Origin: Pseudanabaena sp. FACHB-1998 | Lineage (GTDB): Bacteria; Cyanobacteriota; Cyanobacteriia; Pseudanabaenales; Pseudanabaenaceae | Length of the DNA: 64,000 nucleotides | Assembly: GCF_014696355.1 (NCBI RefSeq) | Contig: NZ_JACJQA010000028.1 | Span: forward strand, 1-64,000 | Direction of reading: 5' to 3' | Part shown: positions 1-64,000 of the stretch, one piece after another | Layout: every line of letters starts with the position of its first letter | Position numbering within the stretch: position 1 is the first letter of the stretch | The notes under the pieces: generated by a model | Seen by the model: only the letters and a program-made list of their open reading frames with translations | What the model was told of the DNA's origin: nothing | The model's database searches: none | Made by a program: the position numbers and the translations under genes

Positions 1-587
1 GTCTCAGCGAGATTCCAGACTCGATTACAAGGTTAACCAATCTCCAATCCCTTGACCTTAGCTACAACAGTCTCAGCGAGATTCCAGACTCGATTACAAG
101 GTTAACCAATCTCCAATCCCTTTACCTTAGCAACAACAGTCTCAGCGAGATTCCAGACTCGATTACAAGGTTAACCAATCTCCAATCCCTTGACCTTAGC
201 TACAACAGTCTCAGCGAGATTCCAGACTCGATTACAAGGTTAACCAATCTCCAATCCCTTTACCTTAGCTACAACAGTCTCAGCGAGATTCCAGACTCGA
301 TTACAAGGTTAACCAATCTCCAATCCCTTGACCTTAGAAACAACAGTCTCAGCGAGATTCCAGACTCGATTACAAGGTTAACCAATCTCCAATCCCTTGA
401 CCTTAGCAACAACAGTCTCAGCGAGATTCCAGACTCGATTACAAGGTTAACCAATCTCCAATCCCTTTACCTTAGCAACACCCGTCTCAGCGAGATTCCA
501 GACTCGATTACAAGGTTAACCAATCTCCAATCCCTTTACCTTAGCTACAACAGTCTCAGCGAGATTCCAGACTCGATTACAAGGTTA
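1..587 (+). repeat. 69-bp tandem LRR-coding repeat array, 8 full copies plus a partial ninth
   Basis: Copies begin at 1, 70, 139, 208, 277, 346, 415, 484 and 553 (the last is partial and then diverges). The first 53 bases of each of the eight full copies are identical. All differences fall in the last 16 bases, which encode the xLxxN stretch of the LRR, and all change the amino acid: Asp/Tyr, Ser/Arg, Tyr/Asn, and once Asn to Thr and Ser to Arg. The array continues off the left edge, so its copy number is unknown. Copies this alike can be miscounted in assembly. Confidence 0.97.
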
Positions 588-2618
588 CCAAAACTGACTC
601 GTTTAGCTCTAGATGAAAATCCAATCACAAAACCACCCTTAGAAGTGGTAAAAGAGGGCATCGAAGCCATTCGTCAATACTTCAAACAAATAGAAACCGA
701 AGGCATAGACTATCTCTACGAAGCAAAACTCCTGATTGTCGGTGAAGGTGGCGCAGGCAAAACTACCCTTGCTAATAAAATCATTAATCCCGATTATCAA
801 CTCTGCGAAGAAGACAGCACCAAAGGCATCGAAGTATTACATTGGTCATTTCCCCGCAGCGATGGCAATCAATTTAACGTTAATATTTGGGACTTTGGTG
901 GACAGGAAATCTATCACTCCACCCATCAATATTTCCTCACCAAACGCTCTCTCTATCTCCTCGTTGCCGATACCCGCAAAGAAGACACCGACTTTTACTA
1001 TTGGCTCAACGTCATCGAACTCCTCAGCGACAACAGCCCGATCCTGATTATCAAAAACGAAAAACAAGACCGTCAGAGGGAAATTAACGTCAACCAACTG
1101 CGCGGCGAATTTGAGAACCTTAAAGATGTTTTTGCCACCAATCTCGCAAATAACCGTAATTTAGCAAAAATCCTCACCGCCGCCCAACATCAACTCAGCC
1201 AACTCCCCCACATCGGTCAAACCCTCCCCAAAACATGGGTCAAAGTCCGCCATGCCCTAGAGAACGACCCACGCAACCACATCAGCCTCAATGAATATCT
1301 TCAAATCTGCAAGGACAACGGTTTTAAAGAGCGCAAAAACGCATTGCAACTTAGCGGCTATCTCCATGACCTCGGCATCTGTCTCCATTTCCAAGACGAT
1401 GAAATGTCCCCCCTCTATCAAACCGTCATCCTCAAACCCAAATGGGGAACCGATGCTGCCTATGCCGTTCTCGACAATCCTAAAGTAATCCGTAACTTTG
1501 GGCGCTTCAGCAATAAAGAACTTGCCCAAATCTGGAGCGTAGACAAATATTCAGGAATGCACGGCGGCTTACTGGAACTAATGAAAAAGTTTCAACTCTG
1601 CTACGAAATCCCACAAGAAAAAGGCAGTTACATCGCCCCCCAACTCCTCACCGAAAACCAACCTGAATATACTTGGGATGAATCCGAAAACCTGATCCTC
1701 CGATATACCTACGACTTCATGCCCAAGGGCATCGTGCGTCAGTTCATCGTCGCCATACACGAAAACATCGAAGCCCAAAATGTCTGGCGTAGCGGCGTAA
1801 TCATCCATAAGCGCGAATATGCCAACACCCGCGCCGAAGTCATCGAAAACTACGGCAAACGCGAAATCAAGATCCGCGTCTCTGGTAAAAACAAGCGTGA
1901 CCTATTAACAGTAGTCACCCACGAACTCGACAAAATCCACAACTCCTACAAACGCCTCGCCGACAAATATCAAAAGCTCATCCCCTGCAACTGCAACACC
2001 TGCGGAGGTAGTCAAAATCCCCATTTCTACGAATTCACCAACCTCAAACGCCGCTACGAAAACCGTAAATATAACGTTGAGTGTGACATTAGTTATGAAT
2101 CTGTCAATGTATTAGGCTTAATTGATGACAGTGGCGCACGGTCAATGCTATCCAAATCTTTTGAAGATGAAAATAAACGATTGGATAAGGATAACCAACT
2201 ATCAAATTCAGCATCTGTTAGCATTTACGTTAATCAAAACCAAGAGCAAACCATGAGCGATTCTCAGACCACTTTAAATTTCCACAATTCAGTCGGACAA
2301 GTTGTTACAGGCGATCAAAATGTTGCAGGTGACAACATCGGCATACAAAATAACAACTATTCTCCCAACCTTGCCCAAGCCGCCAAAGAAATCAAAGAGC
2401 TACTCGATCAACTTTCTGAAGAATACAATGCCAATACGGAAAAGGGACAAAATCTAATTAAAGATGAAGCTGTCAATGCGATCAAAAAGGATTCCACACT
2501 TCAACAAAAAATAGTAAAAGCTATCAAAGAAGGTGGTGTTACCGCACTAGAAGAAGCAATAAATCATCCAGTTGCAAAAATTGTAATTGCCACAACCAAA
2601 GGCTTTCTAGAAGGTTAG
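1..2618 (+). CDS. LRR-Roc-COR family GTPase (5' end outside window)
   Basis: The reading frame is open from base 3 and runs unbroken into the GTG at 645 sometimes taken as a start, so the true start lies upstream of the window. The N-terminal part consists of 23-residue leucine-rich repeats. Counting from the GTG, a Roc GTPase domain follows with P-loop GEGGAGKTT at residues 33-41 and the Roc-type G3 motif DFGGQE at 83-88; the G4 region (NEKQD) is not a clean NKxD. A COR dimerisation region follows, with a CxCxxC cluster (C448, C450, C453) that could bind zinc. Next is a polar Asn/Gly/Gln-rich linker (about 540-580) and a helical tail of about 80 residues of a kind seen at the end of other cyanobacterial conflict or signalling proteins. 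Roc-COR proteins are dimeric GTPase switches; the LRRs probably bind a ligand. The partner and output are unknown. Confidence 0.9.
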   Translation, partial: LSEIPDSITRLTNLQSLDLSYNSLSEIPDSITRLTNLQSLYLSNNSLSEIPDSITRLTNLQSLDLSYNSLSEIPDSITRLTNLQSLYLSYNSLSEIPDSITRLTNLQSLDLRNNSLSEIPDSITRLTNLQSLDLSNNSLSEIPDSITRLTNLQSLYLSNTRLSEIPDSITRLTNLQSLYLSYNSLSEIPDSITRLPKLTRLALDENPITKPPLEVVKEGIEAIRQYFKQIETEGIDYLYEAKLLIVGEGGAGKTTLANKIINPDYQLCEEDSTKGIEVLHWSFPRSDGNQFNVNIWDFGGQEIYHSTHQYFLTKRSLYLLVADTRKEDTDFYYWLNVIELLSDNSPILIIKNEKQDRQREINVNQLRGEFENLKDVFATNLANNRNLAKILTAAQHQLSQLPHIGQTLPKTWVKVRHALENDPRNHISLNEYLQICKDNGFKERKNALQLSGYLHDLGICLHFQDDEMSPLYQTVILKPKWGTDAAYAVLDNPKVIRNFGRFSNKELAQIWSVDKYSGMHGGLLELMKKFQLCYEIPQEKGSYIAPQLLTENQPEYTWDESENLILRYTYDFMPKGIVRQFIVAIHENIEAQNVWRSGVIIHKREYANTRAEVIENYGKREIKIRVSGKNKRDLLTVVTHELDKIHNSYKRLADKYQKLIPCNCNTCGGSQNPHFYEFTNLKRRYENRKYNVECDISYESVNVLGLIDDSGARSMLSKSFEDENKRLDKDNQLSNSASVSIYVNQNQEQTMSDSQTTLNFHNSVGQVVTGDQNVAGDNIGIQNNNYSPNLAQAAKEIKELLDQLSEEYNANTEKGQNLIKDEAVNAIKKDSTLQQKIVKAIKEGGVTALEEAINHPVAKIVIATTKGFLEG

Positions 2619-2625
2619 AGATTAA

Positions 2626-2690
2626 GATCCCCGACTTTTTTTGTGAATTTATAATTCCCTTGCGATCGCCAAGAAAAAGTCGGGGATCTG
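2626..2690. repeat. Inverted repeat downstream of the Roc-COR gene
   Basis: GATCCCCGACTTTTTT near 2626 is matched by AAAAAGTCGGGGATC ending near 2689. It lies 10 bases after the stop codon. It may fold as a terminator stem-loop or be a small repeat element. Confidence 0.7.
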
Positions 2691-2761
2691 GACATTTATA
2701 GAATTTCGGCAATATTTTTCAGTCATTTGCACGAAAAAATGATGGCGATTAGGACTTAACC

Positions 2762-2826
2762 CAATAAAAAAGCAATAATTAATTGGCGGCGCAATGCGCC
2801 GCCAATTAATTATTGCTTTTTTATTG
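2762..2826. repeat. Perfect 65-bp palindrome with GC core
   Basis: The core GGCGGCGC-AAT-GCGCCGCC is flanked by AT-rich arms that are also exactly complementary. It belongs to the constant-core, variable-arm hairpin family found throughout the window. The rest of 2619-2925 shows no gene; a weak minus-strand ORF there is made mostly of these palindromes. Confidence 0.9.
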
Positions 2827-2925
2827 AGTGACAGCAATATCATGAATCTTGTATTAATGCTATCTGTATCAACTTCCAAAAACAAAGTAATATTACATAC
2901 GGTCTTCGTCTAGAGATATATAAAT

Positions 2926-3870
2926 ATGATGCGAATACTGGCATTGGTTCCAGGTGGGACTGGCGATCAGTTACTGTTTTTCCCGACACTGGATACACTC
3001 AAACAACAGTATCCCAATGCCGAAATTGATGTGGTAGTTGAGCCACGATCTTTGGCAACCTATCGTATTTGCCAATCTGTCAATCGAGTACTCAAGTTTG
3101 ATTATAACGATCGCAACTCTCTCGCGGACTTTGGCAACTTACTCGGCACAATCCGCGATCGCGAGTATGACGCGGCAATTATTACTCAATCAAGATTTTC
3201 GATTAATATCTTGCTGTGGTTAAGTGGCATCCCGAAGCGAATTTCCCTAAAAGGGCAAGGCGACTTTTTATTGACAGATATAATTTCTGCGGCTCCCGAC
3301 GAATATACAGCCGTACAGAGCCATAATTTGCTACTCTCCTTAGGCATCCAGAAGCCTTGCCCACCCATTAAAGTAAATTTGCCTAAAAGTGACCTCGATT
3401 GGGCAACCGCCGAGCAGAAACGACTTGGCATTAAAGAAAGCGGTTTTATTTTGCTTAATTGTGGTGCTTATGCCAACTACCCTGCTGACAGTTGGGCGGA
3501 GATCGCCACCGATATTAAGTCAAAATTGCCGAACTTGCCGATTGTGGCGATCGATAGCGTCAATAATGCCGAGCTTTTAAAGCAATTAACTATCAAATTG
3601 CCTGAAATTTTAATCGCTAGCCCCACGGATATTGGCAAACTTACCGCATTGATTGCAGCAGCAAATTTATTTATCTGTGCTGAAGGCGATGCGATGCAAT
3701 TAGGTGTGGCTGTGGGTACAGCTTTAGTCGCTATTTTGGGAGCTAATACGTCTGCGAGTAAGTGGCTACCAATCCAAGAAAAGCGCATTAAATATGTCCA
3801 AGCAAGTGCTGGTCAGTCCCTTAAGGAAGTGTCGCCTCAAACAGTTCTTGCTAAAATCTGGGAAGGCTAA
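2926..3870 (+). CDS. Glycosyltransferase family 9 (heptosyltransferase-like)
   Basis: This 314-residue protein starts with a beta strand and the Gly-rich loop PGGTGDQ (9-15), then shows the two-Rossmann GT-B pattern of GT9 enzymes, which move a sugar from a nucleotide-sugar to lipopolysaccharide core or a similar glycan at the inner face of the membrane. The C-terminal donor-site region, where GT9 members usually have a D-S/T-G-P-M-H motif, reads EGDAMQLG, so the His is missing. Either ATG (2926 or 2929) could start translation. It stands alone between two repeat-rich gaps, so the acceptor cannot be guessed from neighbours. Confidence 0.8.
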   Translation: MMRILALVPGGTGDQLLFFPTLDTLKQQYPNAEIDVVVEPRSLATYRICQSVNRVLKFDYNDRNSLADFGNLLGTIRDREYDAAIITQSRFSINILLWLSGIPKRISLKGQGDFLLTDIISAAPDEYTAVQSHNLLLSLGIQKPCPPIKVNLPKSDLDWATAEQKRLGIKESGFILLNCGAYANYPADSWAEIATDIKSKLPNLPIVAIDSVNNAELLKQLTIKLPEILIASPTDIGKLTALIAAANLFICAEGDAMQLGVAVGTALVAILGANTSASKWLPIQEKRIKYVQASAGQSLKEVSPQTVLAKIWEG

Positions 3871-3879
3871 GTTTTTATT

Positions 3880-4030
3880 ACCAAGAAAAGAGATTGCCCT
3901 ATCAGTAACTAGGCATAATTAAAAACCAGAATCAAAGCCTGTGACGCACGCGCAACGTGCGCCACAGGCTTTGGGGTTTTATATTTAATTGCGCTTAGTT
4001 ACTCATCACAGGGCAATCTCTTTTCTTGGT
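3880..4030. repeat. MITE-like 151-bp element with long terminal inverted repeats
   Basis: The outer arms ACCAAGAAAAGAGATTGCCCT (3880-3900) and its complement (4010-4030) are exact. Further in, the arms keep pairing imperfectly to a central stem at about 3934-3972 (AAAGCCTGTG..CACAGGCTTT). No coding capacity is seen. Confidence 0.85.
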
Positions 4031-4075
4031 GTATGGCAACCTATTTCATTTGTCAGAAAGGCAAGGGGCTGTAAG

Positions 4076-4104
4076 TTCCCAAAATAGTATTGCCATTTTG
4101 GGAA
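4076..4104. repeat. Short inverted repeat upstream of the ABC exporter gene
   Basis: TTCCCAAAAT and ATTTTGGGAA are separated by nine bases and end 27 bases before the ATG at 4131. It could act as a leader hairpin or operator; nothing in the sequence decides between these. Confidence 0.5.
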
Positions 4105-4130
4105 TTGGTATGACGTAGTATGGATAAATT

Positions 4131-5885
4131 ATGGCGCGATCGCAATTTCAAAATCTTAAAACTTATATCCGACCTTACTGGTTTGATTTATTCATTGGCA
4201 CAATTGCCTTGTTATTGGCTAATGTCTTAGGCACATATATTCCTTGGCTCATTCGTGGAGCAGTTGACGATCTGGGCAAGATTAAAGTCATTGATTTTCA
4301 CCATCTGATGCAATATGTCTGGCTGATTGTTGGCTTATCATCGCTGATGTGGGTCATTCGGATGGCATCCCGTGTCTGGATTTTTGGGATCGGTCGCAAA
4401 ATCGAATTTAGCCTCAAGCAACAAATTTTCGAGCATTTACTTAAGCTTCCACCCAGCTACTTTGCCAACAATTCCGCAGGAGAAACCATCAGCATCGTAA
4501 CCAGCGATGTGGAGAATATTCGCCGCTTAATGGGCTTTGCCTTACTGAGCATCATTAATTCCGTATTTGTGTATAGCTTGACCTTGCCAGCGATGTTGGC
4601 GATTGATCCTGTGCTGACATTGATTTCGATCGCCGTTTATCCAATCATGTTGGCGATCGTGCAAAGGTTTAGCGGTCAATTGCGCGATGAGCAGTTACAA
4701 GTGCAAGAAGAACTCTCGCAGGTGAGTACGCTGCTGCAAGAGGATCTCAATGGGATGTCGCTGATCAAAACCTACGCACAGGAAAACAATGAGCGAGCAG
4801 CCTTTGATCGCTTGAACGATCGCCTACTAGATGCAAATTTAAAAATGGCGCGTAGCCGTAATATTTTATTTCCACTTTTAGGCGGCATCGCCAGTATTAG
4901 CTTTTTGGTGCTGATCTGGTTTGGCGGCGAGAAATTAGCCAATCCTGCTAATACCACCTTTAAAATTGGCGATCTCCTCACTTTAATTATTTATGTGGAG
5001 CGCTTAATTTTTCCGACGGCAATTTTGGGCTTTGTGATGGTTACCTATCAACGGGGTGTGGTGAGTATTAACCGCATTCAAGGCATTCTGGTTATACCAC
5101 CAGCGATTGTCGATAGTGCTGAGGCGATCGCCATGGATAAGACCGAAGTTACGGGCAAAATCGAAGCGCGAGAACTCACTTTCACCTATGCCGAGGCAAC
5201 GCAACCAGCCCTCGATCATGTCAATTTCACGATCTATTCGGGTGAAACCGTGGCTGTATTGGGGACAATTGGCTCAGGAAAATCGACCCTAGCGAGTGCC
5301 TTAATGCGCTTAGTGGAAGTTCCATCCCATCAAATTTTTATCGATGGTGTGGATATTACCAAAATGAAGATCGAATCTTTGCGATCGGTTATTTCCTTTG
5401 TGCCGCAGGATAGCTTCCTTTTCAGTGCCACGATGCGCGATAACATTCGCTACGGCAAGCCTGATGCATACGATCATGAGGTAGAAAATTTTGCCAATCA
5501 AGCCAGAATTGAGCAGGAAATTCTCAATTTCCCCAAAAAATACGATACTTTAGTGGGAGAGCGGGGAATTACGCTATCGGGTGGACAGAGGCAACGCACG
5601 GCTCTCGCGAGAGCTTTGCTAGTCGATACGCCAATTTTGGTATTAGATGATGCACTCTCTAGTGTGGACAATCAAACTGCTACCAGCATTTTAAGCAATC
5701 TTCCCCGTCACAAAACGGTGCTATTCATTACCCACAATCTCTCGGCGGCTTCAACCTGCGATCGCATTATTTTGATGGATGCAGGAAAGATTGTGAAGGT
5801 AGGAACCCATACGGAATTGCTTGCCGATTCGTCTCTCTATCAAAAACTCTGGAATCAACACAAACTCGAAGCTGCACTCAAATAA
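4131..5885 (+). CDS. ABC exporter half-transporter (membrane plus ATPase domains)
   Basis: The 584 residues contain an N-terminal six-helix type I exporter domain (about 15-310) and a C-terminal nucleotide-binding domain with Walker A GTIGSGKST (about 378-386), signature LSGGQRQR (482-489) and Walker B ending LDDALSSVD (505-513). The residue after the Walker B Asp, normally the catalytic Glu, is Asp here. This LDDAL form is typical of the degenerate-site subunit of heterodimeric exporters such as BmrC or MdlA types, but no partner gene is adjacent. The substrate is unknown; lipid or drug export is usual for the family. The gene is convergent with the next ABC ATPase gene and shares a terminator hairpin with it. 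Confidence 0.92.
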   Translation: MARSQFQNLKTYIRPYWFDLFIGTIALLLANVLGTYIPWLIRGAVDDLGKIKVIDFHHLMQYVWLIVGLSSLMWVIRMASRVWIFGIGRKIEFSLKQQIFEHLLKLPPSYFANNSAGETISIVTSDVENIRRLMGFALLSIINSVFVYSLTLPAMLAIDPVLTLISIAVYPIMLAIVQRFSGQLRDEQLQVQEELSQVSTLLQEDLNGMSLIKTYAQENNERAAFDRLNDRLLDANLKMARSRNILFPLLGGIASISFLVLIWFGGEKLANPANTTFKIGDLLTLIIYVERLIFPTAILGFVMVTYQRGVVSINRIQGILVIPPAIVDSAEAIAMDKTEVTGKIEARELTFTYAEATQPALDHVNFTIYSGETVAVLGTIGSGKSTLASALMRLVEVPSHQIFIDGVDITKMKIESLRSVISFVPQDSFLFSATMRDNIRYGKPDAYDHEVENFANQARIEQEILNFPKKYDTLVGERGITLSGGQRQRTALARALLVDTPILVLDDALSSVDNQTATSILSNLPRHKTVLFITHNLSAASTCDRIILMDAGKIVKVGTHTELLADSSLYQKLWNQHKLEAALK

Positions 5886-5925
5886 GAAAAAGGCAATTGG
5901 CTGAGCCAATTGCCTTTTTCTTATT
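5881..5925. terminator. Bidirectional terminator between convergent ABC genes
   Basis: A perfect stem (AATAAGAAAAAGGCAATTGG and its complement) with A and T runs on both sides spans the stop codons of both convergent genes. It should work as an intrinsic terminator in either direction. Confidence 0.9.
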
Positions 5926-7066
5926 TATAGGGATGATGCAAAGTTAGTCCTGAGTCAGCATCAAAGGCATAGAGCTTATGAAGTTCAAAGCGCCAAAAAC
6001 TGCGATCGCCAATTTGCCAATGGTATTCCAAACTAATATCCGCAGAAACTCTGGCTCTGATTTCACTATTAGCAAGTTTTAATAACACAATGGTTTCCGA
6101 GCCGAGAGATTCGACGAGTTCGACAGTGCCTTCTAAATGAGCATTCTCGGCATCCGTCGGTTGTAAATCTTGGGGACGGAAGCCCAGTGTAAAGGCGCGA
6201 TCGCGTCCGATCTGATTAATTGCTAACTCGTTAATAGAAATTGGCTTATGCAAACTTTCTCCATGCAGATCGCCATTTTGATCAACCTGTACTGACAGAA
6301 AATTCATCGGTGGAGAACCCATAAAGCCAGCCACAAAAACATTGGCAGGTTTACGATAGATATTTAAAGGCGTATCCACTTGCTGAATGTCACCTTTGTT
6401 TAAGACCACAATGCGATCGCCCATCGTCATTGCTTCCACTTGGTCATGGGTCACATAAATTGTCGTTACCTGTAATTGCTTCTGTAGCTGAACAATTTGC
6501 GATCGCGTGTCACTGCGTAACTGAGCATCGAGATTTGATAACGGTTCATCCATCAGAAAAACTTGAGGATTACGGGCGATCGCTCGACCGAGGGCAACCC
6601 GTTGTTTTTGTCCACCCGATAGTTCCTTAGGTTTGCGGCTTAGTAAATGGGAAATTTGCAGGGATTCGGCAACCTGTTGGACTCGTTGATCGATTTCGGA
6701 TTTTTGTTTTTTACTTGTAGGCGATAGCCAAGCGATGGGTGATAAATTGCGCGATCGCTGCCGTCTTAAGCCAAAGGCAATATTGTTATAGACGGTCATG
6801 TGGGGATAAAGCGCGTAACTTTGGAACACCATCGCAATATCGCGAACTTTGGGCGGTAGGTGATTAATTTGGCGATCGCCTAAATATATGGAGCCGTCGG
6901 TTACTTCCTCTAAGCCTGCGATGAGGCGCAATAATGTACTTTTGCCACAGCCTGATGGGCCCACTAACACCAAAAATTCGCGATCGGCTACTTCCAGATC
7001 GATTTCTTTAAGAACAGTATTTTCTGCAAATTTTTTGGTGACGCTACATAGACGAACGGGAGCCAT
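5921..7066 (-). CDS. Sugar-type ABC transporter ATP-binding protein (MalK/UgpC/MsmX family)
   Basis: This 381-residue cytoplasmic ATPase has Walker A GPSGCGKST (36-44), signature LSGGQKQR (about 147-154), Walker B VFLMDEP with an intact catalytic Glu, and a C-terminal TOBE/OB regulatory region (about 285-380). This layout is that of the ATPase of carbohydrate or glycerol-3-phosphate importers. No permease or binding-protein gene is near, so it may energise several import systems encoded elsewhere, as MsmX-type ATPases do. Compared with MalK it has an insert after the Q-loop region (about 105-130). Confidence 0.9.
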   Translation of the reverse strand: MAPVRLCSVTKKFAENTVLKEIDLEVADREFLVLVGPSGCGKSTLLRLIAGLEEVTDGSIYLGDRQINHLPPKVRDIAMVFQSYALYPHMTVYNNIAFGLRRQRSRNLSPIAWLSPTSKKQKSEIDQRVQQVAESLQISHLLSRKPKELSGGQKQRVALGRAIARNPQVFLMDEPLSNLDAQLRSDTRSQIVQLQKQLQVTTIYVTHDQVEAMTMGDRIVVLNKGDIQQVDTPLNIYRKPANVFVAGFMGSPPMNFLSVQVDQNGDLHGESLHKPISINELAINQIGRDRAFTLGFRPQDLQPTDAENAHLEGTVELVESLGSETIVLLKLANSEIRARVSADISLEYHWQIGDRSFWRFELHKLYAFDADSGLTLHHPYK

Positions 7067-7211
7067 TGTTGAATATCCTGAAGTTTTATTTTTGTTAGGG
7101 GATGGGAACCACTAAGGCACGGAGGCTCTAAGTTTTAGATGGCGATACGTTGTGGTCTACATTAACCGTAAAATATTAAACCAATAATAAAACAATTCTA
7201 GAAAACTACCC

Positions 7212-8408
7212 ATGTCCGATCCAAAAGTCAGTGAAGCCGTAGCCAAACTCTATAACACCTATCCTTTCCCCCCAGAACCTATCCTAGATGAGCCACCTCC
7301 CGGCTATAACTGGCGTTGGAATTGGCAAGCTGCCTATAGCTTCTGCACAGGACAGAAACCACCTAAAAATGATATTCGCATCCTTGATGCTGGCTGTGGA
7401 TCGGGAGTCAGTACCGAGTATCTAGTCCATCTCAATCCTGAAGCCTCAGTCGTTGGAATTGACCTGAGTGAAGGAACCCTTGCGGTTGCAAAAGAACGCT
7501 GCAAGAGGTCAGGCGCAACCCGAGTAGAATTCCATCACCTCAGTCTATTTGACGCTGACCAATTGGAAGGAGAATTTGACCTAATTAATTCCGTAGGTGT
7601 TCTTCACCATACCGCCGATCCGATCCGTGGCATACAGGCTCTAGCCCATAAGCTTGCCCCCAGTGGATTGCTACATATTTTTGTGTATAGCGAATTAGGA
7701 CGTTGGGAAATTAGTCTTATGCAGAAAGCGATCGCCCTCTTGCAAGGTGACAAGCGAGGTGATTATGTCGAAGGCGTAAAAATTGGTAGAGAAATATTTA
7801 AGAATCTACCGAAAGAGAATTGTCTACGTCGTCGCGAAGAGGAGCGCTGGTCATTGGAAAATACGCAGGATGCTTGTTTTGCGGATATGTATGTGCATCC
7901 TCAAGAAATTGATTACAACGTTAATACTCTCTTTGAACTAATAGATGCATCAGGTTTAGAATTTCTTGGCTTTTCTAATCCTAAAGTATGGGACTTAGAT
8001 CGATTAATTGGTAATTCCCCTGAACTAATGGAAAGAACAAAAAATCTTACCGAAAGAGAACGCTATAGATTGTTGGAAGTTCTCGATCCCCATGCAATTA
8101 CCCATTATGAGTTCTTCTTAGCCCGTCCTCCTCTTCCTAAGCAAACTTGGCAAGATGACGCGCAGTTACTCGCCGCCATCCCTGAACCAAGCCCTTGTAA
8201 TTATGGTTGGCAAGAGAGTCCCAGCTTTTTTGACTATAACTATCAACTTGCCAAAATTAGTGATGCGGAATGGAATTTTCTGCGTGCTTGCGATGGTAAT
8301 CAAACTCACCAAAAGAGCGTTGCTCAACTATTGCAGTCCGTCGATGCTACTTTAGAAGATGTGCGATCGCTGCAAAAGCAACAAATTATCTTGCTCCAGC
8401 ATCTCTAG
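7212..8408 (+). CDS. Class I SAM-dependent methyltransferase
   Basis: The 398-residue protein has the SAM-binding motif I LDAGCGSG at 58-65, an acidic end of strand 2 (VGIDLS) and a motif near SVGVLHHT, all typical of class I methyltransferases. The N-terminus carries YPFPPEP, seen in a cyanobacterial subgroup. After the Rossmann domain (about 55-200) is a C-terminal domain of about 190 residues, which may hold the substrate. The substrate is not recognisable. The gene is monocistronic, with a terminator hairpin just downstream. Confidence 0.85.
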   Translation: MSDPKVSEAVAKLYNTYPFPPEPILDEPPPGYNWRWNWQAAYSFCTGQKPPKNDIRILDAGCGSGVSTEYLVHLNPEASVVGIDLSEGTLAVAKERCKRSGATRVEFHHLSLFDADQLEGEFDLINSVGVLHHTADPIRGIQALAHKLAPSGLLHIFVYSELGRWEISLMQKAIALLQGDKRGDYVEGVKIGREIFKNLPKENCLRRREEERWSLENTQDACFADMYVHPQEIDYNVNTLFELIDASGLEFLGFSNPKVWDLDRLIGNSPELMERTKNLTERERYRLLEVLDPHAITHYEFFLARPPLPKQTWQDDAQLLAAIPEPSPCNYGWQESPSFFDYNYQLAKISDAEWNFLRACDGNQTHQKSVAQLLQSVDATLEDVRSLQKQQIILLQHL

Positions 8409-8434
8409 ATAATTCTATGGGGTTTCTGTTGATT

Positions 8435-8477
8435 CGTTTTTTTGAAAGCCCGCTCAAAGAGTGCTTTCAAAAAAACG
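8435..8477 (+). terminator. Terminator-like hairpin after the methyltransferase gene
   Basis: 15-bp perfect arms (CGTTTTTTTGAAAGC and complement) surround a 13-base loop, 27 bases after the stop codon. A- and T-rich stem ends fit intrinsic termination. Confidence 0.75.
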
Positions 8478-8603
8478 TCTTTGTGTTTTTTAGCGGTAAA
8501 ATCGGTTTCATAGTCAAAATTGCTGCAAAGTATCTTATTGATCTTTTTCTATATCTAGCGTCTGTTATGATGCTAAGTGGAAAATAAAACACTAGATTTG
8601 TTT

Positions 8604-9224
8604 ATGGTGGCTCAAATTAAGACGGCTCAAATTAAGACGAATCATACAAACAACGCGCAGACTAGCCAGCCTAAACCTAACTCTATAGATTCTAAGGCGG
8701 CTTCTAATTCGGCTAAACTCGCAACTAAAAATACTCCTCTCGTGACCCCAATCAAAGGAAATATTCAGGTTTTTATCGCGCCCCATCGTAATCTTTACGT
8801 TGACATCATTGCTCAAGCGTTACGTTCGGCGGGGCAAGGTACACAGGTACTCCTTGTTCAGCTTTTTCAGTCAGGAATTAATCAAGGCTTGAATAATCCT
8901 CGTCGCCTCGTCGAAAACTTTGAATGGCTAAGATGTGATGCCCAAAGGGATCTCGCCAACCCAGAAATCGATCTGACCGATGAAGAAAAGGCGGCAGTTT
9001 TAGAGCTATGGGACTATGCCAAAATTGCCATTAAATCCGCTCGGGTTGGTTTAGTCGTGCTAGATGAAGCAAATTTGCTAGTCACGCGATCGCTGGTCAC
9101 CGAAGCAGAATTGCTAAGCGTATTAGAAATGCGATCGCCTAAGGTCAACATTGTCCTCACAGGTAGCTCAATGCCTACGAGTATTTATGACTATGCCGAC
9201 CAAGTAACCCATCGCCGTAACTAG
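8604..9224 (+). CDS. CobA/BtuR-like P-loop-family protein lacking the P-loop
   Basis: I favour the ATG at 8604 over the upstream GTG at 8577, since the upstream codons add only nine weak residues. The first 50 or so residues are low-complexity (Lys/Thr/Asn/Ser). The rest follows the cob(I)alamin adenosyltransferase fold: a strand, a helix, VLLVQLF, a Walker B-like VVLDEANLL and a strand VNIVLTGSS. The phosphate-binding loop expected after the first strand (GNGKGKTT in CobA) is replaced by APHRNLYVD, and the C-terminal CobA tail is missing. It therefore probably does not adenosylate cobalamin. Function unknown. Confidence 0.75.
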   Translation: MVAQIKTAQIKTNHTNNAQTSQPKPNSIDSKAASNSAKLATKNTPLVTPIKGNIQVFIAPHRNLYVDIIAQALRSAGQGTQVLLVQLFQSGINQGLNNPRRLVENFEWLRCDAQRDLANPEIDLTDEEKAAVLELWDYAKIAIKSARVGLVVLDEANLLVTRSLVTEAELLSVLEMRSPKVNIVLTGSSMPTSIYDYADQVTHRRN

Positions 9225-9232
9225 TACAGGAG

Positions 9233-9271
9233 ACTTTAATAGAGTGTTGCAAAGCAACACTCTATTAAAGT
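9233..9271. terminator. Bidirectional terminator hairpin
   Basis: A perfect palindrome, ACTTTAATAGAGTGTTGC and its complement around AAA, sits between the convergent CobA-like and ycf20 genes. Confidence 0.85.
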
Positions 9272-9272
9272 T

Positions 9273-9626
9273 TTAAGACCCTAACTTGAAAGCTTCTAGA
9301 AATAGACCATAGGTTACGCCTAACTTGAGACAATTCAGCATTTCTATAGTTAATAGATTTGGCTCCAAAACCCCTTCAGAATTAACTTTACGTTTATGTC
9401 TATACACCAACCGATTAATAAGTTCTACAACAATTGCAGTCACCGCCGCCGCAAGGATATCTAACTCAGATTTAGCCCCCGTGGAAGTAGAAATTACCGA
9501 AGCCAAGAAAAATCCTGACAAGAGACTAATAATAATTAGAGATGTACGTCGCCAAGGATTTTGCGACCATTGAGCTAATCGCTGAATATTGACATCAACC
9601 AGTCTACTAAGACGAGTATTCTGCAT
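9273..9626 (-). CDS. ycf20: Ycf20-like membrane protein (DUF565)
   Basis: This 117-residue protein has the Ycf20 signature: NTRLSRLVD near the N-terminus, NPWRR, then a hydrophobic segment SLIISLLSGFFLASVIST, a second hydrophobic stretch LDILAAAVTAIVVELINRLVY and a hydrophobic C-terminal helix. Ycf20 is conserved in cyanobacteria and plastids; plant homologues affect photoprotective quenching, but the bacterial role is not established. It is expected in a membrane, probably the thylakoid. It is convergent with the CobA-like gene. Confidence 0.85.
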   Translation of the reverse strand: MQNTRLSRLVDVNIQRLAQWSQNPWRRTSLIIISLLSGFFLASVISTSTGAKSELDILAAAVTAIVVELINRLVYRHKRKVNSEGVLEPNLLTIEMLNCLKLGVTYGLFLEAFKLGS

Positions 9627-9858
9627 AGGATCGCTAAGTCGTAGTTTTAATTCGTAGTGAGGAGCTTACGCGGGGCTGAAAACTAGCCTAACATTACAAT
9701 ATTTTAAAATACAGGGCTTTACATTAATGATTTCATTTCCAAGCCTTGATAAATTCCCTATAATAGCCTCACTGGTAATGTTAAAGAAGTAGGGCTTTTG
9801 GGGTGCATCAGCACTTATTTAGATTTATCATTTCATACAGAGGAATTACTTAAGAGAT

Positions 9859-11214
9859 ATGGCTGTAGATTATAAAAAATTCTTTAAAGCGACCGATCCA
9901 AGTAAAACACTGCTTGCTGATAGCGCCGAAGACAAGAAATATTACATTGATTTCTCGACGGTACGTGGCGGTAAAGTAGTTGAAGACTTAAAGGATAATA
10001 TTTCGCTATTTTCCGATGGACAGCCAACTTGTCAGTTATTTACAGGGCATATCGGTTGTGGCAAATCTACAGAAATACTCCAGCTTAAGCAGCAACTAGA
10101 GAGCGAAGGCTTTCATGTCGTGTACTTTGAATCCAGTCAAGACATGGAAATGGGAGATGTCGATCTTAGCGATATCCTCTTAGCGATCGCACGACGGGTG
10201 GTGGAGAGCCTAGAAGCGATCAAGGTAAAGACTGAGGCTAAAGGATTTCGCGCCATGCTCAATGGTGCGGTCAAAATCTTACAAACTGAGATCGAACTAT
10301 CCGCCGAAGCCGAAGTGCCGGGGGTGGGAAAAGTGGAAGCCAATACCAGTGGCGAATTTTCCTTGTCTCTGGGCATTGGCAAGCTATCAGCAAAAACCAA
10401 AGATAGCCCCGATGTTCGCAGTAAATTGCGCGGCTACATGGAACCAAAAACCAATGGACTACTCGATTTAATTAATCAAGAAATTCTCTTGCCAGCGATC
10501 GCCGATCTTAAAAAAATTGGCAAAGAAGGCATTGTTGTTATCGTCGATAACCTCGATCGCGTAGATGACTCTCCTAAACCTTGGGGCAGACCCCAAACCG
10601 AATATCTATTTGTTGATCGAGCAGAACAACTCCGCAAATTACAATGCCATGTGGTCTACACCATGCCCCTCGCCTTGAGATTTTCAAGGGATTATGGAAC
10701 CCTAGTGGCGAGATTCATGACCGATCCCATTGTCCTGCCCATGGTTCCCGTGGTCAGGCGAGATGGCACAGCCCATGAAGAAGGCATGGCGCTTTTACGT
10801 CAGATGATTCTCTCTAGAGTAATGCCAGATAGCGCCCCCCTTGAGAGACTAAAAGCCGTAGGGGAAGTTTTCGATAGTCTAGATACCTTGGATCGCCTTT
10901 GTTTTGCTAGTGGAGGTCATGTACGAAATATTATGCGATTGCTTAATGACGCACTCCGCAAACAACGTGGGTTACCCGTGACCCTTGAGGTGCTGGAAGA
11001 GACTATTCGTAAACGTCGAAATGAATTAGTTCTTTCCATTGATGATGATGAATGGAAGCTTCTCAAACAAGTTAACAACACCAAGAAAGTAGTAGGCGAT
11101 ACTGGCTATCAAACCTTGATTAGAAGTATGTATGTCTATGAATATCAAGATGAAAATGGTTCTTGGTTTGAGGTTAATCCAGTACTTGCTACAGCCCAAG
11201 AATTCGCTATTTAG
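9859..11214 (+). CDS. P-loop ATPase upstream of a WD40-STAND protein
   Basis: The 451 residues carry Walker A GHIGCGKST (63-71), Walker B IVVIVDNLDRV (about 225-235) and, at the C-terminus (about 375-451), a winged-helix-like region ending with a WFEVNPVL element. This matches AAA/STAND-type ATPases rather than metabolic kinases. Between the Walker motifs lies an insert (about 105-190) with alternating short strands (ELSAEAEVPGVGKVEANTSG). A GAGG-like ribosome site precedes the ATG. The gene lies 73 bases upstream of the giant STAND-WD40 gene on the same strand, suggesting a two-component unit. It may be a sensor, a switch or a loading partner; its output is unknown. Confidence 0.8.
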   Translation: MAVDYKKFFKATDPSKTLLADSAEDKKYYIDFSTVRGGKVVEDLKDNISLFSDGQPTCQLFTGHIGCGKSTEILQLKQQLESEGFHVVYFESSQDMEMGDVDLSDILLAIARRVVESLEAIKVKTEAKGFRAMLNGAVKILQTEIELSAEAEVPGVGKVEANTSGEFSLSLGIGKLSAKTKDSPDVRSKLRGYMEPKTNGLLDLINQEILLPAIADLKKIGKEGIVVIVDNLDRVDDSPKPWGRPQTEYLFVDRAEQLRKLQCHVVYTMPLALRFSRDYGTLVARFMTDPIVLPMVPVVRRDGTAHEEGMALLRQMILSRVMPDSAPLERLKAVGEVFDSLDTLDRLCFASGGHVRNIMRLLNDALRKQRGLPVTLEVLEETIRKRRNELVLSIDDDEWKLLKQVNNTKKVVGDTGYQTLIRSMYVYEYQDENGSWFEVNPVLATAQEFAI

Positions 11215-11247
11215 CAAAAGGAACGTGCTTGGCACGTTCCTTTTGCT
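11213..11247 (+). repeat. Perfect hairpin between the ATPase and STAND-WD40 genes
   Basis: AGCAAAAGGAACGTGC and its complement surround a TTG loop, starting on the ATPase stop codon. No T-run follows, so it may weaken or process read-through rather than stop it fully. Confidence 0.8.
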
Positions 11248-11287
11248 GCTGCCAATTGATTGCGATCGCGGAGAGTAAATATCTATT

Positions 11288-14200
11288 ATGTCTGAGATTC
11301 CTTACCCCAACAAAGCCTCTGAAGAAACAACCATATTTAATATGTCGCCCGAAGCCGAACAAGCGCTTCAGCAATTGACAACACAATTAGATATTTATCA
11401 AAATGAGTTGGTTAACTCGTTTAATATTTCTTTGGAAATCGAAGATGCTCTCCAAGAGTTATCCCTACTTCTAGATATTTATGACGGAACTTTCACCCTC
11501 TTACTCGCTCGTTGTAATTATGTAAATCTTCGCGATCGCGCGATCGCCCGTCTTCAAGAAATCTTGCCTACCAAAGCACGACAAGTAAAGTTAGATGCGG
11601 CTACAACATCGATTTATTATGCAATTCAAGCTTCAACTCCCGCTTTTCGTGAAGGCAACTTAGCCCCAGTGATCGTCACTGGACTAGAATCAGCAGAAAA
11701 TATAGATGCATTAATTAAAGGACTAAATCAGATCCGTGAAGAGTTCCGCAAAAACTGTCTCTTTCCGATTGTGCTATGGATTAACGATGATCTACTGAAA
11801 CGCTTAATTAAAATGGCTCCCGACTTTGAAAGTTGGACGACCACCATTGAGTTTCCTATTGCCAGTAGTGACTTACTAGAATCTTTGTCTGCGGGTACAG
11901 AAGCTCTATTTAGTTTGTCTCTCGCCGCTAATCTCATCGATCCTAGCCATAGTTTGGGAAGAATTTCTCATTTAGGCGGAATTTATCTTTCCGAGCTTGA
12001 TGTAGCCCTGCGCGATTTGTCCAATCAAGGTCAAAAGATTGAAGTATCCTTACAGGCTGGATTAGATTTTATTCGGGGGATGAATACCCATGATTTTGAT
12101 AAAGCTCTTAACTATTTACAATCTAGCTACAAATATTGGGAATCTATTCAAAATACCGAAAGACAAGGACTTCTCCTCTATCAAATAGGGCGAAGACGCT
12201 ATCACCTTACCAAATTAGAAAAACATTCCTACGAAGCAAATTGGCGGGTAGTTGAGGAATTGTTTGACCAAAGCTTAGAATTATTTAGAAAAGCAAATCG
12301 ACAGGACTTAATGTCTCAGTGCTATTTGCAGCTACAACGTACTTTGCATCATCTCCAAGCATGGGAAGAATTGCAGGAAATATCTCAAAAGGCTCTCCAA
12401 ATCCATGAAACCTATGGTGGAACTAGCGATATTATCGCTGATTATGGTTTTTTGGCAGAAGTAAACTTAGAAATCGGGGAATGGGAACTAGCTCAAGAAT
12501 TTGCCCAGAAAGCACTAAAGCTTCTTATTGATGCACCGCAATCTATTCAATGGCTAAATGGATTATATCTTTGCTACTTAGCCCAAGCCCAAATTCAACT
12601 AGAACAAATCGATCAAGCTCTAGATAACCTACTCGAAGCCAAGCGAAGAGAGCATTGCGGACATCCTCGAATGTATATCCGCATCCTGAATACATTACGA
12701 GATCTCTGCTTCTCCCAAGGTGATTATTTAGAAGCTTTTCAAACTAAACAGGAACGCTTAGCGATCGAGCAACGCTATGGCTATCGCGCTTTTATCGGTG
12801 CGGGGCAATTGCAATCATGCCTAGAGGAATATTCTAGTTTTTCCGAACGCTCTAATCGAATTATTATTTCACCTGAAATCTATGCATCGGGGCGTAAGCA
12901 GGATTTAGACGAGCTAACCCAACGCCTTGGCGAACCTCGCTACAAAATGATTGTACTGCATGGTAATTCGGGTGTTGGCAAAAGTTCTTTTGTGAATGCA
13001 GGGCTAATGCCTGCCTTACAACAAGCTTCCTTTGGTGGAAGAGATGTAATTCCTGTCTCTATGAGAGTTTATACAAGTTGGGAACAGGAATTAGCCCACC
13101 AATTAGTAGAAGCTTTGCGATCGCTACCACAAAATTCTGCGCCATTGATGGAATTGGTAAATGGCGCAGATGTGAGCAAAGAAAATATTCTGGAGAGATT
13201 GCTGGAGCAACTACGTTGGAATGAAGCCAATAATCTGCGTACAGTCTTAATCTTTGACCAGTTTGAAGAATTTTTCTTTATTCATCAACAAAATATCGAT
13301 GAACGTCTTCGCTTTTTTGAGTTTATTGGTGGCTTGCTTAGCGATTTTCAGTATTTATCGTCCATTAAAGTTGTCCTGTCTCTGCGTGAAGACTATATTC
13401 ACTATCTTCTAGAATGTAATCGCATCAAGAGTATGAGTGCGATCGACAATGATATTCTCAGCAAAAATATTCTTTATCAGTTAGGGAATTTCTCAACGAC
13501 GGCAGCCCATTCCACCATTAAAACTTTGACAGAAAGAGCGCAATTTTATTTAGAGCCGCAACTGATTGACATATTGGTACAGGATTTAAAAAATGAGCGA
13601 GATGAAGTTCGCCCCATTGAATTACAGATTGTCGGCGCTCAACTACAGCACGATCGCATCAGCACCATTCATCAATATCACAAATTAGGAGATAACCCCA
13701 AAGAAACCCTTGTCCAAAGGTATTTAGATAATGTGGTTTCTGATTGTGGCAAAGAAAATTATCGACTCACTAACCTCATTCTCTATCTACTCACCGACGA
13801 AAAGGGAACTCGACCTCTTAAAACCTATGCTGAACTGGAAAGAAGTATAATTCATCTCAATACTGAGGTACAGAAGCGTAATGCAGGAGATAATACAGGA
13901 GATTCTGATAGTAATCTAGAACCAAATGAAGAAGAGTTGGCAGATGTTCACGCAATTGACAGATCGAAAATCGAGCTAATCCTTCAGATTTTAGTTGGTT
14001 CGGGGCTAGTCGTATTAATCCCTGAAAATCCTACCGATCGCTGTCAACTGGTTCATGACTATTTAGCAGTGGTAATTCGTAAATCCCAAGCACCCGAGAT
14101 CCAAAAGCTACAAAAGGAACTAGAAAAAACTCAAGCCGAACTGCGTCAAACAGTGCGTCAATTAGAAGGCTCCCTCAAAAATTCCCAAGCGATCGCCGAT

Positions 14201-16237
14201 AGCCTTGGCTTAAATAGCCTATTAGATGGAAATCTCGTGGAGCTTGATGAACTAGTTAAAACTATGCACAAAGCCCAACATTGGCTAACGGAAATTGATG
14301 AGATCGATAGTGAAAATCGTCTTCAACTAACTAGCACTATCTACCGAGCGATCTATAACATCAAGGAAAAAAATCGAATTCAAGCCCATTTAGAAGGCGT
14401 ATGGACGACGGAATATAGTCCTGATGGCTCTATGCTGGTTTCGGGCGGGCTTGATAATTTGATTAAGCTATGGCATCTCGATGGACGCGAAATACTACAA
14501 CTGGTCGGACATACAGGCGTAGTTCGCAGTACGACCTTCAGCCCCGACGGACAAACGATCCTATCGGGATGTAGTGATAAAACCATTGGTCTATGGAACC
14601 TCCAAGGCGATCGCCTGAAGACTTTTACGGGACATGGTGGTACAGTTTGGAGCGCCCGCTTCAGTCCTGATGGCAAGATGATTGTTTCGGGCAGTGCCGA
14701 TGAAACCATTAAGCTGTGGAATCTGGATGGCGAAGAATTACTCACCATCAGTGGTCATCGTGGCGATGTGCGGACAGTCCTATTCAGTGCCGATGGTAAT
14801 TGGATTATTTCGGGCGGCGCTGATAAAATGATTATGATTTGGAGTCTTGATGGGACTCTGCTTCAGAGCGCTAAGGGGCATACTGCCGATATTCGTAGCA
14901 TTAGCATTCATCCTACGGGTGCATTTATCGCTTCGAGTAGTGGCGATGGTATCCTCAAGCTTTGGCGCATGAACCGTTCTGAAGCGGAAAATACAACGAA
15001 TATGGCGATCGCCTTAGAAGAAGTATTTTCCATTGAAGGTCATGCTAGCGCGATTCGGAGCGTCACCTTTAGCCGAGATGGCTCGATCCTTGCCACAGGC
15101 AGCGTTGATAAAAAGATTAAAATCTGGGATCTCGCTGGTAAGGAACTACAGGTTTTTAAAGGGCATAATGATGCTGTTCGTTCCGTTAATTTCAGTCCCG
15201 ACAATAACAGCCTAGTTTCCGCCAGTTTAGACTGCACGATCCGTCAATGGCATATTCACAGCCGCACTCAGCAAACCCTACGAGGGCATAATGCCGCCGT
15301 TAGAACCCTAACCTTTAGTCCTGACGGCAAATATCTTATCTCGGGTGGGCTAGACGATCAAATTAAATGCTGGGATTTGCAAGGCAATGAAATTCAAACC
15401 ATTAGCGGTGAGCATGATATTCTCAGCGTCAAATTTAGCCCTGATAGTAAGAGTTTGCTGGTCGGAAGTGGCGATAGTGTCATTTCCCTATGGTCAATTA
15501 TGGGCAAAAAACATAAGCTCTTGCAAACCTTTACGGGACACAGCACCGCAGTTTGGTCTGTGGATTTTAGCGCCAATGGCAAACTCATAGTTTCAGGAAG
15601 TAGCGACAAATCGGTCAAGTTATGGCAAATCGATGGGACAGAATTAGCCACTCTTAAAGGTCACAAGTCCACTGTATGGAGTGTGTGTTTTAGCCCTGAT
15701 GGTCAAAAATTTGCCTCTGGTAGTGGTGACAACACGATTAAGCTATGGAGTATAGAAGGCAAAGAATTACTAACTTTAATCGGACATCGGGGCTCAGTAT
15801 GGAGTGTGTGTTTTAGCCCTGACGGTCAATCTATTCTGTCGGGTAGTGGTGACGGTACGCTCAATCTCTGGAGCCTTCAAGGGGAAATATTAAAAACCTT
15901 TAAATCTCATGAGTCGGGAGTTTGGGCGGTTTGTTTTAGCCCTGACGGACGCAGCATTATTTCGGGCAGTGGTGACAATACCATTAAATTTTGGAGTTTA
16001 GATGGCAAGGAACTGCAAACTATTAAATGCCCAGAAAGCACACCCATTAGTCTTTGTTTCCATCCTGATGGGAGGTTCTTTGCCTCAGGGCATGGCGACA
16101 ATAGAGTAGGTCTATGGAATCTCAACCTCTCGGAGTTAGTGTCCCAAGGCTGCGAATGGTTGCATGACTATTTGCAATACAATGCCAAAATGCATAAAGA
16201 AAATACTAATTTGCTAAATTACAAAGCTTCCCGCTAA
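11288..16237 (+). CDS. Giant STAND NTPase with helical sensor region and 14 WD40 repeats
   Basis: The protein has 1649 residues. Residues 1-235 form an alpha/beta domain without a P-loop, with a motif pattern (LLLARCN..LRDRAIARL, then APDFESWTTTIEF) like that at the N-terminus of TPR-containing cyanobacterial conflict proteins. Residues about 265-520 are helical and TPR-like. An nSTAND1-type NTPase follows: Walker A GNSGVGKSS (559-567), Walker B TVLIFDQFEEF (about 651-661). A coiled coil (about 937-975) leads to WD40 repeats 1-14 (about 1033-1620), enough for two seven-bladed propellers; repeats 10-13 are the most alike. The design is that of an intracellular sensor that oligomerises on ligand binding. 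It probably works with the ATPase just upstream. No nuclease, TIR or protease effector domain is recognised in it. Confidence 0.9.
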   Translation: MSEIPYPNKASEETTIFNMSPEAEQALQQLTTQLDIYQNELVNSFNISLEIEDALQELSLLLDIYDGTFTLLLARCNYVNLRDRAIARLQEILPTKARQVKLDAATTSIYYAIQASTPAFREGNLAPVIVTGLESAENIDALIKGLNQIREEFRKNCLFPIVLWINDDLLKRLIKMAPDFESWTTTIEFPIASSDLLESLSAGTEALFSLSLAANLIDPSHSLGRISHLGGIYLSELDVALRDLSNQGQKIEVSLQAGLDFIRGMNTHDFDKALNYLQSSYKYWESIQNTERQGLLLYQIGRRRYHLTKLEKHSYEANWRVVEELFDQSLELFRKANRQDLMSQCYLQLQRTLHHLQAWEELQEISQKALQIHETYGGTSDIIADYGFLAEVNLEIGEWELAQEFAQKALKLLIDAPQSIQWLNGLYLCYLAQAQIQLEQIDQALDNLLEAKRREHCGHPRMYIRILNTLRDLCFSQGDYLEAFQTKQERLAIEQRYGYRAFIGAGQLQSCLEEYSSFSERSNRIIISPEIYASGRKQDLDELTQRLGEPRYKMIVLHGNSGVGKSSFVNAGLMPALQQASFGGRDVIPVSMRVYTSWEQELAHQLVEALRSLPQNSAPLMELVNGADVSKENILERLLEQLRWNEANNLRTVLIFDQFEEFFFIHQQNIDERLRFFEFIGGLLSDFQYLSSIKVVLSLREDYIHYLLECNRIKSMSAIDNDILSKNILYQLGNFSTTAAHSTIKTLTERAQFYLEPQLIDILVQDLKNERDEVRPIELQIVGAQLQHDRISTIHQYHKLGDNPKETLVQRYLDNVVSDCGKENYRLTNLILYLLTDEKGTRPLKTYAELERSIIHLNTEVQKRNAGDNTGDSDSNLEPNEEELADVHAIDRSKIELILQILVGSGLVVLIPENPTDRCQLVHDYLAVVIRKSQAPEIQKLQKELEKTQAELRQTVRQLEGSLKNSQAIADSLGLNSLLDGNLVELDELVKTMHKAQHWLTEIDEIDSENRLQLTSTIYRAIYNIKEKNRIQAHLEGVWTTEYSPDGSMLVSGGLDNLIKLWHLDGREILQLVGHTGVVRSTTFSPDGQTILSGCSDKTIGLWNLQGDRLKTFTGHGGTVWSARFSPDGKMIVSGSADETIKLWNLDGEELLTISGHRGDVRTVLFSADGNWIISGGADKMIMIWSLDGTLLQSAKGHTADIRSISIHPTGAFIASSSGDGILKLWRMNRSEAENTTNMAIALEEVFSIEGHASAIRSVTFSRDGSILATGSVDKKIKIWDLAGKELQVFKGHNDAVRSVNFSPDNNSLVSASLDCTIRQWHIHSRTQQTLRGHNAAVRTLTFSPDGKYLISGGLDDQIKCWDLQGNEIQTISGEHDILSVKFSPDSKSLLVGSGDSVISLWSIMGKKHKLLQTFTGHSTAVWSVDFSANGKLIVSGSSDKSVKLWQIDGTELATLKGHKSTVWSVCFSPDGQKFASGSGDNTIKLWSIEGKELLTLIGHRGSVWSVCFSPDGQSILSGSGDGTLNLWSLQGEILKTFKSHESGVWAVCFSPDGRSIISGSGDNTIKFWSLDGKELQTIKCPESTPISLCFHPDGRFFASGHGDNRVGLWNLNLSELVSQGCEWLHDYLQYNAKMHKENTNLLNYKASR
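14386..16150 (+). repeat. WD40 repeat-coding region, 14 units
   Basis: Units of about 123 bp encode GH-x-V-S-V-x-F-S-P-D-G-x-S-G-S-D-x-T-I-K-L-W patterns. Unit 5 has an insertion (MNRSEAENTTNMAIALEE), unit 9 lacks the usual GH, and unit 14 starts CPES. Units 10 to 13 share VWSVCFSPDGQ-type stretches, pointing to recent duplication at the 3' end. Confidence 0.9.
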
Positions 16238-16253
16238 AAAACAAACCTTCTCT

Positions 16254-17294
16254 TTACTCGGCATCCAGCTTTTGAATATATGTGCCTAGTTCTTTAAAAG
16301 TTCCTGCATAGGTAATGGTGGGAGAGCTATAGCCTTTTAGAGAGACAGAATGCTGCTTTAGGGGCAGTAAAACTGCGGCATAGGGTGTATGGGCATAGGT
16401 GGTAGAACCGATCGCCACATCTAAGCCCAATTGTTTAGTTGAAGACTCTAACCGAAACGCCGCATTTACCGTGTCCCCAAGGGCGGTGTAATCAGGATGC
16501 TGACTAGTTCCCATTTGTCCTACCATCGCATAGCCCGTATTGATGCCTGCGCCCACCCTTAGTTGAAAGGGCAAGTCAAATTGCTGATTGAGTTCATTGC
16601 TCATTTCATAGAGTTCATAGAGCGCACGGTAAACTTTGAGCATTTCTTGAGTAGATACTGTATCCAGAGTCTTTTCGGTATCATGAATCCAAACCGTCAT
16701 CACCGCATCACCGATGTACTTATCAACCCAGCTACCGTAGCGATCGATGATTTGCCCTGCACGACGAAACCATGTCCCGATCGCTTCCGACAAAATATGC
16801 TCATCCATCTGTTGGGTTAATTTAGTGAAATCGCGAATATCAACCACTAATACGGTTATTAACTGGCGTTTATGGAGCATAGCTGTAGCCCCCGAATCTG
16901 TCGCATCAGTTTCTTCCGATTGCGATGTCCCCGTATCAGGCGAAGTCGTATATTCAGGGCAGTGAAACACTAACTCTGTTTCTCCCAGCGTAATGCGATC
17001 GCCATTTTTTAAGCTCACAGGAATCGTGACGCGCCGACCATTTACAAAGGAGCCATTACGGCTACCCAGATCGATCAAAAAATAATTGCTTTCCCCGACG
17101 AGTTGAAACATCGCATGGTTACGGGATGTACATTTATCTCCTAAAGGAATGTCATTTTCAGACCCCCGCCCCAATGTCCAAGAATAAGCATTTATAAGAG
17201 GAATCTCTACCGCACCTTGAGATGTATGCAGTACGATATGTGTCTTTTCATCCCAATTTGTGACAGACTGAATCACAAGGTTATTAACCCCCAA
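16254..17294 (-). CDS. FHA-domain class III adenylate cyclase
   Basis: The 346-residue protein has an N-terminal FHA phosphothreonine-binding domain (about 35-110; GRGSENDI, SRNHA, DLGSRNGSFVNG) and a C-terminal class III cyclase domain (about 145-330). Both metal-binding Asp residues are present (VVDIRDFT), and a purine-selecting Lys (WVDKYIGD) and the Asn/Arg transition-state pair (GDTVNAAFRLE) fit ATP rather than GTP, so the product is probably cAMP. No membrane segment is seen. The FHA part suggests control by a Ser/Thr kinase substrate or by self-association. The gene is convergent with the STAND-WD40 gene, 16 bases from its end. Confidence 0.9.
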   Translation of the reverse strand: MGVNNLVIQSVTNWDEKTHIVLHTSQGAVEIPLINAYSWTLGRGSENDIPLGDKCTSRNHAMFQLVGESNYFLIDLGSRNGSFVNGRRVTIPVSLKNGDRITLGETELVFHCPEYTTSPDTGTSQSEETDATDSGATAMLHKRQLITVLVVDIRDFTKLTQQMDEHILSEAIGTWFRRAGQIIDRYGSWVDKYIGDAVMTVWIHDTEKTLDTVSTQEMLKVYRALYELYEMSNELNQQFDLPFQLRVGAGINTGYAMVGQMGTSQHPDYTALGDTVNAAFRLESSTKQLGLDVAIGSTTYAHTPYAAVLLPLKQHSVSLKGYSSPTITYAGTFKELGTYIQKLDAE

Positions 17295-17447
17295 ATATGA
17301 GTTTTTAAGTTATTCTGCGTCTCTTGAGGTCTCCACTTCTGTTAATATACCGTTTTTTTTACGGTTGGTAATTATAGTTGTAAGTAGGTAATCACAATTT
17401 GAGTCTCGCTATTCTGCGATCGCCTGCTCCAGCTATGGATTAAAAAA

Positions 17448-17500
17448 CAAGTAGGATTTATGAAAAGCTTACAAAGTAAGCTTCTCATAAATCCTACTTG
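17448..17500. repeat. Palindrome between the cyclase and HlyD genes
   Basis: CAAGTAGGATTTATGA..TCATAAATCCTACTTG with an inner AAGCTTAC/GTAAGCTT stem. It lies in a roughly 300-base gap between divergent genes that otherwise shows no coding sequence. Confidence 0.85.
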
Positions 17501-17596
17501 ATCCTAAGGGATGATGTTAATTAAAGAGAATTACTATAGATTATTAATTTAGATTTTAATTTTCATATTGCTAAGGTTTTGTCAAACCAAATCTCA

Positions 17597-18946
17597 ATGT
17601 CAACTACAGTTACTTCCATCCAAGAGAAAAAAGAAACTCTTAGCCCCAAAAATAAATTCAAAAGACCTTGGTTATTGGGGGTTTTGTTAGTTGTTGTATT
17701 AGGGGGCGGTTTTTTAATATTTAGAGCCGTTACAGGAGCAAGCTCTAATGCTAATAAAGTTAATGACAAAACTGAGATGGTTGAGTCGAAGTCTTTACCA
17801 ATTAAGATCAAAGCGAGTGGTTCCGTTGTTCCTGTGGAAACGGTGAATATCAGTCCTAAACAAGCGGGCAAACTCGTTGATCTTTTAGTGGAACAGGGTG
17901 CGCGAGTGACGAAGGGGCAGGTAATTGCCAGAATGGATAATTCCAACCTAATCCCTCAGCTTTATCAAGCCCAAGCCAATGCGGCGGCGATCGAATCGAA
18001 TTTAGTGAGATTACGCAATGGTAACCGCCCTGAAGATATTGCGGCAGCGCAAGCGAGAATTGAGTCGGCGCGAGGGCGTTTAGAAGCCGCAAAATCGCGT
18101 CTTGCTCTAAATAATTTACGAACTTCCCGCTACCGAGGTTTACAGACCGAAGGAGCCATTTCTCGCGATCGCCTTGACGAGGTGATTACTGATGATCGCA
18201 GCACGCAAGCGGAAGTTTTTACTGCCGAGGCTAATCTCGTAGAAGCGGTACGTCAATTTGAGCAAGTACGCAATGGGAGCCGTTTTGAAGATGTTGCCCA
18301 AGCTGAAGCGCAATTAGCCCAAGCGATCGCGGGGATTAGGATTATCGAAGTCCAAATTGAAGATACGATTATTCGCGCTCCTTTTTCAGGAATTATTACC
18401 CAGAAATACGCTAATGTTGGCGCGTTCGTAACTCCTACAACTACAGCTTCTTCGACTAATTCCTCCACCTCTACTTCAATTGTGGCGATCGCCAATGGTT
18501 TAGAAGTTATCGCGAAAGTTCCTGAAGTTGACATTTCGCAGATCAAAATTGGTCAAGAAGTAGAAATTATTGCCGATGCCTTTCCTTCGGAGGTCTTTAA
18601 GGGGAAGGTACGCTTAATCGCCCCCGAAGCGGTTCTTGAGCAAAATGTTACCTCGTTCCAAGTGCGCGTTACCTTGGAAACTGGCAAAGATAAATTGCAA
18701 TCAGGCATGAATACAGATTTACGGTTTATCGGTCAGCGTCTTGATAATGCTCTGGTTGTGCCAACGGTGGCGATCGTCACTCAGGAAGGCAAAACGGGAT
18801 TATTGATTGCTGATGAAAATGGTAAGCCTAAATTCCAAGCCGTCACCATTGGCACAACCGTAGAAAATCAAACCCAAATTTTGAGCGGTGTAAAGTCTGG
18901 CGATCGCATATTCGTCAAACTACCCGACACCAAAACCAAACCATAA
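17597..18946 (+). CDS. HlyD-family periplasmic adaptor (membrane fusion protein)
   Basis: The ATG at 17597 is preferred; a TTG six codons upstream (17579) is also possible. One N-terminal membrane anchor (WLLGVLLVVVLGGGFLIF, about 25-42) is followed by a lipoyl-like half-motif (VNISPKQAGKLVDLLVEQGARVTKGQ), a long alpha-helical hairpin (about 125-240) rich in Ala/Gln, a second lipoyl half (IRAPFSGIIT) and a beta-barrel C-terminus (IGQEVEIIADAFPSEVFKGKV). It would bridge an inner-membrane ABC or RND pump to an outer-membrane channel. No pump gene adjoins it. A Ser/Thr-rich loop (TPTTTASSTNSSTSTS) lies in the barrel region. Confidence 0.9.
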   Translation: MSTTVTSIQEKKETLSPKNKFKRPWLLGVLLVVVLGGGFLIFRAVTGASSNANKVNDKTEMVESKSLPIKIKASGSVVPVETVNISPKQAGKLVDLLVEQGARVTKGQVIARMDNSNLIPQLYQAQANAAAIESNLVRLRNGNRPEDIAAAQARIESARGRLEAAKSRLALNNLRTSRYRGLQTEGAISRDRLDEVITDDRSTQAEVFTAEANLVEAVRQFEQVRNGSRFEDVAQAEAQLAQAIAGIRIIEVQIEDTIIRAPFSGIITQKYANVGAFVTPTTTASSTNSSTSTSIVAIANGLEVIAKVPEVDISQIKIGQEVEIIADAFPSEVFKGKVRLIAPEAVLEQNVTSFQVRVTLETGKDKLQSGMNTDLRFIGQRLDNALVVPTVAIVTQEGKTGLLIADENGKPKFQAVTIGTTVENQTQILSGVKSGDRIFVKLPDTKTKP

Positions 18947-18956
18947 ACCAAACCAT

Positions 18957-18988
18957 AAAAAAAGGAGTCGCTAGCGACTCCTTTTTTT
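18957..18988 (+). terminator. Intrinsic terminator after the HlyD gene
   Basis: A perfect GGAGTCGCT/AGCGACTCC stem is flanked by A-run and T-run, 11 bases after the stop codon. It is close to a textbook terminator and is symmetric, so it could also serve minus-strand transcripts. Confidence 0.92.
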
Positions 18989-18994
18989 TGCACT

Positions 18995-19023
18995 CGAAAG
19001 GCGGCGTGATGCAACGCCTTTCG
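18995..19023 (-). terminator. Hairpin downstream of ndhN
   Basis: CGAAAGGCG..CGCCTTTCG sits six bases beyond the ndhN stop codon. The stem is imperfect in the middle (GCGTGATGCAA). Confidence 0.6.
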
Positions 19024-19028
19024 ATTAA

Positions 19029-19478
19029 TTAGGCAGCAACGGCCTGTTTAAGTGGTTGCCAAGTGACTTCACGACCACTGCCTGTTTCGATCACAATTTT
19101 TACGCGAGGATCGCGATCGGGGATTTGACTCAGGGTTTCTAATTCCTCTTTAGACAGATATTTACCTTCAATCAGCCACACCACTAAACCCTTAGATTTA
19201 GCTGGTAAAGCATTGAGGCGAAATTGGATTGAAGGAGGAATGAAATAGGTGCGAATTTCGGTCTTGCCAAGGTGAGAGGGACGCACACCATGGACACCTG
19301 TGAGGTAGCTATTCACATCACCCAAGCCACGCGCCGTAATGAAAAGAATCTCGTACCCTGCATTTTTGAGTCGGAGTTGGTAACGACCTTCATAACCACC
19401 TTCAGGCGGCACTAACATTGCTAAAGCCCCTGCTTTTTCGAGGTCTTTGACAATCTTGTCGGTTGCAATCAATGGCAT
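19029..19478 (-). CDS. ndhN: NAD(P)H-quinone oxidoreductase subunit N
   Basis: This 149-residue protein matches NdhN, a peripheral arm subunit of the cyanobacterial NDH-1 complex (photosystem I cyclic electron flow, respiration and CO2 uptake). Landmarks are DLEKAGALAMLVPPEGGYEG near the N-terminus, TARGLGDVNSYLTGVHGVRP in the middle, and KSKGLVVWLIEGK. NdhN is restricted to oxygenic phototrophs and so identifies the host group. The gene is alone rather than in an ndh cluster, which is normal in cyanobacteria. Confidence 0.95.
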   Translation of the reverse strand: MPLIATDKIVKDLEKAGALAMLVPPEGGYEGRYQLRLKNAGYEILFITARGLGDVNSYLTGVHGVRPSHLGKTEIRTYFIPPSIQFRLNALPAKSKGLVVWLIEGKYLSKEELETLSQIPDRDPRVKIVIETGSGREVTWQPLKQAVAA

Positions 19479-19623
19479 GGTGACATCCTATGCTGAACGC
19501 TAAATATATAGAGCTATGAGTATTTTATACCTAGAAAGCAAAATGATACTTAAAGCATCCTTATCATATTGATTGAAAGGTTTACCAATTTCCGCAATAA
19601 TTCTCACTCTGTCTTAAAACCCA

Positions 19624-19662
19624 AGAAGCGAGTTAAGGCGCAAAGCGCCGCAACTCGCTTCT
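19624..19662. repeat. GC-core hairpin, member of the GCGAGT family
   Basis: AGAAGCGAGTT and AACTCGCTTCT surround a GGCGCAAAGCGCC core. Flanks (AAAACCCA to the left, CAGCTATAAAA to the right) match parts of MITE family A, so it is probably a decayed copy. Confidence 0.75.
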
Positions 19663-19715
19663 AATGTCAGGGACTACAGCTATAAAACCTGGTTATCCAA
19701 AAAATCTTTAAAAAT

Positions 19716-19744
19716 ATAAAGGCGGCGCTTCGCACCGCCTTTAT
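19716..19744 (-). terminator. Hairpin downstream of the zinc-ribbon gene
   Basis: ATAAAGGCGG-CGCTTCG-CACCGCCTTTAT, 11 bases past the stop of the minus-strand zinc-ribbon gene. Confidence 0.7.
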
Positions 19745-19754
19745 CAAAAATTTG

Positions 19755-20138
19755 CTAATCGACAACTTGTACATCTATATCAATAGTGCCGGGGGGTGTA
19801 ATCCGCACAAATTTCTGCTGTTGCTCTTGCAATGGTTCACCGCAGTTAGGACATTGAAATTGACTGGCTCTTGAAGCCGTAAAGTTAGTATCACATATAG
19901 GACAATCGGCAGTTACAATGCTGCGCTTAACCCACCATTGCAAACCGAAAAAAGCAATTATAGGGACAACTGTAATTAACCCAACCAAAACAAACAATGA
20001 CTTAACTAACCAACCTAGCCCGATCGCACTAAAGATCCAGAAAACCAATAGAGTTGTGAGCCAAAAGCGCAAACCCGACCAGCGATCGCCATCGCCGCCT
20101 GAGCCATTGGGTAAGTTGCCAAATGTGTAGTATTTCAT
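19755..20138 (-). CDS. Small membrane protein with C-terminal zinc ribbon
   Basis: The 127 residues begin with a Gly-rich stretch (NGSGGDGDRW), then two hydrophobic segments (about 24-43 and 46-68), then a cytoplasmic-type zinc ribbon with CxxC pairs C79/C82 and C96/C99 and a charged tail. I do not recognise a named family. Four cysteines in this spacing normally bind zinc structurally. Its neighbours ndhN and KtrB are on separate transcripts, so they give little hint of its role. Confidence 0.75.
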   Translation of the reverse strand: MKYYTFGNLPNGSGGDGDRWSGLRFWLTTLLVFWIFSAIGLGWLVKSLFVLVGLITVVPIIAFFGLQWWVKRSIVTADCPICDTNFTASRASQFQCPNCGEPLQEQQQKFVRITPPGTIDIDVQVVD

Positions 20139-20235
20139 GTTGTTTTGTCCCTATATCTTATTGTTGGCTGGTAGCGATCGTAACACTCTTAACTAAGGTT
20201 GCAATTCCGCCTTGGGGTGTGGTTAATACCAATTT

Positions 20236-20280
20236 GCAAAAGTAGAGTTGGGGCGCAAAGCGCCCCAACTCTACTTTTGC
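20236..20280. repeat. Perfect palindrome with GGGGCGC core
   Basis: GCAAAAGTAGAGTTGGGGCGC and its complement around AAA. It is preceded by AATACCAA, a flank shared with the palindromes at 23419, 40223 and 53221 (the TATACCAA group). Confidence 0.85.
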
Positions 20281-20409
20281 CATAAGAGAAGGTTTTTAGA
20301 ATCACCAAATGGCTATGTCATTTTGTGATTGGGTATCAGAGATGTAAGTTTTACAAAACTCGATCGGCGATCGCTATAAAATTATTTTCAGTAGATCGCG
20401 GAGATAAAT

Positions 20410-21744
20410 GTGAACCCTGCTAGAACAATCTGTCTTGGTTTTTTTGCTGTCATATCCCTTGGCACTTTCTTGTTAATGCTGCCCCTATCTTCTAGCAATG
20501 GCACATGGTCAGATCCAATTACCGCTTTATTCACATCAACTTCAGCCGTCTGTGTCACAGGCTTATCCGTAGTTGATGTCGGCAAATTCTACTCCTTTTG
20601 GGGACAGTTGTTTTTAACCTTACTAGTCCAAATAGGTGGACTGGGCTATATGACCGCAACCTCAATCCTCCTCCTGCTAATCGGGCGGAGATTTAGCCTA
20701 CGCGAGAAAGTCACTTTGCAACAATCCTTAGATACCCCCGGAATTCGCGGAGGTCTGCAATTAGTCCAGTCCATCATCGCTGTGACTATGTTATTTGAGC
20801 TGACAGGCGTATTTGCCCTATTGCCAATTTTCCTTCAAAAAATGAGCTTTACCGACAGCGTTTGGCAAGCCATTTTTCATAGCGTCAATGCTTTTAATAA
20901 TGCGGGATTTAGCCTATTTACCGATAACTTGATGAGTTATGTTAATACGCCAATGGTGAGCATTATTATTGGCTTGCTTATTATCTTTGGTGGAATTGGC
21001 TATCAGGTGATTTTAGAGGGCTATCTGTGGTTAAGAACTAAATTTTCGCGCAATCGTGATTACATCTCCTTTAGCTTGACCTTTTGCGTAGCTACTAGCA
21101 CGACGATCGCCCTGCTCCTTTTCGGAACGATCTTTTTCTGGTTAACCGAATTTAATAATAACGAAACTTTAGGAAATCTGCCCCTATTCGATCAGATTGT
21201 GGGTGCTTGGTTCCAGTCGGTGACTACGCGCACCGCAGGTTTTAATACCATTGACAATGGCAAAATGACAGTCACAGGAATATTTATTACAATCGCCTTA
21301 ATGTTTATTGGGGCAAGTCCCGGAAGTACAGGCGGAGGCATCAAAACTACCACAGCGAGGATTTTGGCAAGCTGTACGGGTGCGGCGCTACAGGGTCGTG
21401 ATCAAGTTAATTTGTATAGATTACAAGTTCCCAATGGATTGATCTTAAAAGCTGTGGGTGTGGCTGTCGGTTCTTTGTTTACGGTGATCTGCTCTACGGG
21501 ATTGCTTTCCATGACCGATCGCAACTTGGGCTTTATTAATATTCTCTTTGAAGCAACTTCCGCCTTCGCGACGGTGGGCTTATCTACGGGCATTACCGCA
21601 TCCATATCGCCAGCAGGTAGATTGGTGCTAATTGCCACAATGTATATCGGTAGAGTTGGCGTATTACTATTAATGGCAGCAATATTTACTGAACCCCGAC
21701 CTAGTTTGATTAAATACCCTCAAGAGTCAATGCTAGTGGGCTAA
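20410..21744 (+). CDS. ktrB: Potassium uptake membrane subunit, TrkH/KtrB family
   Basis: A GTG start at 20410 fits the N-terminus (MNPARTICLGFFAVISLG); the ATG two bases upstream is in another frame and closes at once. The 444-residue protein has the repeated membrane-pore-membrane pattern of KtrB/TrkH: STSAVCVTGLSV for the first filter, VNAFNNAGFS for the second, TRTAGFNT for the third and TVGLSTG for the fourth. Each carries the filter glycine. It forms the K+ (Na+-driven) channel of a Ktr system with the cytoplasmic KtrA encoded just downstream. In cyanobacteria Ktr is important for osmotic shock response. Confidence 0.93.
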   Translation: MNPARTICLGFFAVISLGTFLLMLPLSSSNGTWSDPITALFTSTSAVCVTGLSVVDVGKFYSFWGQLFLTLLVQIGGLGYMTATSILLLLIGRRFSLREKVTLQQSLDTPGIRGGLQLVQSIIAVTMLFELTGVFALLPIFLQKMSFTDSVWQAIFHSVNAFNNAGFSLFTDNLMSYVNTPMVSIIIGLLIIFGGIGYQVILEGYLWLRTKFSRNRDYISFSLTFCVATSTTIALLLFGTIFFWLTEFNNNETLGNLPLFDQIVGAWFQSVTTRTAGFNTIDNGKMTVTGIFITIALMFIGASPGSTGGGIKTTTARILASCTGAALQGRDQVNLYRLQVPNGLILKAVGVAVGSLFTVICSTGLLSMTDRNLGFINILFEATSAFATVGLSTGITASISPAGRLVLIATMYIGRVGVLLLMAAIFTEPRPSLIKYPQESMLVG

Positions 21745-21754
21745 AAAAAAGACC

Positions 21755-21797
21755 AGAATAGTGTGAGACGACGACAAGCGCCGCCTCACACTATTCT
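21755..21797. repeat. Imperfect palindrome between ktrB and ktrA
   Basis: AGAATAGTGTGAG and CTCACACTATTCT are perfect arms, but the core (ACGACGACAAGCGCCGC) no longer pairs well. It sits within a probable ktrB-ktrA operon and may moderate read-through. Confidence 0.75.
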
Positions 21798-21826
21798 TTA
21801 ATTATTGTAAAAACAAGGAAATTTTC

Positions 21827-22603
21827 GTGGATATATCTTCTTTAAGCTTTTTTCGTAGCCTGCGTCCTGAAAATAAGCAGTTTGCAGTAATTGGGTTAGG
21901 TCGCTTTGGTAGAGCTGTATGTTTTACACTCGATCGCTTAGGGCATGAAGTATTAGCGGCGGACAAAGATGAGGATCGGGTCAGCCAATTACGAGCAGAA
22001 AATTTGGCGGCGCATTGTATCCAGCTAGATTCCACAAATCCACTCGCTTTAAAAGAATCAGGCATTTTAGAAATTGACACAGTAATTGTGGCGATCGGAA
22101 ATTTCTTAGAAGAAAGTATCATCACGACTTTGAATGTGAAGGAAGCGGGAGTCAAGCATGTAGTCGCGAAGGCTTCTTCGGAGGTGCATGGGACTTTGCT
22201 CAAAAAGGTGGGTGCTGATCTGGTCGTTTATCCTGAAGCCGAAATGGGTTGTGCTTTAGCGCGATCGCTGACTCAGAGGGGGATTTTAGAGCGCTTTGAG
22301 CTAGATCCCGACAATAGTATTGTGGAAGTTTTGGTTCCCGAAGAATTTCATAATAAAACGATTTTGGAATTAAAGCTGCGTGCTTATTATGGGGTAAGTG
22401 TGATAGCCGTCAGCCAAGATCAAAAGTTTGAAATTAATCCCGATCCTAATCAAAAGCTCCTACAAGGTTCGGCGATCGTGGTGATTGGCAGCAATAAAAA
22501 TATTAGCCGTCTGCCGATTTCCTGTGATTTATTTAATCCTGACGGTAGCTCCGTAACTACCCACCTCCCCTTACACCGTTCCTCCGAAGTAAAGCTCAAA
22601 TAG
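21827..22603 (+). CDS. ktrA: KtrA/TrkA regulatory subunit of potassium uptake
   Basis: This starts at GTG 21827. The 258 residues include an N-terminal Rossmann RCK domain with GLGRFG nucleotide-binding loop (about 23-28) and acidic AADKDEDRV, and a C-terminal RCK_C domain (about 165-235). KtrA forms a ring that gates KtrB in response to ATP/ADP or NAD(H). It is some 35 residues longer than typical KtrA because of a 15-residue N-terminal lead and a C-terminal tail (DLFNPDGSSVTTHLPL). It lies 82 bases after ktrB and is probably co-transcribed. Confidence 0.92.
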   Translation: MDISSLSFFRSLRPENKQFAVIGLGRFGRAVCFTLDRLGHEVLAADKDEDRVSQLRAENLAAHCIQLDSTNPLALKESGILEIDTVIVAIGNFLEESIITTLNVKEAGVKHVVAKASSEVHGTLLKKVGADLVVYPEAEMGCALARSLTQRGILERFELDPDNSIVEVLVPEEFHNKTILELKLRAYYGVSVIAVSQDQKFEINPDPNQKLLQGSAIVVIGSNKNISRLPISCDLFNPDGSSVTTHLPLHRSSEVKLK

Positions 22604-22637
22604 AAAAATAGCGGCGCAATGCGCCGCTATTTTTCTA
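22601..22637 (+). terminator. GC-core hairpin that begins on the ktrA stop codon
   Basis: TAGAAAAATAGCGGCGC-AAT- then the complement ending TTTTTCTA. The first three bases are the ktrA stop, so the element or terminator abuts the gene exactly. Confidence 0.8.
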
Positions 22638-22660
22638 TCGATGTCGCCAGTCTTGGTAAG

Positions 22661-22719
22661 ACAAAAACCCAGAAGCGAGTGGCGGCGCGAAGCGCCGCCA
22701 CTCGCTTCTGGGTTTTTGT
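22661..22719. repeat. Long perfect palindrome, GCGAGT/GC-core family
   Basis: ACAAAAACCCAGAAGCGAGT plus GGCGGCGC-GA-AGCGCCGCC plus the full complement. Flanks include GTCTTGGTAAG and, to the right, CCGACAGCTAT, related to MITE family A. Confidence 0.85.
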
Positions 22720-22745
22720 GTCCGTTTTAATACCAGTGCCGACAG

Positions 22746-23351
22746 CTATACTGCGTGGGACTGTTTCCATTTCCAGATTACGCCTGAGAGGGAATTGGTC
22801 AAAACATGAGCCACGATCGCGGATAGGAGATTACCCGTATAGATCGTCACTGCGCCCAGCATCATCCCCACCGCGATCGCCCAAACCGTATAGGACAAAT
22901 GCTTAGTACTCGCCATATGCAACGCCCCAAACACCACGCTGGTGATAATGAGAGCCAGTCCATTCATGCCAAGAGCCGCCAAAGCCACACCCCGAAATAA
23001 CATTTCTTCGCTTAATCCTGGTAATAAGCCTAACCAAATTAGATCAATCGGCTCTAAGGGCTTGAGTACCATTTCTAAATATTCCTGAGCCGCAATCCGA
23101 TAGCTTTCCCATAGTTCATAAATAAGGCTACTGAGTAAAGCAACTCCAAAACCAATACCTACGCCGATCGCCCCATGTTCAGGCTGCCAATAGAGGGGAA
23201 CCATCCGAATATCGGCAAGATACACCCATCCTTTAGAGATTCCTAAAAAAATAATTGCGGTTACTGCGATCGCAATTAGGACTTGCGATCGCGATAAAAC
23301 TTCATTCTTTTTTTCTGGTTTTGGGGTGGGAGCTTGTGAAAATAGAGACAT
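22746..23351 (-). CDS. CPBP-family intramembrane glutamic protease
   Basis: The 201-residue protein has several hydrophobic segments and the CPBP (Abi, CAAX protease/bacteriocin-processing) motifs: EE-x3-R as SEEMLFRG (E115, E116, R120) and a conserved His in FGALHMAS (H145). These are the catalytic residues of intramembrane metallo- or glutamic-type proteases. The substrate is not known; in cyanobacteria several copies per genome are usual. It is transcribed towards the ktr genes and away from the PLP enzyme behind it. Confidence 0.88.
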   Translation of the reverse strand: MSLFSQAPTPKPEKKNEVLSRSQVLIAIAVTAIIFLGISKGWVYLADIRMVPLYWQPEHGAIGVGIGFGVALLSSLIYELWESYRIAAQEYLEMVLKPLEPIDLIWLGLLPGLSEEMLFRGVALAALGMNGLALIITSVVFGALHMASTKHLSYTVWAIAVGMMLGAVTIYTGNLLSAIVAHVLTNSLSGVIWKWKQSHAV

Positions 23352-23418
23352 GGCGACAGCTTTTGAAATATCTAATTTAATTTAGTTTAATGGATAGGGA
23401 TTTGACTTAACTTATACC

Positions 23419-23452
23419 AATTCACAAAAGTGTGGGCACACTTTTGTGAATT
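23419..23452. repeat. Palindrome of the TATACCAA group
   Basis: AATTCACAAAAGTGTG-GG-CACACTTTTGTGAATT, preceded by TTATACC. The same stem, slightly altered, recurs at 40223 and 53380. Confidence 0.85.
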
Positions 23453-23469
23453 AAAAACTAAATCCCTGC

Positions 23470-24762
23470 TTATGCCAAAGAGGCGAGCGAAGAGACAAGG
23501 CGATTAATATCAGCGATCGTTGTTAAATAATGGACAGAAGCCCTTAGACAATCGGGATGTGGTAAGGCACGGATAAATATTTGTTGTTCAGATTCTAATT
23601 GTCGAGCGATCGCCGCATTGGGCTTTTGAGCGATCGCATTTTTAGCAACAGTTTGATCAATTTTAAAAGATACCAATCCTGACTCTGGGGCAACTTGCCG
23701 AATACAAGTAATATGCGGTAAAGCCTCTAAACTCTGCCATAAAACTTGGCTCAATTGGCAAATACGTTCATAGCGTTGTTGTTGATTGCCCCAACTATTT
23801 GCATGGGAGATCGCAAGGCGGAGAGCCTCATAAAGAGTATAGGTCGAGCTTGCCACCTCAAACTTAGCACCATCCCGCTTCCATTGTGGGATGGGCGCTT
23901 TACCCGTCAGTCCCCGCCATCCCACAAACACAGGCTCAATCTCGTCAAAAATTTCAGGATGAATATACAAAGCGCCCAAGCCTAGAGGCGCACACCACCA
24001 TTTATGGGTAGTAAAAGCATAGAAATCGGCGGCAATGTCATCGAGATTAAGGGGCAAAACTCCCACAGACTGCGCTGCATCTACCGCCACAAATATATGC
24101 TGATCGTAGGGGCGATCGTGGCAAGCTTTGACCATGGCCTTTAGGGGGATTACTTGCCCTGTATTCCAACAAATATGGCTCAGCATCACCATCCTTGTTT
24201 GGGGTTGGAGATGCTGTCTTAGCAAATCTACAACCTGAGAGCTATCTTCGCCTTCAGCACTAGCATTAAGAGTATTAGTGAGTGGGAAATAGTCAATTTC
24301 GATGCCAAACCTTTTTTGGATTTGGACAGCACCCGCAATAATTCCGGGGTGTTCACAGTCACTTAGTAAGAGGCGATCGCCTTGTTGCCAATCGATCGCC
24401 CATAGCGCAATATTGCAACCCACCGTCGTATTTTCGGTGAGCGTAATCGTATTGGAACTAACTTGAAATTCTTGGGCGATCGCCGCCTTGGTTGCATCAT
24501 ACTCGGACATCATCCAATCCCCTGCGGCATTGGAAAAACAGCCTAAAGTCTCGATATGCTGAAAATTCTTTGTAATCGAGTCTAAGGCTGCCCCACATAA
24601 AACCCCCTGACCACCGTAGTTAAAATAGGTACGGTTTTCGATCCCTAAAGCAGGAAAGTGCGATCGATGCGCGGACAGTTCCCGTTCGCGATCGCTCCCT
24701 AAAGTATCAGTCTCTAGATGATTGACAATTGCTGCTGAAGAAATCAAAACTAACTCCCACAA
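23470..24762 (-). CDS. Class V aminotransferase-fold PLP enzyme
   Basis: This 430-residue protein follows the cysteine-desulfurase/class V fold: NTITLTENTTVGCN near 95-108, HICWNTGQVIPL, AVDAAQSVGVLPL with the cofactor Asp, and the PLP-binding Lys in FYAFTTHKWW (about K253). It resembles cyanobacterial proteins annotated as isopenicillin N epimerase-like or cysteine lyase-like. The reaction cannot be told from sequence alone. No sulfur-carrier or suf genes are near. The start region (MWELVLISSAAIVNHLETD) is poorly conserved in feel, so translation may start later. Confidence 0.85.
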   Translation of the reverse strand: MWELVLISSAAIVNHLETDTLGSDRERELSAHRSHFPALGIENRTYFNYGGQGVLCGAALDSITKNFQHIETLGCFSNAAGDWMMSEYDATKAAIAQEFQVSSNTITLTENTTVGCNIALWAIDWQQGDRLLLSDCEHPGIIAGAVQIQKRFGIEIDYFPLTNTLNASAEGEDSSQVVDLLRQHLQPQTRMVMLSHICWNTGQVIPLKAMVKACHDRPYDQHIFVAVDAAQSVGVLPLNLDDIAADFYAFTTHKWWCAPLGLGALYIHPEIFDEIEPVFVGWRGLTGKAPIPQWKRDGAKFEVASSTYTLYEALRLAISHANSWGNQQQRYERICQLSQVLWQSLEALPHITCIRQVAPESGLVSFKIDQTVAKNAIAQKPNAAIARQLESEQQIFIRALPHPDCLRASVHYLTTIADINRLVSSLASLA

Positions 24763-24858
24763 AAATATTCAGCTACTTCTTAATTCTATCGCTATAACGA
24801 ATCAATGAGACAGACCACATCTTTAATAAAGCGCGGTAAAGGGCTTAGCCGTAAAATC

Positions 24859-24913
24859 AAGAACCAATTTTTAGGCGGCGCGTCTTCGCCGCGCCGCCTA
24901 AAAATTGGTTCTT
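24859..24913. repeat. Palindrome with GC core between divergent genes
   Basis: AAGAACCAATTTTTAGGCGGCGCG and complement around TCTTCG. It lies in the 216-base gap between the PLP enzyme gene and the epimerase gene, both of which point away, so it is not a terminator of either. Confidence 0.85.
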
Positions 24914-24978
24914 AATTAAGTCGTAGATCCCTAAGCGCTTTATTTATGCAAAAATTTTACTGAAGAGTTAATAAGAGA

Positions 24979-25917
24979 ATGCCCAAAAAAGTTTTTATTA
25001 CTGGTGCGAGTGGTTGTGTAGGTCACTATCTAATCGAGGAGCTTTTAGCGAAAACTGATTATGAGCTATATCTACTGGTGCGCGATCGCCGCAAATTGCA
25101 GATTGATCTAAGCGATCGCCCCAATGTGCATATCATCGAAGACTCTATGCAAAATATTGGCAAACATCGCGACCTGCTCCGCACGATGGAATTTGTCGTG
25201 AGTACCGCCGCAGGTTGGGGAGGGGAGGAAGCCTTTATGGTCAATCGTGATAAAACCATTGAGCTATTTTCTACCCTCGATCCACAGGTCTGTGAACGCG
25301 CCATTTATTTCTCTACTGCAAGTATTCTCGATTCCCATAATCAAATTATTCCCGAAGCAGGAAAGTTCGGCACAGCCTACATCGCTTCCAAACACGCTTG
25401 TTTAGAAACTCTGGAAAATTCGATTATTCGCGATCGCCTCATCACCGTATTTCCGACCCTAGTTTTTGGCGGCGCAAAGGATAAACCCTATTCCCATCTT
25501 TCCAGAGGACTTAAGGATATTCTCAAATACGTTCCCTATGCGCGATTTTTAAAGGCTGATGGCAGTTTCCATTTTGTCCATGCCAGTGATATTGCCCAAA
25601 TTATTACCCATTTGCTAATCACAACCTCAGTTCCCGATTCGCCCGCTCGCCTAGTTTTGGGGATGCAGCGCTTAACCGTACAGGATTTAATCACCCAATT
25701 CTGTGAATTTCTCAATTTAAAAGTTAGGTGGCAATTTGAACTGACTCCATTTTTAGTCGATGCAGTAATCAAGTTATTTCGGATCGAAGTTGCGGAATGG
25801 GATCGTTTTTGCATAGCCCAAAGACATTTCACCTATGATGTTGTCTCACCCGAAACCTTTGGTTTAGTTTCCAAATATCCTCGCCTAGCAAATTTACTAG
25901 CCGAAGTTCAAAAATAG
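24979..25917 (+). CDS. NAD-dependent epimerase/dehydratase family protein
   Basis: The 312-residue extended SDR protein begins with the Rossmann motif GASGCVG (9-15). It has an acidic DSMQ stretch after strand 4 and a YIASKHA motif holding the catalytic Tyr and Lys (about 132-138). The region FPTLVFGG is typical of NDP-sugar epimerases and related dehydratases. The C-terminal half binds the variable substrate, which is not identifiable. It stands alone, so a sugar, steroid-like or flavonoid-like substrate cannot be chosen. Confidence 0.85.
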   Translation: MPKKVFITGASGCVGHYLIEELLAKTDYELYLLVRDRRKLQIDLSDRPNVHIIEDSMQNIGKHRDLLRTMEFVVSTAAGWGGEEAFMVNRDKTIELFSTLDPQVCERAIYFSTASILDSHNQIIPEAGKFGTAYIASKHACLETLENSIIRDRLITVFPTLVFGGAKDKPYSHLSRGLKDILKYVPYARFLKADGSFHFVHASDIAQIITHLLITTSVPDSPARLVLGMQRLTVQDLITQFCEFLNLKVRWQFELTPFLVDAVIKLFRIEVAEWDRFCIAQRHFTYDVVSPETFGLVSKYPRLANLLAEVQK

Positions 25918-25946
25918 AAATAGCGGCGCTTCGCGCCGCTATTTCT
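25916..25946. terminator. GC-core hairpin overlapping the epimerase stop codon
   Basis: AGAAATAGCGGCGC-TTC-GCGCCGCTATTTCT. It ends ten bases before the 3' end of the minus-strand tRNA-like gene, so it may terminate both transcripts. Confidence 0.8.
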
Positions 25947-25955
25947 CTAAGAAAA

Positions 25956-26029
25956 CCCCTTGGGTCAGAATTGAACTGACGACCTCCTGTTGTTCAGACA
26001 GGCGCTACTACCAACTGAGCTACCAAGGG
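25956..26029 (-). tRNA. tRNA-like gene, anticodon GAA (Phe) with atypical features
   Basis: On the minus strand a 74-nt cloverleaf folds: acceptor CCCTTGG/CCAAGGG, U8-A9, D-arm from GCTC with AGTTGGTA, anticodon stem CCTGT/ACAGG with loop CTGAACA, five-base variable region AGGTC, and T-arm GTCAG-TTCAATT-CTGAC. The anticodon reads GAA. Unusual points are C1-G72 instead of G1-C72, discriminator G, C at position 37 (normally a purine), and a D-arm with one extra base and a C13-T22 mismatch. CCA is not encoded. It could be a divergent tRNA-Phe, a second odd Phe tRNA, or a pseudo-tRNA. Confidence 0.7.
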
Positions 26030-26034
26030 AAGAT

Positions 26035-26065
26035 TAATAAAGAAGCGCTAAGCGCTTCTTTATTA
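26035..26065 (-). terminator. Hairpin between the 129-aa gene and the tRNA-like gene
   Basis: TAATAAAGAAGCGCT-A-AGCGCTTCTTTATTA, 14 bases past the stop codon of the minus-strand gene at 26079. Confidence 0.8.
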
Positions 26066-26078
26066 AAAACTAGCGAAA

Positions 26079-26468
26079 TTAAAAACTAGCGAAAGTTAGC
26101 GAGGATTCACTGAGTTCCCACAGCTTGTATAAATAGAACTCCACGCGATCGCCTAAAGCACTAACCAAAGTTCCTTCCTCGGCACTAATATTACTGGCAA
26201 GCCAAGTACCGCTAAAGCAAACTTCAACATATTGGTTATCTACTCGATCAATAGCGATCGCACTGGATGGATAGTGAGAAATAGCAGATTGGAGAAAGGC
26301 TAATTCCACCATATCGGCAGTCAGGAGAAACGCCGCTCGACTAGCTTCGATGTGCAGCGATATGCCAGAACGTAAGCAGAGTAGCGTCCGATTGGTGACA
26401 AACTCCTCCAGCGAGACATCCAATCTCTCTAAATGCAATCCTGATTCCGTGTAAGTGAGTTTCAACAT
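26079..26468 (-). CDS. Conserved hypothetical cyanobacterial protein, 129 aa
   Basis: I do not recognise a characterised family. The protein looks like a small soluble alpha/beta domain: strand-rich N-terminus (LKLTYTESGLHLERLD), helix VSLEEFVTNRTLLCLRSG, a strand pattern SLHIEASRAAFLL, then a Tyr/Trp-rich end (VEFYLYKLWELSES). No cysteine pair, signal peptide or membrane helix is seen. HIP1 sites and codon use fit the host. It is between a hairpin-flanked tRNA-like gene and the HNH gene, all on the minus strand, but each is separated by hairpins. Confidence 0.7.
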   Translation of the reverse strand: MLKLTYTESGLHLERLDVSLEEFVTNRTLLCLRSGISLHIEASRAAFLLTADMVELAFLQSAISHYPSSAIAIDRVDNQYVEVCFSGTWLASNISAEEGTLVSALGDRVEFYLYKLWELSESSLTFASF

Positions 26469-26540
26469 GGTGCTTACTGCTCCTAAGTATTGCGGCTTTA
26501 GTTTTGCCTACGGCAAAATTAAAGCTCAAAAACCTGATTA

Positions 26541-26598
26541 GAATGGGGATTGCGGTTTTCCCATGAGGGTGGCTCATGGGAGAACTGCAATCCTATTC
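26541..26598 (-). terminator. Imperfect hairpin at the end of the HNH gene
   Basis: ATTGCGGTTTTCCCATGAG and CTCATGGGAGAACTGCAAT pair with few mismatches and cover the HNH stop codon. A second weaker inverted repeat (GGCTTTAGTTTTGCC..GGCAAAATTAAAGC) lies at 26493-26525. Confidence 0.65.
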
Positions 26599-27126
26599 AC
26601 TATTATTTTTTTGTTGTGATCGCCAGAATTGCTCCGCAAAGGCAACAGTAGGATGCATGGGAGCTTTGGGCTTAGTTCGCAAAGTCATATTTGCTTCATG
26701 GGGAGTGCGATTGCCCTTGCGTTGATTGCAAGATTCACAAGCAATGACTACGTTTTCCCAAGTATTCAGACCACCCTTAGCACGGGGAATGACGTGATCG
26801 ATCGTCAGCTTTTTAGTGCTGCCGCAATATTGGCAAGTGTGATTGTCACGGCGCAAAATTTCTCTACGGGCGACGGGGGGAACTCGCCAAAATCGTTCTG
26901 ATTTCGTGAGCGTCAGACGGATATGTTCTGGCACTTGCAAAACGAGTCTGGGAGAAACTACTTGCCAAGTTTGTTGGCTCATTAGTTCTAAGGGTTCAGC
27001 CCGACCTGTGACCAGCAAAGCGATCGCCCGTTTGATATTGATACGACTCACTGGCAAATAGTTTTGCGAAAATACTACTACCGTTCGCCTCAAGACATCT
27101 GGTTCATACTGATTAATGGATTGCAT
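26593..27126 (-). CDS. HNH endonuclease
   Basis: This 177-residue protein has an HNH nuclease domain with zinc-binding C98-x2-C101 and C130-x2-C133, the catalytic Asp-His (D110-H111 in LTIDHVIPRAKGG) and the conserved Asn in NTWENVV. Residues 1-90 form an N-terminal domain (NYLPVSRINIKRAIALLVTGRAE) seen in a broadly conserved bacterial HNH family, often housekeeping rather than mobile. A GAGGAGAA ribosome site lies six bases upstream of the ATG. A terminator-like hairpin (27151-27182) just upstream separates it from minus-strand transcription further up. Confidence 0.88.
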   Translation of the reverse strand: MQSINQYEPDVLRRTVVVFSQNYLPVSRINIKRAIALLVTGRAEPLELMSQQTWQVVSPRLVLQVPEHIRLTLTKSERFWRVPPVARREILRRDNHTCQYCGSTKKLTIDHVIPRAKGGLNTWENVVIACESCNQRKGNRTPHEANMTLRTKPKAPMHPTVAFAEQFWRSQQKNNSE

Positions 27127-27150
27127 TGACTTCTCCTCACAATAAAAAAA

Positions 27151-27182
27151 GCCCCTACTTTCGAATTGACGAAAGCGGGGGC
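27151..27182 (-). terminator. Intrinsic terminator on the minus strand upstream of the HNH gene
   Basis: Read on the minus strand, GCCCCCGCTTTCG pairs with CGAAAGTAGGGGC (one mismatch) and is followed by a run of seven T. Some minus-strand transcript from 27183-27500 must therefore end here, 24 bases before the HNH start; it could also be an attenuator in the HNH leader. Confidence 0.75.
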
Positions 27183-27206
27183 AAAGGACTGGAAAATCTC
27201 TAGTCG

Positions 27207-27461
27207 TTATGTCGGTACAGCGATCTGCCTGTACCTCCCGCTTATTCGATAGGTCTCTGGATGAATAAAATTGCGTGCTTTAATTGCCAAATTAAAGCCT
27301 AAATTAAAGCTCAAATTAAAATCTGAATTCCCGCGATCGCCCCAAATAGAACTTCTATCTGCAAAAGTCATCACAAATCTGGCTATGCCCAAAGATGCAG
27401 CTTGTAAGCAATCTTGGGCATATTTGATTTGAGCGAGACCGATGGGCAAATAGGATTTCAT
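27207..27461 (-). CDS. Possible small protein of 84 aa
   Basis: This is a weak candidate. The first 35 residues (MKSYLPIGLAQIKYAQDC) look protein-like; the middle (FNLSFNLGFNL) comes from a short AAATTAAAGC-type DNA repetition. It has no clear ribosome site. In its favour, a proper minus-strand terminator follows at 27151-27182 and the region between has an RNA-like stem (GTACAGGC..GCTGTAC). The transcript could equally be a non-coding RNA or the HNH leader. Confidence 0.3.
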   Translation of the reverse strand: MKSYLPIGLAQIKYAQDCLQAASLGIARFVMTFADRSSIWGDRGNSDFNLSFNLGFNLAIKARNFIHPETYRISGRYRQIAVPT

Positions 27462-27492
27462 GGGAATGTACTTGGAATTATGGAGAAACTCG

Positions 27493-27508
27493 TACTACAC
27501 TTGTAGTA
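27493..27508. promoter_or_regulatory. 16-bp perfect palindrome, candidate operator
   Basis: TACTACA-CT-TGTAGTA lies 57 bases before the start of the ribbon-helix-helix-like gene and 32 bases upstream of the possible 84-aa gene, in the shared divergent promoter region. Size and position fit an autoregulatory operator. No binding data are available. Confidence 0.5.
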
Positions 27509-27564
27509 TAAACACGAATATCTAAATTTGTAAACTCATTTTGTCAATTCGCTAGGAGGAAATT

Positions 27565-27900
27565 ATGCAATCGACACATCAAATGCCTGCTACCACGGAA
27601 ATGGAGGTCACCAGCATTCGCCTAGAGCGTGAATTAAAAGAAAAGCTCAAGGAGCTTGCGGGAGGGCAAGGCTATCAGTCATTAATTAGGGGAGTGTTGT
27701 GGGATTACGTGGCTAATAGCCAATCAAGCCCCAGTCCAAAGCGCATTGTTGCCGACCAAATTCGAGCCAGTGTTACCGCGATCGCCCAAAGGAATGAAGC
27801 TTGCGCGATTACAGGCAAAGAAATCCGATCGCAAGATTCTATGTTTTTAGGTTTAACCACTAGTGGCGATTGGGTTTCCTTGAGTATAGGCAGTTTCTAA
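27565..27900 (+). CDS. Ribbon-helix-helix-like protein, 111 aa
   Basis: Residues about 14-50 (VTSIRLERELKEKLKELAGGQGYQSLIRGVLWDY) have the strand-helix-helix pattern of ribbon-helix-helix DNA-binding proteins. The C-terminal half (about 65-111) has a small treble-clef-like or beta part (NEACAITGKEIRSQDSMFLGL) with two cysteine or near-cysteine positions only, so zinc binding is doubtful. An unusually strong AGGAGGA site lies four bases before the ATG. It probably regulates itself through the palindrome upstream. Its target genes are unknown. Confidence 0.7.
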   Translation: MQSTHQMPATTEMEVTSIRLERELKEKLKELAGGQGYQSLIRGVLWDYVANSQSSPSPKRIVADQIRASVTAIAQRNEACAITGKEIRSQDSMFLGLTTSGDWVSLSIGSF

Positions 27901-27904
27901 AACT

Positions 27905-27931
27905 AAGAAGGGACGCATAGCGTCCCTTCTT
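27905..27931 (+). terminator. Terminator hairpin after the RHH-like gene
   Basis: AAGAAGGGACGC-ATA-... perfect palindrome ending GCGTCCCTTCTT, six bases after the stop codon. Confidence 0.8.
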
Positions 27932-28137
27932 GTCGCAAGGCAAAAGATAAGTGGATGTTTTTTAGACATAAATTTTTTAATAGCAATGAATTCTCTGCCA
28001 AAGCTATTTTATATTTCAACAAATTGCCACAAATAATATTATTAATCCCCATTAAATACAGCTTAAAAAATACTTCCTTGATTTGTCCAATTTCTCCATA
28101 ATTTATTTACTTGGGAAGGAGTAAATGAGTGAGCAGA

Positions 28138-28330
28138 AACACAAGCTTAAACCAAGGAGCTTAAGAGCGTGTTTGAGAAGTTTATTACCCCCTCTAACTC
28201 CCCCTTGAAAGGGGGAGGATTCAAGTTTCTCCCCTTTGAAAGGGGGGATTAAGGGGGGTAAAAGCAGAAATCTATGCTAGATAGGAGACTTCTCAAACAC
28301 GCTCTAAGCTCCTTGGTTTATGCTTGTGTT
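28138..28330. repeat. MITE-like element, family B (CCCCCTCTAACTCCCCC core)
   Basis: Long terminal arms (AACACAAGCTTAAACCAAGG to the left; CCTTGGTTTATGCTTGTGTT to the right), then AAGAGCGTGTTTGAGAAGT and its complement further in. The core has C-run/G-run stems around CCTTGAAAGG. The same core and inner arms occur at 33590-33736. Confidence 0.85.
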
Positions 28331-28642
28331 CCAAAGTGAGATGTTCTTCCCTCTCTCACAAATGAAATAGGATTGCTATATTTAAATTCTGGTTAAATTG
28401 CAGCTAGCTGATAATGCTTTTCGGTGAATTGATTACCTAAAAATAAAATTCCCTTAAGAAAGACAATATCAATAGACAAATTGATAGTTAGGTGGATGAC
28501 TTAAACAACTATTTTTTGGGTAATCTTATAAGATAATCTTAAACAATTATTTCATCATCAGACAATAAGGGTATTCAATATAGTATAGTTATAGGCTTAA
28601 ATTAAAGACTAAAGCAGTCAACTAGTTTTAGAGATTACTGCA

Positions 28643-28777
28643 TATAGCAATCATAAATAATTTGAGAAAGTATATCCTTTTGGAGCGCACTCTCTTAAAT
28701 TATTTGTGGGAAATGCAAGGGGCTTAAGTAACTTGTTACAGGCTCCTGTTTCTCATCACTCATTTAGGATTGCTATA
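28643..28777. repeat. MITE-like element, family C (TATAGCAATC..GATTGCTATA)
   Basis: Ends are TATAGCAATCATAAAT and ATTTAGGATTGCTATA, with internal GGGGCTTAAG and CTGTTTCTCAT segments. It matches the element at 54163-54254; a third solo end (GGATTGCTATA) is at about 28369-28380. Confidence 0.75.
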
Positions 28778-28877
28778 TAGCTTGACTTAAGATTTACCTA
28801 TAATTTTTTCAAGAAAAAATCATATTGATAATTAGTACTTATGATTCGATGATTTTTTTGTTTTCAATTTCTATAAA

Positions 28878-30092
28878 ATGCTACTAACTAAACTTTCTCC
28901 AGTGGATACATCAACTTACCAAACCCCAAAGTTTATCCAAGACTTAAAGCATCTACATGTACTGTTTCAACAGGCTACTGGTGAACTTGTAGTTACTGAC
29001 GAACTTGGAGTAGAGCCGAATTGGAACATATATTTTTATCTTGGAAGGTTAGTATATGCAACGGGTGGAAAACATCGTGTCCGCAGGCTTGCTCGGGCAA
29101 TCCGTCAACATTCACAAAATGTCAATATTCAAAATCTACTAGACAATGCCGATCCTACGGTTGAAGCTTGGGAATTAAAAGTAATCGAAAAAGCTATTCA
29201 AGAACACCAGCTTACAACCGAGCAAGCGCGAGCAGTTATTCAGGCTAGTATCCATGAGGTTTTTTATAGCTTGAGTGAGCAGAAGCAACCAAAATCTTCA
29301 TGGAAACCTTTAGAGGCTTTACCATTTAAGCCGATTGTGGCGCTTTCGGCGATGCAAACCCTAGATAATATTGTGGTAGTTCAACAAAAATGGCAACAGT
29401 CGGGGCTTTCCCATGTGCAGAACATGATTCAAGGCTTCTCCTTTGACTTGGCTCCCTATGTGGCTAAACCTGATCAGTTACAGATCATGCTTGATGCTGA
29501 TGCTATTTCTAGCAAGACTTACCAGAGCCTCAAAAAAATCTTGAACGGGACAAATACTCTCTGGGATTTGGCAATCATTATGCATTGCTCACTGATTGCG
29601 GTGATGCGATCGCTTCTACCCTTTGTCGTGGATGGGATAGTAGCTTTTCGCGAAATTCAAGATTGGGCTTCTCCCAATTGGAAGCTTCCCAGCCAGCCTG
29701 TCAAACTTCCCAATCGAGGATTAATTGCTTGTATTGATGATAGTCCTCAAGTTGGCGTAGAGATGCGACGAATTTTGGAGCCTTTAGGTTATGAGGTATT
29801 GGCAATTACTGAGCCATTGCAAAGCGTTAGTACTTTGCTAGAGCGGAAGCCAGATTTGATTTTTCTGGATTTAATCATGCCGAATACTAATGGCTATGAG
29901 CTATGCACATTTTTACGCAAAACCACCACATTTCAGGAGATTCCCATAGTCATTTTGACTGGACGGGATGGAATGATTGATCGGGTACGAGCAAAGATGT
30001 CTGGATCTTCAGATTTCCTAAGTAAGCCTCCCGATCCCAGCAAAGTATTACAAATACTGCGTAAGTTTTTGAAGAATGCCGAGGCTGAATAA
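28878..30092 (+). CDS. PatA-type response regulator (PATAN plus receiver), first gene of chemotaxis operon
   Basis: The 404 residues begin with the PATAN/DUF4388-like domain found in PatA, PixG and PilG (about 15-260; FQQATGELVVTDELG), followed by a C-terminal receiver (about 275-400) with the acidic pair IDDS, phospho-acceptor Asp in IFLDLIMPNTNGYE, Thr in VILTGRDG and Lys in FLSKPPD. In cyanobacteria such proteins link Che-like phosphorelays to type IV pili; in Synechocystis PixG and PilG are the first genes of equivalent operons. It heads a seven-gene run in one direction. Confidence 0.92.
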   Translation: MLLTKLSPVDTSTYQTPKFIQDLKHLHVLFQQATGELVVTDELGVEPNWNIYFYLGRLVYATGGKHRVRRLARAIRQHSQNVNIQNLLDNADPTVEAWELKVIEKAIQEHQLTTEQARAVIQASIHEVFYSLSEQKQPKSSWKPLEALPFKPIVALSAMQTLDNIVVVQQKWQQSGLSHVQNMIQGFSFDLAPYVAKPDQLQIMLDADAISSKTYQSLKKILNGTNTLWDLAIIMHCSLIAVMRSLLPFVVDGIVAFREIQDWASPNWKLPSQPVKLPNRGLIACIDDSPQVGVEMRRILEPLGYEVLAITEPLQSVSTLLERKPDLIFLDLIMPNTNGYELCTFLRKTTTFQEIPIVILTGRDGMIDRVRAKMSGSSDFLSKPPDPSKVLQILRKFLKNAEAE

Positions 30093-30197
30093 TTGAATTC
30101 TTTTAAAGCTTTAATTGGGAGTTTATTATTCAATTTCTGTTAAGGTCAAATCCAATAAATACCGCGATAAATATCAAGATTAGGAACGTTTTTTAGT

Positions 30198-30563
30198 ATG
30201 AGTATAATTTTAGTAGTTGAAGACACCATGACTCAAGCTGAGATTATTACAGGGAGTCTCCGAAATGCTGGTTTTACAACCATTTTGGCAACAAATGGGG
30301 AAGAAGCTAGAACCAAAATTAATCAACAAAAACCTAGCGCTATTGTGTTAGATGTTGTATTGCCTAATGAGAGTGGCTTTGAGCTATGTCGCGATCTTAA
30401 AGATAAGGCAGAAACTAAGGATATTCCGATTGTGCTTTGCTCGACTAAGGCGGGAGAGATGGACAAATTTTGGGGAATGAAGCAAGGGGCTGCGGCTTAT
30501 TTAACCAAGCCAATTGATACTGCGGAGCTTGTCCGCACCATTAAGTTGTTAGTTAAGGATTAG
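30198..30563 (+). CDS. CheY-like receiver protein (PilH/PixH type)
   Basis: A single 121-residue receiver domain: acidic site VEDT, phospho-acceptor Asp in SAIVLDVVLPNESGFE, conserved Ser/Thr in VLCSTKAGEMDKFWG, and the Lys of LTKPID. The WGMKQGA stretch is a feature of PilH/PixH proteins. It is expected to receive phosphate from the CheA encoded later in the operon and to influence pilus motors. 13 bases separate it from the following CheW gene. Confidence 0.93.
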   Translation: MSIILVVEDTMTQAEIITGSLRNAGFTTILATNGEEARTKINQQKPSAIVLDVVLPNESGFELCRDLKDKAETKDIPIVLCSTKAGEMDKFWGMKQGAAAYLTKPIDTAELVRTIKLLVKD

Positions 30564-30576
30564 GAGCGCGATCGCC

Positions 30577-31167
30577 GTGACCTCACAAATACTTAGCAGT
30601 TCTCAAGCTAGTTCTAAAACTACTTCTCAAGCTACTTCTCAAGCCAGTTCTAAGAAATTGGCAAAATCAGCGATTAATCAATCGACTGAGCAGTTTTTGG
30701 CATTTTCCCTTACCAATAGCCCCACAAATACTCAAAAAGCTCTGTTACCCACCAAGCAGTTGCTGGAAATTGTAAATGTCAATCTCACCCAAATTACGGC
30801 GATCGCAGGTTTAGCTTCCCCTAGTGTCATGGGGATCTACAACTGGCGAGGCGATGTAATTTGGGTGGTGGATCTCGCTAGTATGCTGGGTGACAAGCCA
30901 CTGTATGCACAGGAATATAATTTGGGAAATTTCCAAGACAAGTGCCATATCATCTTTTTGCGTAGTCAGGATACTGTACTGGGCTTTGCGGTTGCGAAGG
31001 TCTGGCAAATGGTGCGCTGTGAGCCATCGAGCATTCAACCCGCAAATCTGGGCTTTGCTAATCAAGCTGCAATGCAGGCTTGTCGAGGATATTGGCTAAG
31101 TGATAAAAATGAAACTTTTTTGGTGCTAGATGGGAACGCGATCGCCCAGATTGTGTGTTCTCGTTAG
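30577..31167 (+). CDS. CheW-domain adaptor (PilI/PixI type)
   Basis: The start is a GTG at 30577. The first 45 residues are a Ser/Thr/Gln-rich tail made of imperfect repeats (QASSKTTSQATSQASSKK), and the CheW domain fills about 50-196 (VNVNLTQITAIAGLASPSVMGIYNWRGDVIWVVDL is its core pattern). CheW couples chemoreceptors to CheA. The low-complexity N-terminus is encoded by near-repeat DNA (TCTCAAGC) and may be variable in length between strains. Confidence 0.9.
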   Translation: MTSQILSSSQASSKTTSQATSQASSKKLAKSAINQSTEQFLAFSLTNSPTNTQKALLPTKQLLEIVNVNLTQITAIAGLASPSVMGIYNWRGDVIWVVDLASMLGDKPLYAQEYNLGNFQDKCHIIFLRSQDTVLGFAVAKVWQMVRCEPSSIQPANLGFANQAAMQACRGYWLSDKNETFLVLDGNAIAQIVCSR

Positions 31168-31250
31168 TACATTAGTACATCTCTGTGAAGACGGGGACTT
31201 GTTTTTTATTTAAATAACTAAACCTATTAAATCTGTTTAAAGTAATAACC

Positions 31251-33593
31251 ATGTTGACCAAAGATAATCAATCGCAAAATCAGTCTGAACCATCCCAGAG
31301 CAACAATAAGAATGATTTTCTGGAAGGAAGTCCCGACTCTCCTATTTCTTTAGAAGATTTGCTCAAATCATCGGATAACTTAGTAGAACCTAAGCGACAG
31401 AAAGGGGGGTGGAGATCGCTTGGCTTACGGACAAAAACAACTATATTGGCGGTATTAATTGGTACTTTGCCCGTACTTTTAATCGGTGGCACAGCCTATT
31501 TATTCTCTAGTCGGTCACTAGATGAACGGGTGCAAGATACCCAACAACAGAAAACTAATGCGATCGCTGGTAAGCTCAATCAATTTATTTATGACCGCTA
31601 TGGCGATATCCAAGTTTTAGCTAATCACCCTATATTGACCAATCGCAAGGTACAGGCGGTAATGCCTCAAGCTGAGCGAGAGTCAATCTTAAATGATTAT
31701 GCGAAAACCTATGGGGTGTATAACCTAATCGCCTTTGCGGATTTAGATGGCAGTACCCCAATTCGTTCTACGATTACCGCCGATCCTGCCTCAAATATTA
31801 AAGAACGTGATTTCTTTAAAAATGCTCTTGCCACAGGCAAGCCTTTTGTAAGTCAACCGGGACGCTCTACGGTGACTAAGCGAGTTAGTCTATTTATCTC
31901 CGCGCCTGTCAAGGAAGTTAACTCTGATAAATTTATTGGGGTGGTACGCACGCGAATGCCCATCGAAAATTTGACCGAAATCATTAAAACCAGTGTCAAC
32001 GATGAGGATGAATACCATTTAATTGATGCTACTGGCAAAATCTTTTTGGCAACGGAAAAAACACAGGAAGATAGTAAATCTCAAGAAGACTTTCCGAAAT
32101 TGGCTGAAGCAATTAACAATAAAACCGCACTTACTACCGTAGATACCGATCGCTTTAATGGCAAGGAACAGTTAGTAACATATGTGCCATTGCCTAATTA
32201 TCGCAATATGCCTAACCTCAATATGGGAGTAATTATTGCGATCGACACCAGTTTTGCGTTTAAGCCCCAAAGAGATTTGTTAATCACTATTGCGACAGGA
32301 ACTGGATTTACGGCTTTGTTGGTGGGCTTTATTGCGGCAATTATCGCTAATCGGGCGGTCAAACCAATTCAAGAGGCGGCTAAAGTCGTTTCCAAAATTG
32401 GGCAAGGGGATCTCGATACGCGCTTAGAGGTATTAGGAGATGATGAACTAGGTACTCTTTCGAGCAACATCAACGGGATGGTGGAGCAACTTAAATACTT
32501 AAGTGAAGCCCAACAGCAAGAAGCCGAAAGACTGGAAAATGCTCGAAAAGAAGCGAGAGCGGAAGCCGATGCGAGGGCGGAGGAACAAAAGCAAGAAAAG
32601 GAAATGTTACAGCGACGGGCTTTGGAACTACTGATCGAAGTAGATCCTGTAAGTCGAGGTGACTTGACCATTCGCGCGAACGTAACTGCCGATGAAGTGG
32701 GAACGATCGCTGACTCTTACAACGCAATTATCCGTAACTTGAGAAAATTGGTATTGGAAGTACAGTCGGCTACTCAGTCGGTAACTCAAACCGCTAGTGA
32801 TAATGAGGTGTCAGTGCGATCGGTGTCCAATGAAGCGATTAAGCAATCCGTTTCGATTAACCTCGCCCTCCAAGAAATCAAGCAGATGGCGGAGTCTAGC
32901 CGAGGTGTTGAAGATAAGGCGAAGCAAGCTGAGCAGGGAATGCAAGTTGCCGCAACGGTTTTGCTAGAAGGTGATGAGGCGATGAACCGTACCGTATTGG
33001 GAATTTCAGAAATTCGGGAGACGGTTTCGGAAACAGCGAAAAAAGTGAAGCGATTGGGCGAAACATCTCAAAAAATTTCCCGCATTGTGAACCTGATTAG
33101 TAACTTTGCGGCTCAGACAAATCTTTTAGCACTGAATGCCGCCATTGAAGCCGCCCGCGCTGGTGAAGAGGGACGTGGCTTTAGTGTAGTTGCCGAAGAA
33201 GTGCGTGACCTTGCGGAACAGTCAGCAAACTCCACAGCAGAAATTGAACAACTCGTAGAAGAGATTCAGGCTCAAACTAATGAGGTGGTAGCGGCGATGG
33301 AAACTGGTACGGAGCAGGTGGTATCAGGAACGAAACTCGTCCAAAATGCACGGGAAAAATTGACCAAGATTTCGACAGTAAGTAAGCAGGTTAACTCCCT
33401 TGTGCAGGCGATCGCTACGGCTGCTGATACCCAAACTAAGGCTTCTAATCGCATTGGTGATTCCATGCAAAGTATTGCGGCGATCGCTGAGGATACATCA
33501 AAACAATCGGAAGATGTGGCGCAATCTTTCTCGGAACTGCTACAAGTGGCTCAAAATCTCCAAGTTAGCGTAGCTCAGTTCAAGGTTGCTTAA
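31251..33593 (+). CDS. Methyl-accepting chemotaxis protein 1 (dCache-type sensor)
   Basis: The 780-residue receptor has a 60-residue cytoplasmic N-terminus, TM1 (about 64-88), an extracellular Cache-like sensor (about 95-340; [32 protein letters not shown]), TM2 (about 345-370), HAMP (about 372-425), a coiled coil, a second HAMP-like unit ([17 protein letters not shown]) and the signalling tip with the hairpin core [20 protein letters not shown]. It lacks the GAF/bilin photoreceptor domains of Synechocystis PixJ, so a small-molecule ligand is more likely. The C-terminal stop codon lies in a family B repeat element. Confidence 0.93.
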
Positions 33594-33736
33594 GAGCATG
33601 TTTGAGAAGTCTCCTATCTATCATAAATTTCTGCTTTTACCCCCCTTAATCCCCCCTTTGAAAGGGGGGAAACCTGAATTCTCCCCCTTTCAAGGGGGAG
33701 TTAGAGGGGGTAAAAAACTTCTCAAACACGCTCTAA
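33590..33736. repeat. MITE-like element, family B, between the two MCP genes
   Basis: Ends TTAAGAGCATGTTTGAGAAG and CTTCTCAAACACGCTCTAA pair; the core has CCCCCCTTTGAAAGGGGGG and CCCCCTTTCAAGGGGG stems. The left end supplies the stop codon of the upstream MCP gene. Confidence 0.85.
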
Positions 33737-33739
33737 AAA

Positions 33740-33781
33740 CCTAGCAAACAGTCCTAACTAGAGAAAGTCCTGTTTGCTAGG
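33740..33781 (+). terminator. Hairpin between the MCP genes
   Basis: CCTAGCAAACA and TGTTTGCTAGG flank a 20-base spacer with a weaker pairing GTCCTAA/AAGTCC. It follows directly after the repeat element; it may be part of that insertion. Confidence 0.55.
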
Positions 33782-33810
33782 ACTAAAACAAAGTTTAAAT
33801 ACAGAAGATT

Positions 33811-36405
33811 ATGTTACTTAAAGATAAACCAGAGATTCCGCCATCTGAAGATAAATCGTCAACAGCATCCCTTGACGCAAGCATCGCCGCAACTATTAAA
33901 GTCACGCACAATAGCAGGATTAAACCCAAAGCGCCTTTTTGGAAGCTTCCTTTGAGCTTGTGGAATAATTTGGGCGTAGGTTGGAAATTATCAATTGTAT
34001 TGCTATTTACTTCGGGAATTCCCGTATTATTAGTAACCCAAACCCTCGTGAAATCCTCAGAGGAATCTGCTCTTAAAGAATTAAAAACCTCCGTTAAAGA
34101 AAAGGGTTCTTTCTTTGTATCGGAATATGTAATGTGGACAAATTCGGAAAGTCGGCGTGATGCTGAAGCGATCGCTAAGTCCATTGAAGGAGCCAATCTG
34201 GACTTGAGTGATCCTAACGAGCTAACAGCTAAGCGAACGATTTTACCGCCTTTATTGCAGGTAAGTAGCGAAGATATTGATCCTGAATCCATTAAGAACA
34301 TCAAGTTAATTACCGATAATCGTGGGCGCAGCATCGAAGGGAACACCCTCATTCTCAAGGAAGATTTCACAAAATTCCCCTTACTTGAAGAATCAGACAA
34401 ACTCGTACCCCAGTCCTACAAACAGGATGTTGTGCCAAGTGGTAGCAATTTGGCGAATTTACCGATTATCAAAAGTGCGATCGAATCTGGTAAGCCGATG
34501 TATGGCATCGAATTAGTCAAATCTGCGGATCTGCAAGCTTTAGGTTTAGACAAACAGGCAAATATCGGTATCCGCCCCCAAATTACCGAGGGATTGCCTG
34601 AATCCAAGCAGCCAGCACCCACAGGAACCTATGAAATCGAACAGGGCAAATCAGGGCTGGTGAGTATGGCGGTTTACCCGATTAAAATCAAAGGGAAGGT
34701 CGTGGGTACAGCTGTAGTCGGGGCTTTGCTTAACCGTAACTATGGCATCGTGGATAAATTCACCAAACGCTATAACATGCCAACAGCAACGATATTTGCT
34801 CAAGATTGGCGGGTAGCCACTAACATTCCCTACGTTAACCCCAGTTCTAAAAAGAGCGATAAAACTCGGGCGATCGGGACTCGATCTGCCCGTGAAGTTT
34901 CTGATGCGGTGCTGAAGGAAGGACAATCCTATGTGGGCGAAACGAATATTACAGGCACTAATTACTTAACTTTTTACGCCCCTTTATACGACCATCGTAA
35001 ACTCCTCAATCCCTCTGCTAAGCCAGTGGGAATTGCCTATGTCGGTCGTCCGATCTTAGAAATTCAGGAGCTTTTATCGAGTTTGTCCAATGCAGGCTAT
35101 GCGATCGCCATTATTTCCATTGTGGTCGCTAGTGCGATCGGGATTTTGGTGGCTGCTTCTTTTGCGAGACCCTTAAGTCGTTTATCGGTCTTCACCCAAA
35201 AAATTGGACAGGGTGAAACAGGAGAACGCCTCATGGAAGACGATCGCCGCGATGAAATTGGCGTATTGTCTCAAGAGCTAAACAAAATGGCAGAGCAGCT
35301 AGAAGTACTGATCGCTGAGAAGCAGATGGAAGCCGAGCGGATTGCGATCGCCCGACAGGAGGTTGTCCAAACTGAGGCAGAGTTACGCATCCAAGAGCAG
35401 CGCCAAGCTAAGGAATCTTTGCAACAGCGAGCGCTCGAATTGCTGATCGAAGTAGATCCCATTAGTCGCGGTGACTTAACCCTTCGCGCTAAGGTCACAG
35501 AAGATGAAATTGGCACGATCGCGGATTCCTATAACTCCACCATCAGAAACCTGCGAAAACTGGTATTAGAAGTACAAAAAGCTTCCCAATCATTCCTGCA
35601 TAACGTTTCTCAAAACGAAAAGACTATGCAAATCGTATCGGGAAGCGCATCGGAACAAGTCGCGGCAATCGTCCAAGTCTTAGAGAGTATTCACGAACTC
35701 ACGGAATCCATCGCTGGTGTAGAAAATCGAGCCATTCAAGCAGAATCTCAGGTTTTATCTACTAACCAAGCCTTAATCGAAGGGGATGCCGCGATGAATA
35801 GTACGGTCGCAGGTTTTAACGCAATTCGTGAAACCGTATCGGAAACCGCCGAAAAGGTACAGCAATTGGGAGAAGCTTCGCAAAAGATCTCGAAAGTGGT
35901 CAAGCTAATTAGCGGCTTTGCCAGTCAGACGAATATGTTAGCGCTGAATGCGTCCATCGAGGCAGCCCGTGCGGGAGAAGAAGGACAAGGCTTTGGCGTA
36001 GTTGCGAACGAAGTCCGCGCCCTTGCCCAGCGATCGGCAAAAGCAACCACGGAAATTCGCCAGTTGATCGAAGAAATCCAAGCCCAGACCAATGAACTTG
36101 TAAAAGCCATGGGTGTGGGTACGCAACAGGTTAATGATGGCTCTCACTTAGTGGAAGAAACTCGGCAAAAGCTGTCTGACATCGCGACTTCCAGTCAGCA
36201 AGTTAACCAACTTGTCCGAGAAATTGCTCAAGCTGCTTCGGCTCAGTCCCAAACCTCGGAAGATGTCAGCCAAACCATTCAAAACGTAGCGGCGATCGCT
36301 AATTCTAACTCGGAGTATTCCAAGGATATGAGTGAAGCATTTAAGGAGTTAGTACAGGTTGCTCAAGAGCTACAGGTTAGCGTCTCTCAATTTAAAGTTA
36401 ACTAG
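33811..36405 (+). CDS. Methyl-accepting chemotaxis protein 2 (dCache-type sensor)
   Basis: The 864-residue receptor shares the plan of its neighbour: TM1 (about 52-75), a larger periplasmic sensor of about 340 residues with two Cache-like halves ([37 protein letters not shown]), TM2 (about 425-450), HAMP, a second HAMP-like unit ([17 protein letters not shown]) and tip [20 protein letters not shown]. The cytoplasmic halves of both MCPs are alike while the sensors differ, as expected after gene duplication followed by sensor change. It probably forms mixed arrays with MCP 1, CheW proteins and CheA. Confidence 0.93.
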
Positions 36406-36415
36406 GATAGTCTCT

Positions 36416-39400
36416 ATGTACAGCACAGAAACAGAAATCCAAGATCAGGCATATCAATTTTTTAAGCAAGAAGCGCCTGAATTTTTGCAAATAATTGAAA
36501 CTGGGCTCCTCTCCCTGCGTAATGACCTCAGCACTAATAATATTCACTCAATTATGCGGGCGGCGCACTCGATTAAGGGAGGTTCCGCAAGTCTTAATTT
36601 TGAAGGAATTAAATCGATCGCCCATCGCTTAGAGGACATTTTTCGATCGCTCTATCGTTACGAAGGCGAAATTGATGCCGATGTCGAAGGCTTACTCCTC
36701 CAAGCCTATGACTGTTTACGCATACCTCTATTAGAGCAAATTCAAACAGGTCGATATAGCGAACAGGTTGCCCTAGAAGCCGCAGAGCCAATCTTTGAAG
36801 TGCTCAGTCTCTATTTTGGCAGTGTGGATGAAGATGCGGAGTTACCTACCGCCGCCGAATTAGGGGTGGACATCGTGCAGATTGTCTTTGAGGGTGATGT
36901 GCAGCAGGGGATCTTACGTCTCCAAAATGTCCTCGCTAATCCCGAAGGGGTTCCTGTCACGGGAGAAATTAGAGCGCAAGTGGAAGTATTTAGCGGCATT
37001 GGTGAATTACTAAATTTAGCGGGATTTAAGGCGATCGCCAACGCCACGATTAAGGCTCTAGAAAATCATCTTGATGATCCTGTATTGGTGGGCAAAGTGG
37101 CTGTGGCTAATTTTGAAGCAGCACGCGCTCAGGTTTTAGCAGGCGATCGCACTGATGGCGGTCAGCCTAGTGCTGAATTAATTGCCCTTGCCCCCCCTAC
37201 GCCTGTAGATAGCGAAGCCGTCTCCACCCTATCTCAACTTCCTGATTCAGAAAATAATAGCCTAATTGAATCAGTGGATTTGGATACTTTTGCCGATTTT
37301 GATGAAATTAATTCGATTCTAGAATCTAATCAGTTTGAAGATAATTACAGTCTGGAGTTACTAGAATCAACTGAAGAACTTGATGAACTTGATGAACTTG
37401 ATGAACTTGATGAATTAATTGGAGAACCTCAGAGTTATGATAATCAGAATGATTTTAATAATTTAGACTACAACCTATTAGATCAGAACTTTGATATTTT
37501 AACGGAAGACTTCCAAACTCTTCCAGAGCAGGAAACGGGTGGTATTGAAGCATCCAAATTGGAGGAGCTAGATTCCATATTTAGTGCTATTGAGATTGAC
37601 AAAGAGATTGACAAAGAGATTGACAAAAAGGCAAGTATCAAAACTGTAGATCCCAAAACAACAGTTAAGGCTCCCGAAAATGTAGCCCCCTATATTTCGG
37701 AAACCATAAAAGTTGATTTGAGTAGGCTCGATCGCTTAAATAATTCATCTAGCGAATTGGTAACTCAAGAAAATGCTTCGATTCTACAAAATCAACAACT
37801 ACAAGCCAAAATTGAACGCCTACAAAAACAATTTAAAGGTTTCGATCATCTCTCCAAAAATCTCCAAACTTGGCTCGATAAAGCGCAGCGATCGCAGGTC
37901 AAAACCCAAGACTTTAGTGCAGTTACTTCACAACTTACAGCCTTTAATACTAATTTCCAATCCCAGACTTTGCCTAATTCATCGAATCTATTAGCAGATT
38001 TCGATCCATTACAAATGGATTCTTACAACCGCTTGCATAGTTTCATTCAAGAAGCCCTTGAAGAAATCGCGCAAATGGATGAAGGAATGCGGGATATGAC
38101 GGTTTTAATGCAGCAAAAACAACAAACCCAACGCCGCAAACAACAAATCCTTAAACAATTGCGCTATGACCTGCTGTGGTCAAGAATGTTACCCCTCGGC
38201 GATATCCTCACCAGCCTGCCCCGCATGGTGCGGGAAATGTCGAATAAATATAATAAACAGGTCAATTTAAAACTATTTGGGACAGGAACGTTAGTTGATA
38301 AATCTGTACTCGAAAGACTCTATGATCCCTTTGTCCATTTAGTGCGAAATGCCTTTGATCATGGTACTGAGACGACGCAAGAGAGATTGGATCGAGGTAA
38401 GCCAGTGATTGCTTCCATTGAAATCCGTGCTTACTATCGAGGCAATCTCACTTATATCGAGATCAAAGACGATGGACATGGTATTGATGTCGAAAAAGTC
38501 AAAGCGAAAGCGATCGCCTTAAAGCTGATCACGCCAGAACAAGCAGAAGAGGCAAGTCAAGAAGAAGTTTACCAATTTTTATTTGCGCCCAACTTCTCCA
38601 CGGCGGAGACAGTCTCCGAGCTTTCGGGGCGGGGCATGGGGCTGTCCACAGTCCAAGAGCAAGTCCGCAACCTTAAGGGAGCGATCGAAATCAAGTCAGA
38701 GTTAGGTCAAGGCACGACCTTTGTAATTAAATTACCTCTGACTCTCAGTATTGCTAAGCTTCTAATTTTTAGCGTTCAAGACCGACTCATGGCGATCGCC
38801 GTGGACTCTCTATTAGGGATTGTTACTGTTGACTCCGAAACTATTCAAATTATTCAAGGCAAAGAATTTTTCCGTTTAGAAAATCAGCTAGTTCCGCTCT
38901 ACCCAACTTCTATATTTGCGGATGGCTATCCTCTGCCGCAAAAAAAATTGGACTTAGTAAATGTCGATGACTTTGGCGAAGAGAATCAGACGACGCTCCT
39001 ATTATTTGCGGATGGGAATAACCCGTTTGCAATTCCAATTGATCGCGTACTTAGCGAACAGGAACTAGCGATTAAACCCTTTGGCAAAGCGATCGCCCCA
39101 CCGCCCTATCTCTATGGTTGTACGGTCTTAGGAGATGGAACCCTTGTACCAGTAATAGATAGTACGGTATTACTTTCGCTCAATTCTCCAACCACAGTAC
39201 CTGTTAGCGATTTTAGTAAGCTTGATGAAGATACTACGGGAAGTAGAGCACTTAAAGTTAAACCAATTAAATACAAAACCATACTCATTGTTGATGATTC
39301 TCTGACGGCAAGACAGGCGCTTTATCTTACCCTGTCTAAGTTTGGCTATCAGGTTATCCAAGCCAGCGATGGACGTGAGGCTCTCAATCAGCTATCTCGA

Positions 39401-39631
39401 TCCCCAGAGATCCAAAGCGTAATATGTGATGTGGAAATGCCCAATATGAATGGTTTTGAATTTTTAACCGCCTGTCGCAAGGAGAGCCGCTTTGCCGAAG
39501 TTCCCATTGTGATGCTCACCTCCCGTAGCGGCGATAAGCATCGTGCAGTCGCAAAAATGCTTGGTGCTACAGGCTATTTAACCAAGCCTTACCTTGAGCA
39601 AGATCTGATCAAAACCATTCAAGACTTGTAA
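36416..39631 (+). CDS. CheA hybrid histidine kinase (PilL/PixL type) with receiver
   Basis: I place the start at ATG 36416, ten bases after the MCP stop codon; an earlier in-frame ATG (36359) would overlap the MCP gene. The 1071 residues are: HPt domain with phosphorylated His51 (RAAHSIKGGSA), a helical region to about 265, an acidic low-complexity linker (about 280-430), a short coiled coil, the dimerisation/HATPase part (VRNAFDHGTE about 645; GRGMGLSTVQEQV), CheW-like domain (about 790-935) and a C-terminal receiver with Asp1005 (VICDVEMPNMNG). It is the central kinase for the operon's receptors and response regulators. Confidence 0.95.
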   Translation: MYSTETEIQDQAYQFFKQEAPEFLQIIETGLLSLRNDLSTNNIHSIMRAAHSIKGGSASLNFEGIKSIAHRLEDIFRSLYRYEGEIDADVEGLLLQAYDCLRIPLLEQIQTGRYSEQVALEAAEPIFEVLSLYFGSVDEDAELPTAAELGVDIVQIVFEGDVQQGILRLQNVLANPEGVPVTGEIRAQVEVFSGIGELLNLAGFKAIANATIKALENHLDDPVLVGKVAVANFEAARAQVLAGDRTDGGQPSAELIALAPPTPVDSEAVSTLSQLPDSENNSLIESVDLDTFADFDEINSILESNQFEDNYSLELLESTEELDELDELDELDELIGEPQSYDNQNDFNNLDYNLLDQNFDILTEDFQTLPEQETGGIEASKLEELDSIFSAIEIDKEIDKEIDKKASIKTVDPKTTVKAPENVAPYISETIKVDLSRLDRLNNSSSELVTQENASILQNQQLQAKIERLQKQFKGFDHLSKNLQTWLDKAQRSQVKTQDFSAVTSQLTAFNTNFQSQTLPNSSNLLADFDPLQMDSYNRLHSFIQEALEEIAQMDEGMRDMTVLMQQKQQTQRRKQQILKQLRYDLLWSRMLPLGDILTSLPRMVREMSNKYNKQVNLKLFGTGTLVDKSVLERLYDPFVHLVRNAFDHGTETTQERLDRGKPVIASIEIRAYYRGNLTYIEIKDDGHGIDVEKVKAKAIALKLITPEQAEEASQEEVYQFLFAPNFSTAETVSELSGRGMGLSTVQEQVRNLKGAIEIKSELGQGTTFVIKLPLTLSIAKLLIFSVQDRLMAIAVDSLLGIVTVDSETIQIIQGKEFFRLENQLVPLYPTSIFADGYPLPQKKLDLVNVDDFGEENQTTLLLFADGNNPFAIPIDRVLSEQELAIKPFGKAIAPPPYLYGCTVLGDGTLVPVIDSTVLLSLNSPTTVPVSDFSKLDEDTTGSRALKVKPIKYKTILIVDDSLTARQALYLTLSKFGYQVIQASDGREALNQLSRSPEIQSVICDVEMPNMNGFEFLTACRKESRFAEVPIVMLTSRSGDKHRAVAKMLGATGYLTKPYLEQDLIKTIQDL
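37376..37411 (+). repeat. 9-bp tandem repeat within the CheA gene
   Basis: Four exact copies of GAACTTGAT encode Glu-Leu-Asp repeats in the acidic linker. In-frame units of three codons can change copy number without breaking the gene. Confidence 0.95.
37592..37627 (+). repeat. 12-bp tandem repeat within the CheA gene
   Basis: Three exact copies of GAGATTGACAAA encode Glu-Ile-Asp-Lys repeats, about 180 bases after the first in-frame repeat. Confidence 0.95.
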
Positions 39632-39692
39632 ATTTTTTTGGCGTAGCTTTGCCACGACCAAAAAATCGGTTCCTTCGCCTTAGTTATTAACC

Positions 39693-40151
39693 ATGCTTAT
39701 CAATCAAAAAAAAGAAGAAACACTCAAGTTCCTGATCTTCTCAATGGGAAATCTCCATCTCGCGATGGGGATCGATAGTGTGATTCGGATTATTCCTTTG
39801 CCGCAAATTCACCGTAGTGGTGACAAGTTATTGGGAATTGCTACCTATGAGGGTCGAGAAGTTCTAGTAATCGATCTCTATAAACGGATTTATGGGAAAG
39901 AATCACAAATCTCAAAGGGATTTTTGGTCATTTTTGCAGGTCGGCAAAGTTGGTATGGAATTACGATCGCCTCCTTACCGAACGTCCAAGATGTCCCGTT
40001 AAGCCTTTTGCAGCCTGTGCCACCAGAATATCGCGATCGCGATACGCTTGGTATCGCTAGCCACATGATGCAAGTCTCCATCCGCAAATCTGAACAACTG
40101 CAAACGGTCTTTCTATTAGATGGCGAATTACTTTTAAAAATGGCTTCATAA
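39693..40151 (+). CDS. Second CheW-domain protein, end of chemotaxis operon
   Basis: The 152 residues form one CheW domain (FLIFSMGNLHLAMGIDSVIRI; GIATYEGREVLVIDLYKRI; QTVFLLDGELLLKM at the end). It lies 61 bases after the CheA gene. Two CheW-like proteins in one operon suggest a separate adaptor for each receptor, or competition between them; which is not decidable here. Confidence 0.88.
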   Translation: MLINQKKEETLKFLIFSMGNLHLAMGIDSVIRIIPLPQIHRSGDKLLGIATYEGREVLVIDLYKRIYGKESQISKGFLVIFAGRQSWYGITIASLPNVQDVPLSLLQPVPPEYRDRDTLGIASHMMQVSIRKSEQLQTVFLLDGELLLKMAS

Positions 40152-40157
40152 TCCAAA

Positions 40158-40196
40158 TTTTTGAAGTGGCAGCGCATCAAGCCGCCACTTCAAAAA
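40158..40196 (+). terminator. Terminator-like hairpin at the end of the chemotaxis operon
   Basis: TTTTTGAAGTGGC and GCCACTTCAAAAA with an imperfect centre, seven bases after the last stop codon. Confidence 0.75.
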
Positions 40197-40222
40197 TCAC
40201 CCTAATTCGCTGATGTTATACC

Positions 40223-40256
40223 AAATCACGAAAGTGTGGCAACACTTTTGTGATTT
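40223..40256. repeat. Palindrome of the TATACCAA group
   Basis: AAATCACGAAAGTGT-GGCA-ACACTTTTGTGATTT (one mismatch), preceded by TTATACC, near-identical to 23419-23452. Confidence 0.85.
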
Positions 40257-40370
40257 ATAGCTGTGGTCACTTGCATTAGGACAAATCAAAACCCAAGAAA
40301 CGAGTTGCGGCGCTTCGCGCCGCAACTCGTCTTCTGGTTTTGTGTCCTAACAAGACTGACCACAGCTATA
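40256..40370. repeat. MITE-like element, family A (TATAGCTGTGGTCA ends)
   Basis: 115 bp with ends TATAGCTGTGGTCA and TGACCACAGCTATA, inner arms TTAGGACA../..TGTCCTAA, and a GC core GTTGCGGCGC-TTC-GCGCCGCAAC. Relatives are at 43635, 52117 and 53254. Confidence 0.9.
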
Positions 40371-40395
40371 AAAACCAAACCCAGTAAGGTTTTTA

Positions 40396-40428
40396 AAATG
40401 AAGAAATGGCTACGCCATTTCTTCATTT
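40396..40428. terminator. Hairpin downstream of pyrG
   Basis: AAATGAAGAAATGGC-TAC-GCCATTTCTTCATTT ends five bases from the pyrG stop codon on the minus strand. Confidence 0.8.
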
Positions 40429-40432
40429 GGTA

Positions 40433-42136
<1,704 letters not shown>

Positions 42137-42233
42137 TTATTAGGATGCAATGGTTTTTTGCTTCATCAACCATGCTCAACAAAGTGATTATATAGCAGGA
42201 ATCTCATCTCATCGCTTGAGTTATTATTCCCCC

Positions 42234-42268
42234 AAAATAATGGCGGCGCTTCGCGCCGCCATTATTTT
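42234..42268. repeat. GC-core hairpin between murG and pyrG
   Basis: AAAATAATGGCGGCGC-TTC-GCGCCGCCATTATTTT, perfect. Confidence 0.85.
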
Positions 42269-42272
42269 CAGT

Positions 42273-42352
42273 AGAACAAGAAATTAGTCTTACTCCCCCT
42301 CTCCCTTAATGGGAGAGGAATCTGGGGGGTGAGGGTGATATTCGTTACACGT
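42273..42352. repeat. Half-element of MITE family D, overlapping the murG 3' end
   Basis: From GAACAAGAAATT to TTACACGTAAC this matches the right-hand half of the complete element at 62711-62844: the same TCTTACTCCCC, CTCCCTTAATGGGAGAGG and GGGGGGTGAGGGT blocks in the same order. It supplies the last coding codons and the stop codon of murG. Confidence 0.85.
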
Positions 42353-43459
42353 AACCTCAGTTAGTAACTCAACTATTTGCGCGATCGCATTTTTATCTTC
42401 ACTTTGCTGCATGTTTTGAATATATTCGTCTTGACGCTTAGCCAGATCGGCGATCGCCTTCAGCAAACTCTCACTCGTTAAATTTTCTTCAAACAGAACA
42501 GCGCTATAACCCCTTGACTGAAAAGACTTAGCATTGAGAATCTGATCACCACGACTCGATAGCTTGGATAAAGGAATAAGCAAATGGGGCTTGCGTAAAG
42601 TAAGAAACTCAAATACCGCATTAGCGCCCGATCTAGAAACTACCAGATCAGCAAGGGCAAGAACATCGGCAAGTTCAGCTCCTAAATATTCAAATTGACG
42701 ATAGCGAGGATGGGCTTGCAAAGTATGATCGAAGTTACCTTTGCCGCAAGCATGAACGATTTGATAGGTTTGGGTAAGATCATCTAAAACAGAACGTATC
42801 GCTTGATTAATTTTTGCGGAACCCGAACTACCACCAATGATCAAGAGAACGGGTGATTGATGATCAAAACCACATAATTCTCTAGCTTTTTCAGCATTAC
42901 CATTAAAGATATCCGTGCGAATCGGTAAGCCTGTATGCTTGACCTTATCTGCATATTTGGCTAAATGTTTTACAGTTTCGGGGAAGGTAACACAAACTTT
43001 TGTGGCAAAGGGAATAGATAGACGATTGGCTAAACCTGATGAGAAGTCGGATTCGTGAATCACGACAGGAATACGTTGCAGCCAACTGGCAAAGATCACA
43101 GGAACGGTGACAAATCCACCTTTAGAGAAAACAACTTGAGGCTTAATTTTGGCGATCGCCCAGTAAGCATCAAAAATCCCCTTGATTACTTTCAAAGGAT
43201 CGATAAAGTTTTGCCAATCAAAGTAGCGGCGGAGCTTGCCTGAAGAAATGCCATGATAGGGAATTCCCACTTGAGCAACTAATTGCTTTTCGATGCCATT
43301 TTTTGAGCCAATATACTCCACTTCCCATCCATTTTCCTCCAGACTGGGAATAAGGGCTAAATTAGGATTAACGTGACCACCAGTACCTCCACCTGTTAGG
43401 ACAATTTTTTTTGGGGATAATTGTTGATTTGGCTGACGGGGCTGATTACTTGCGCTCAC
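42290..43459 (-). CDS. murG: UDP-GlcNAc:lipid I N-acetylglucosaminyltransferase with repeat-derived tail
   Basis: MurG adds GlcNAc to lipid I to make lipid II, the peptidoglycan precursor, at the inner membrane face. The 389-residue protein has the GGGTGGHV glycine loop (about 23-30), GGSSGSAKIN in the second Rossmann domain and the donor-binding VSRSGANAVFEFL region. The N-terminal 15 residues (SASNQPRQPNQQLS) are a polar extension. The last 20 or so residues (from VTCNEYHPHPP to the end) are not MurG-like: they are read from the family D repeat, giving the peptide SSPIKGEGE and the stop codon. Confidence 0.95.
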   Translation of the reverse strand: MSASNQPRQPNQQLSPKKIVLTGGGTGGHVNPNLALIPSLEENGWEVEYIGSKNGIEKQLVAQVGIPYHGISSGKLRRYFDWQNFIDPLKVIKGIFDAYWAIAKIKPQVVFSKGGFVTVPVIFASWLQRIPVVIHESDFSSGLANRLSIPFATKVCVTFPETVKHLAKYADKVKHTGLPIRTDIFNGNAEKARELCGFDHQSPVLLIIGGSSGSAKINQAIRSVLDDLTQTYQIVHACGKGNFDHTLQAHPRYRQFEYLGAELADVLALADLVVSRSGANAVFEFLTLRKPHLLIPLSKLSSRGDQILNAKSFQSRGYSAVLFEENLTSESLLKAIADLAKRQDEYIQNMQQSEDKNAIAQIVELLTEVTCNEYHPHPPDSSPIKGEGE

Positions 43460-43499
43460 GATGATTAATAGTCTCTAGATATATTGTTAAGCGGAGATT

Positions 43500-43534
43500 T
43501 TTTTAAAAGTGTGGCGAAGACACACTTTTAAAAA
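43500..43534. repeat. Palindrome upstream of murG
   Basis: TTTTTAAAAGTGTG-GCGAAGA-CACACTTTTAAAAA. It lies in the 335-base gap between coaBC and murG, which shows no gene. Confidence 0.8.
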
Positions 43535-43634
43535 GTTAGTTCGTTTTGAGCGCAAAGCGCTGCAATACCGTAATTATTGTAATGATCCTATGGCTATTTT
43601 GAAACAATCAAAGTAAGTGGGCTTAATTAATTGT

Positions 43635-43750
43635 TATAGCTGTTGTCATTCTTGTTAGGAGACAAAACCAGAAGAAGCGAGTTGCGGCGCGAAGCGCCGC
43701 AACTCGCTTCTTGGGTTTTGATTTGTCCTAATGCAAATGACCACTATCTA
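43635..43750. repeat. MITE-like element, family A
   Basis: Ends TATAGCTGTTGTCA and TGACCACTATCTA with inner TTGTTAGGAGACAAAACC and GGTTTTGATTTGTCC arms and the GTTGCGGCGCG core. It is a slightly diverged copy of 40256-40370. Confidence 0.85.
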
Positions 43751-43759
43751 ACGATTAAT

Positions 43760-43798
43760 CTGAAAGCACAAAATAGCTATGCTATTTTGTGCTTTCAG
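43760..43798. terminator. Hairpin overlapping the coaBC stop codon
   Basis: CTGAAAGCACAAAATAGC-TAT-GCTATTTTGTGCTTTCAG, perfect. It covers the final codons of coaBC. Confidence 0.8.
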
Positions 43799-45006
43799 GG
43801 GAAATTCTGCATTAGAAAATCAAATAACCGATGGGCTATTTCTAACTTAGAACTGAGGGGCGTAGATAGATTATTGCCATTTTTATCAATGAATGTAGCT
43901 TGATTGGTATCTGTACCAAAACCAGTTTGGGAACTATTCACAGCATTAGCCGCGATCGCATCGAGTCCTTTACGTTTTAGTTTATCTTTTGCCGCAGTTA
44001 CCACTTCCTCCTCTGTCCCAGTTTGGGCAGCAAAGCCGACTAATATCTGGTCAGGACGCTTATGAGGGGCGAGATCGGCAACGATATCAGGAATATATTC
44101 GAGTTCTAGATTTAAAGGCAATTCTGATTTGGGTAACTTGCGATCGCTAGTAGATTTAGATCGCACATCACCAACAGCAGCAGCAGCGATCGTGATATCA
44201 GCGTTAGGGAATTCTTCAAGCATGGCTTGGTGCATTTCTGCGGAAGTGCGGACTATCCTCACCCCTAGTCTCTCTCCCATAGGAAGAGGGGAGTTAGCTG
44301 TATTTATGAGGGTAACTTGTGCGCCACGATGGATGGCAGCTTGAGCGATCGCAATCCCTTGCTTACCTGTCGATGGATTACCGATAAAGCGCACAGGATC
44401 AATAAATTCGCGAGTTCCCCCTGCATTAACTAAAATTTTTTTTCCTTTCAAATCCTGTTTCCCTTTTGTAAATAAGAAAGATTCTAGATATTCTAAAATT
44501 ATTTCGGGTTCTGCCATTCGCCCAGTACCCACCGCATCACAGGCGAGAATCCCATCCGTCGGTGCGATCGCTGTATAACGTGCATCTTTTAATAACTTTC
44601 CCCAATTCTCCTGCACTGTGGGTTGTAGCCACATGGTCGTATTCATCGCTGGCGCAAAGAGAATCGGACAAGTGGAGGCGAGGACAGTATTTGTGAGAAG
44701 ATTATCCGCCATGCCATAGGCGAGTTTAGCTAAGGTATTTGCGGTCACAGGCGCGAGCAAAAATACATCTGCCCATTCTGCTAATTCAATATGTAGTGGT
44801 CTTCCATTTGTCGGTTGCCAAAAATCAGAATCAGTATAGGCAGGTTGGCGCGATAATGTCGCAAAGGTAAGGGGTGTAACAAATTCCGCCGCCGATCGCG
44901 TCATGATCACCCGTACTTCGATACCGCGTTTGGCAAGGCTAGAAACTACTTCACAAACTTTATAGGCGGCAATACCTCCAGAGATTCCAATTAATACATG
45001 ATTCAT
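43795..45006 (-). CDS. coaBC: Bifunctional PPC decarboxylase / PPC synthase with repeat-derived segment
   Basis: The 403-residue enzyme makes 4'-phosphopantetheine for coenzyme A in two steps. The N-terminal CoaC domain (about 1-180) is a flavoprotein with GISGGIAAYK, a catalytic His in RPLHIELAEWAD and PAMNTTMW; the C-terminal CoaB domain (about 190-400) has NAGGTREFIDPVRFIGNPSTGKQG and AAAVGDVR. Between strands of CoaB a segment NSPLPMGERLGVRIV is encoded by DNA matching the family D repeat (44258-44295). Length there is close to that of other CoaB proteins, so the repeat replaced rather than merely added sequence. Confidence 0.95.
   Translation of the reverse strand: MNHVLIGISGGIAAYKVCEVVSSLAKRGIEVRVIMTRSAAEFVTPLTFATLSRQPAYTDSDFWQPTNGRPLHIELAEWADVFLLAPVTANTLAKLAYGMADNLLTNTVLASTCPILFAPAMNTTMWLQPTVQENWGKLLKDARYTAIAPTDGILACDAVGTGRMAEPEIILEYLESFLFTKGKQDLKGKKILVNAGGTREFIDPVRFIGNPSTGKQGIAIAQAAIHRGAQVTLINTANSPLPMGERLGVRIVRTSAEMHQAMLEEFPNADITIAAAAVGDVRSKSTSDRKLPKSELPLNLELEYIPDIVADLAPHKRPDQILVGFAAQTGTEEEVVTAAKDKLKRKGLDAIAANAVNSSQTGFGTDTNQATFIDKNGNNLSTPLSSKLEIAHRLFDFLMQNFP
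44258..44295. repeat. Family D repeat fragment inside coaBC
   Basis: CCTCACCCCTAGTCTCTCTC and CCATAGGAAGAGGGGAG match the left part of the complete element at 62711-62844 (CCTCACCCCTAGCCCCTCTC, CCAAAAGGGGAGAGGGG) and lie in frame in the CoaB domain. Confidence 0.75.
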
Positions 45007-45025
45007 GACTATGTTGCTTATATTT

Positions 45026-45607
45026 TTAAGCCTTAAAAATTTGCTCAGGAGTTAGCTTTAACTCAGTAAATAGTAAAGATTTAATTATTTCCTCACCTCG
45101 ATAAATTGTTTCTTCGTATAGCCCATCTTCGAGCAATAAAACCGTCACTTGGCGATCGCTAAAATCGATAATCCAATATTCAGGAATCTCGATCGCATTG
45201 TATTCTGCTCTTTTCTTCCGATAGTCAATATTGCGAGTACTATCGCTAACGATTTCTACCACTAGAAGTGGAACTGAATCAGTTAATACTGCCTCGCGGA
45301 ATCGCATATCTTGCCACTGATCCGATGTAATTACCACCACATCAGGAACCCGACAAGTAATTTTGCCGCCGACTCGCCCCGTTTGCACCGCAATTAAATC
45401 TTGTTTAGAAACTAAAGGTAACTGTAAACGTTGAATCTCTACACGAAAGTTATCATTGACAAATTCACTCATGCCACCATGAATTCCTGTAGGCTGCGCC
45501 ATCGCCACTAATTCCCCATTTACTAATTCATACCTTGTATCGGTTCCATCATCGTAAGCAAGATATTCCGCCAGTGTGAGCAAAGGATTTGCAACAATCA
45601 TAGCCAC
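45026..45607 (-). CDS. Uma2-family (DUF820) PD-(D/E)XK nuclease-fold protein
   Basis: The 193 residues show the Uma2 pattern: [24 protein letters not shown] at the N-terminus, then [12 protein letters not shown] with the active-site Asp, [23 protein letters not shown] with Glu and Lys, and PEYWIIDF. This is the restriction-endonuclease-like fold. Cyanobacteria carry many paralogues; in most the activity is unproved. It lies 19 bases downstream in the direction of coaBC, so the two may be co-transcribed. Confidence 0.9.
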
Positions 45608-45684
45608 ATTCTCCTGAACGATAAGTTAACAGAGCCTAGTTACTCTTTATTATTTGCAATGTATTTTCAATTTTACAATAAACT

Positions 45685-46410
45685 CTATGGCTGACTGCTA
45701 AATTCAGAATTACTGATGATTTCTTGCGATCGCCAATCAATTTCAGCGACTTTGAGCTTATTAGAAGAAGTATATAACACCGACAATCGATTGTTTTTAA
45801 TTGTCGAATAACCGTTAAATCGATCCACCTGATCGACCAACACTTTAAAACTTGTACCTGCGGCGTTAGAGATAGCAATTTGTTTCTGATCACTATCATT
45901 AATGCGTTTATCGTTGTTGGTATCCTTATCCACTAACACATATAGAAAGGCAACCACGGGAACTGACTTCTCTTCAGTATTAGTATTCAAAATGGAATTA
46001 TTGACTATGGGAGTAACTTTGGGAGCTAAAGCGATCGCGGATAGGAATAGTCCTTCACTTTTAGCTCTCAACCAATAGGAACGCTTTTGAGTAGGGTCAA
46101 AAAACATATAGTTTTGGATAGAACTGGATTCTTTAGAGCCTACCCTATAGTCGTAGTCTTGAATTAGATGTAGGGGCGCTTGGAGGATTTCTGATCCTGT
46201 AATCGGTGTAAATGTGCCAATTTCAGTCTTGGCTTTAACTTGATCATTTTTCGCAATGTTAATGACACTGTCAAGTTCTCTGGTTTTCGTAGCTTGTAAA
46301 ATGACAAAAACGGCGGAGGCTGCTAACAAGACAGTGGCAGGAAGTCCAGCTATCAAAATAATTACAGCATTGATGCGCCAAATATAGTGAAAGATTCGCC
46401 GTGATTTCAT
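45685..46410 (-). CDS. Membrane-anchored hypothetical protein with possible Ca2+-binding loop
   Basis: The protein (241 aa) has a basic N-terminus, one membrane helix (about 12-40; VIILIAGLPATVLLAASAVF) and an exported or periplasmic remainder. Near the end, DKDTNNDKRINDSD resembles an EF-hand-like calcium loop, followed by strands (SNAAGTSFKVLVDQVDRFNGYS; RLSVLYTSSNKLKVAEIDWRSQ). I do not recognise a family. Between it and the Uma2 gene no clear terminator is seen; a shorter overlapping ORF on the same strand (45636-45899) is out of frame and rejected. Confidence 0.75.
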   Translation of the reverse strand: MKSRRIFHYIWRINAVIILIAGLPATVLLAASAVFVILQATKTRELDSVINIAKNDQVKAKTEIGTFTPITGSEILQAPLHLIQDYDYRVGSKESSSIQNYMFFDPTQKRSYWLRAKSEGLFLSAIALAPKVTPIVNNSILNTNTEEKSVPVVAFLYVLVDKDTNNDKRINDSDQKQIAISNAAGTSFKVLVDQVDRFNGYSTIKNNRLSVLYTSSNKLKVAEIDWRSQEIISNSEFSSQP

Positions 46411-46457
46411 ATTTGCTTCTGGATTGACTGAGGTGTCGGCAGTAGAGCTAAACTTAG

Positions 46458-46500
46458 TTATTTCTACAAAGACTTGCCATGCAAGCCTTTGTAGAAATAA
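46458..46500 (-). terminator. Hairpin after the stress-protein-like gene
   Basis: TTATTTCTACAAAG..CTTTGTAGAAATAA with an imperfect core, directly adjoining the stop codon at 46501. Confidence 0.7.
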
Positions 46501-47004
46501 TTAGGGCGCGACATAACCTTGAATATTTTCAGGACGTAAAGGGCGCATAATTTGATTCGCACGTACTACCTGTTGATCTGTACCTTGGACAACGATTAGA
46601 TATTTCCCTTCATCCAGACGATTTCTCATCGGAACGGAATCACTGCTAGTAGCTACACCCACACCGCCACCGACAAAAAGACTACCCATCGCACCGCCAA
46701 AGGCTCCTAGCAATCCACCGATCGCATGGTTGCCAAAGCTCCCAGCCCAAGCAAAAGTATGTAAATCAGTGACGAGGCTAAATCCCACTCCTGCGAAAAA
46801 GCCAAAGGGAACTAGCCAATAGGACATAAAAAAGGCTTGTTTGCGACCTTGGACAAGGGGATCGATAAAGCCGAATTCTTCAGCACTCTTATAACCCTTA
46901 CCCAAGATCGAAATAGCTTCCATCGGAAAGTTCGCCGATTCTAACTGTGTGTAAACTTGCTCCGCCTTAACGCGATCGCTCCAAACACTAACCAAATAGT
47001 TCAT
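46501..47004 (-). CDS. General-stress-protein-like membrane protein
   Basis: I choose the ATG at 47004 (MNYLVSVWSDRVKAEQVY); an upstream in-frame start at 47082 would add 26 residues rich in Phe and Leu without conservation. The 167-residue protein begins with a ferredoxin-like strand-helix unit similar to GSP17M-type stress proteins, followed by a glycine-rich double membrane segment (about 65-130; LLGAFGGAMGSLFVGGGVGVA) and a C-terminal strand region (KYLIVVQGTDQQV) that reads like a partner for the first unit. The function is unknown. Confidence 0.75.
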   Translation of the reverse strand: MNYLVSVWSDRVKAEQVYTQLESANFPMEAISILGKGYKSAEEFGFIDPLVQGRKQAFFMSYWLVPFGFFAGVGFSLVTDLHTFAWAGSFGNHAIGGLLGAFGGAMGSLFVGGGVGVATSSDSVPMRNRLDEGKYLIVVQGTDQQVVRANQIMRPLRPENIQGYVAP

Positions 47005-47078
47005 ATATTCTAAAAAATTGCTAATAACTTCTAGCCAATATCCTATAGCGCAAAGCGATCTAAATAAATTAGGCTCAT

Positions 47079-47131
47079 CCAATATTTAAATGAAGTGCCG
47101 CGCTCCGCGCGGCACTTCATTTAAATATTGG
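47079..47131. terminator. Perfect palindrome covering the end of the EVE gene
   Basis: CCAATATTTAAATGAAGTGC plus CGCGC-TCC-GCGCG plus the complement. It includes the last codons and the stop of the EVE gene and reaches upstream of the next minus-strand gene. Confidence 0.85.
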
Positions 47132-47528
47132 CGAGTTCTAAAATTTTTTGCCAATGCGCCTCAGACACGGGAACGACTGACAGGCGGCTAATCCGAATCA
47201 GGTCAAACCCTTCAAAATCAGGATCTTGTTTAATTTGAGCAAGGGTCACAGGCTGAGACAGCGATCGCACAGCTTTTACATCAACTACCGCCCGTTTAGG
47301 ATCATCAAGTTTGGGGTCAACATAGGGCAAGCTCACTACCTCCGCAATACCCATCGCTCGACGTTCATCGCCTGTGTGGTAGATCAGAGCTAAGTCTTGA
47401 GGCTGCATCGTGCGGATATGCTTGAGCGCCAGATTATTATTTACGCCATCCCAAATCGTCTGGAGATCGCGTTCTAGGTCAGCATAGGAATAGACATGGG
47501 GTTCACTTTTAAGCAGCCAGTAAGCCAT
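47121..47528 (-). CDS. EVE-domain protein (PUA-like)
   Basis: The 135 residues form one EVE domain: start MAYWLLKSEPHVYSYADLE, then WDGVNNNLALKHIRTMQPQDLALIYHTG, and VDVKAVRSLSQPVTL. EVE is a PUA-like fold that can bind modified bases; family members (such as THYN1) are widespread and the bacterial targets are mostly unknown. Its last codons lie in a palindrome. The next gene upstream, encoding a CBS protein, is 18 bases away, so the two may share a transcript. Confidence 0.92.
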   Translation of the reverse strand: MAYWLLKSEPHVYSYADLERDLQTIWDGVNNNLALKHIRTMQPQDLALIYHTGDERRAMGIAEVVSLPYVDPKLDDPKRAVVDVKAVRSLSQPVTLAQIKQDPDFEGFDLIRISRLSVVPVSEAHWQKILELANI

Positions 47529-47546
47529 GATTTTGGATGAAAGTAT

Positions 47547-48773
47547 TTAGAGAAATGTTTGCAGATTATTAAGGATTGATTGTAACCGCGATCGCCTTTC
47601 TTCTTGGTCAAGATTGAGATTATCCTGAAGATATTTAATATCAGTATAAATATCCACTAATTGCAATCCTTGCCCATTAGAATCATCCGCTAAAACTGGC
47701 GTAGATAATTTCTCGAAATTTAGAACTGCGGTTTCCGTTTCTAGTTGTTGAATTGTTTGTTGCATATTTTCGATCACCCCATACATTTCCAGAGGATCGA
47801 ATATTTTTAGCAAACTCGTTTGAGTAATAATTCCCAAACCATTACCCCAATTCCACGATACGACCATCCGACTAATGCGCCGCTTAGTCATTTCCTGATG
47901 GGCTGTCCATAGAGAATCTTCGGGACTCAGCAAAAAAAGAGGCGTACTCATAACCGTTGCGGCGGTGGTATTTGCCAAATCAATATTGAAAGCGTGAAAC
48001 TGCACAATATCTCGCTCCGTAACAATTCCCACGGGTCTTTGATTGCCCTCTTGATCGGTTTGGATAATCACTACACAGCTAACTCGATTTTCGTTCATTA
48101 ACTGCACCAGTTCCAGAATTGTCGCTTCTAGATGGGCATGAATTACGTTGCTGGTCATAACATCAGCCACCCGTCGAAACTTTAACAAATTAGCAGGGCG
48201 CAAAATATGGCGAATATTTTCATGGGAAATTACGCCAATTAATTCACCTTGCTCATCCACTAAGGGTAGATGCCGAATTTGATAACGACGAAATAGAAAG
48301 AGAGCCGCAAAGATATCTTCTAGCGATCGCTGTGGCATGGTAATCACAGGCGAAGTCATAAAATCGCCTACTAGCGCATTTTGAAAATCAATTTCTTGAG
48401 CCGTTAGTCGAACTACATCTCTGGCGGTCAGGATGCCTACTAAGGATTGATTTTGCTTGACTAAGACACAGCTTGTGCGTAGCTCAATTGAAGGAGATGG
48501 ATTAGTTTGAGATGGACTAGTTTGAGATTGATTAGTTTTAGTAAGGGGAGCATCTAAAGAAGCAGTTGAAGAAGCAATTGAAGAAGCCGATAAAACTATT
48601 GTGTTTAGGGATACCTCGCGATTTTTTAACGAACAACTGGGAGAGTGGGATTGACTAATCAAAGCGATCGCCTTTAGCAAGGGCGTAGCAGGAGTGACAA
48701 TCAACGGAGAATACTCAATTATGCTGGTTAAATCAGGAATCCAATCAAGGGGAGTATCAAGTTGCATAGTCAA
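47547..48773 (-). CDS. CBS-domain protein with four CBS units
   Basis: This 408-residue protein has four CBS motifs in two Bateman pairs (about 15-165 and 170-330): GILTARDVVRL, LIGVISHENIRHIL, VGIVTERDIVQF and LGIITQTSLLKI mark the ends of each unit. A low-complexity Ser/Thr segment ([20 protein letters not shown]) interrupts the first unit. A coiled coil follows (about 340-405). The layout closely resembles the N-terminal third of the giant hybrid kinase at 57499-62580. CBS pairs usually bind adenine nucleotides; this may be a free nucleotide sensor. Confidence 0.9.
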   Translation of the reverse strand: MTMQLDTPLDWIPDLTSIIEYSPLIVTPATPLLKAIALISQSHSPSCSLKNREVSLNTIVLSASSIASSTASLDAPLTKTNQSQTSPSQTNPSPSIELRTSCVLVKQNQSLVGILTARDVVRLTAQEIDFQNALVGDFMTSPVITMPQRSLEDIFAALFLFRRYQIRHLPLVDEQGELIGVISHENIRHILRPANLLKFRRVADVMTSNVIHAHLEATILELVQLMNENRVSCVVIIQTDQEGNQRPVGIVTERDIVQFHAFNIDLANTTAATVMSTPLFLLSPEDSLWTAHQEMTKRRISRMVVSWNWGNGLGIITQTSLLKIFDPLEMYGVIENMQQTIQQLETETAVLNFEKLSTPVLADDSNGQGLQLVDIYTDIKYLQDNLNLDQEERRSRLQSILNNLQTFL

Positions 48774-48786
48774 ATTAATCTCAAGG

Positions 48787-48829
48787 AATAATTAGAAATG
48801 CGCGGCAAAGCCGAACATTTCTAATTATT
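48787..48829. repeat. Palindrome upstream of the CBS gene
   Basis: AATAATTAGAAATG and CATTTCTAATTATT with CGGC/GCCG in the core. It overlaps a second palindrome (48823-48873). Confidence 0.75.
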
Positions 48830-48873
48830 TAGAAACACAAAATAGCTTAGCCATTTTGTGTTTCTAAATAATT
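48823..48873. repeat. Palindrome sharing an arm with 48787-48829
   Basis: AATTATTTAGAAACACAAAA and its complement around TAGCTTAGCCA. The two palindromes share AATTATT so that alternative foldings are possible. The remaining gap to 49053 shows no gene. Confidence 0.75.
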
Positions 48874-49053
48874 ACTGAAAGTGAATAATAATTCACAAAA
48901 AAGCGAGTAAGAAGACAAATGTAACATAAAGCACCAAACCCCAAATAATATTGATTTTGAGGATATGAAGGTGTATTATGAGAGAAATGTTACAATTTAT
49001 CGCCTCTATTTTGCTCTATATATAGTTTTAATATTAAATATGGTGAAAAAAGT

Positions 49054-49422
49054 TTAATCTATATCTTTTTGGTAACTAACTTCAGAGATTCGCGGCGTTT
49101 TTCCATAAAGTCGATCTAATACGCGCTTTACGGAAATGCGTTTCCACATTTGTCCTCTCTTAGTGGTGTATCCTTGTTCATTCAGCCAGTCTGCGATTTT
49201 TTGTAATGACTTACCTGATTTGTGATGACGACGAATGAGGTCAACTACTTGGGATTCCTCAGGATCTTCCACTAGCTCTCCATCAAGCGATCGCTGACCG
49301 AAGGCAGGTGAACCGTAACCCACGTAACCTCCTAATGCAGCTTTTGCTTGTCTACCCCGTTCTAATCTTTCCCATACCGAAAGCTCTTCTGAACTGTCTT
49401 CTATCATCGCGATCGCAATCAA
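49054..49422 (-). CDS. Stand-alone recombinase-domain protein
   Basis: The 122 residues correspond to the middle DNA-binding 'recombinase' domain of large serine recombinases: SVWERLERGRQAKAALGGYVGYGSPAFGQ, PEESQVVDLIRRHHKSGKSLQKIADWLNEQGYTTKRGQMW, then KRVLDRLYGK. The N-terminal catalytic resolvase domain with its Ser is absent and no remnant is visible upstream. Such short forms recur in cyanobacteria, so it may be a domesticated DNA-binding protein rather than a fresh fragment. No attachment sites or other mobile genes are near. Confidence 0.78.
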   Translation of the reverse strand: MIAIAMIEDSSEELSVWERLERGRQAKAALGGYVGYGSPAFGQRSLDGELVEDPEESQVVDLIRRHHKSGKSLQKIADWLNEQGYTTKRGQMWKRISVKRVLDRLYGKTPRISEVSYQKDID

Positions 49423-49577
49423 GTAATCAGTACAATTATCTTATATCTTACTGCAAACCTGACACTGTCACCATTTTTTTAGAATTTTTTATGGGTGGTA
49501 AGCACTCTCATTCAAATTTCTAAATAGTGATGCTTTTGTTGATTTTTAAATTAATTTTTTAAACAAGTTAAACATCC

Positions 49578-49901
49578 ATGAGTACTGCTTCCTTTATTCC
49601 AGATCAAACCGAATTCGATCAGCTACGCCTTAGTAGCGCCCTTTTAGTGGTGGACTGCACGGCAACTTGGTGCGGACCTTGCAAAGTGATTGCGCCTTTC
49701 ATCGATCAATTGGCTGAAAATTATAGTGATCGCGCTAAGGTCATGAAGCTTGATATTGATAGTAATAAAGCGATCGCCAAGCAATATGGACTCCGAAGTA
49801 TTCCTGCGGTACTCTTTTTTAAAGGGAGTGAATTGCAAGAAACGGTGGTTGGGGTGAAAACCTATGAAGAGTTTAGCCAGACTTTAGAGAAATATCTATA
49901 G
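49578..49901 (+). CDS. Thioredoxin
   Basis: The 107-residue protein has the canonical active site WCGPC (31-35), the buried Asp near the second strand, the cis-Pro in SIPAVLFF and the final Gly-rich turn VVGVKTYEE. No signal sequence is present, so it is cytoplasmic; cyanobacteria have several thioredoxin types (m, x, y, others), and the type cannot be settled here. It stands alone, preceded by a very AT-rich upstream stretch. Confidence 0.93.
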   Translation: MSTASFIPDQTEFDQLRLSSALLVVDCTATWCGPCKVIAPFIDQLAENYSDRAKVMKLDIDSNKAIAKQYGLRSIPAVLFFKGSELQETVVGVKTYEEFSQTLEKYL

Positions 49902-50051
49902 AAATTATGTCTCTATCGGGACTTTCAAAAGAATAGGCAAGGCTTTGCGCTTTTTTAAACCCCTAAATAAATTTTGCAAATTCTTACTTCACAAGCGTTT
50001 GCAAAAATTTATCAGTACTACACAAGTCTCTATGTCTACGTTTTAAGGTTT

Positions 50052-50277
50052 AGATCCCCCTCAGTCCCTCTTAAAAAAGGCGTTAATATACTTGACGCAC
50101 CAAATATCTAGAACCCCCTCTAGCTCCCCCTTGAAAGGGGGAGAACTCAGACTTCCCCCCTTCCAAGGGGGGACTGAGGGGGGTAAGAATTTGTAAAGTG
50201 TGTCAAGTATATTAACGCCTTAAAAAGGGGAAAGAATTAATCAAATCCCCCTTTTTAAGGGAGATTTAGGGGGATCT
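50052..50277. repeat. Nested MITE-like elements
   Basis: The outer arms (AGATCCCCCTCAGTCCCTCTT to the left; AAGGGAGATTTAGGGGGATCT to the right) enclose a second inverted repeat at 50077-50221 with its own arms AAGGCGTTAATATACTTGAC and complement. The inner one carries a family B type core (CCCCCTTGAAAGGGGG). The arrangement suggests insertion of one element into another. The 463-base gap between thioredoxin and the kinase gene contains no gene. Confidence 0.8.
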
Positions 50278-50365
50278 CTGGTAACTTACGATGTGGTGAT
50301 AAAGCGTAGAATTTATAATCCTCCAAGAAAAAAATATCGACTAAGTAAGCGCATCAGATAAGTAC

Positions 50366-51982
50366 ATGATCACGACAGTTTTAATTGTTGATAAGTCCGA
50401 AATTATGCGTCAGCAATATCATCATTACTTAATCCAAGAGCGCCCCCATGATTATTTAATTTTAGAAGCTGATTCTTTATCTAAAGCAAGGGATATCTGT
50501 AAACTAAAAAAGCCTGATGTCATCTTATCAGGACTGCCTTCTATCGATAAAAGATGGGAGTTTTTAGAATGCCTCCATCATCAACAACACTTATTGCCAA
50601 TACTGCTGATAGTCGATCAAGCGGATGAAAAGTCAGCCGCAAAAGCTAATAATGGGGGAATTCAAGATTATCTAGTTAAGGAATATCTAAATGCCGATCG
50701 CCTGTTGCGATCAATGGATAATCTTTTAGAAAAGATGCGTTTGGTTAATATATTTGCCGATGCCTTAAAACTCCGCAAACGCTCAGAAGAAGTAATTATC
50801 GAAAGTGTAGAAAGATCGCGGCGTTTAATTGAATGTTCCGATGATTTGATCTGGTCTAGCGATCTTAACGGCAAATTTATCTATCTATCACCACAATTTA
50901 CTGATCTGTTTGGATGGGAGCCTAGCGAGTGGATCAGTAAGTCGATGACCGATATCATTCATGCAGGCGATCGCCTACGGTTTAAAGAAAATTTCAATCA
51001 GCTAATTGTAAACAATGATATCCACAGGGAAAGTTTACCGATTGAGTTTAGACATCAGCAACGTGATGGTAGTTATGTGTGGGTATCTTCTAACATAACC
51101 TTGATCAGAAATTCTCAAGGAGAAGCGATCGCCGTGCAGGGAATCCTCAAGGATATTAGCGATCGCATTGCCCTAGCCTATGCCATCCGCGATCGGAAGC
51201 AAGTAGAATCAAAACTCCGTGAATCCAATGAAATTCTCTCAGTCGTTAATCATGAGCTAATGAAAGCGACTCAACTTAAAAATGAATTTCTTGCCAACAT
51301 CAGCCATGAGCTACGCACACCCTTAAACATTGTTTTAGGATTAATCGAAAGTCTCCAAGAAGGTATCTATGGCAGCCTTAGTGATAAGCAAAGAAAAGTT
51401 ATTCGTACTATCGAAAACAGTAGTAATCATTTATTAGGGCTAATTAATAATATTCTGGACTTCTCTCAAATGGAAGTTGGCTATTTAGAGCTAAATCAAA
51501 CTAAGACTTCAATTAGTGATTTATGTAAAGATAGTGCAGAGTTTTTGAAGTTTCAGGCGGCGAATAAATCTATTCAACTAAGTATAGAAATCATGGAAAA
51601 TCTGCCTGATCTTTTCATAGATGAAAGGCGAATTCGCCAAGTTATCATCCACTTACTGGACAATGCCCTAAAATTTACGCCCAAACTAGGGAAAGTAATT
51701 TTGGCGGCTAGTTGTGACAACTCTTGGATAAAAATTTCTATTACCGACACAGGTATCGGTATAGCCCCCGAAAATCTCAACAAATTATTTCAGCCTTTCA
51801 TTCAGCTCGATAGCAATCTAAATCGTCGCTACGATGGCACTGGCTTGGGTTTAGCCATAGTTAAACAGATCGTCGATGCTCACGGCGGCAGGGTAGAGGT
51901 ACAGAGCAAGATTGCTTTGGGTAGTTGTTTTAAAGTATTACTACCTATAAATAATACCAAGACGAAAAATGCTGTTGGGTAA
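50366..51982 (+). CDS. Hybrid sensor kinase: pseudo-receiver, PAS, HisKA, HATPase
   Basis: The 538 residues start with a receiver-like domain (about 1-120) in which the phospho-acceptor site reads DVILSGLPSID, with Ser and a one-residue deletion where the Asp should be, so it probably cannot be phosphorylated. A PAS domain (about 145-270), a coiled coil, HisKA with the phosphorylated His in NISHELRTPLN (about 315) and a HATPase with the N-box LDNALKFTPK and G-boxes TGIGIAPEN and GTGLGLAI follow. It has no membrane segment. The output partner is not adjacent. Confidence 0.9.
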   Translation: MITTVLIVDKSEIMRQQYHHYLIQERPHDYLILEADSLSKARDICKLKKPDVILSGLPSIDKRWEFLECLHHQQHLLPILLIVDQADEKSAAKANNGGIQDYLVKEYLNADRLLRSMDNLLEKMRLVNIFADALKLRKRSEEVIIESVERSRRLIECSDDLIWSSDLNGKFIYLSPQFTDLFGWEPSEWISKSMTDIIHAGDRLRFKENFNQLIVNNDIHRESLPIEFRHQQRDGSYVWVSSNITLIRNSQGEAIAVQGILKDISDRIALAYAIRDRKQVESKLRESNEILSVVNHELMKATQLKNEFLANISHELRTPLNIVLGLIESLQEGIYGSLSDKQRKVIRTIENSSNHLLGLINNILDFSQMEVGYLELNQTKTSISDLCKDSAEFLKFQAANKSIQLSIEIMENLPDLFIDERRIRQVIIHLLDNALKFTPKLGKVILAASCDNSWIKISITDTGIGIAPENLNKLFQPFIQLDSNLNRRYDGTGLGLAIVKQIVDAHGGRVEVQSKIALGSCFKVLLPINNTKTKNAVG

Positions 51983-52116
51983 GAGACCTTTTAGGTTTGA
52001 GGAGATTGATTGGAGCAAGCCAAAGCCCAGAAGAAAAATCCCAACATAAACCCGTAATCCAACCACTCTCCAAGTCTTTGAAAAGTGCGCTCAAATCACC
52101 AACAAGTTAAGCTCAT

Positions 52117-52234
52117 CTATAGCAATGTAAGTTTTGCTTAGGACATAAAACCAAAAAAGCGAGTGGCGGCGCTTCGCGCCGCCACTCGCTTTTTTGGTTT
52201 TGGTTTGTACTGACTAACTCTTGATTTGCTATAG
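52117..52234. repeat. MITE-like element, family A variant
   Basis: Ends CTATAGCAA and TTGCTATAG, a TTAGGACA block, and the AAAAAAGCGAGTGGCGGCGC core and complement. It has the same layout as other family A members but ends like family C. Confidence 0.8.
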
Positions 52235-52241
52235 GTAATTC

Positions 52242-52275
52242 CAATTAACCAAAGTGCCGACACTTTGGTTAATTG
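52242..52275. repeat. Palindrome just upstream of the DUF6671 gene
   Basis: CAATTAACCAAAGTG-CCGA-CACTTTGGTTAATTG. An upstream in-frame ATG (52254) falls within this palindrome, which speaks against it as the start of the DUF6671 gene. Confidence 0.85.
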
Positions 52276-52352
52276 CAGCGCTTTGCGCTCAATCACAAAC
52301 CCATCATGTCAAAATTAATAGAATAGATTTCTGTCCCAAGATAATTAAAGTG

Positions 52353-53204
52353 ATGACCGCCATAGAATTTGCCGATCGCCTAGCCATAATTGCCACCATG
52401 CACCGTAAGGAACTTGCGATCGCGCCGATCTTACAAACATCTTTAGGAGTTAAAATTACCGTCCCCCAAGATTTTGATAGCGACTTGTTTGGTACATTTA
52501 CTCGCGATATTGATCGTCCTGCTAACCAAATCGAAACTGCCAAGATTAAGGCGAAGAAAGCTTTAGAAACAAGTAACGTAGATCTCGCGATCGCTAGCGA
52601 AGGAAGTTTCTTTCCACATCCAATTTTAGGTATAGCCTACAATCGGGAACTGGTTTTATTGCTAGATCAAAAGCATAATTTCACTGTATATGGGGAATCC
52701 CTCTCTGCGGGTACAAATTTTCGACATCAAGAGATTTCTAGCTACGATCAAGCCTACGAATTTGCGCTCAAAATTGGCTTTCCTGACCATGCAGTTGTCT
52801 TAAGTCCTGACGCTCAGACATCTGCTAAGGAATCCATATATAAGGGAATTAATTCGATGGAACTTCTTCAGGATCATGTAAGGGAATTACTGAGAATATA
52901 TCCCACAATTCATATAGAAACGGATATGCGAGCGCTCTACAATCCCACCCGCATGAAAAATATTGCCAAAGCGACCGAAGATCTTGTTCGCAAGTTGCAA
53001 CAACTCTGTCCAAATTGTAATTTTGTAAATTTTGATATCGTCAAACGTTTAACAGGCTTATCCTGTGAACTTTGCGGCTTACCAACTCCAGCTACTCGCG
53101 CCCATTTATACCAATGCGATCGCTGTGAGTTTCAGCAAGAAATACTGTTCCCCGATGGAATTCAATTCGCCGATCCCATGTATTGCTCCTATTGTAATCC
53201 TTGA
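52353..53204 (+). CDS. DUF6671 family protein
   Basis: I place the start at ATG 52353 (MTAIEFADRLAIIATMHRKE), because the upstream extension to 52254 is read from a palindrome. The 283-residue protein has a Lys/Glu-rich alpha/beta N-terminal part (THRKE..GVKITVP; AKKALETSNVDLAIASEGSF) with a repeated NR/HP pattern and a C-terminal zinc-ribbon-like cysteine set: CPNC, CELCGLP, CDRC and CSYC. The family is conserved across bacteria and has no known function. It is flanked by MITE-like elements on both sides. Confidence 0.85.
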   Translation: MTAIEFADRLAIIATMHRKELAIAPILQTSLGVKITVPQDFDSDLFGTFTRDIDRPANQIETAKIKAKKALETSNVDLAIASEGSFFPHPILGIAYNRELVLLLDQKHNFTVYGESLSAGTNFRHQEISSYDQAYEFALKIGFPDHAVVLSPDAQTSAKESIYKGINSMELLQDHVRELLRIYPTIHIETDMRALYNPTRMKNIAKATEDLVRKLQQLCPNCNFVNFDIVKRLTGLSCELCGLPTPATRAHLYQCDRCEFQQEILFPDGIQFADPMYCSYCNP

Positions 53205-53220
53205 AAAATCCTCTTATACC

Positions 53221-53253
53221 AAAGAACAAAATGGCTAAGCCATTTTGTTCTTT
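53221..53253. repeat. Palindrome after the DUF6671 gene
   Basis: AAAGAACAAAATGGC-TAA-GCCATTTTGTTCTTT, preceded by TTATACC (TATACCAA group). Confidence 0.85.
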
Positions 53254-53355
53254 TATATCTGTGGTCAACAAAATTAGAAGACGAGTGGCGGCGCGAAACG
53301 CCGCCACTCGCTTCTTGGGTTTTGATTTGTCCTAATGCAAGTGACCACAGCTATA
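53254..53355. repeat. MITE-like element, family A
   Basis: Ends TATATCTGTGGTCA and TGACCACAGCTATA; inner GAGTGGCGGCGCG core with its complement; right-hand block CTTGGGTTTTGATTTGTCC identical to that in 43635-43750. Confidence 0.9.
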
Positions 53356-53379
53356 AAATCCTTACTGGGTTTGGTTTTT

Positions 53380-53413
53380 AATTCACAAAACTGTGACAAC
53401 ACTTTTGTGAATT
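53380..53413. repeat. Palindrome downstream of the GntR gene
   Basis: AATTCACAAAACTGTG.CAACACTTTTGTGAATT, a near copy of 23419-23452. It ends nine bases from the GntR stop codon, so it can terminate that transcript. Confidence 0.8.
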
Positions 53414-53421
53414 GTTTTTTT

Positions 53422-54120
53422 CTATTTTTGCTGACTTTTTAATTGCTCGATCTCGCGGATTACTCTGGCTTGACTAGAGAGCAAATGAGTACTGAGAGCT
53501 TCTAGAGCTTTCTCAGGATTTCTCTCCATGATCGCTTCATAAATTTCCCGATGTTCAGTACGGATTTCCATTACCTTGAGATTTTGCTGTACTGTTTGCA
53601 TTCTTAACAACGCCATTTTGTCGAATAGCTGATCGAGTAAGAGCGTTAGCCAAGGGTTTCCCGAACATTCAGCGATCGCCCGATGGAATTGATAGTCAAT
53701 ATGCAGAAGTTGATAGCTCGTAAGTTGATTAGTTTCTTGGATAATCGCCTTTTCCGCCATTTGAATAGCTAACTCAATCTTGTCTAGCTGTTCGGCGCTG
53801 GCTTTGGTGCAAGCCTCAATTACTGATTCCTTTTCTAGCACCAAGCGACAACGATAGAGATTTTCGGCATCTGCTGTCGAAAAACTCACTACGCGCAAGC
53901 TGCCATTTTCATCGGCGACAACAAGCTGCTCCTGTTGCAATTGCTGTAAAGCTTCCCGAATAGGGGTACGACTAACTTGGAGTTTTTCCGCAATCTGAGT
54001 TTCGACCAAACGGGAACCAGCCAGAAATTCACCTGACAAAATAGCGGAACGCAAAACCTGATAGGTTTGTTCGCGTAAGGATTGCGGACGTTGAATAGGG
54101 CGAGGCGAAGAAAGCACCAA
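53422..54120 (-). CDS. GntR-family (FadR/FCD type) transcriptional regulator
   Basis: The 232 residues have an N-terminal winged helix (about 13-75; SREQTYQVLRSAILSGEFLAG, TQIAEKLQVSRTPIREALQQLQ) and a C-terminal FCD ligand domain (about 85-220) with the metal-binding pattern YQFHRAIAE and HREIYEAI. FCD regulators respond to small organic acids or purine-related ligands. It is divergent from the amidohydrolase and deaminase genes, which it probably controls, with a candidate operator in the shared intergenic region. Confidence 0.9.
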   Translation of the reverse strand: MVLSSPRPIQRPQSLREQTYQVLRSAILSGEFLAGSRLVETQIAEKLQVSRTPIREALQQLQQEQLVVADENGSLRVVSFSTADAENLYRCRLVLEKESVIEACTKASAEQLDKIELAIQMAEKAIIQETNQLTSYQLLHIDYQFHRAIAECSGNPWLTLLLDQLFDKMALLRMQTVQQNLKVMEIRTEHREIYEAIMERNPEKALEALSTHLLSSQARVIREIEQLKSQQK

Positions 54121-54162
54121 TCAGTAATCTCCTAAAATACTTGGTTTCTATCACACCTTAAT

Positions 54163-54254
54163 ATAGCAATCCTAATTTCTTTTGTGAGAAAAACAAGGGG
54201 CTTAAGCCCCTTGTTATAAGTTTTTGTTTCTCAGGACTCATTTAGGATGGCTAT
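54163..54254. repeat. MITE-like element, family C
   Basis: Ends TATAGCAATCCTAA and TTAGGATGGCTATA, with a central palindrome AACAAGGGGCTTAAGCCCCTTG. It is a shorter relative of 28643-28777. Confidence 0.8.
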
Positions 54255-54434
54255 AGGCTGGGTTTGACATTAATCGACATCAATATTTTCTATGATTTTG
54301 CCTATTAACAGATCCGCCTAAACTCTGAAAGTTGAAGAGTTGGTGATGTCAAGAGTTGCCCAACATCACTAACTCTTCACGGGGAGAGAGTACTTGTATC
54401 GCAAATGACTTTTATGAAATGATTTTTACTTTTG

Positions 54435-54445
54435 TATACAGTATA
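54435..54445. promoter_or_regulatory. Candidate GntR operator
   Basis: TATAC-A-GTATA is a perfect 11-bp palindrome 50 bases before the amidohydrolase start, next to a probable promoter. FCD-type GntR proteins commonly bind short palindromes of this sort. Assignment is inference from position and shape. Confidence 0.5.
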
Positions 54446-54494
54446 TTGTATTCACAAAGCAATGCTTAACATATCTTAAGGAATAATTCGATTC

Positions 54495-55778
54495 ATGGTA
54501 GCTTTAATCCCTAGCTTGAGCCAAAACCCTACCCAGCCACAAAACTTAATTTACAACTTAACTATTAATAGCGATCGCCTAAATCAAAGTCTGGAAGATC
54601 TCGCGACAATTGGCAAACTGCCTAATGGTGGGGTTTGTCGCCTTGCCTTTTCTCAGGAAGATATTCAAGCTCGCCAATTAGTCAAAACTTGGATGCTCGA
54701 AGCAGGAATGACGTTACGAAGTGACGCAGTTGGCAATATTATTGGAACCTATGCAGGAACAGAACCAAACCAAGCCGCATTGGCGACAGGCTCCCACATT
54801 GACACCGTCCCCGTTGCAGGCAAATACGATGGCTGTTTGGGCGTTTTGGCGGGAATCGAAGTGGCGCGAGTGTTACAAGAGAACCAAAAAAGGTTGCGTC
54901 ATCCCTTTGAAGTAATCGTTTTTGCCGATGAAGAAAATAGTGTGATTGGCTGTAAGGCGATCGCGGGTACGGCTCCCACCGATCCTGAAAAATATCGCCG
55001 CAAAGATGGGACAGATATTCAAACCTGTTTGAGCAATGTTGGTGGAGATTGGGACAAATTAGCCACAGCCAAACGCGATCGCACAGAAATTGCCGCTTTT
55101 ATCGAACTCCATGTAGAGCAAGGCGGCGTACTCGAAGCCCTAGACAAACAAGTCGGCGTAGTCACAGGCATCGTCGGACAATATCGCTTCATGGTCACGA
55201 TCATTGGTCGTCCTAACCACGCAGGCACAACCCCAATGCATATGCGGAAAGATGCCCTCGTCGCCGCCTCACAGCTAGTCCTTGCCATCAATCGTCTAGG
55301 CTTAGAAACGCAAGGCGAACAGGTCGCTACAGTGGGGCATTTAACGGTTGCGCCCAATGCTACGAATGTAGTGCCAGCGAGAGTCGATATGAGCATCGAT
55401 TTGCGGGATCTCTCCGACGAAAATTTGCAATATTTAATCGCCCAAATTGTCAAAGAAATTGAGGCGATCGCCCAAAATACAGGTACAGAAATCACGATTG
55501 AGCAGAAACTCCATGTAATGCCAACGCTCGCGAAACCTGAACTAATGGCAACCATCGCAGAAGTTTGCCAAAACCTCAATCTTACCTACGATTATTTACC
55601 CAGCCGTGCGGGACATGACGCTCAAGAGATGGGACGCTTCACCGATATGGCAATGATTTTTGTACCGAGTCGTGATGGGATCAGCCATTCTCAAGACGAG
55701 TACACTTCTCCTGAACAATGCGCTCAGGGCGCAAATATTCTATTGCATACGCTTTTGGCGATCGATCACAGTTATTAA
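54495..55778 (+). CDS. M20-family amidohydrolase (allantoate amidohydrolase / N-carbamoyl-L-amino acid hydrolase)
   Basis: This 427-residue zinc enzyme has the motif order of the HyuC/AllC family: GSHIDTVPVAGKYDGCLGV with metal His and Asp, ADEENSVIGCK with metal and catalytic Glu, IELHVEQGG, GRPNHAGTTPM and, near the C-terminus, SRAGHDAQEMGRF. It hydrolyses an N-carbamoyl or ureido group, releasing ammonia and CO2. Choice between allantoate, ureidoglycolate and N-carbamoyl amino acid is not possible from sequence. It is followed 11 bases later by the deaminase-type gene and divergent from the GntR gene, suggesting a regulated nitrogen-scavenging operon. Confidence 0.9.
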   Translation: MVALIPSLSQNPTQPQNLIYNLTINSDRLNQSLEDLATIGKLPNGGVCRLAFSQEDIQARQLVKTWMLEAGMTLRSDAVGNIIGTYAGTEPNQAALATGSHIDTVPVAGKYDGCLGVLAGIEVARVLQENQKRLRHPFEVIVFADEENSVIGCKAIAGTAPTDPEKYRRKDGTDIQTCLSNVGGDWDKLATAKRDRTEIAAFIELHVEQGGVLEALDKQVGVVTGIVGQYRFMVTIIGRPNHAGTTPMHMRKDALVAASQLVLAINRLGLETQGEQVATVGHLTVAPNATNVVPARVDMSIDLRDLSDENLQYLIAQIVKEIEAIAQNTGTEITIEQKLHVMPTLAKPELMATIAEVCQNLNLTYDYLPSRAGHDAQEMGRFTDMAMIFVPSRDGISHSQDEYTSPEQCAQGANILLHTLLAIDHSY

Positions 55779-55789
55779 AAAACGAACCT

Positions 55790-57148
55790 ATGCCCACACT
55801 CTTAGTCAAAAATATTCATACTCTAGTCACGATGGATCGCGATCGCCGCGAGCTTCATAACGCCGCCATCTTTGTGAGAGACAATGCGATCGAGCAAGTG
55901 GGTTTAACCAGCGAATTACCCGAAACTGCCGATGAAATACTGGATCTGCAAAACAAACATATTGTCTTACCGGGGTTAGTTAACACCCATCATCATTTTT
56001 ATCAAGTTCTCACCAAAGTAATTCCTGCGGCTCAAAATTGCGATCTTTTTAATTGGTTACAAACTCTCTATCCGATTTGGGCAAATCTCACTTCCGAAAG
56101 CATTTATATCAGTTCGCAAATGGCTGCTGCCGAATTGATGCTCTCAGGTTGCACCACCGCTAGCGATCATTTATACATTTATCCCAATGACTGCAAACTC
56201 GATGATGAAATCGCCGCCATGCAGGAAATTGGAATGCGCTTCCATGCCAGTCGCGGCAGTATGAGTGTGGGCGAAAGTCAAGGCGGACTACCTCCCGATC
56301 GCTTAGTCGAAAAAGAAGCCGATATCCTCAAGGATTCGCAAAGATTGATCGAGCAGTATCACGATCCCTCACGCTACTCGATGCTCCGTATGACCCTCGC
56401 GCCCTGCTCACCCTTCTCTGTCTCCCCCGACCTGATGCGCGAATCGGCAAAAATGGCGCGTTCCTATACCAGTGTGCGCTTGCATACTCACCTTGCCGAA
56501 AATAAATCCGATGTCGATTACAGCTTAGCCAAATTTGGGATGATTCCAGGCGACTTTGCGGAGTCGGTGGGATGGCTCGGTAACGATGTCTGGCACGCCC
56601 ATTGTGTGAAATTAAGTGATGACTCGATCGCCAAATTTGGACGCACAGGTACAGGCGTGGCGCATTGTCCCTGTAGCAATATGCGTCTTGCCAGTGGCAT
56701 TGCCCCCATCCGCAAAATGCTCAATCATCAAGTTCCTGTGGGGCTGGGCGTAGATGGTTCAGCATCCAATGACACAGGCAATCTATTGCAAGAGGCGCGA
56801 ACTGCCTTTTTATTGGCAAGGGTAAATGAGTGCGATCCCACATCCATGAGCGCTAGGGAGATTTTAGAAGTAGCAACTCTTGGCGGTGCAAAGGTCTTAG
56901 GGCGCGATGACATTGGCTCGATCGCTCCAAATATGGCGGCGGACTTTATTGCGATCGATATTGAGCGATCGCAGTTTGCAGGCGCACAACATGATCTCGT
57001 GTCAGCGCTGATCTTCTGTCCCGTGCCTTCAGTAGATTACAGCTTTATCAACGGCAAGAAAGTCGTTGATCGTGGTCAGTTAACAACCCTTGAATTGCCC
57101 ATGCTAATCGAGAAGACCAACAAAATTGCCCGAAAGTTAGTTGCATAA
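55790..57148 (+). CDS. 8-oxoguanine deaminase-like amidohydrolase
   Basis: The ATG at 55790 (MPTLLVKNIHTLVTMDRDR) is the natural start; an earlier in-frame ATG would run into the previous gene. The 452-residue protein is an amidohydrolase-superfamily (TIM-barrel) deaminase of the AtzB/TrzN/8-oxoguanine deaminase branch: metal motif NTHHHFYQ (about 64-71), THLAENKSDV, HAHCVKLSD and GVDGSASND. Such enzymes remove an amino group from oxidised guanine or related bases. Together with the M20 enzyme it points to purine catabolism. No transporter or xanthine dehydrogenase genes are present nearby. Confidence 0.9.
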   Translation: MPTLLVKNIHTLVTMDRDRRELHNAAIFVRDNAIEQVGLTSELPETADEILDLQNKHIVLPGLVNTHHHFYQVLTKVIPAAQNCDLFNWLQTLYPIWANLTSESIYISSQMAAAELMLSGCTTASDHLYIYPNDCKLDDEIAAMQEIGMRFHASRGSMSVGESQGGLPPDRLVEKEADILKDSQRLIEQYHDPSRYSMLRMTLAPCSPFSVSPDLMRESAKMARSYTSVRLHTHLAENKSDVDYSLAKFGMIPGDFAESVGWLGNDVWHAHCVKLSDDSIAKFGRTGTGVAHCPCSNMRLASGIAPIRKMLNHQVPVGLGVDGSASNDTGNLLQEARTAFLLARVNECDPTSMSAREILEVATLGGAKVLGRDDIGSIAPNMAADFIAIDIERSQFAGAQHDLVSALIFCPVPSVDYSFINGKKVVDRGQLTTLELPMLIEKTNKIARKLVA

Positions 57149-57200
57149 ATAAGTTTTGAAGAATATTCCCTTGGAATATTCTTCAAAACTTATTTATGCA
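57142..57200 (+). terminator. Long perfect palindrome on the deaminase stop codon
   Basis: TGCATAAATAAGTTTTGAAG plus AATATTCC and the full complement. It contains the stop codon (57146-57148). It may act as terminator before the tRNA gene. Confidence 0.9.
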
Positions 57201-57255
57201 GAGGGGTTGACGAAACACCCTTACTATCTGCTATATTATTAAAGCTGAAAAGCAA

Positions 57256-57328
57256 GGGCGCTTAGCTCAGTTGGTAGAGCGTCTCGTTTACACCGAGAAT
57301 GTCGGGGGTTCGAGTCCCTCAGCGCCCA
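57256..57328 (+). tRNA. tRNA-Val (UAC)
   Basis: A 73-nt cloverleaf: acceptor GGGCGCT/AGCGCCC with discriminator A, D-arm GCTC-AGTTGGTA-GAGC, anticodon stem TCTCG/CGAGA with loop TTTACAC (anticodon UAC, valine), variable ATGTC, T-arm GGGGG-TTCGAGT-CCCTC (one G-T pair). All conserved positions are present; CCA is not encoded. Confidence 0.96.
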
Positions 57329-57344
57329 TAAGTCACAGATACAC

Positions 57345-57389
57345 AAAATAATTGAATAGAGGCGCTTCGCGCCTCTATTCAATTATTTT
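57345..57389 (+). terminator. Hairpin downstream of tRNA-Val
   Basis: AAAATAATTGAATAGAGGCGC-TTC- then the complement; it is followed by a T-run, 16 bases after the tRNA. Confidence 0.85.
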
Positions 57390-57394
57390 TTTAA

Positions 57395-57475
57395 GCCATC
57401 ACCCCTAGCCACTCTCCCTCGGGAAAGGGAAGCAAAAAATCTAATGTTTATTCTCTTCTCCTGCGGGAGAAGGGA
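57395..57475. repeat. Degenerate family D repeat (CACCCCTAGCCAC type)
   Basis: CATCACCCCTAGCCACTCTC and GGGAAAGGGAAGC blocks, then CTCTTCTCCTGCGGGAGAAGGG. It resembles the family at 62711-62844 but lacks clear terminal arms. Confidence 0.55.
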
Positions 57476-57498
57476 TGTTGCAGGTATATGAACACCTT

Positions 57499-60400
57499 TT
57501 ATTTGGGATTTACTGTTTTTCTGATTAGTTCTTTGACTACTGTAGCTAGGTGGGAAAGCTTTACTGGTTTAGTTAGATATTCATTAGCTCCCGCTTGGAG
57601 ACATCTTTCCCGATCGCCTGACATTACCAAAGCAGTTAGAGCGACGATGGGTATATTTTGGATGCTAGCATTTGACCTAATTTGCTGAATTGCGCTTAAG
57701 CCATCAAGCAAAGGCATCTGAATATCCATCAGAATTAGATGCGGTTTATGGGCGATCGCCAAGTCAATTGTTTCCTGTCCGTTAGTGGCAAAAATAAGAC
57801 GGTAGCCACGATTTGTTAAATAATCAGCAAAGGTTTCCACATTAATCGGATTATCCTCGGCTAATAAAATTAAAGGATTAATCTGATTTTCTGCATCTAA
57901 ATCTAATTTATTGGGTAAATCCTGATCTTTGTCGTTAGTTCGGTCTAGGGTTGGCGCTTGAAGGTCGCTATTAATAGATTTTATGTTGCTGTTATAGGGT
58001 AAATGTATCGAAAAACAACTACCTTGATTTACTTGACTAGTTACGCGGACGCTGCCGCCATGCAATTCGGCAATTTGTTTAACTAGGGTGAGTCCTAAGC
58101 CAGTGCCAGTATATTGACGACTCAGACTGCTATCAATTTGTACAAAAGTTTGAAATAGCTTACTTATATTTTCGGGAGCAATGCCAATGCCTGTATCGGT
58201 TACAGATAAAACTAGATAATGAGGATGATTTGGTGAGGGGCTACTATCTGGTTCTGGGTCAATAACTTTTGCTTCTAGATCGATTTGACCTCCCTGCGGG
58301 GTAAATTTCACGGCATTACTTAGCAAATTAATCAAAGCCTGACGCATTCTCCTCTCATCAAGATTCATTAATACTAAATCGGATGGAATTGACAGCCGAA
58401 CTTGAATATTCTTCTGATTTGCCATTTGCTTGACAAAGTTCAGGCTGGTTTTACACAAGTTATCAATTCCCACAGGTGTAATTTCGAGATTGAGCTTGCC
58501 AGCACCAATTTTAGCCACATCTAAAATGTCGTTAATTAGTTCTAAAAGATGTCTTCCACTATTCTCGATGAGCGTAAGCGATCGCCTTTGTCGGTCATTC
58601 ACCTCCCCAAATACGCCTGTACTCAAGCCTTCAGACATCCCCAAAATGGCATTAAGGGGAGTTCGTAATTCGTGGCTCATGTTGGCGAGAAATTCATCTT
58701 TTAGCTTGGTGGCGCGAGCTAATTCGCTATTGGTACGCAACAGTTCTTCGTTAGTTTTAAGGACAATTGCTTCCGCTTTTTTGCGATCGCGAATATCCCG
58801 CACAATGCAAGCGAGGGAGAGGGTTTCATCTATCCAAGAATCTTGGATAGGGAAAGCGCTAAATAGCACAGGTATTTCCTCATGGGTCTGACAATGCCTG
58901 AGACGCAGTTCTCCTTCCCAAGTTTGATCATGGGTGATTAAATCAATGATATTTTGCTTTAATTCTTGACGATCTTCTGGAAAATAGAAATCTAAAATGG
59001 ATAATTTACGCACACTCGATTGGATGCCTAATAGTTTTAGCCCTGCGGGATTGATGTAGTTGATACGTCCATGGCGATCGGCTAAGGCAATAAAGTCGGT
59101 ACTATTTTCTACTATAGCCACTAGCTTTTGGCGTTCCGCCATTTCCACAATTAGCTGCTGGTTAGCAAATTGCAATTCACGGGTGCGTTGTTCTACTCTG
59201 GACTCGAGCTGATAATTGAGTTGATGGAGTTCATCAATGGCTTTCTCCCTTTCTATCTCCGCACTTACTCTGGCTGCAAAAACTTGTAACATCGCTTTTG
59301 CACGTTGAACTTTGACAATGGGTTTATCATCCATTACACATAGGCTACCTACGGCTTCACCTTTGCTATCGATGATCGCAATCCCCACGTAAGAATCTAC
59401 GCCCAAATCATTGACGACTTGGTTATAGGGAAATATTTCTTTGAGTTTTTCTGAACAAACGAAGCAGCCTTCTTCAATAGTCTTACCACAGGGAGAATCA
59501 GACAAAGGAATTTGAGAACTTGGCAAAAATTTACGATCTATCCATGCTATTTCCACCTTCAGAGAATCATTTTGACGCTTAGTGACAAATACATTTTTAA
59601 CATTTAAGGCATTGCCAATATATTCGGCTAGAGCAGGTAGGAAGTTATCGCCTGTTTGGGCGGCGGCTCCTTCCACTAAGCTTTGCAGAGATTCTTCAGC
59701 CTGTTTGCGATCGCCAATATTTTCCACTACTCCCACAAAAAGAGGTTCTTTAGTAGTTTCATCCATGATCTTAGAACTGGTAATCCTTACCCATACGGGA
59801 TAACCATCGCGATGGATGAGTCTTTTTTCCATTTGATAACTTTCGTGATGATCGTATAAAACTAGATCTCGCATTCGGAGATTTTCGGCAAGGTCCTCAG
59901 GGCTGGTGATATCAGTAAAGCGGAATGATTGTAATTCTTGCTCGGAATATCCCACTAGTTCTTGATAGTAAGGATTAGTTCTCACAAAATGTCCGTTTAG
60001 GTCGGTGATGGCAATGCCGATCGCCGATTTCATAAACATCGCATTTAGGAGGGATTCACTAGCTTTGAGGCGTTGTTCACTTTGTTTTAAATTGTTTTCA
60101 GCAAGCTTGCGATCGCTAATATCGCGGACTATGACTAATACTTCATTCTCTCCACAAACAGCAATTCGCACTTCTTGTATATGCAATTTTCCATTGATAT
60201 AGATTTCTTGATCGTAGATTTGAATCTCTCCTGTGGCAAGAGCTTTGCGGATATACTCCATTCTCGTATTAGCGAGATTACTTAATAACGGAAAATCAGC
60301 AATATTCTTCCCAATTAAATCTTTACTGCCTAAAGCTCCAAAGAAATCAGGAGCAAAGAAATCTAAATATATGCCATCACCAGACATTCGCATAATTAAA

Positions 60401-62580
60401 TCTGGTAGAGCATTAATTAAGGCTTTCTGTTTGCTTTCACTTTCTCTCAAAGCAATTTCAGTTAATTTGCGCGGAGTGATATTAACACCAATCCCTAAGA
60501 CAGCCCTGCTAGAAGCACGGGGTAAAGTAATAGGTGTTTTTGACCATTGAAGCCAGCATTTTTCTTGATGAGGGAAAGAACTTTCTTCTTCACTAATCAA
60601 TAGTGGCTGATTTGTAGATAGGACTTGACGATCTTCTATTTGGAACTTGTTAGCCGTGGCAGGATCATCTTGGAAGTCTAGATCAGTCTTGCCGATCAGA
60701 TTTTCAATACTTGTTTCATAAAAATCTGCGATCGCTTGATTTGCCATCATGTACTCACCTTGATTATTTTTGACAAATATCAAGTTAGGTGAGGCATTAA
60801 TTACGGTGCTAAGAAATTCCTGTTGCAGCAACAATTCCTTTTCCGATTGCTTCCGCTCAGTTATATCCCGAGCTACCCATAAAACTGTTTCCCTACTTAA
60901 GGGTGAAACAATAGTTGAGAAACACTTTTCTCGACCTTGCACAGGAATACAATAATCAATCTGTCTACTTTGCTGAGAAGCTAAGACTTCATGGATAGTG
61001 GCTAAAAAACTGTCAGCCGTTGTTTTTAAAAAGAGTTCATCCAATCTCTTGCCAATCATTGAGACAGTTTCGGGATGATTAGGGAAGGACTTAATATATA
61101 TGCCTTGATGATTAATCACGAAGATATAGTCCTGCATATTCGCAAAGAGATTGCGAAGTTCTGCTTCAGATTCTTGTAAGGCTAATTGAGCATTTTTGCG
61201 ATCGCTAATGTCTTCGGCGATCGCCGCCATGCGATCGCATTCACCTTTACTATTATGCAGAGGAAAGCATTTACCGTAGATCCAGCGCACCGTGCCATCA
61301 GGTCGAATAATCCGATATTCGTGATTAAAAAATCCCGTATTAACGGTTAATTCGTAGGCTTTATTAAAATGATGGCGATCTTCAGGATGAATCGCATTCA
61401 TCCAAGAGTGAGGATCTTCGTAGAGGCTTTCGGTAGATAATCCCCATATTTGGCTATAGGCTGAGTTCACATACAGCAGATGCCCTGTTTTAATGTCACG
61501 GATTAACACTACGCTCCGATTATTGTCCGCGAACTGCTGAAACATATCGTTGCTGTCAATTAAGGCTGCCTTACTTTCCTGAACTTGACTTTCTAAGAGC
61601 TTATTGCGACTTTCTAATAGTTCTAACTTCTCTTGCTCCAGTCGTGACATTTTCGATTCTAACAAGGAAACTAATTTATAGACTTCCTTGGGTTGAAGAG
61701 TTTTCAATATATCGGATTGGGTAATAATCCCTTGCATCAGTCCGTCGTTATCCGTGATCACCAGATGATTAACTATTCTCTCTTGCATGATTTCTCTGAC
61801 TCTCCAGAGACTGTCATTCGGACTTACAGAAATCAAGGGAAAGCTCATGACTGTATGAGCGGGAGTATTGGAGAGATCTAACTCAAGGGCTAAGCATTGG
61901 ACAATATCACTTTCTGTAATGATGCCGAGAGGGTATGAAATCTCTTCACGATATTCATTAATTATAATTGAACTAACTTTATGAATTGTCATTAAGTTGG
62001 CTATTTCCGAGACAGATTCTGTTGCTTCTGCACAGATCACATTGGCAATCATGATCTCTTTTGCTTTTCGCACTTGCAACATATCAATGGGATGGAGCAA
62101 TTGCCTTAAGCTTTCATGGGTGACCAGTCCAGATACCTCTCCGCGATCGTTGACTAGGGGTAAATGACGAATTTTGTGTCGCTGAAAGCGATTAAGGGGA
62201 ACTAATAGATCGGTAAATTCCCATTCTAATAACGAATGCACAGGATAAACCATTACTTCCGCGATCGCGGTTTGGGCTAAATTTTGATTTGGGTAATTGG
62301 GATTATCTAAACTGCCAGATTCACTTTGACCACAAAAACTCACTAGATCTCTTTCTGTTAAAATTCCAATTAGTTTTTTATCCTCAGTGACCAGCACGCA
62401 GCTAGTTTGAGCATGAGCGAGTTGTAAAGCGATTTCTGAGTTAATATCACAACTAAAATCGCACTGATTGCCAGTACTCATCAACGCGATCGCATCGGCA
62501 ACTGTCGCGGTTGGCGCAATAGTTAAAGGATTACGAACAATTGCCTGTTCGATAGTTACTTCTGGACTGGTTACAGACAT
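57499..62580 (-). CDS. Giant hybrid histidine kinase: 4 CBS, 6 PAS, GAF, HisKA, HATPase, receiver
   Basis: The 1693-residue protein has two Bateman pairs of CBS units (about 5-310), a coiled coil, five successive PAS domains (near 345-465, 473-585, 590-710, 718-835, 846-960), GAF (about 963-1115), a coiled coil, a sixth PAS (about 1150-1265), HisKA with His1303 (ANMSHELRTPLN), a HATPase (about 1350-1480; GTGLGLTLV) and a C-terminal receiver with Asp1619 (LILMDIQMPLLDG). No membrane segment is present, so it is a soluble sensor. The CBS part may read adenine-nucleotide level and the PAS domains other signals. No response-regulator gene is next to it. Confidence 0.95.
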   Translation of the reverse strand: MSVTSPEVTIEQAIVRNPLTIAPTATVADAIALMSTGNQCDFSCDINSEIALQLAHAQTSCVLVTEDKKLIGILTERDLVSFCGQSESGSLDNPNYPNQNLAQTAIAEVMVYPVHSLLEWEFTDLLVPLNRFQRHKIRHLPLVNDRGEVSGLVTHESLRQLLHPIDMLQVRKAKEIMIANVICAEATESVSEIANLMTIHKVSSIIINEYREEISYPLGIITESDIVQCLALELDLSNTPAHTVMSFPLISVSPNDSLWRVREIMQERIVNHLVITDNDGLMQGIITQSDILKTLQPKEVYKLVSLLESKMSRLEQEKLELLESRNKLLESQVQESKAALIDSNDMFQQFADNNRSVVLIRDIKTGHLLYVNSAYSQIWGLSTESLYEDPHSWMNAIHPEDRHHFNKAYELTVNTGFFNHEYRIIRPDGTVRWIYGKCFPLHNSKGECDRMAAIAEDISDRKNAQLALQESEAELRNLFANMQDYIFVINHQGIYIKSFPNHPETVSMIGKRLDELFLKTTADSFLATIHEVLASQQSRQIDYCIPVQGREKCFSTIVSPLSRETVLWVARDITERKQSEKELLLQQEFLSTVINASPNLIFVKNNQGEYMMANQAIADFYETSIENLIGKTDLDFQDDPATANKFQIEDRQVLSTNQPLLISEEESSFPHQEKCWLQWSKTPITLPRASSRAVLGIGVNITPRKLTEIALRESESKQKALINALPDLIMRMSGDGIYLDFFAPDFFGALGSKDLIGKNIADFPLLSNLANTRMEYIRKALATGEIQIYDQEIYINGKLHIQEVRIAVCGENEVLVIVRDISDRKLAENNLKQSEQRLKASESLLNAMFMKSAIGIAITDLNGHFVRTNPYYQELVGYSEQELQSFRFTDITSPEDLAENLRMRDLVLYDHHESYQMEKRLIHRDGYPVWVRITSSKIMDETTKEPLFVGVVENIGDRKQAEESLQSLVEGAAAQTGDNFLPALAEYIGNALNVKNVFVTKRQNDSLKVEIAWIDRKFLPSSQIPLSDSPCGKTIEEGCFVCSEKLKEIFPYNQVVNDLGVDSYVGIAIIDSKGEAVGSLCVMDDKPIVKVQRAKAMLQVFAARVSAEIEREKAIDELHQLNYQLESRVEQRTRELQFANQQLIVEMAERQKLVAIVENSTDFIALADRHGRINYINPAGLKLLGIQSSVRKLSILDFYFPEDRQELKQNIIDLITHDQTWEGELRLRHCQTHEEIPVLFSAFPIQDSWIDETLSLACIVRDIRDRKKAEAIVLKTNEELLRTNSELARATKLKDEFLANMSHELRTPLNAILGMSEGLSTGVFGEVNDRQRRSLTLIENSGRHLLELINDILDVAKIGAGKLNLEITPVGIDNLCKTSLNFVKQMANQKNIQVRLSIPSDLVLMNLDERRMRQALINLLSNAVKFTPQGGQIDLEAKVIDPEPDSSPSPNHPHYLVLSVTDTGIGIAPENISKLFQTFVQIDSSLSRQYTGTGLGLTLVKQIAELHGGSVRVTSQVNQGSCFSIHLPYNSNIKSINSDLQAPTLDRTNDKDQDLPNKLDLDAENQINPLILLAEDNPINVETFADYLTNRGYRLIFATNGQETIDLAIAHKPHLILMDIQMPLLDGLSAIQQIRSNASIQNIPIVALTALVMSGDRERCLQAGANEYLTKPVKLSHLATVVKELIRKTVNPK

Positions 62581-62710
62581 AAATCCTAATTTTAAGTTTG
62601 TATAAAAGTGCTGTCAGCTTTTACCCCTTGGGTATAAATTCTACTTTAATTTATTATCTTTTTATCAGATTTTTTATGTATGGCTTTTCCTACGATCTTC
62701 TTAGTAACTG

Positions 62711-62844
62711 ATGTTACGTGGAAGTTTCCAAGACCCTCACCCCTAGCCCCTCTCCCAAAAGGGGAGAGGGGAACAAGAAATTGTCTTACTCCCCTTCTCC
62801 CTTAATGGGAGAGGGGGCTGGGGGGTGAGGGTTCCACGTAACAT
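62711..62844. repeat. MITE-like element, family D (complete copy)
   Basis: Ends ATGTTACGTGGAA and TTCCACGTAACAT. Inside are CCCTCACCCCTAGCCCCTCT and, on the other side, AGAGGGGGCTGGGGGGTGAGGG, plus AACAAGAAATTGTCTTACTC in the middle. This is the reference copy for fragments in murG and coaBC. The gap 62581-62886 has no gene. Confidence 0.88.
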
Positions 62845-62886
62845 AAGCTAGTAAATAAATCTCGCTTAAATAATTTATGAAAACCT

Positions 62887-63369
62887 ATGAATGCAGATAA
62901 ACTTCAGCCTTGGCTGCAAACAGAACTATTACAACATATTCAACTACTGCTTTATAGTTTTCATCACTGGACAGGAACCGAGCTAATCTCCACCAGCGAT
63001 CGCCAAACGCCTCTAGAAATCGCGAAGTTGTTATTTAATGCAGACTTTGTATTAGTCTCTCACGGAACCCAAGCCGATCCCGTTCTCAACTATGGCAATC
63101 AACGCGCTTTGAATCTCTGGAAAATGGATTGGCAAACCTTTATCTCTACTCCCTCACGCTATACTGCCGAACCTATCGAGCGAAGCGATCGCGAAAAACT
63201 ATTAGCACAAGCAAAAACTCAGGGCTATATCAGCGATTATCGAGGGATTCGGATTGCTAGCAATGGCGATCGCTTTTATATCAACCAAGCAATTATCTGG
63301 AATGTTGTAGATCCAGAAGGCAAACTTTGTGGGCAAGCCGCAACTTTTCGCGATTGGGAAACGATCTAA
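62887..63369 (+). CDS. MEKHLA-domain protein
   Basis: The protein (160 aa) is a stand-alone MEKHLA domain, a PAS-like fold: FVLVSHGTQADPVLNYGNQRALNLWKMDWQTFISTPSRYTAEP then RGIRIASNGDRFYINQAIIWNVVDPEG and QAATFRDW at the end. It is found alone in cyanobacteria and fused to HD-ZIP III proteins in plants. Its ligand in bacteria is not known. Confidence 0.9.
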   Translation: MNADKLQPWLQTELLQHIQLLLYSFHHWTGTELISTSDRQTPLEIAKLLFNADFVLVSHGTQADPVLNYGNQRALNLWKMDWQTFISTPSRYTAEPIERSDREKLLAQAKTQGYISDYRGIRIASNGDRFYINQAIIWNVVDPEGKLCGQAATFRDWETI

Positions 63370-63461
63370 AAGACAGTGGCATATTAAAATTATTAAAGAT
63401 TAGATAAGATTTACTACAAAAATCTTGACGCAAATCATCACTCAAAAACGACATTAAATCT

Positions 63462-63944
63462 ATGATTATCCAGCTTTCTGAACCATTAAAAACCACAGTA
63501 GACTTTATTCATCCCGTTCTCATGCTCCTAACCTTGATTTTGGCATTTTACGCAGGTTATGTAGGTTGGCAATATCGTAGAATTCGGAGTACCGACGGCG
63601 AAGAGAAAAAAGCCTTAATTGCTAAGCGCTATAACCTTTTGCATCACAACCTTGGCTCGATATTTTTGGTGTTAATGATTGGCGGCGCGATCGGCGGCAT
63701 GGCAGTTACCTATAACGCCAGTGGCAAGCTGTTTGTAGGGGCGCACTTGCTTGCAGGTTTGGGTCTAATATTTTTAGCAGCAATATCTGCGGCTCTAGCG
63801 CCATTGCTACAAAAGGGAAAAGAATGGGCGCGATCGACTCACATTGCGGTGAATACGGTTTTGATAGGTGTTTTCGTTTGGCAGACCTTAACAGGTTTCC
63901 AAATTGTGCAAAGACTTCTAGAGCAATTATCTAAAGCTTCATAG
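63462..63944 (+). CDS. DUF4079 four-helix membrane protein
   Basis: This 160-residue protein has four membrane helices (about 15-35, 68-88, 93-113 and 128-150), with His residues within or beside helices (HPVLML, LLHHNLGS, AHLLAGLG, HIAVNT) in a cytochrome b561-like arrangement that could carry heme. DUF4079 is typical of cyanobacteria and plants. It lies 92 bases after the MEKHLA gene; a role for the pair together is not established. Confidence 0.88.
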   Translation: MIIQLSEPLKTTVDFIHPVLMLLTLILAFYAGYVGWQYRRIRSTDGEEKKALIAKRYNLLHHNLGSIFLVLMIGGAIGGMAVTYNASGKLFVGAHLLAGLGLIFLAAISAALAPLLQKGKEWARSTHIAVNTVLIGVFVWQTLTGFQIVQRLLEQLSKAS

Positions 63945-63945
63945 G

Positions 63946-63992
63946 AATTTTGAGACTTCATTTTGCATCCCTCCAAATGAAGTCTCAAAATT
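63946..63992 (+). terminator. Hairpin downstream of the DUF4079 gene
   Basis: AATTTTGAGACTTCATTT and its complement flank an 11-base loop, just after the stop codon. The window ends eight bases later. Confidence 0.85.
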
Positions 63993-64000
63993 TCCACTCT

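What the first reader, a model, noticed from the sequence alone, without database searches (positions are those of the whole stretch)
1..587. LRR array whose copies differ only by amino-acid-changing bases at the exposed face
Eight 69-bp units are identical over their first 53 bases. Every difference among them lies in the codons for the variable positions of LxLxxN: D/Y, S/R, Y/N, N/T and S/R. No synonymous difference is seen. In known LRR proteins these positions form the concave ligand-binding face. The pattern could mean recent tandem expansion from two or three parental units, with selection for altered binding or a shuffling process that mixes binding residues while holding the scaffold constant, comparable in effect to lamprey VLR diversity. 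With few differences, chance is possible too.
Basis: partly seen in the sequence, partly recalled or inferred. Interest (0 to 1): 0.78.

Follow-up and report, generated by a model that had tools for sequence, protein, structure and literature searches.

The report
Cyanobacterial receptor repeats varying at binding face
A cyanobacterial LRR-Roc-COR (ROCO) protein, like its relatives in many other cyanobacteria, carries nearly identical tandem leucine-rich repeats whose differences fall almost only on the predicted binding face; selection appears to keep these differences, as in candidate immune receptors of brown algae and fungal self/non-self receptors.

Summary
In detail: eight 69-bp units are identical over 53 bp and differ at five sites, all amino-acid-changing. 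The window starts at a contig edge inside the array; six more units and the gene's start lie at the end of contig C64, again with no synonymous difference. The gene encodes LRR-Roc-COR (ROCO) plus a helical C-terminal module, in a Pseudanabaena-like cyanobacterium. In this array alone chance is not excluded (position clustering p~0.008; all non-synonymous p~0.29), so I tested 98 ROCO arrays. Among near-identical units of one gene (39 arrays), concave-face codons had 82.5 non-synonymous to 4.5 synonymous changes, other codons 49 to 43: dN/dS 2.31 (1.53-3.51) against 0.42. It holds without this species (2.09), outside Pseudanabaena (2.11), and for textbook strand positions (2.29). Neighbouring units are most alike and units recombine. 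No retroelement template exists for it. Best reading: tandem-unit turnover homogenises the scaffold while selection keeps the binding face diverse, as in brown-algal ROCO exon shuffling (same four positions) and fungal NLR WD repeats, here without introns in bacteria. An immune role is inferred. Somatic, VLR-like diversification has no support. Copy number and order in this genome are unknown.

The parts
1..587 (+). 3' part of the tandem 23-residue LRR array (8 complete 69-bp units plus a ninth scaffold); the rest of the array and the start codon lie on contig C64 (L005:12346-13014)
   Evidence: Pfam LRR_8 1.5e-47
54..69 (+). variable segment of unit 1 (codons 5-10 of LxxLxLxxNxL); the same segment recurs every 69 bp at 123, 192, 261, 330, 399, 468 and 537
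   Evidence: only unit bases 54, 62, 63, 67 and 69 vary; model strand E16-18 covers positions 3-5
588..650 (+). divergent C-terminal capping LRR (LPKLTRLALDENPITKPP) leading into Roc
   Evidence: sequence; unit 9 identity ends after 35 bases
726..1061 (+). Roc GTPase domain (P-loop GEGGAGKT, WDFGGQE)
   Evidence: Pfam PF08477 5.3e-25, residues 242-353
1227..1649 (+). COR-A domain
   Evidence: Pfam PF16095 7.3e-45, residues 409-549
1686..2129 (+). COR-B domain
   Evidence: Pfam PF25497 6.1e-42, residues 562-709
2364..2612 (+). C-terminal four-helix module, also found alone or on other proteins in relatives; possible adaptor
   Evidence: AlphaFold2 mean pLDDT 85.6; homologues without Roc-COR
2619..2695 (+). 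dispersed repeat just after the stop codon, 12 matches in the genome; background element, not part of the mechanism
   Evidence: related copies beside other ROCO genes

Best explanation
This is the sensor array of a cyanobacterial LRR-Roc-COR (ROCO) protein. Shown here: near-identical 69-bp units in such genes differ mainly at the concave-face codons (positions 3, 5, 7, 8 and 10 of LxxLxLxxNxLxxLPxxIxxLxx), with an excess of amino-acid-changing over silent changes that relaxed constraint does not explain; neighbouring units are most alike, unit number differs between orthologues, and variants are reassorted between units. Inferred: tandem duplication, loss and conversion of units (unequal exchange or slippage) keeps the scaffold uniform and reassorts variants, while selection keeps the concave face diverse because it binds a varied or fast-changing partner, most likely a non-self molecule from phage, parasite or competitor. 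Binding would change the Roc-COR nucleotide or dimer state and pass a signal through the C-terminal helical module. The immune role and the partner are the least certain steps (about even odds); the selection signature is the firmest (about 0.85).
For: Within-gene comparison of near-identical units (clusters of 3 nt or fewer, 39 arrays): concave N 82.5: S 4.5; other N 49: S 43; dN/dS 2.31 (1.53-3.51) against 0.42; Fisher p 4e-11. Without this gene and its closest orthologue: 2.09 (1.41-3.13). Non-Pseudanabaena arrays only: 2.11 (1.34-3.38). Textbook strand set {2,3,5,7,8}: 2.29; {5,7,8}: 2.94; loop/convex positions 0.73. Silent change at Leu 4 and Leu 6, interleaved with the variable codons, is low (pS about 0.03), so the segment is not simply mutable DNA. 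Concave changes are transversion-rich (19 ts: 47 tv) while four-fold silent changes are 20: 11, fitting selection for radical changes (D/Y, R/S, N/Y, S/Y). Turnover: adjacent units 13.2 nt apart against 16.5 permuted (0/500), 7 of 8 high-identity arrays with four-gamete pairs, nearest unit in the same gene 67% against 11% with labels permuted, 4-15 units in orthologues. Architecture: C. tepidum Roco is the top solved LRR-Roc-COR match (6hlu). Brown-algal ROCO LRRs are positively selected at four concave sites 14, 16, 18, 19, the same spacing as 3, 5, 7, 8 here (PMC11378527). Cyanobacterial Roc-COR (AP-GTPase) proteins occur in predicted conflict systems (PMC7159879).
Against: No strain-level data, no ligand, no phenotype. 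PADLOC has only weak hits. Arrays from short-read assemblies can be wrong; in arrays from few-contig genomes alone the direction holds but is weaker (concave dN/dS 1.60, 1.24, 1.70 at three cut-offs, 7-8 arrays). At array level the concave non-synonymous rate exceeds the silent rate in 25 of 39, not in all. The few usable non-cyanobacterial comparisons (3 edges) show nothing. The dN/dS is a counting estimate, not a codon-model likelihood test.
Confidence: 0.66

Rival explanations
1. Recent tandem expansion plus chance: a few variants were present in the founding units, purifying selection keeps the LRR consensus, and concave positions are merely unconstrained (neutral).
For: The window array has only five variable sites, two of them linked; all-non-synonymous alone has p about 0.29. 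Recent expansion is evident from identical neighbouring units.
Against: Neutral concave positions predict dN/dS near 1; pooled arrays give 2.31 (1.53-3.51), 2.09 without this gene and its orthologue. Changes are transversion-rich against silent changes of the same arrays.
Confidence: 0.17
2. Selection for structure or assembly rather than for ligand diversity: concave residues differ along the array to tune stacking or contact with the protein's own Roc-COR, with no arms race.
For: The closest solved protein is a defined LRR-Roc-COR assembly (6hlu); concave side chains stack on their neighbours (general knowledge of LRR folds).
Against: Unit order and number differ between close orthologues and radical exchanges such as D/Y dominate, not expected for a fixed internal contact.
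Confidence: 0.12
3. Targeted mutagenesis by a diversity-generating retroelement or a similar adenine-specific process creates the variation.
For: A-directed change of AAC-type codons would give only non-synonymous changes; the genome does hold a DGR whose template and variable region differ at template adenines.
Against: A template needs a second near-copy of the unit; none exists outside the two contig ends of this gene. The genome's one reverse transcriptase has its own template for a different, lectin-like target.
Confidence: 0.02
4. Assembly artefact: short-read collapse mixes units and the apparent array is chimeric.
For: The assembly breaks inside this array; short-read assemblies of the comparable Podospora receptors were unreliable (PMC12222747).
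Against: Long arrays with the same pattern lie inside large contigs of few-contig genomes (G002, G020: 15-16 units). Artefacts affect order and number, not a bias of variants to non-synonymous concave changes.
Confidence: 0.03

Closest known systems
Brown-algal (Ectocarpus, Saccharina) LRR-ROCO candidate immune receptors (PMC11378527; Zambounis 2012 as cited there and in PMC4104024)
   Same: Same family and domain order (LRR-Roc-COR), 23-24 residue units, diversifying selection at four concave sites with the same spacing (14, 16, 18, 19 there; 3, 5, 7, 8 here).
   Different: There each LRR is one exon, shuffled between exons and alternatively spliced in a eukaryote; here one intronless bacterial reading frame with tandem near-identical units, reassorted only by DNA-level unit turnover.
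Podospora NWD/HNWD fungal NLRs (het-d, het-e; PMC1805685, PMC4986451, PMC12222747)
   Same: Highly identical tandem repeats, concerted evolution, variable repeat number, positive selection on a few interaction-surface codons; short-read assemblies fail there too.
   Different: WD40 propellers on NACHT NTPases in fungi, with unit exchange between loci; no LRR in fungal NLRs. Exchange between loci was not shown here.
Chlorobium tepidum Roco (PDB 6hlu, 8r4b)
   Same: LRR-Roc-COR architecture; sequence match E 1e-75 (6hlu) and 6e-76 (8r4b), top structural match.
   Different: I did not analyse its LRRs for near-identical units; the C-terminal helical module here was not matched in it.
Lamprey/hagfish VLR
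   Same: Constant LRR scaffold with variable concave residues.
   Different: VLRs are assembled somatically from cassettes; no such process is seen here.
DGR-diversified antigen sensors of multicellular bacteria (PMC10907252)
   Same: Diversified putative sensors in multicellular bacteria, cyanobacteria included; this genome also has a DGR.
   Different: DGRs mutate a variable region from a template; this array has no template.

Membership tests
ROCO (LRR-Roc-COR) proteins | Roc GTPase domain followed directly by COR | tested here: met
   Pfam Roc 5.3e-25, COR-A 7.3e-45, COR-B 6.1e-42, in order
ROCO (LRR-Roc-COR) proteins | N-terminal LRR array in the same reading frame | tested here: met
   Open frame 3-2618 with LRRs; 5' half on contig C64 with start codon. 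The physical join of the contigs is inferred.
Brown-algal-type diversifying LRR-ROCO receptors | Positive selection at four concave LRR sites | tested here: met
   Excess at positions 3, 5, 7, 8; dN/dS for {5,7,8} 2.94 (1.96-4.49); counting method, not PAML
Brown-algal-type diversifying LRR-ROCO receptors | One LRR per exon, exon shuffling and alternative splicing | tested here: not met
   Single uninterrupted bacterial reading frame. It works like that system but is not a member by this feature.
Concerted-evolution NLR-like repeat receptors (fungal NWD regime) | Repeats more alike within a gene than between orthologues | tested here: met
   Nearest unit in same gene 67% against 11% permuted
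Concerted-evolution NLR-like repeat receptors (fungal NWD regime) | Repeat-number polymorphism among strains of one species | not testable with these tools
   One genome per species is held; between species 4-15 units
Diversity-generating retroelement target | Template repeat with adenine-specific differences in the same genome | tested here: not met
   No other copy of the unit; the one DGR has another target
VLR-like somatic diversification | Different assembled arrays within one organism | not testable with these tools
   No read data; no cassette store of units elsewhere in the genome
Known anti-phage defence systems (PADLOC) | Match to a defence family model | tested here: inconclusive
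   Only weak partial hits mad8 1.2e-4 and mad3 4.4e-4

The most novel reading that the evidence does not exclude
Cyanobacteria use intronless LRR-Roc-COR genes as fast-evolving non-self receptors in which recombination among near-identical units generates new binding faces within populations, possibly within one filament culture: a bacterial counterpart of the ROCO repertoire proposed as adaptive-like immunity in brown algae.
Probability: 0.3. Interest if true: 0.88.

Novelty: new variant of a known kind. Interest (0 to 1): 0.66.

Why it matters
ROCO proteins are studied mainly because of LRRK2, and the natural role of the bacterial ones is unknown. A selection signature on their LRR face, replicated across cyanobacteria and at the same four positions as in brown-algal candidate immune receptors, points to ligand recognition under conflict as their role and gives a testable bacterial system. 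It would also suggest that the receptor regime seen in brown algae and fungi arose more than once, or is older than eukaryotic ROCO genes.

Tried and rejected
DGR: the genome has one reverse transcriptase, in a proper DGR with Avd-like gene and lectin-like target, but no LRR template. Pure chance or relaxed constraint: disfavoured by pooled dN/dS and the interleaved Leu codons. Double counting of recombined variants: recounted as minimal codon-site changes, same result. Post-hoc choice of positions: repeated with the textbook strand set. Dominance by this gene and its closest orthologue: removed. Very slow silent evolution: Roc-COR of orthologues differs at 21-48% of four-fold sites. I noted that the unit scaffold is identical in DNA between this genome and G020 although 25% of four-fold Roc-COR sites differ; with nine four-fold sites per unit that has a chance of about 0.08, so I draw nothing from it. 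Non-cyanobacterial arrays: too few close units to test. C-terminal module: fold comparison gave only common helical arrangements (best Z 6.4, rmsd 4.0, 80 aligned, to a designed protein); no Pfam family. The LRR similarity to named effector families in NCBIfam is far below their cut-offs and reflects generic LRRs.

Full report
What is there. Window bases 1-587 hold eight complete 69-bp units and a ninth scaffold. The eight are identical over 53 bp and differ at five bases, all amino-acid-changing. The frame stays open to 2618 and encodes LRR, Roc, COR-A, COR-B and a C-terminal helical module. The window begins at base 1 of contig C21 of a 4.78-Mb, 64-contig genome. The only other DNA match to the units in that genome is the end of contig C64, where an ATG-started frame runs through about six more units into the contig end. 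The two ends are almost certainly one gene split by the assembler inside the array; that join is inferred. Over both contigs there are 14 units of six types, with no silent difference except in the last unit, where the array merges with the unrelated capping sequence.

Who carries it. Relatives: 39 of 58 related genomes match the Roc-COR/C-terminal query (some only to the C-terminal module), and 142 of 390 genomes of the class have COR-B. Named close relatives are Pseudanabaena species; others are Nostoc, Okeania, Trichodesmium, Calothrix and more, with a few in other phyla. The host is therefore taken as Pseudanabaena-like. The flanks of orthologues are not conserved beyond short stretches, which suggests a mobile gene.

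Is it more than chance? I therefore collected 98 non-redundant arrays and compared units inside each gene. Among units within 3 nt of each other (39 arrays), minimal codon-site changes were 82.5 non-synonymous and 4.5 silent at positions 3, 5, 7, 8 and 10, and 49 and 43 elsewhere: dN/dS 2.31 (bootstrap over arrays 1.53-3.51) and 0.42. The same follows at 2 nt (43:0 against 24:20) and 5 nt (263:36 against 137:153), in Pseudanabaena alone (2.83), outside it (2.11) and without this gene and its closest orthologue (2.09). With the textbook strand positions {2,3,5,7,8} it is 2.29, with {5,7,8} 2.94; loop and convex positions give 0.73. Counting silent sites with equal rates makes these values conservative if transitions are favoured.

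Why not mutable DNA. Leu codons 4 and 6 sit between the variable codons and show little silent change (pS about 0.03, against 0.22-0.30 non-synonymous at 3, 5, 7 and 8). Concave changes are mostly transversions (47 of 66) while four-fold silent changes in the same units are mostly transitions (20 of 31), expected if radical residue changes such as D/Y, R/S and N/Y are favoured.

How the array turns over. Neighbouring units are more alike than permuted ones (13.2 against 16.5 nt, 0 of 500 permutations), similarity decays with distance, and 7 of 8 high-identity arrays show four-gamete pairs. Units resemble units of the same gene (67% nearest, 11% with labels permuted) and orthologues have 4 to 15 units. 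This is concerted evolution by tandem duplication, loss and exchange, plus selection. Recurrent mutation could explain some four-gamete pairs.

Structure. The AlphaFold2 model of the window part has confident LRRs (pLDDT 84-96) with strands every 23 residues covering positions 3-5 of the unit, so 3, 5, 7 and 8 are on or beside the concave sheet; other domains of the model are less certain. Best solved relatives are C. tepidum Roco and LRRK proteins.

What it works like. Brown-algal ROCO genes have positively selected concave sites 14, 16, 18, 19, the same spacing as 3, 5, 7, 8, and are proposed as immune receptors. Fungal NWD genes show concerted evolution of repeats with selection on surface codons. 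Cyanobacterial Roc-COR proteins appear in predicted conflict systems. I found no paper in the held library describing this regime for bacterial ROCO LRRs, but most subscription papers are not held. The C-terminal module recurs without Roc-COR, as an adaptor would; its fold search was uninformative.

How it most likely works. Shown: the anatomy, the selection signature, the unit turnover. Inferred, in order of falling certainty: the concave face binds a partner; the partner is varied or changing; it is non-self; binding alters the Roc-COR GTPase switch (as LRR-Roc-COR proteins cycle between monomer and dimer with nucleotide, PMC5714945 title and abstract); the C-terminal module passes the signal to an effector not identified here.

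Limits. No strain data, no ligand, no phenotype. Many arrays come from short-read assemblies, which are unreliable for such repeats; few-contig genomes alone give the same direction with weaker numbers (1.24-1.70). The immune function is an inference from selection pattern, relatives and predicted context, not shown.

Noticed in passing
L076 (G000:C34:31853-35491): A diversity-generating retroelement: lectin/FGE-like target (15-617), Avd-like gene, reverse transcriptase (1288-2355) and a template near 2435-2530 differing from the variable region almost only at template adenines.
   Followed up: partly
window 9859-16237: A P-loop ATPase gene followed by a 1649-residue protein ending in at least 14 WD40 repeats; a STAND-like neighbourhood about 7 kb from the ROCO gene.
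   Followed up: no
L005:5534-8221 and L005:11414-12106 (contig C64): MmeI-type restriction-modification gene and, directly upstream of the ROCO start, a ParE-like toxin and a DUF2283 gene: defence-type neighbours. Orthologue G007 lacks about 0.9 kb here.
   Followed up: partly
L036 (G020:C2): The closest orthologue has a frame break within its LRR array (475-residue frame, then 711-residue frame): sequencing error, pseudogene or phase switch.
   Followed up: no
window 2619-2695 and 2763-2830: A dispersed repeat with 12 matches in the genome, and a long near-perfect palindrome just downstream of the gene.
   Followed up: partly
window 1-553, L005:12589-13014, L036: The 53-bp scaffold DNA is identical in all units of this genome and of G020, although their Roc-COR genes differ at 25% of four-fold sites; could be chance (about 0.08) or exchange between species.
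   Followed up: partly
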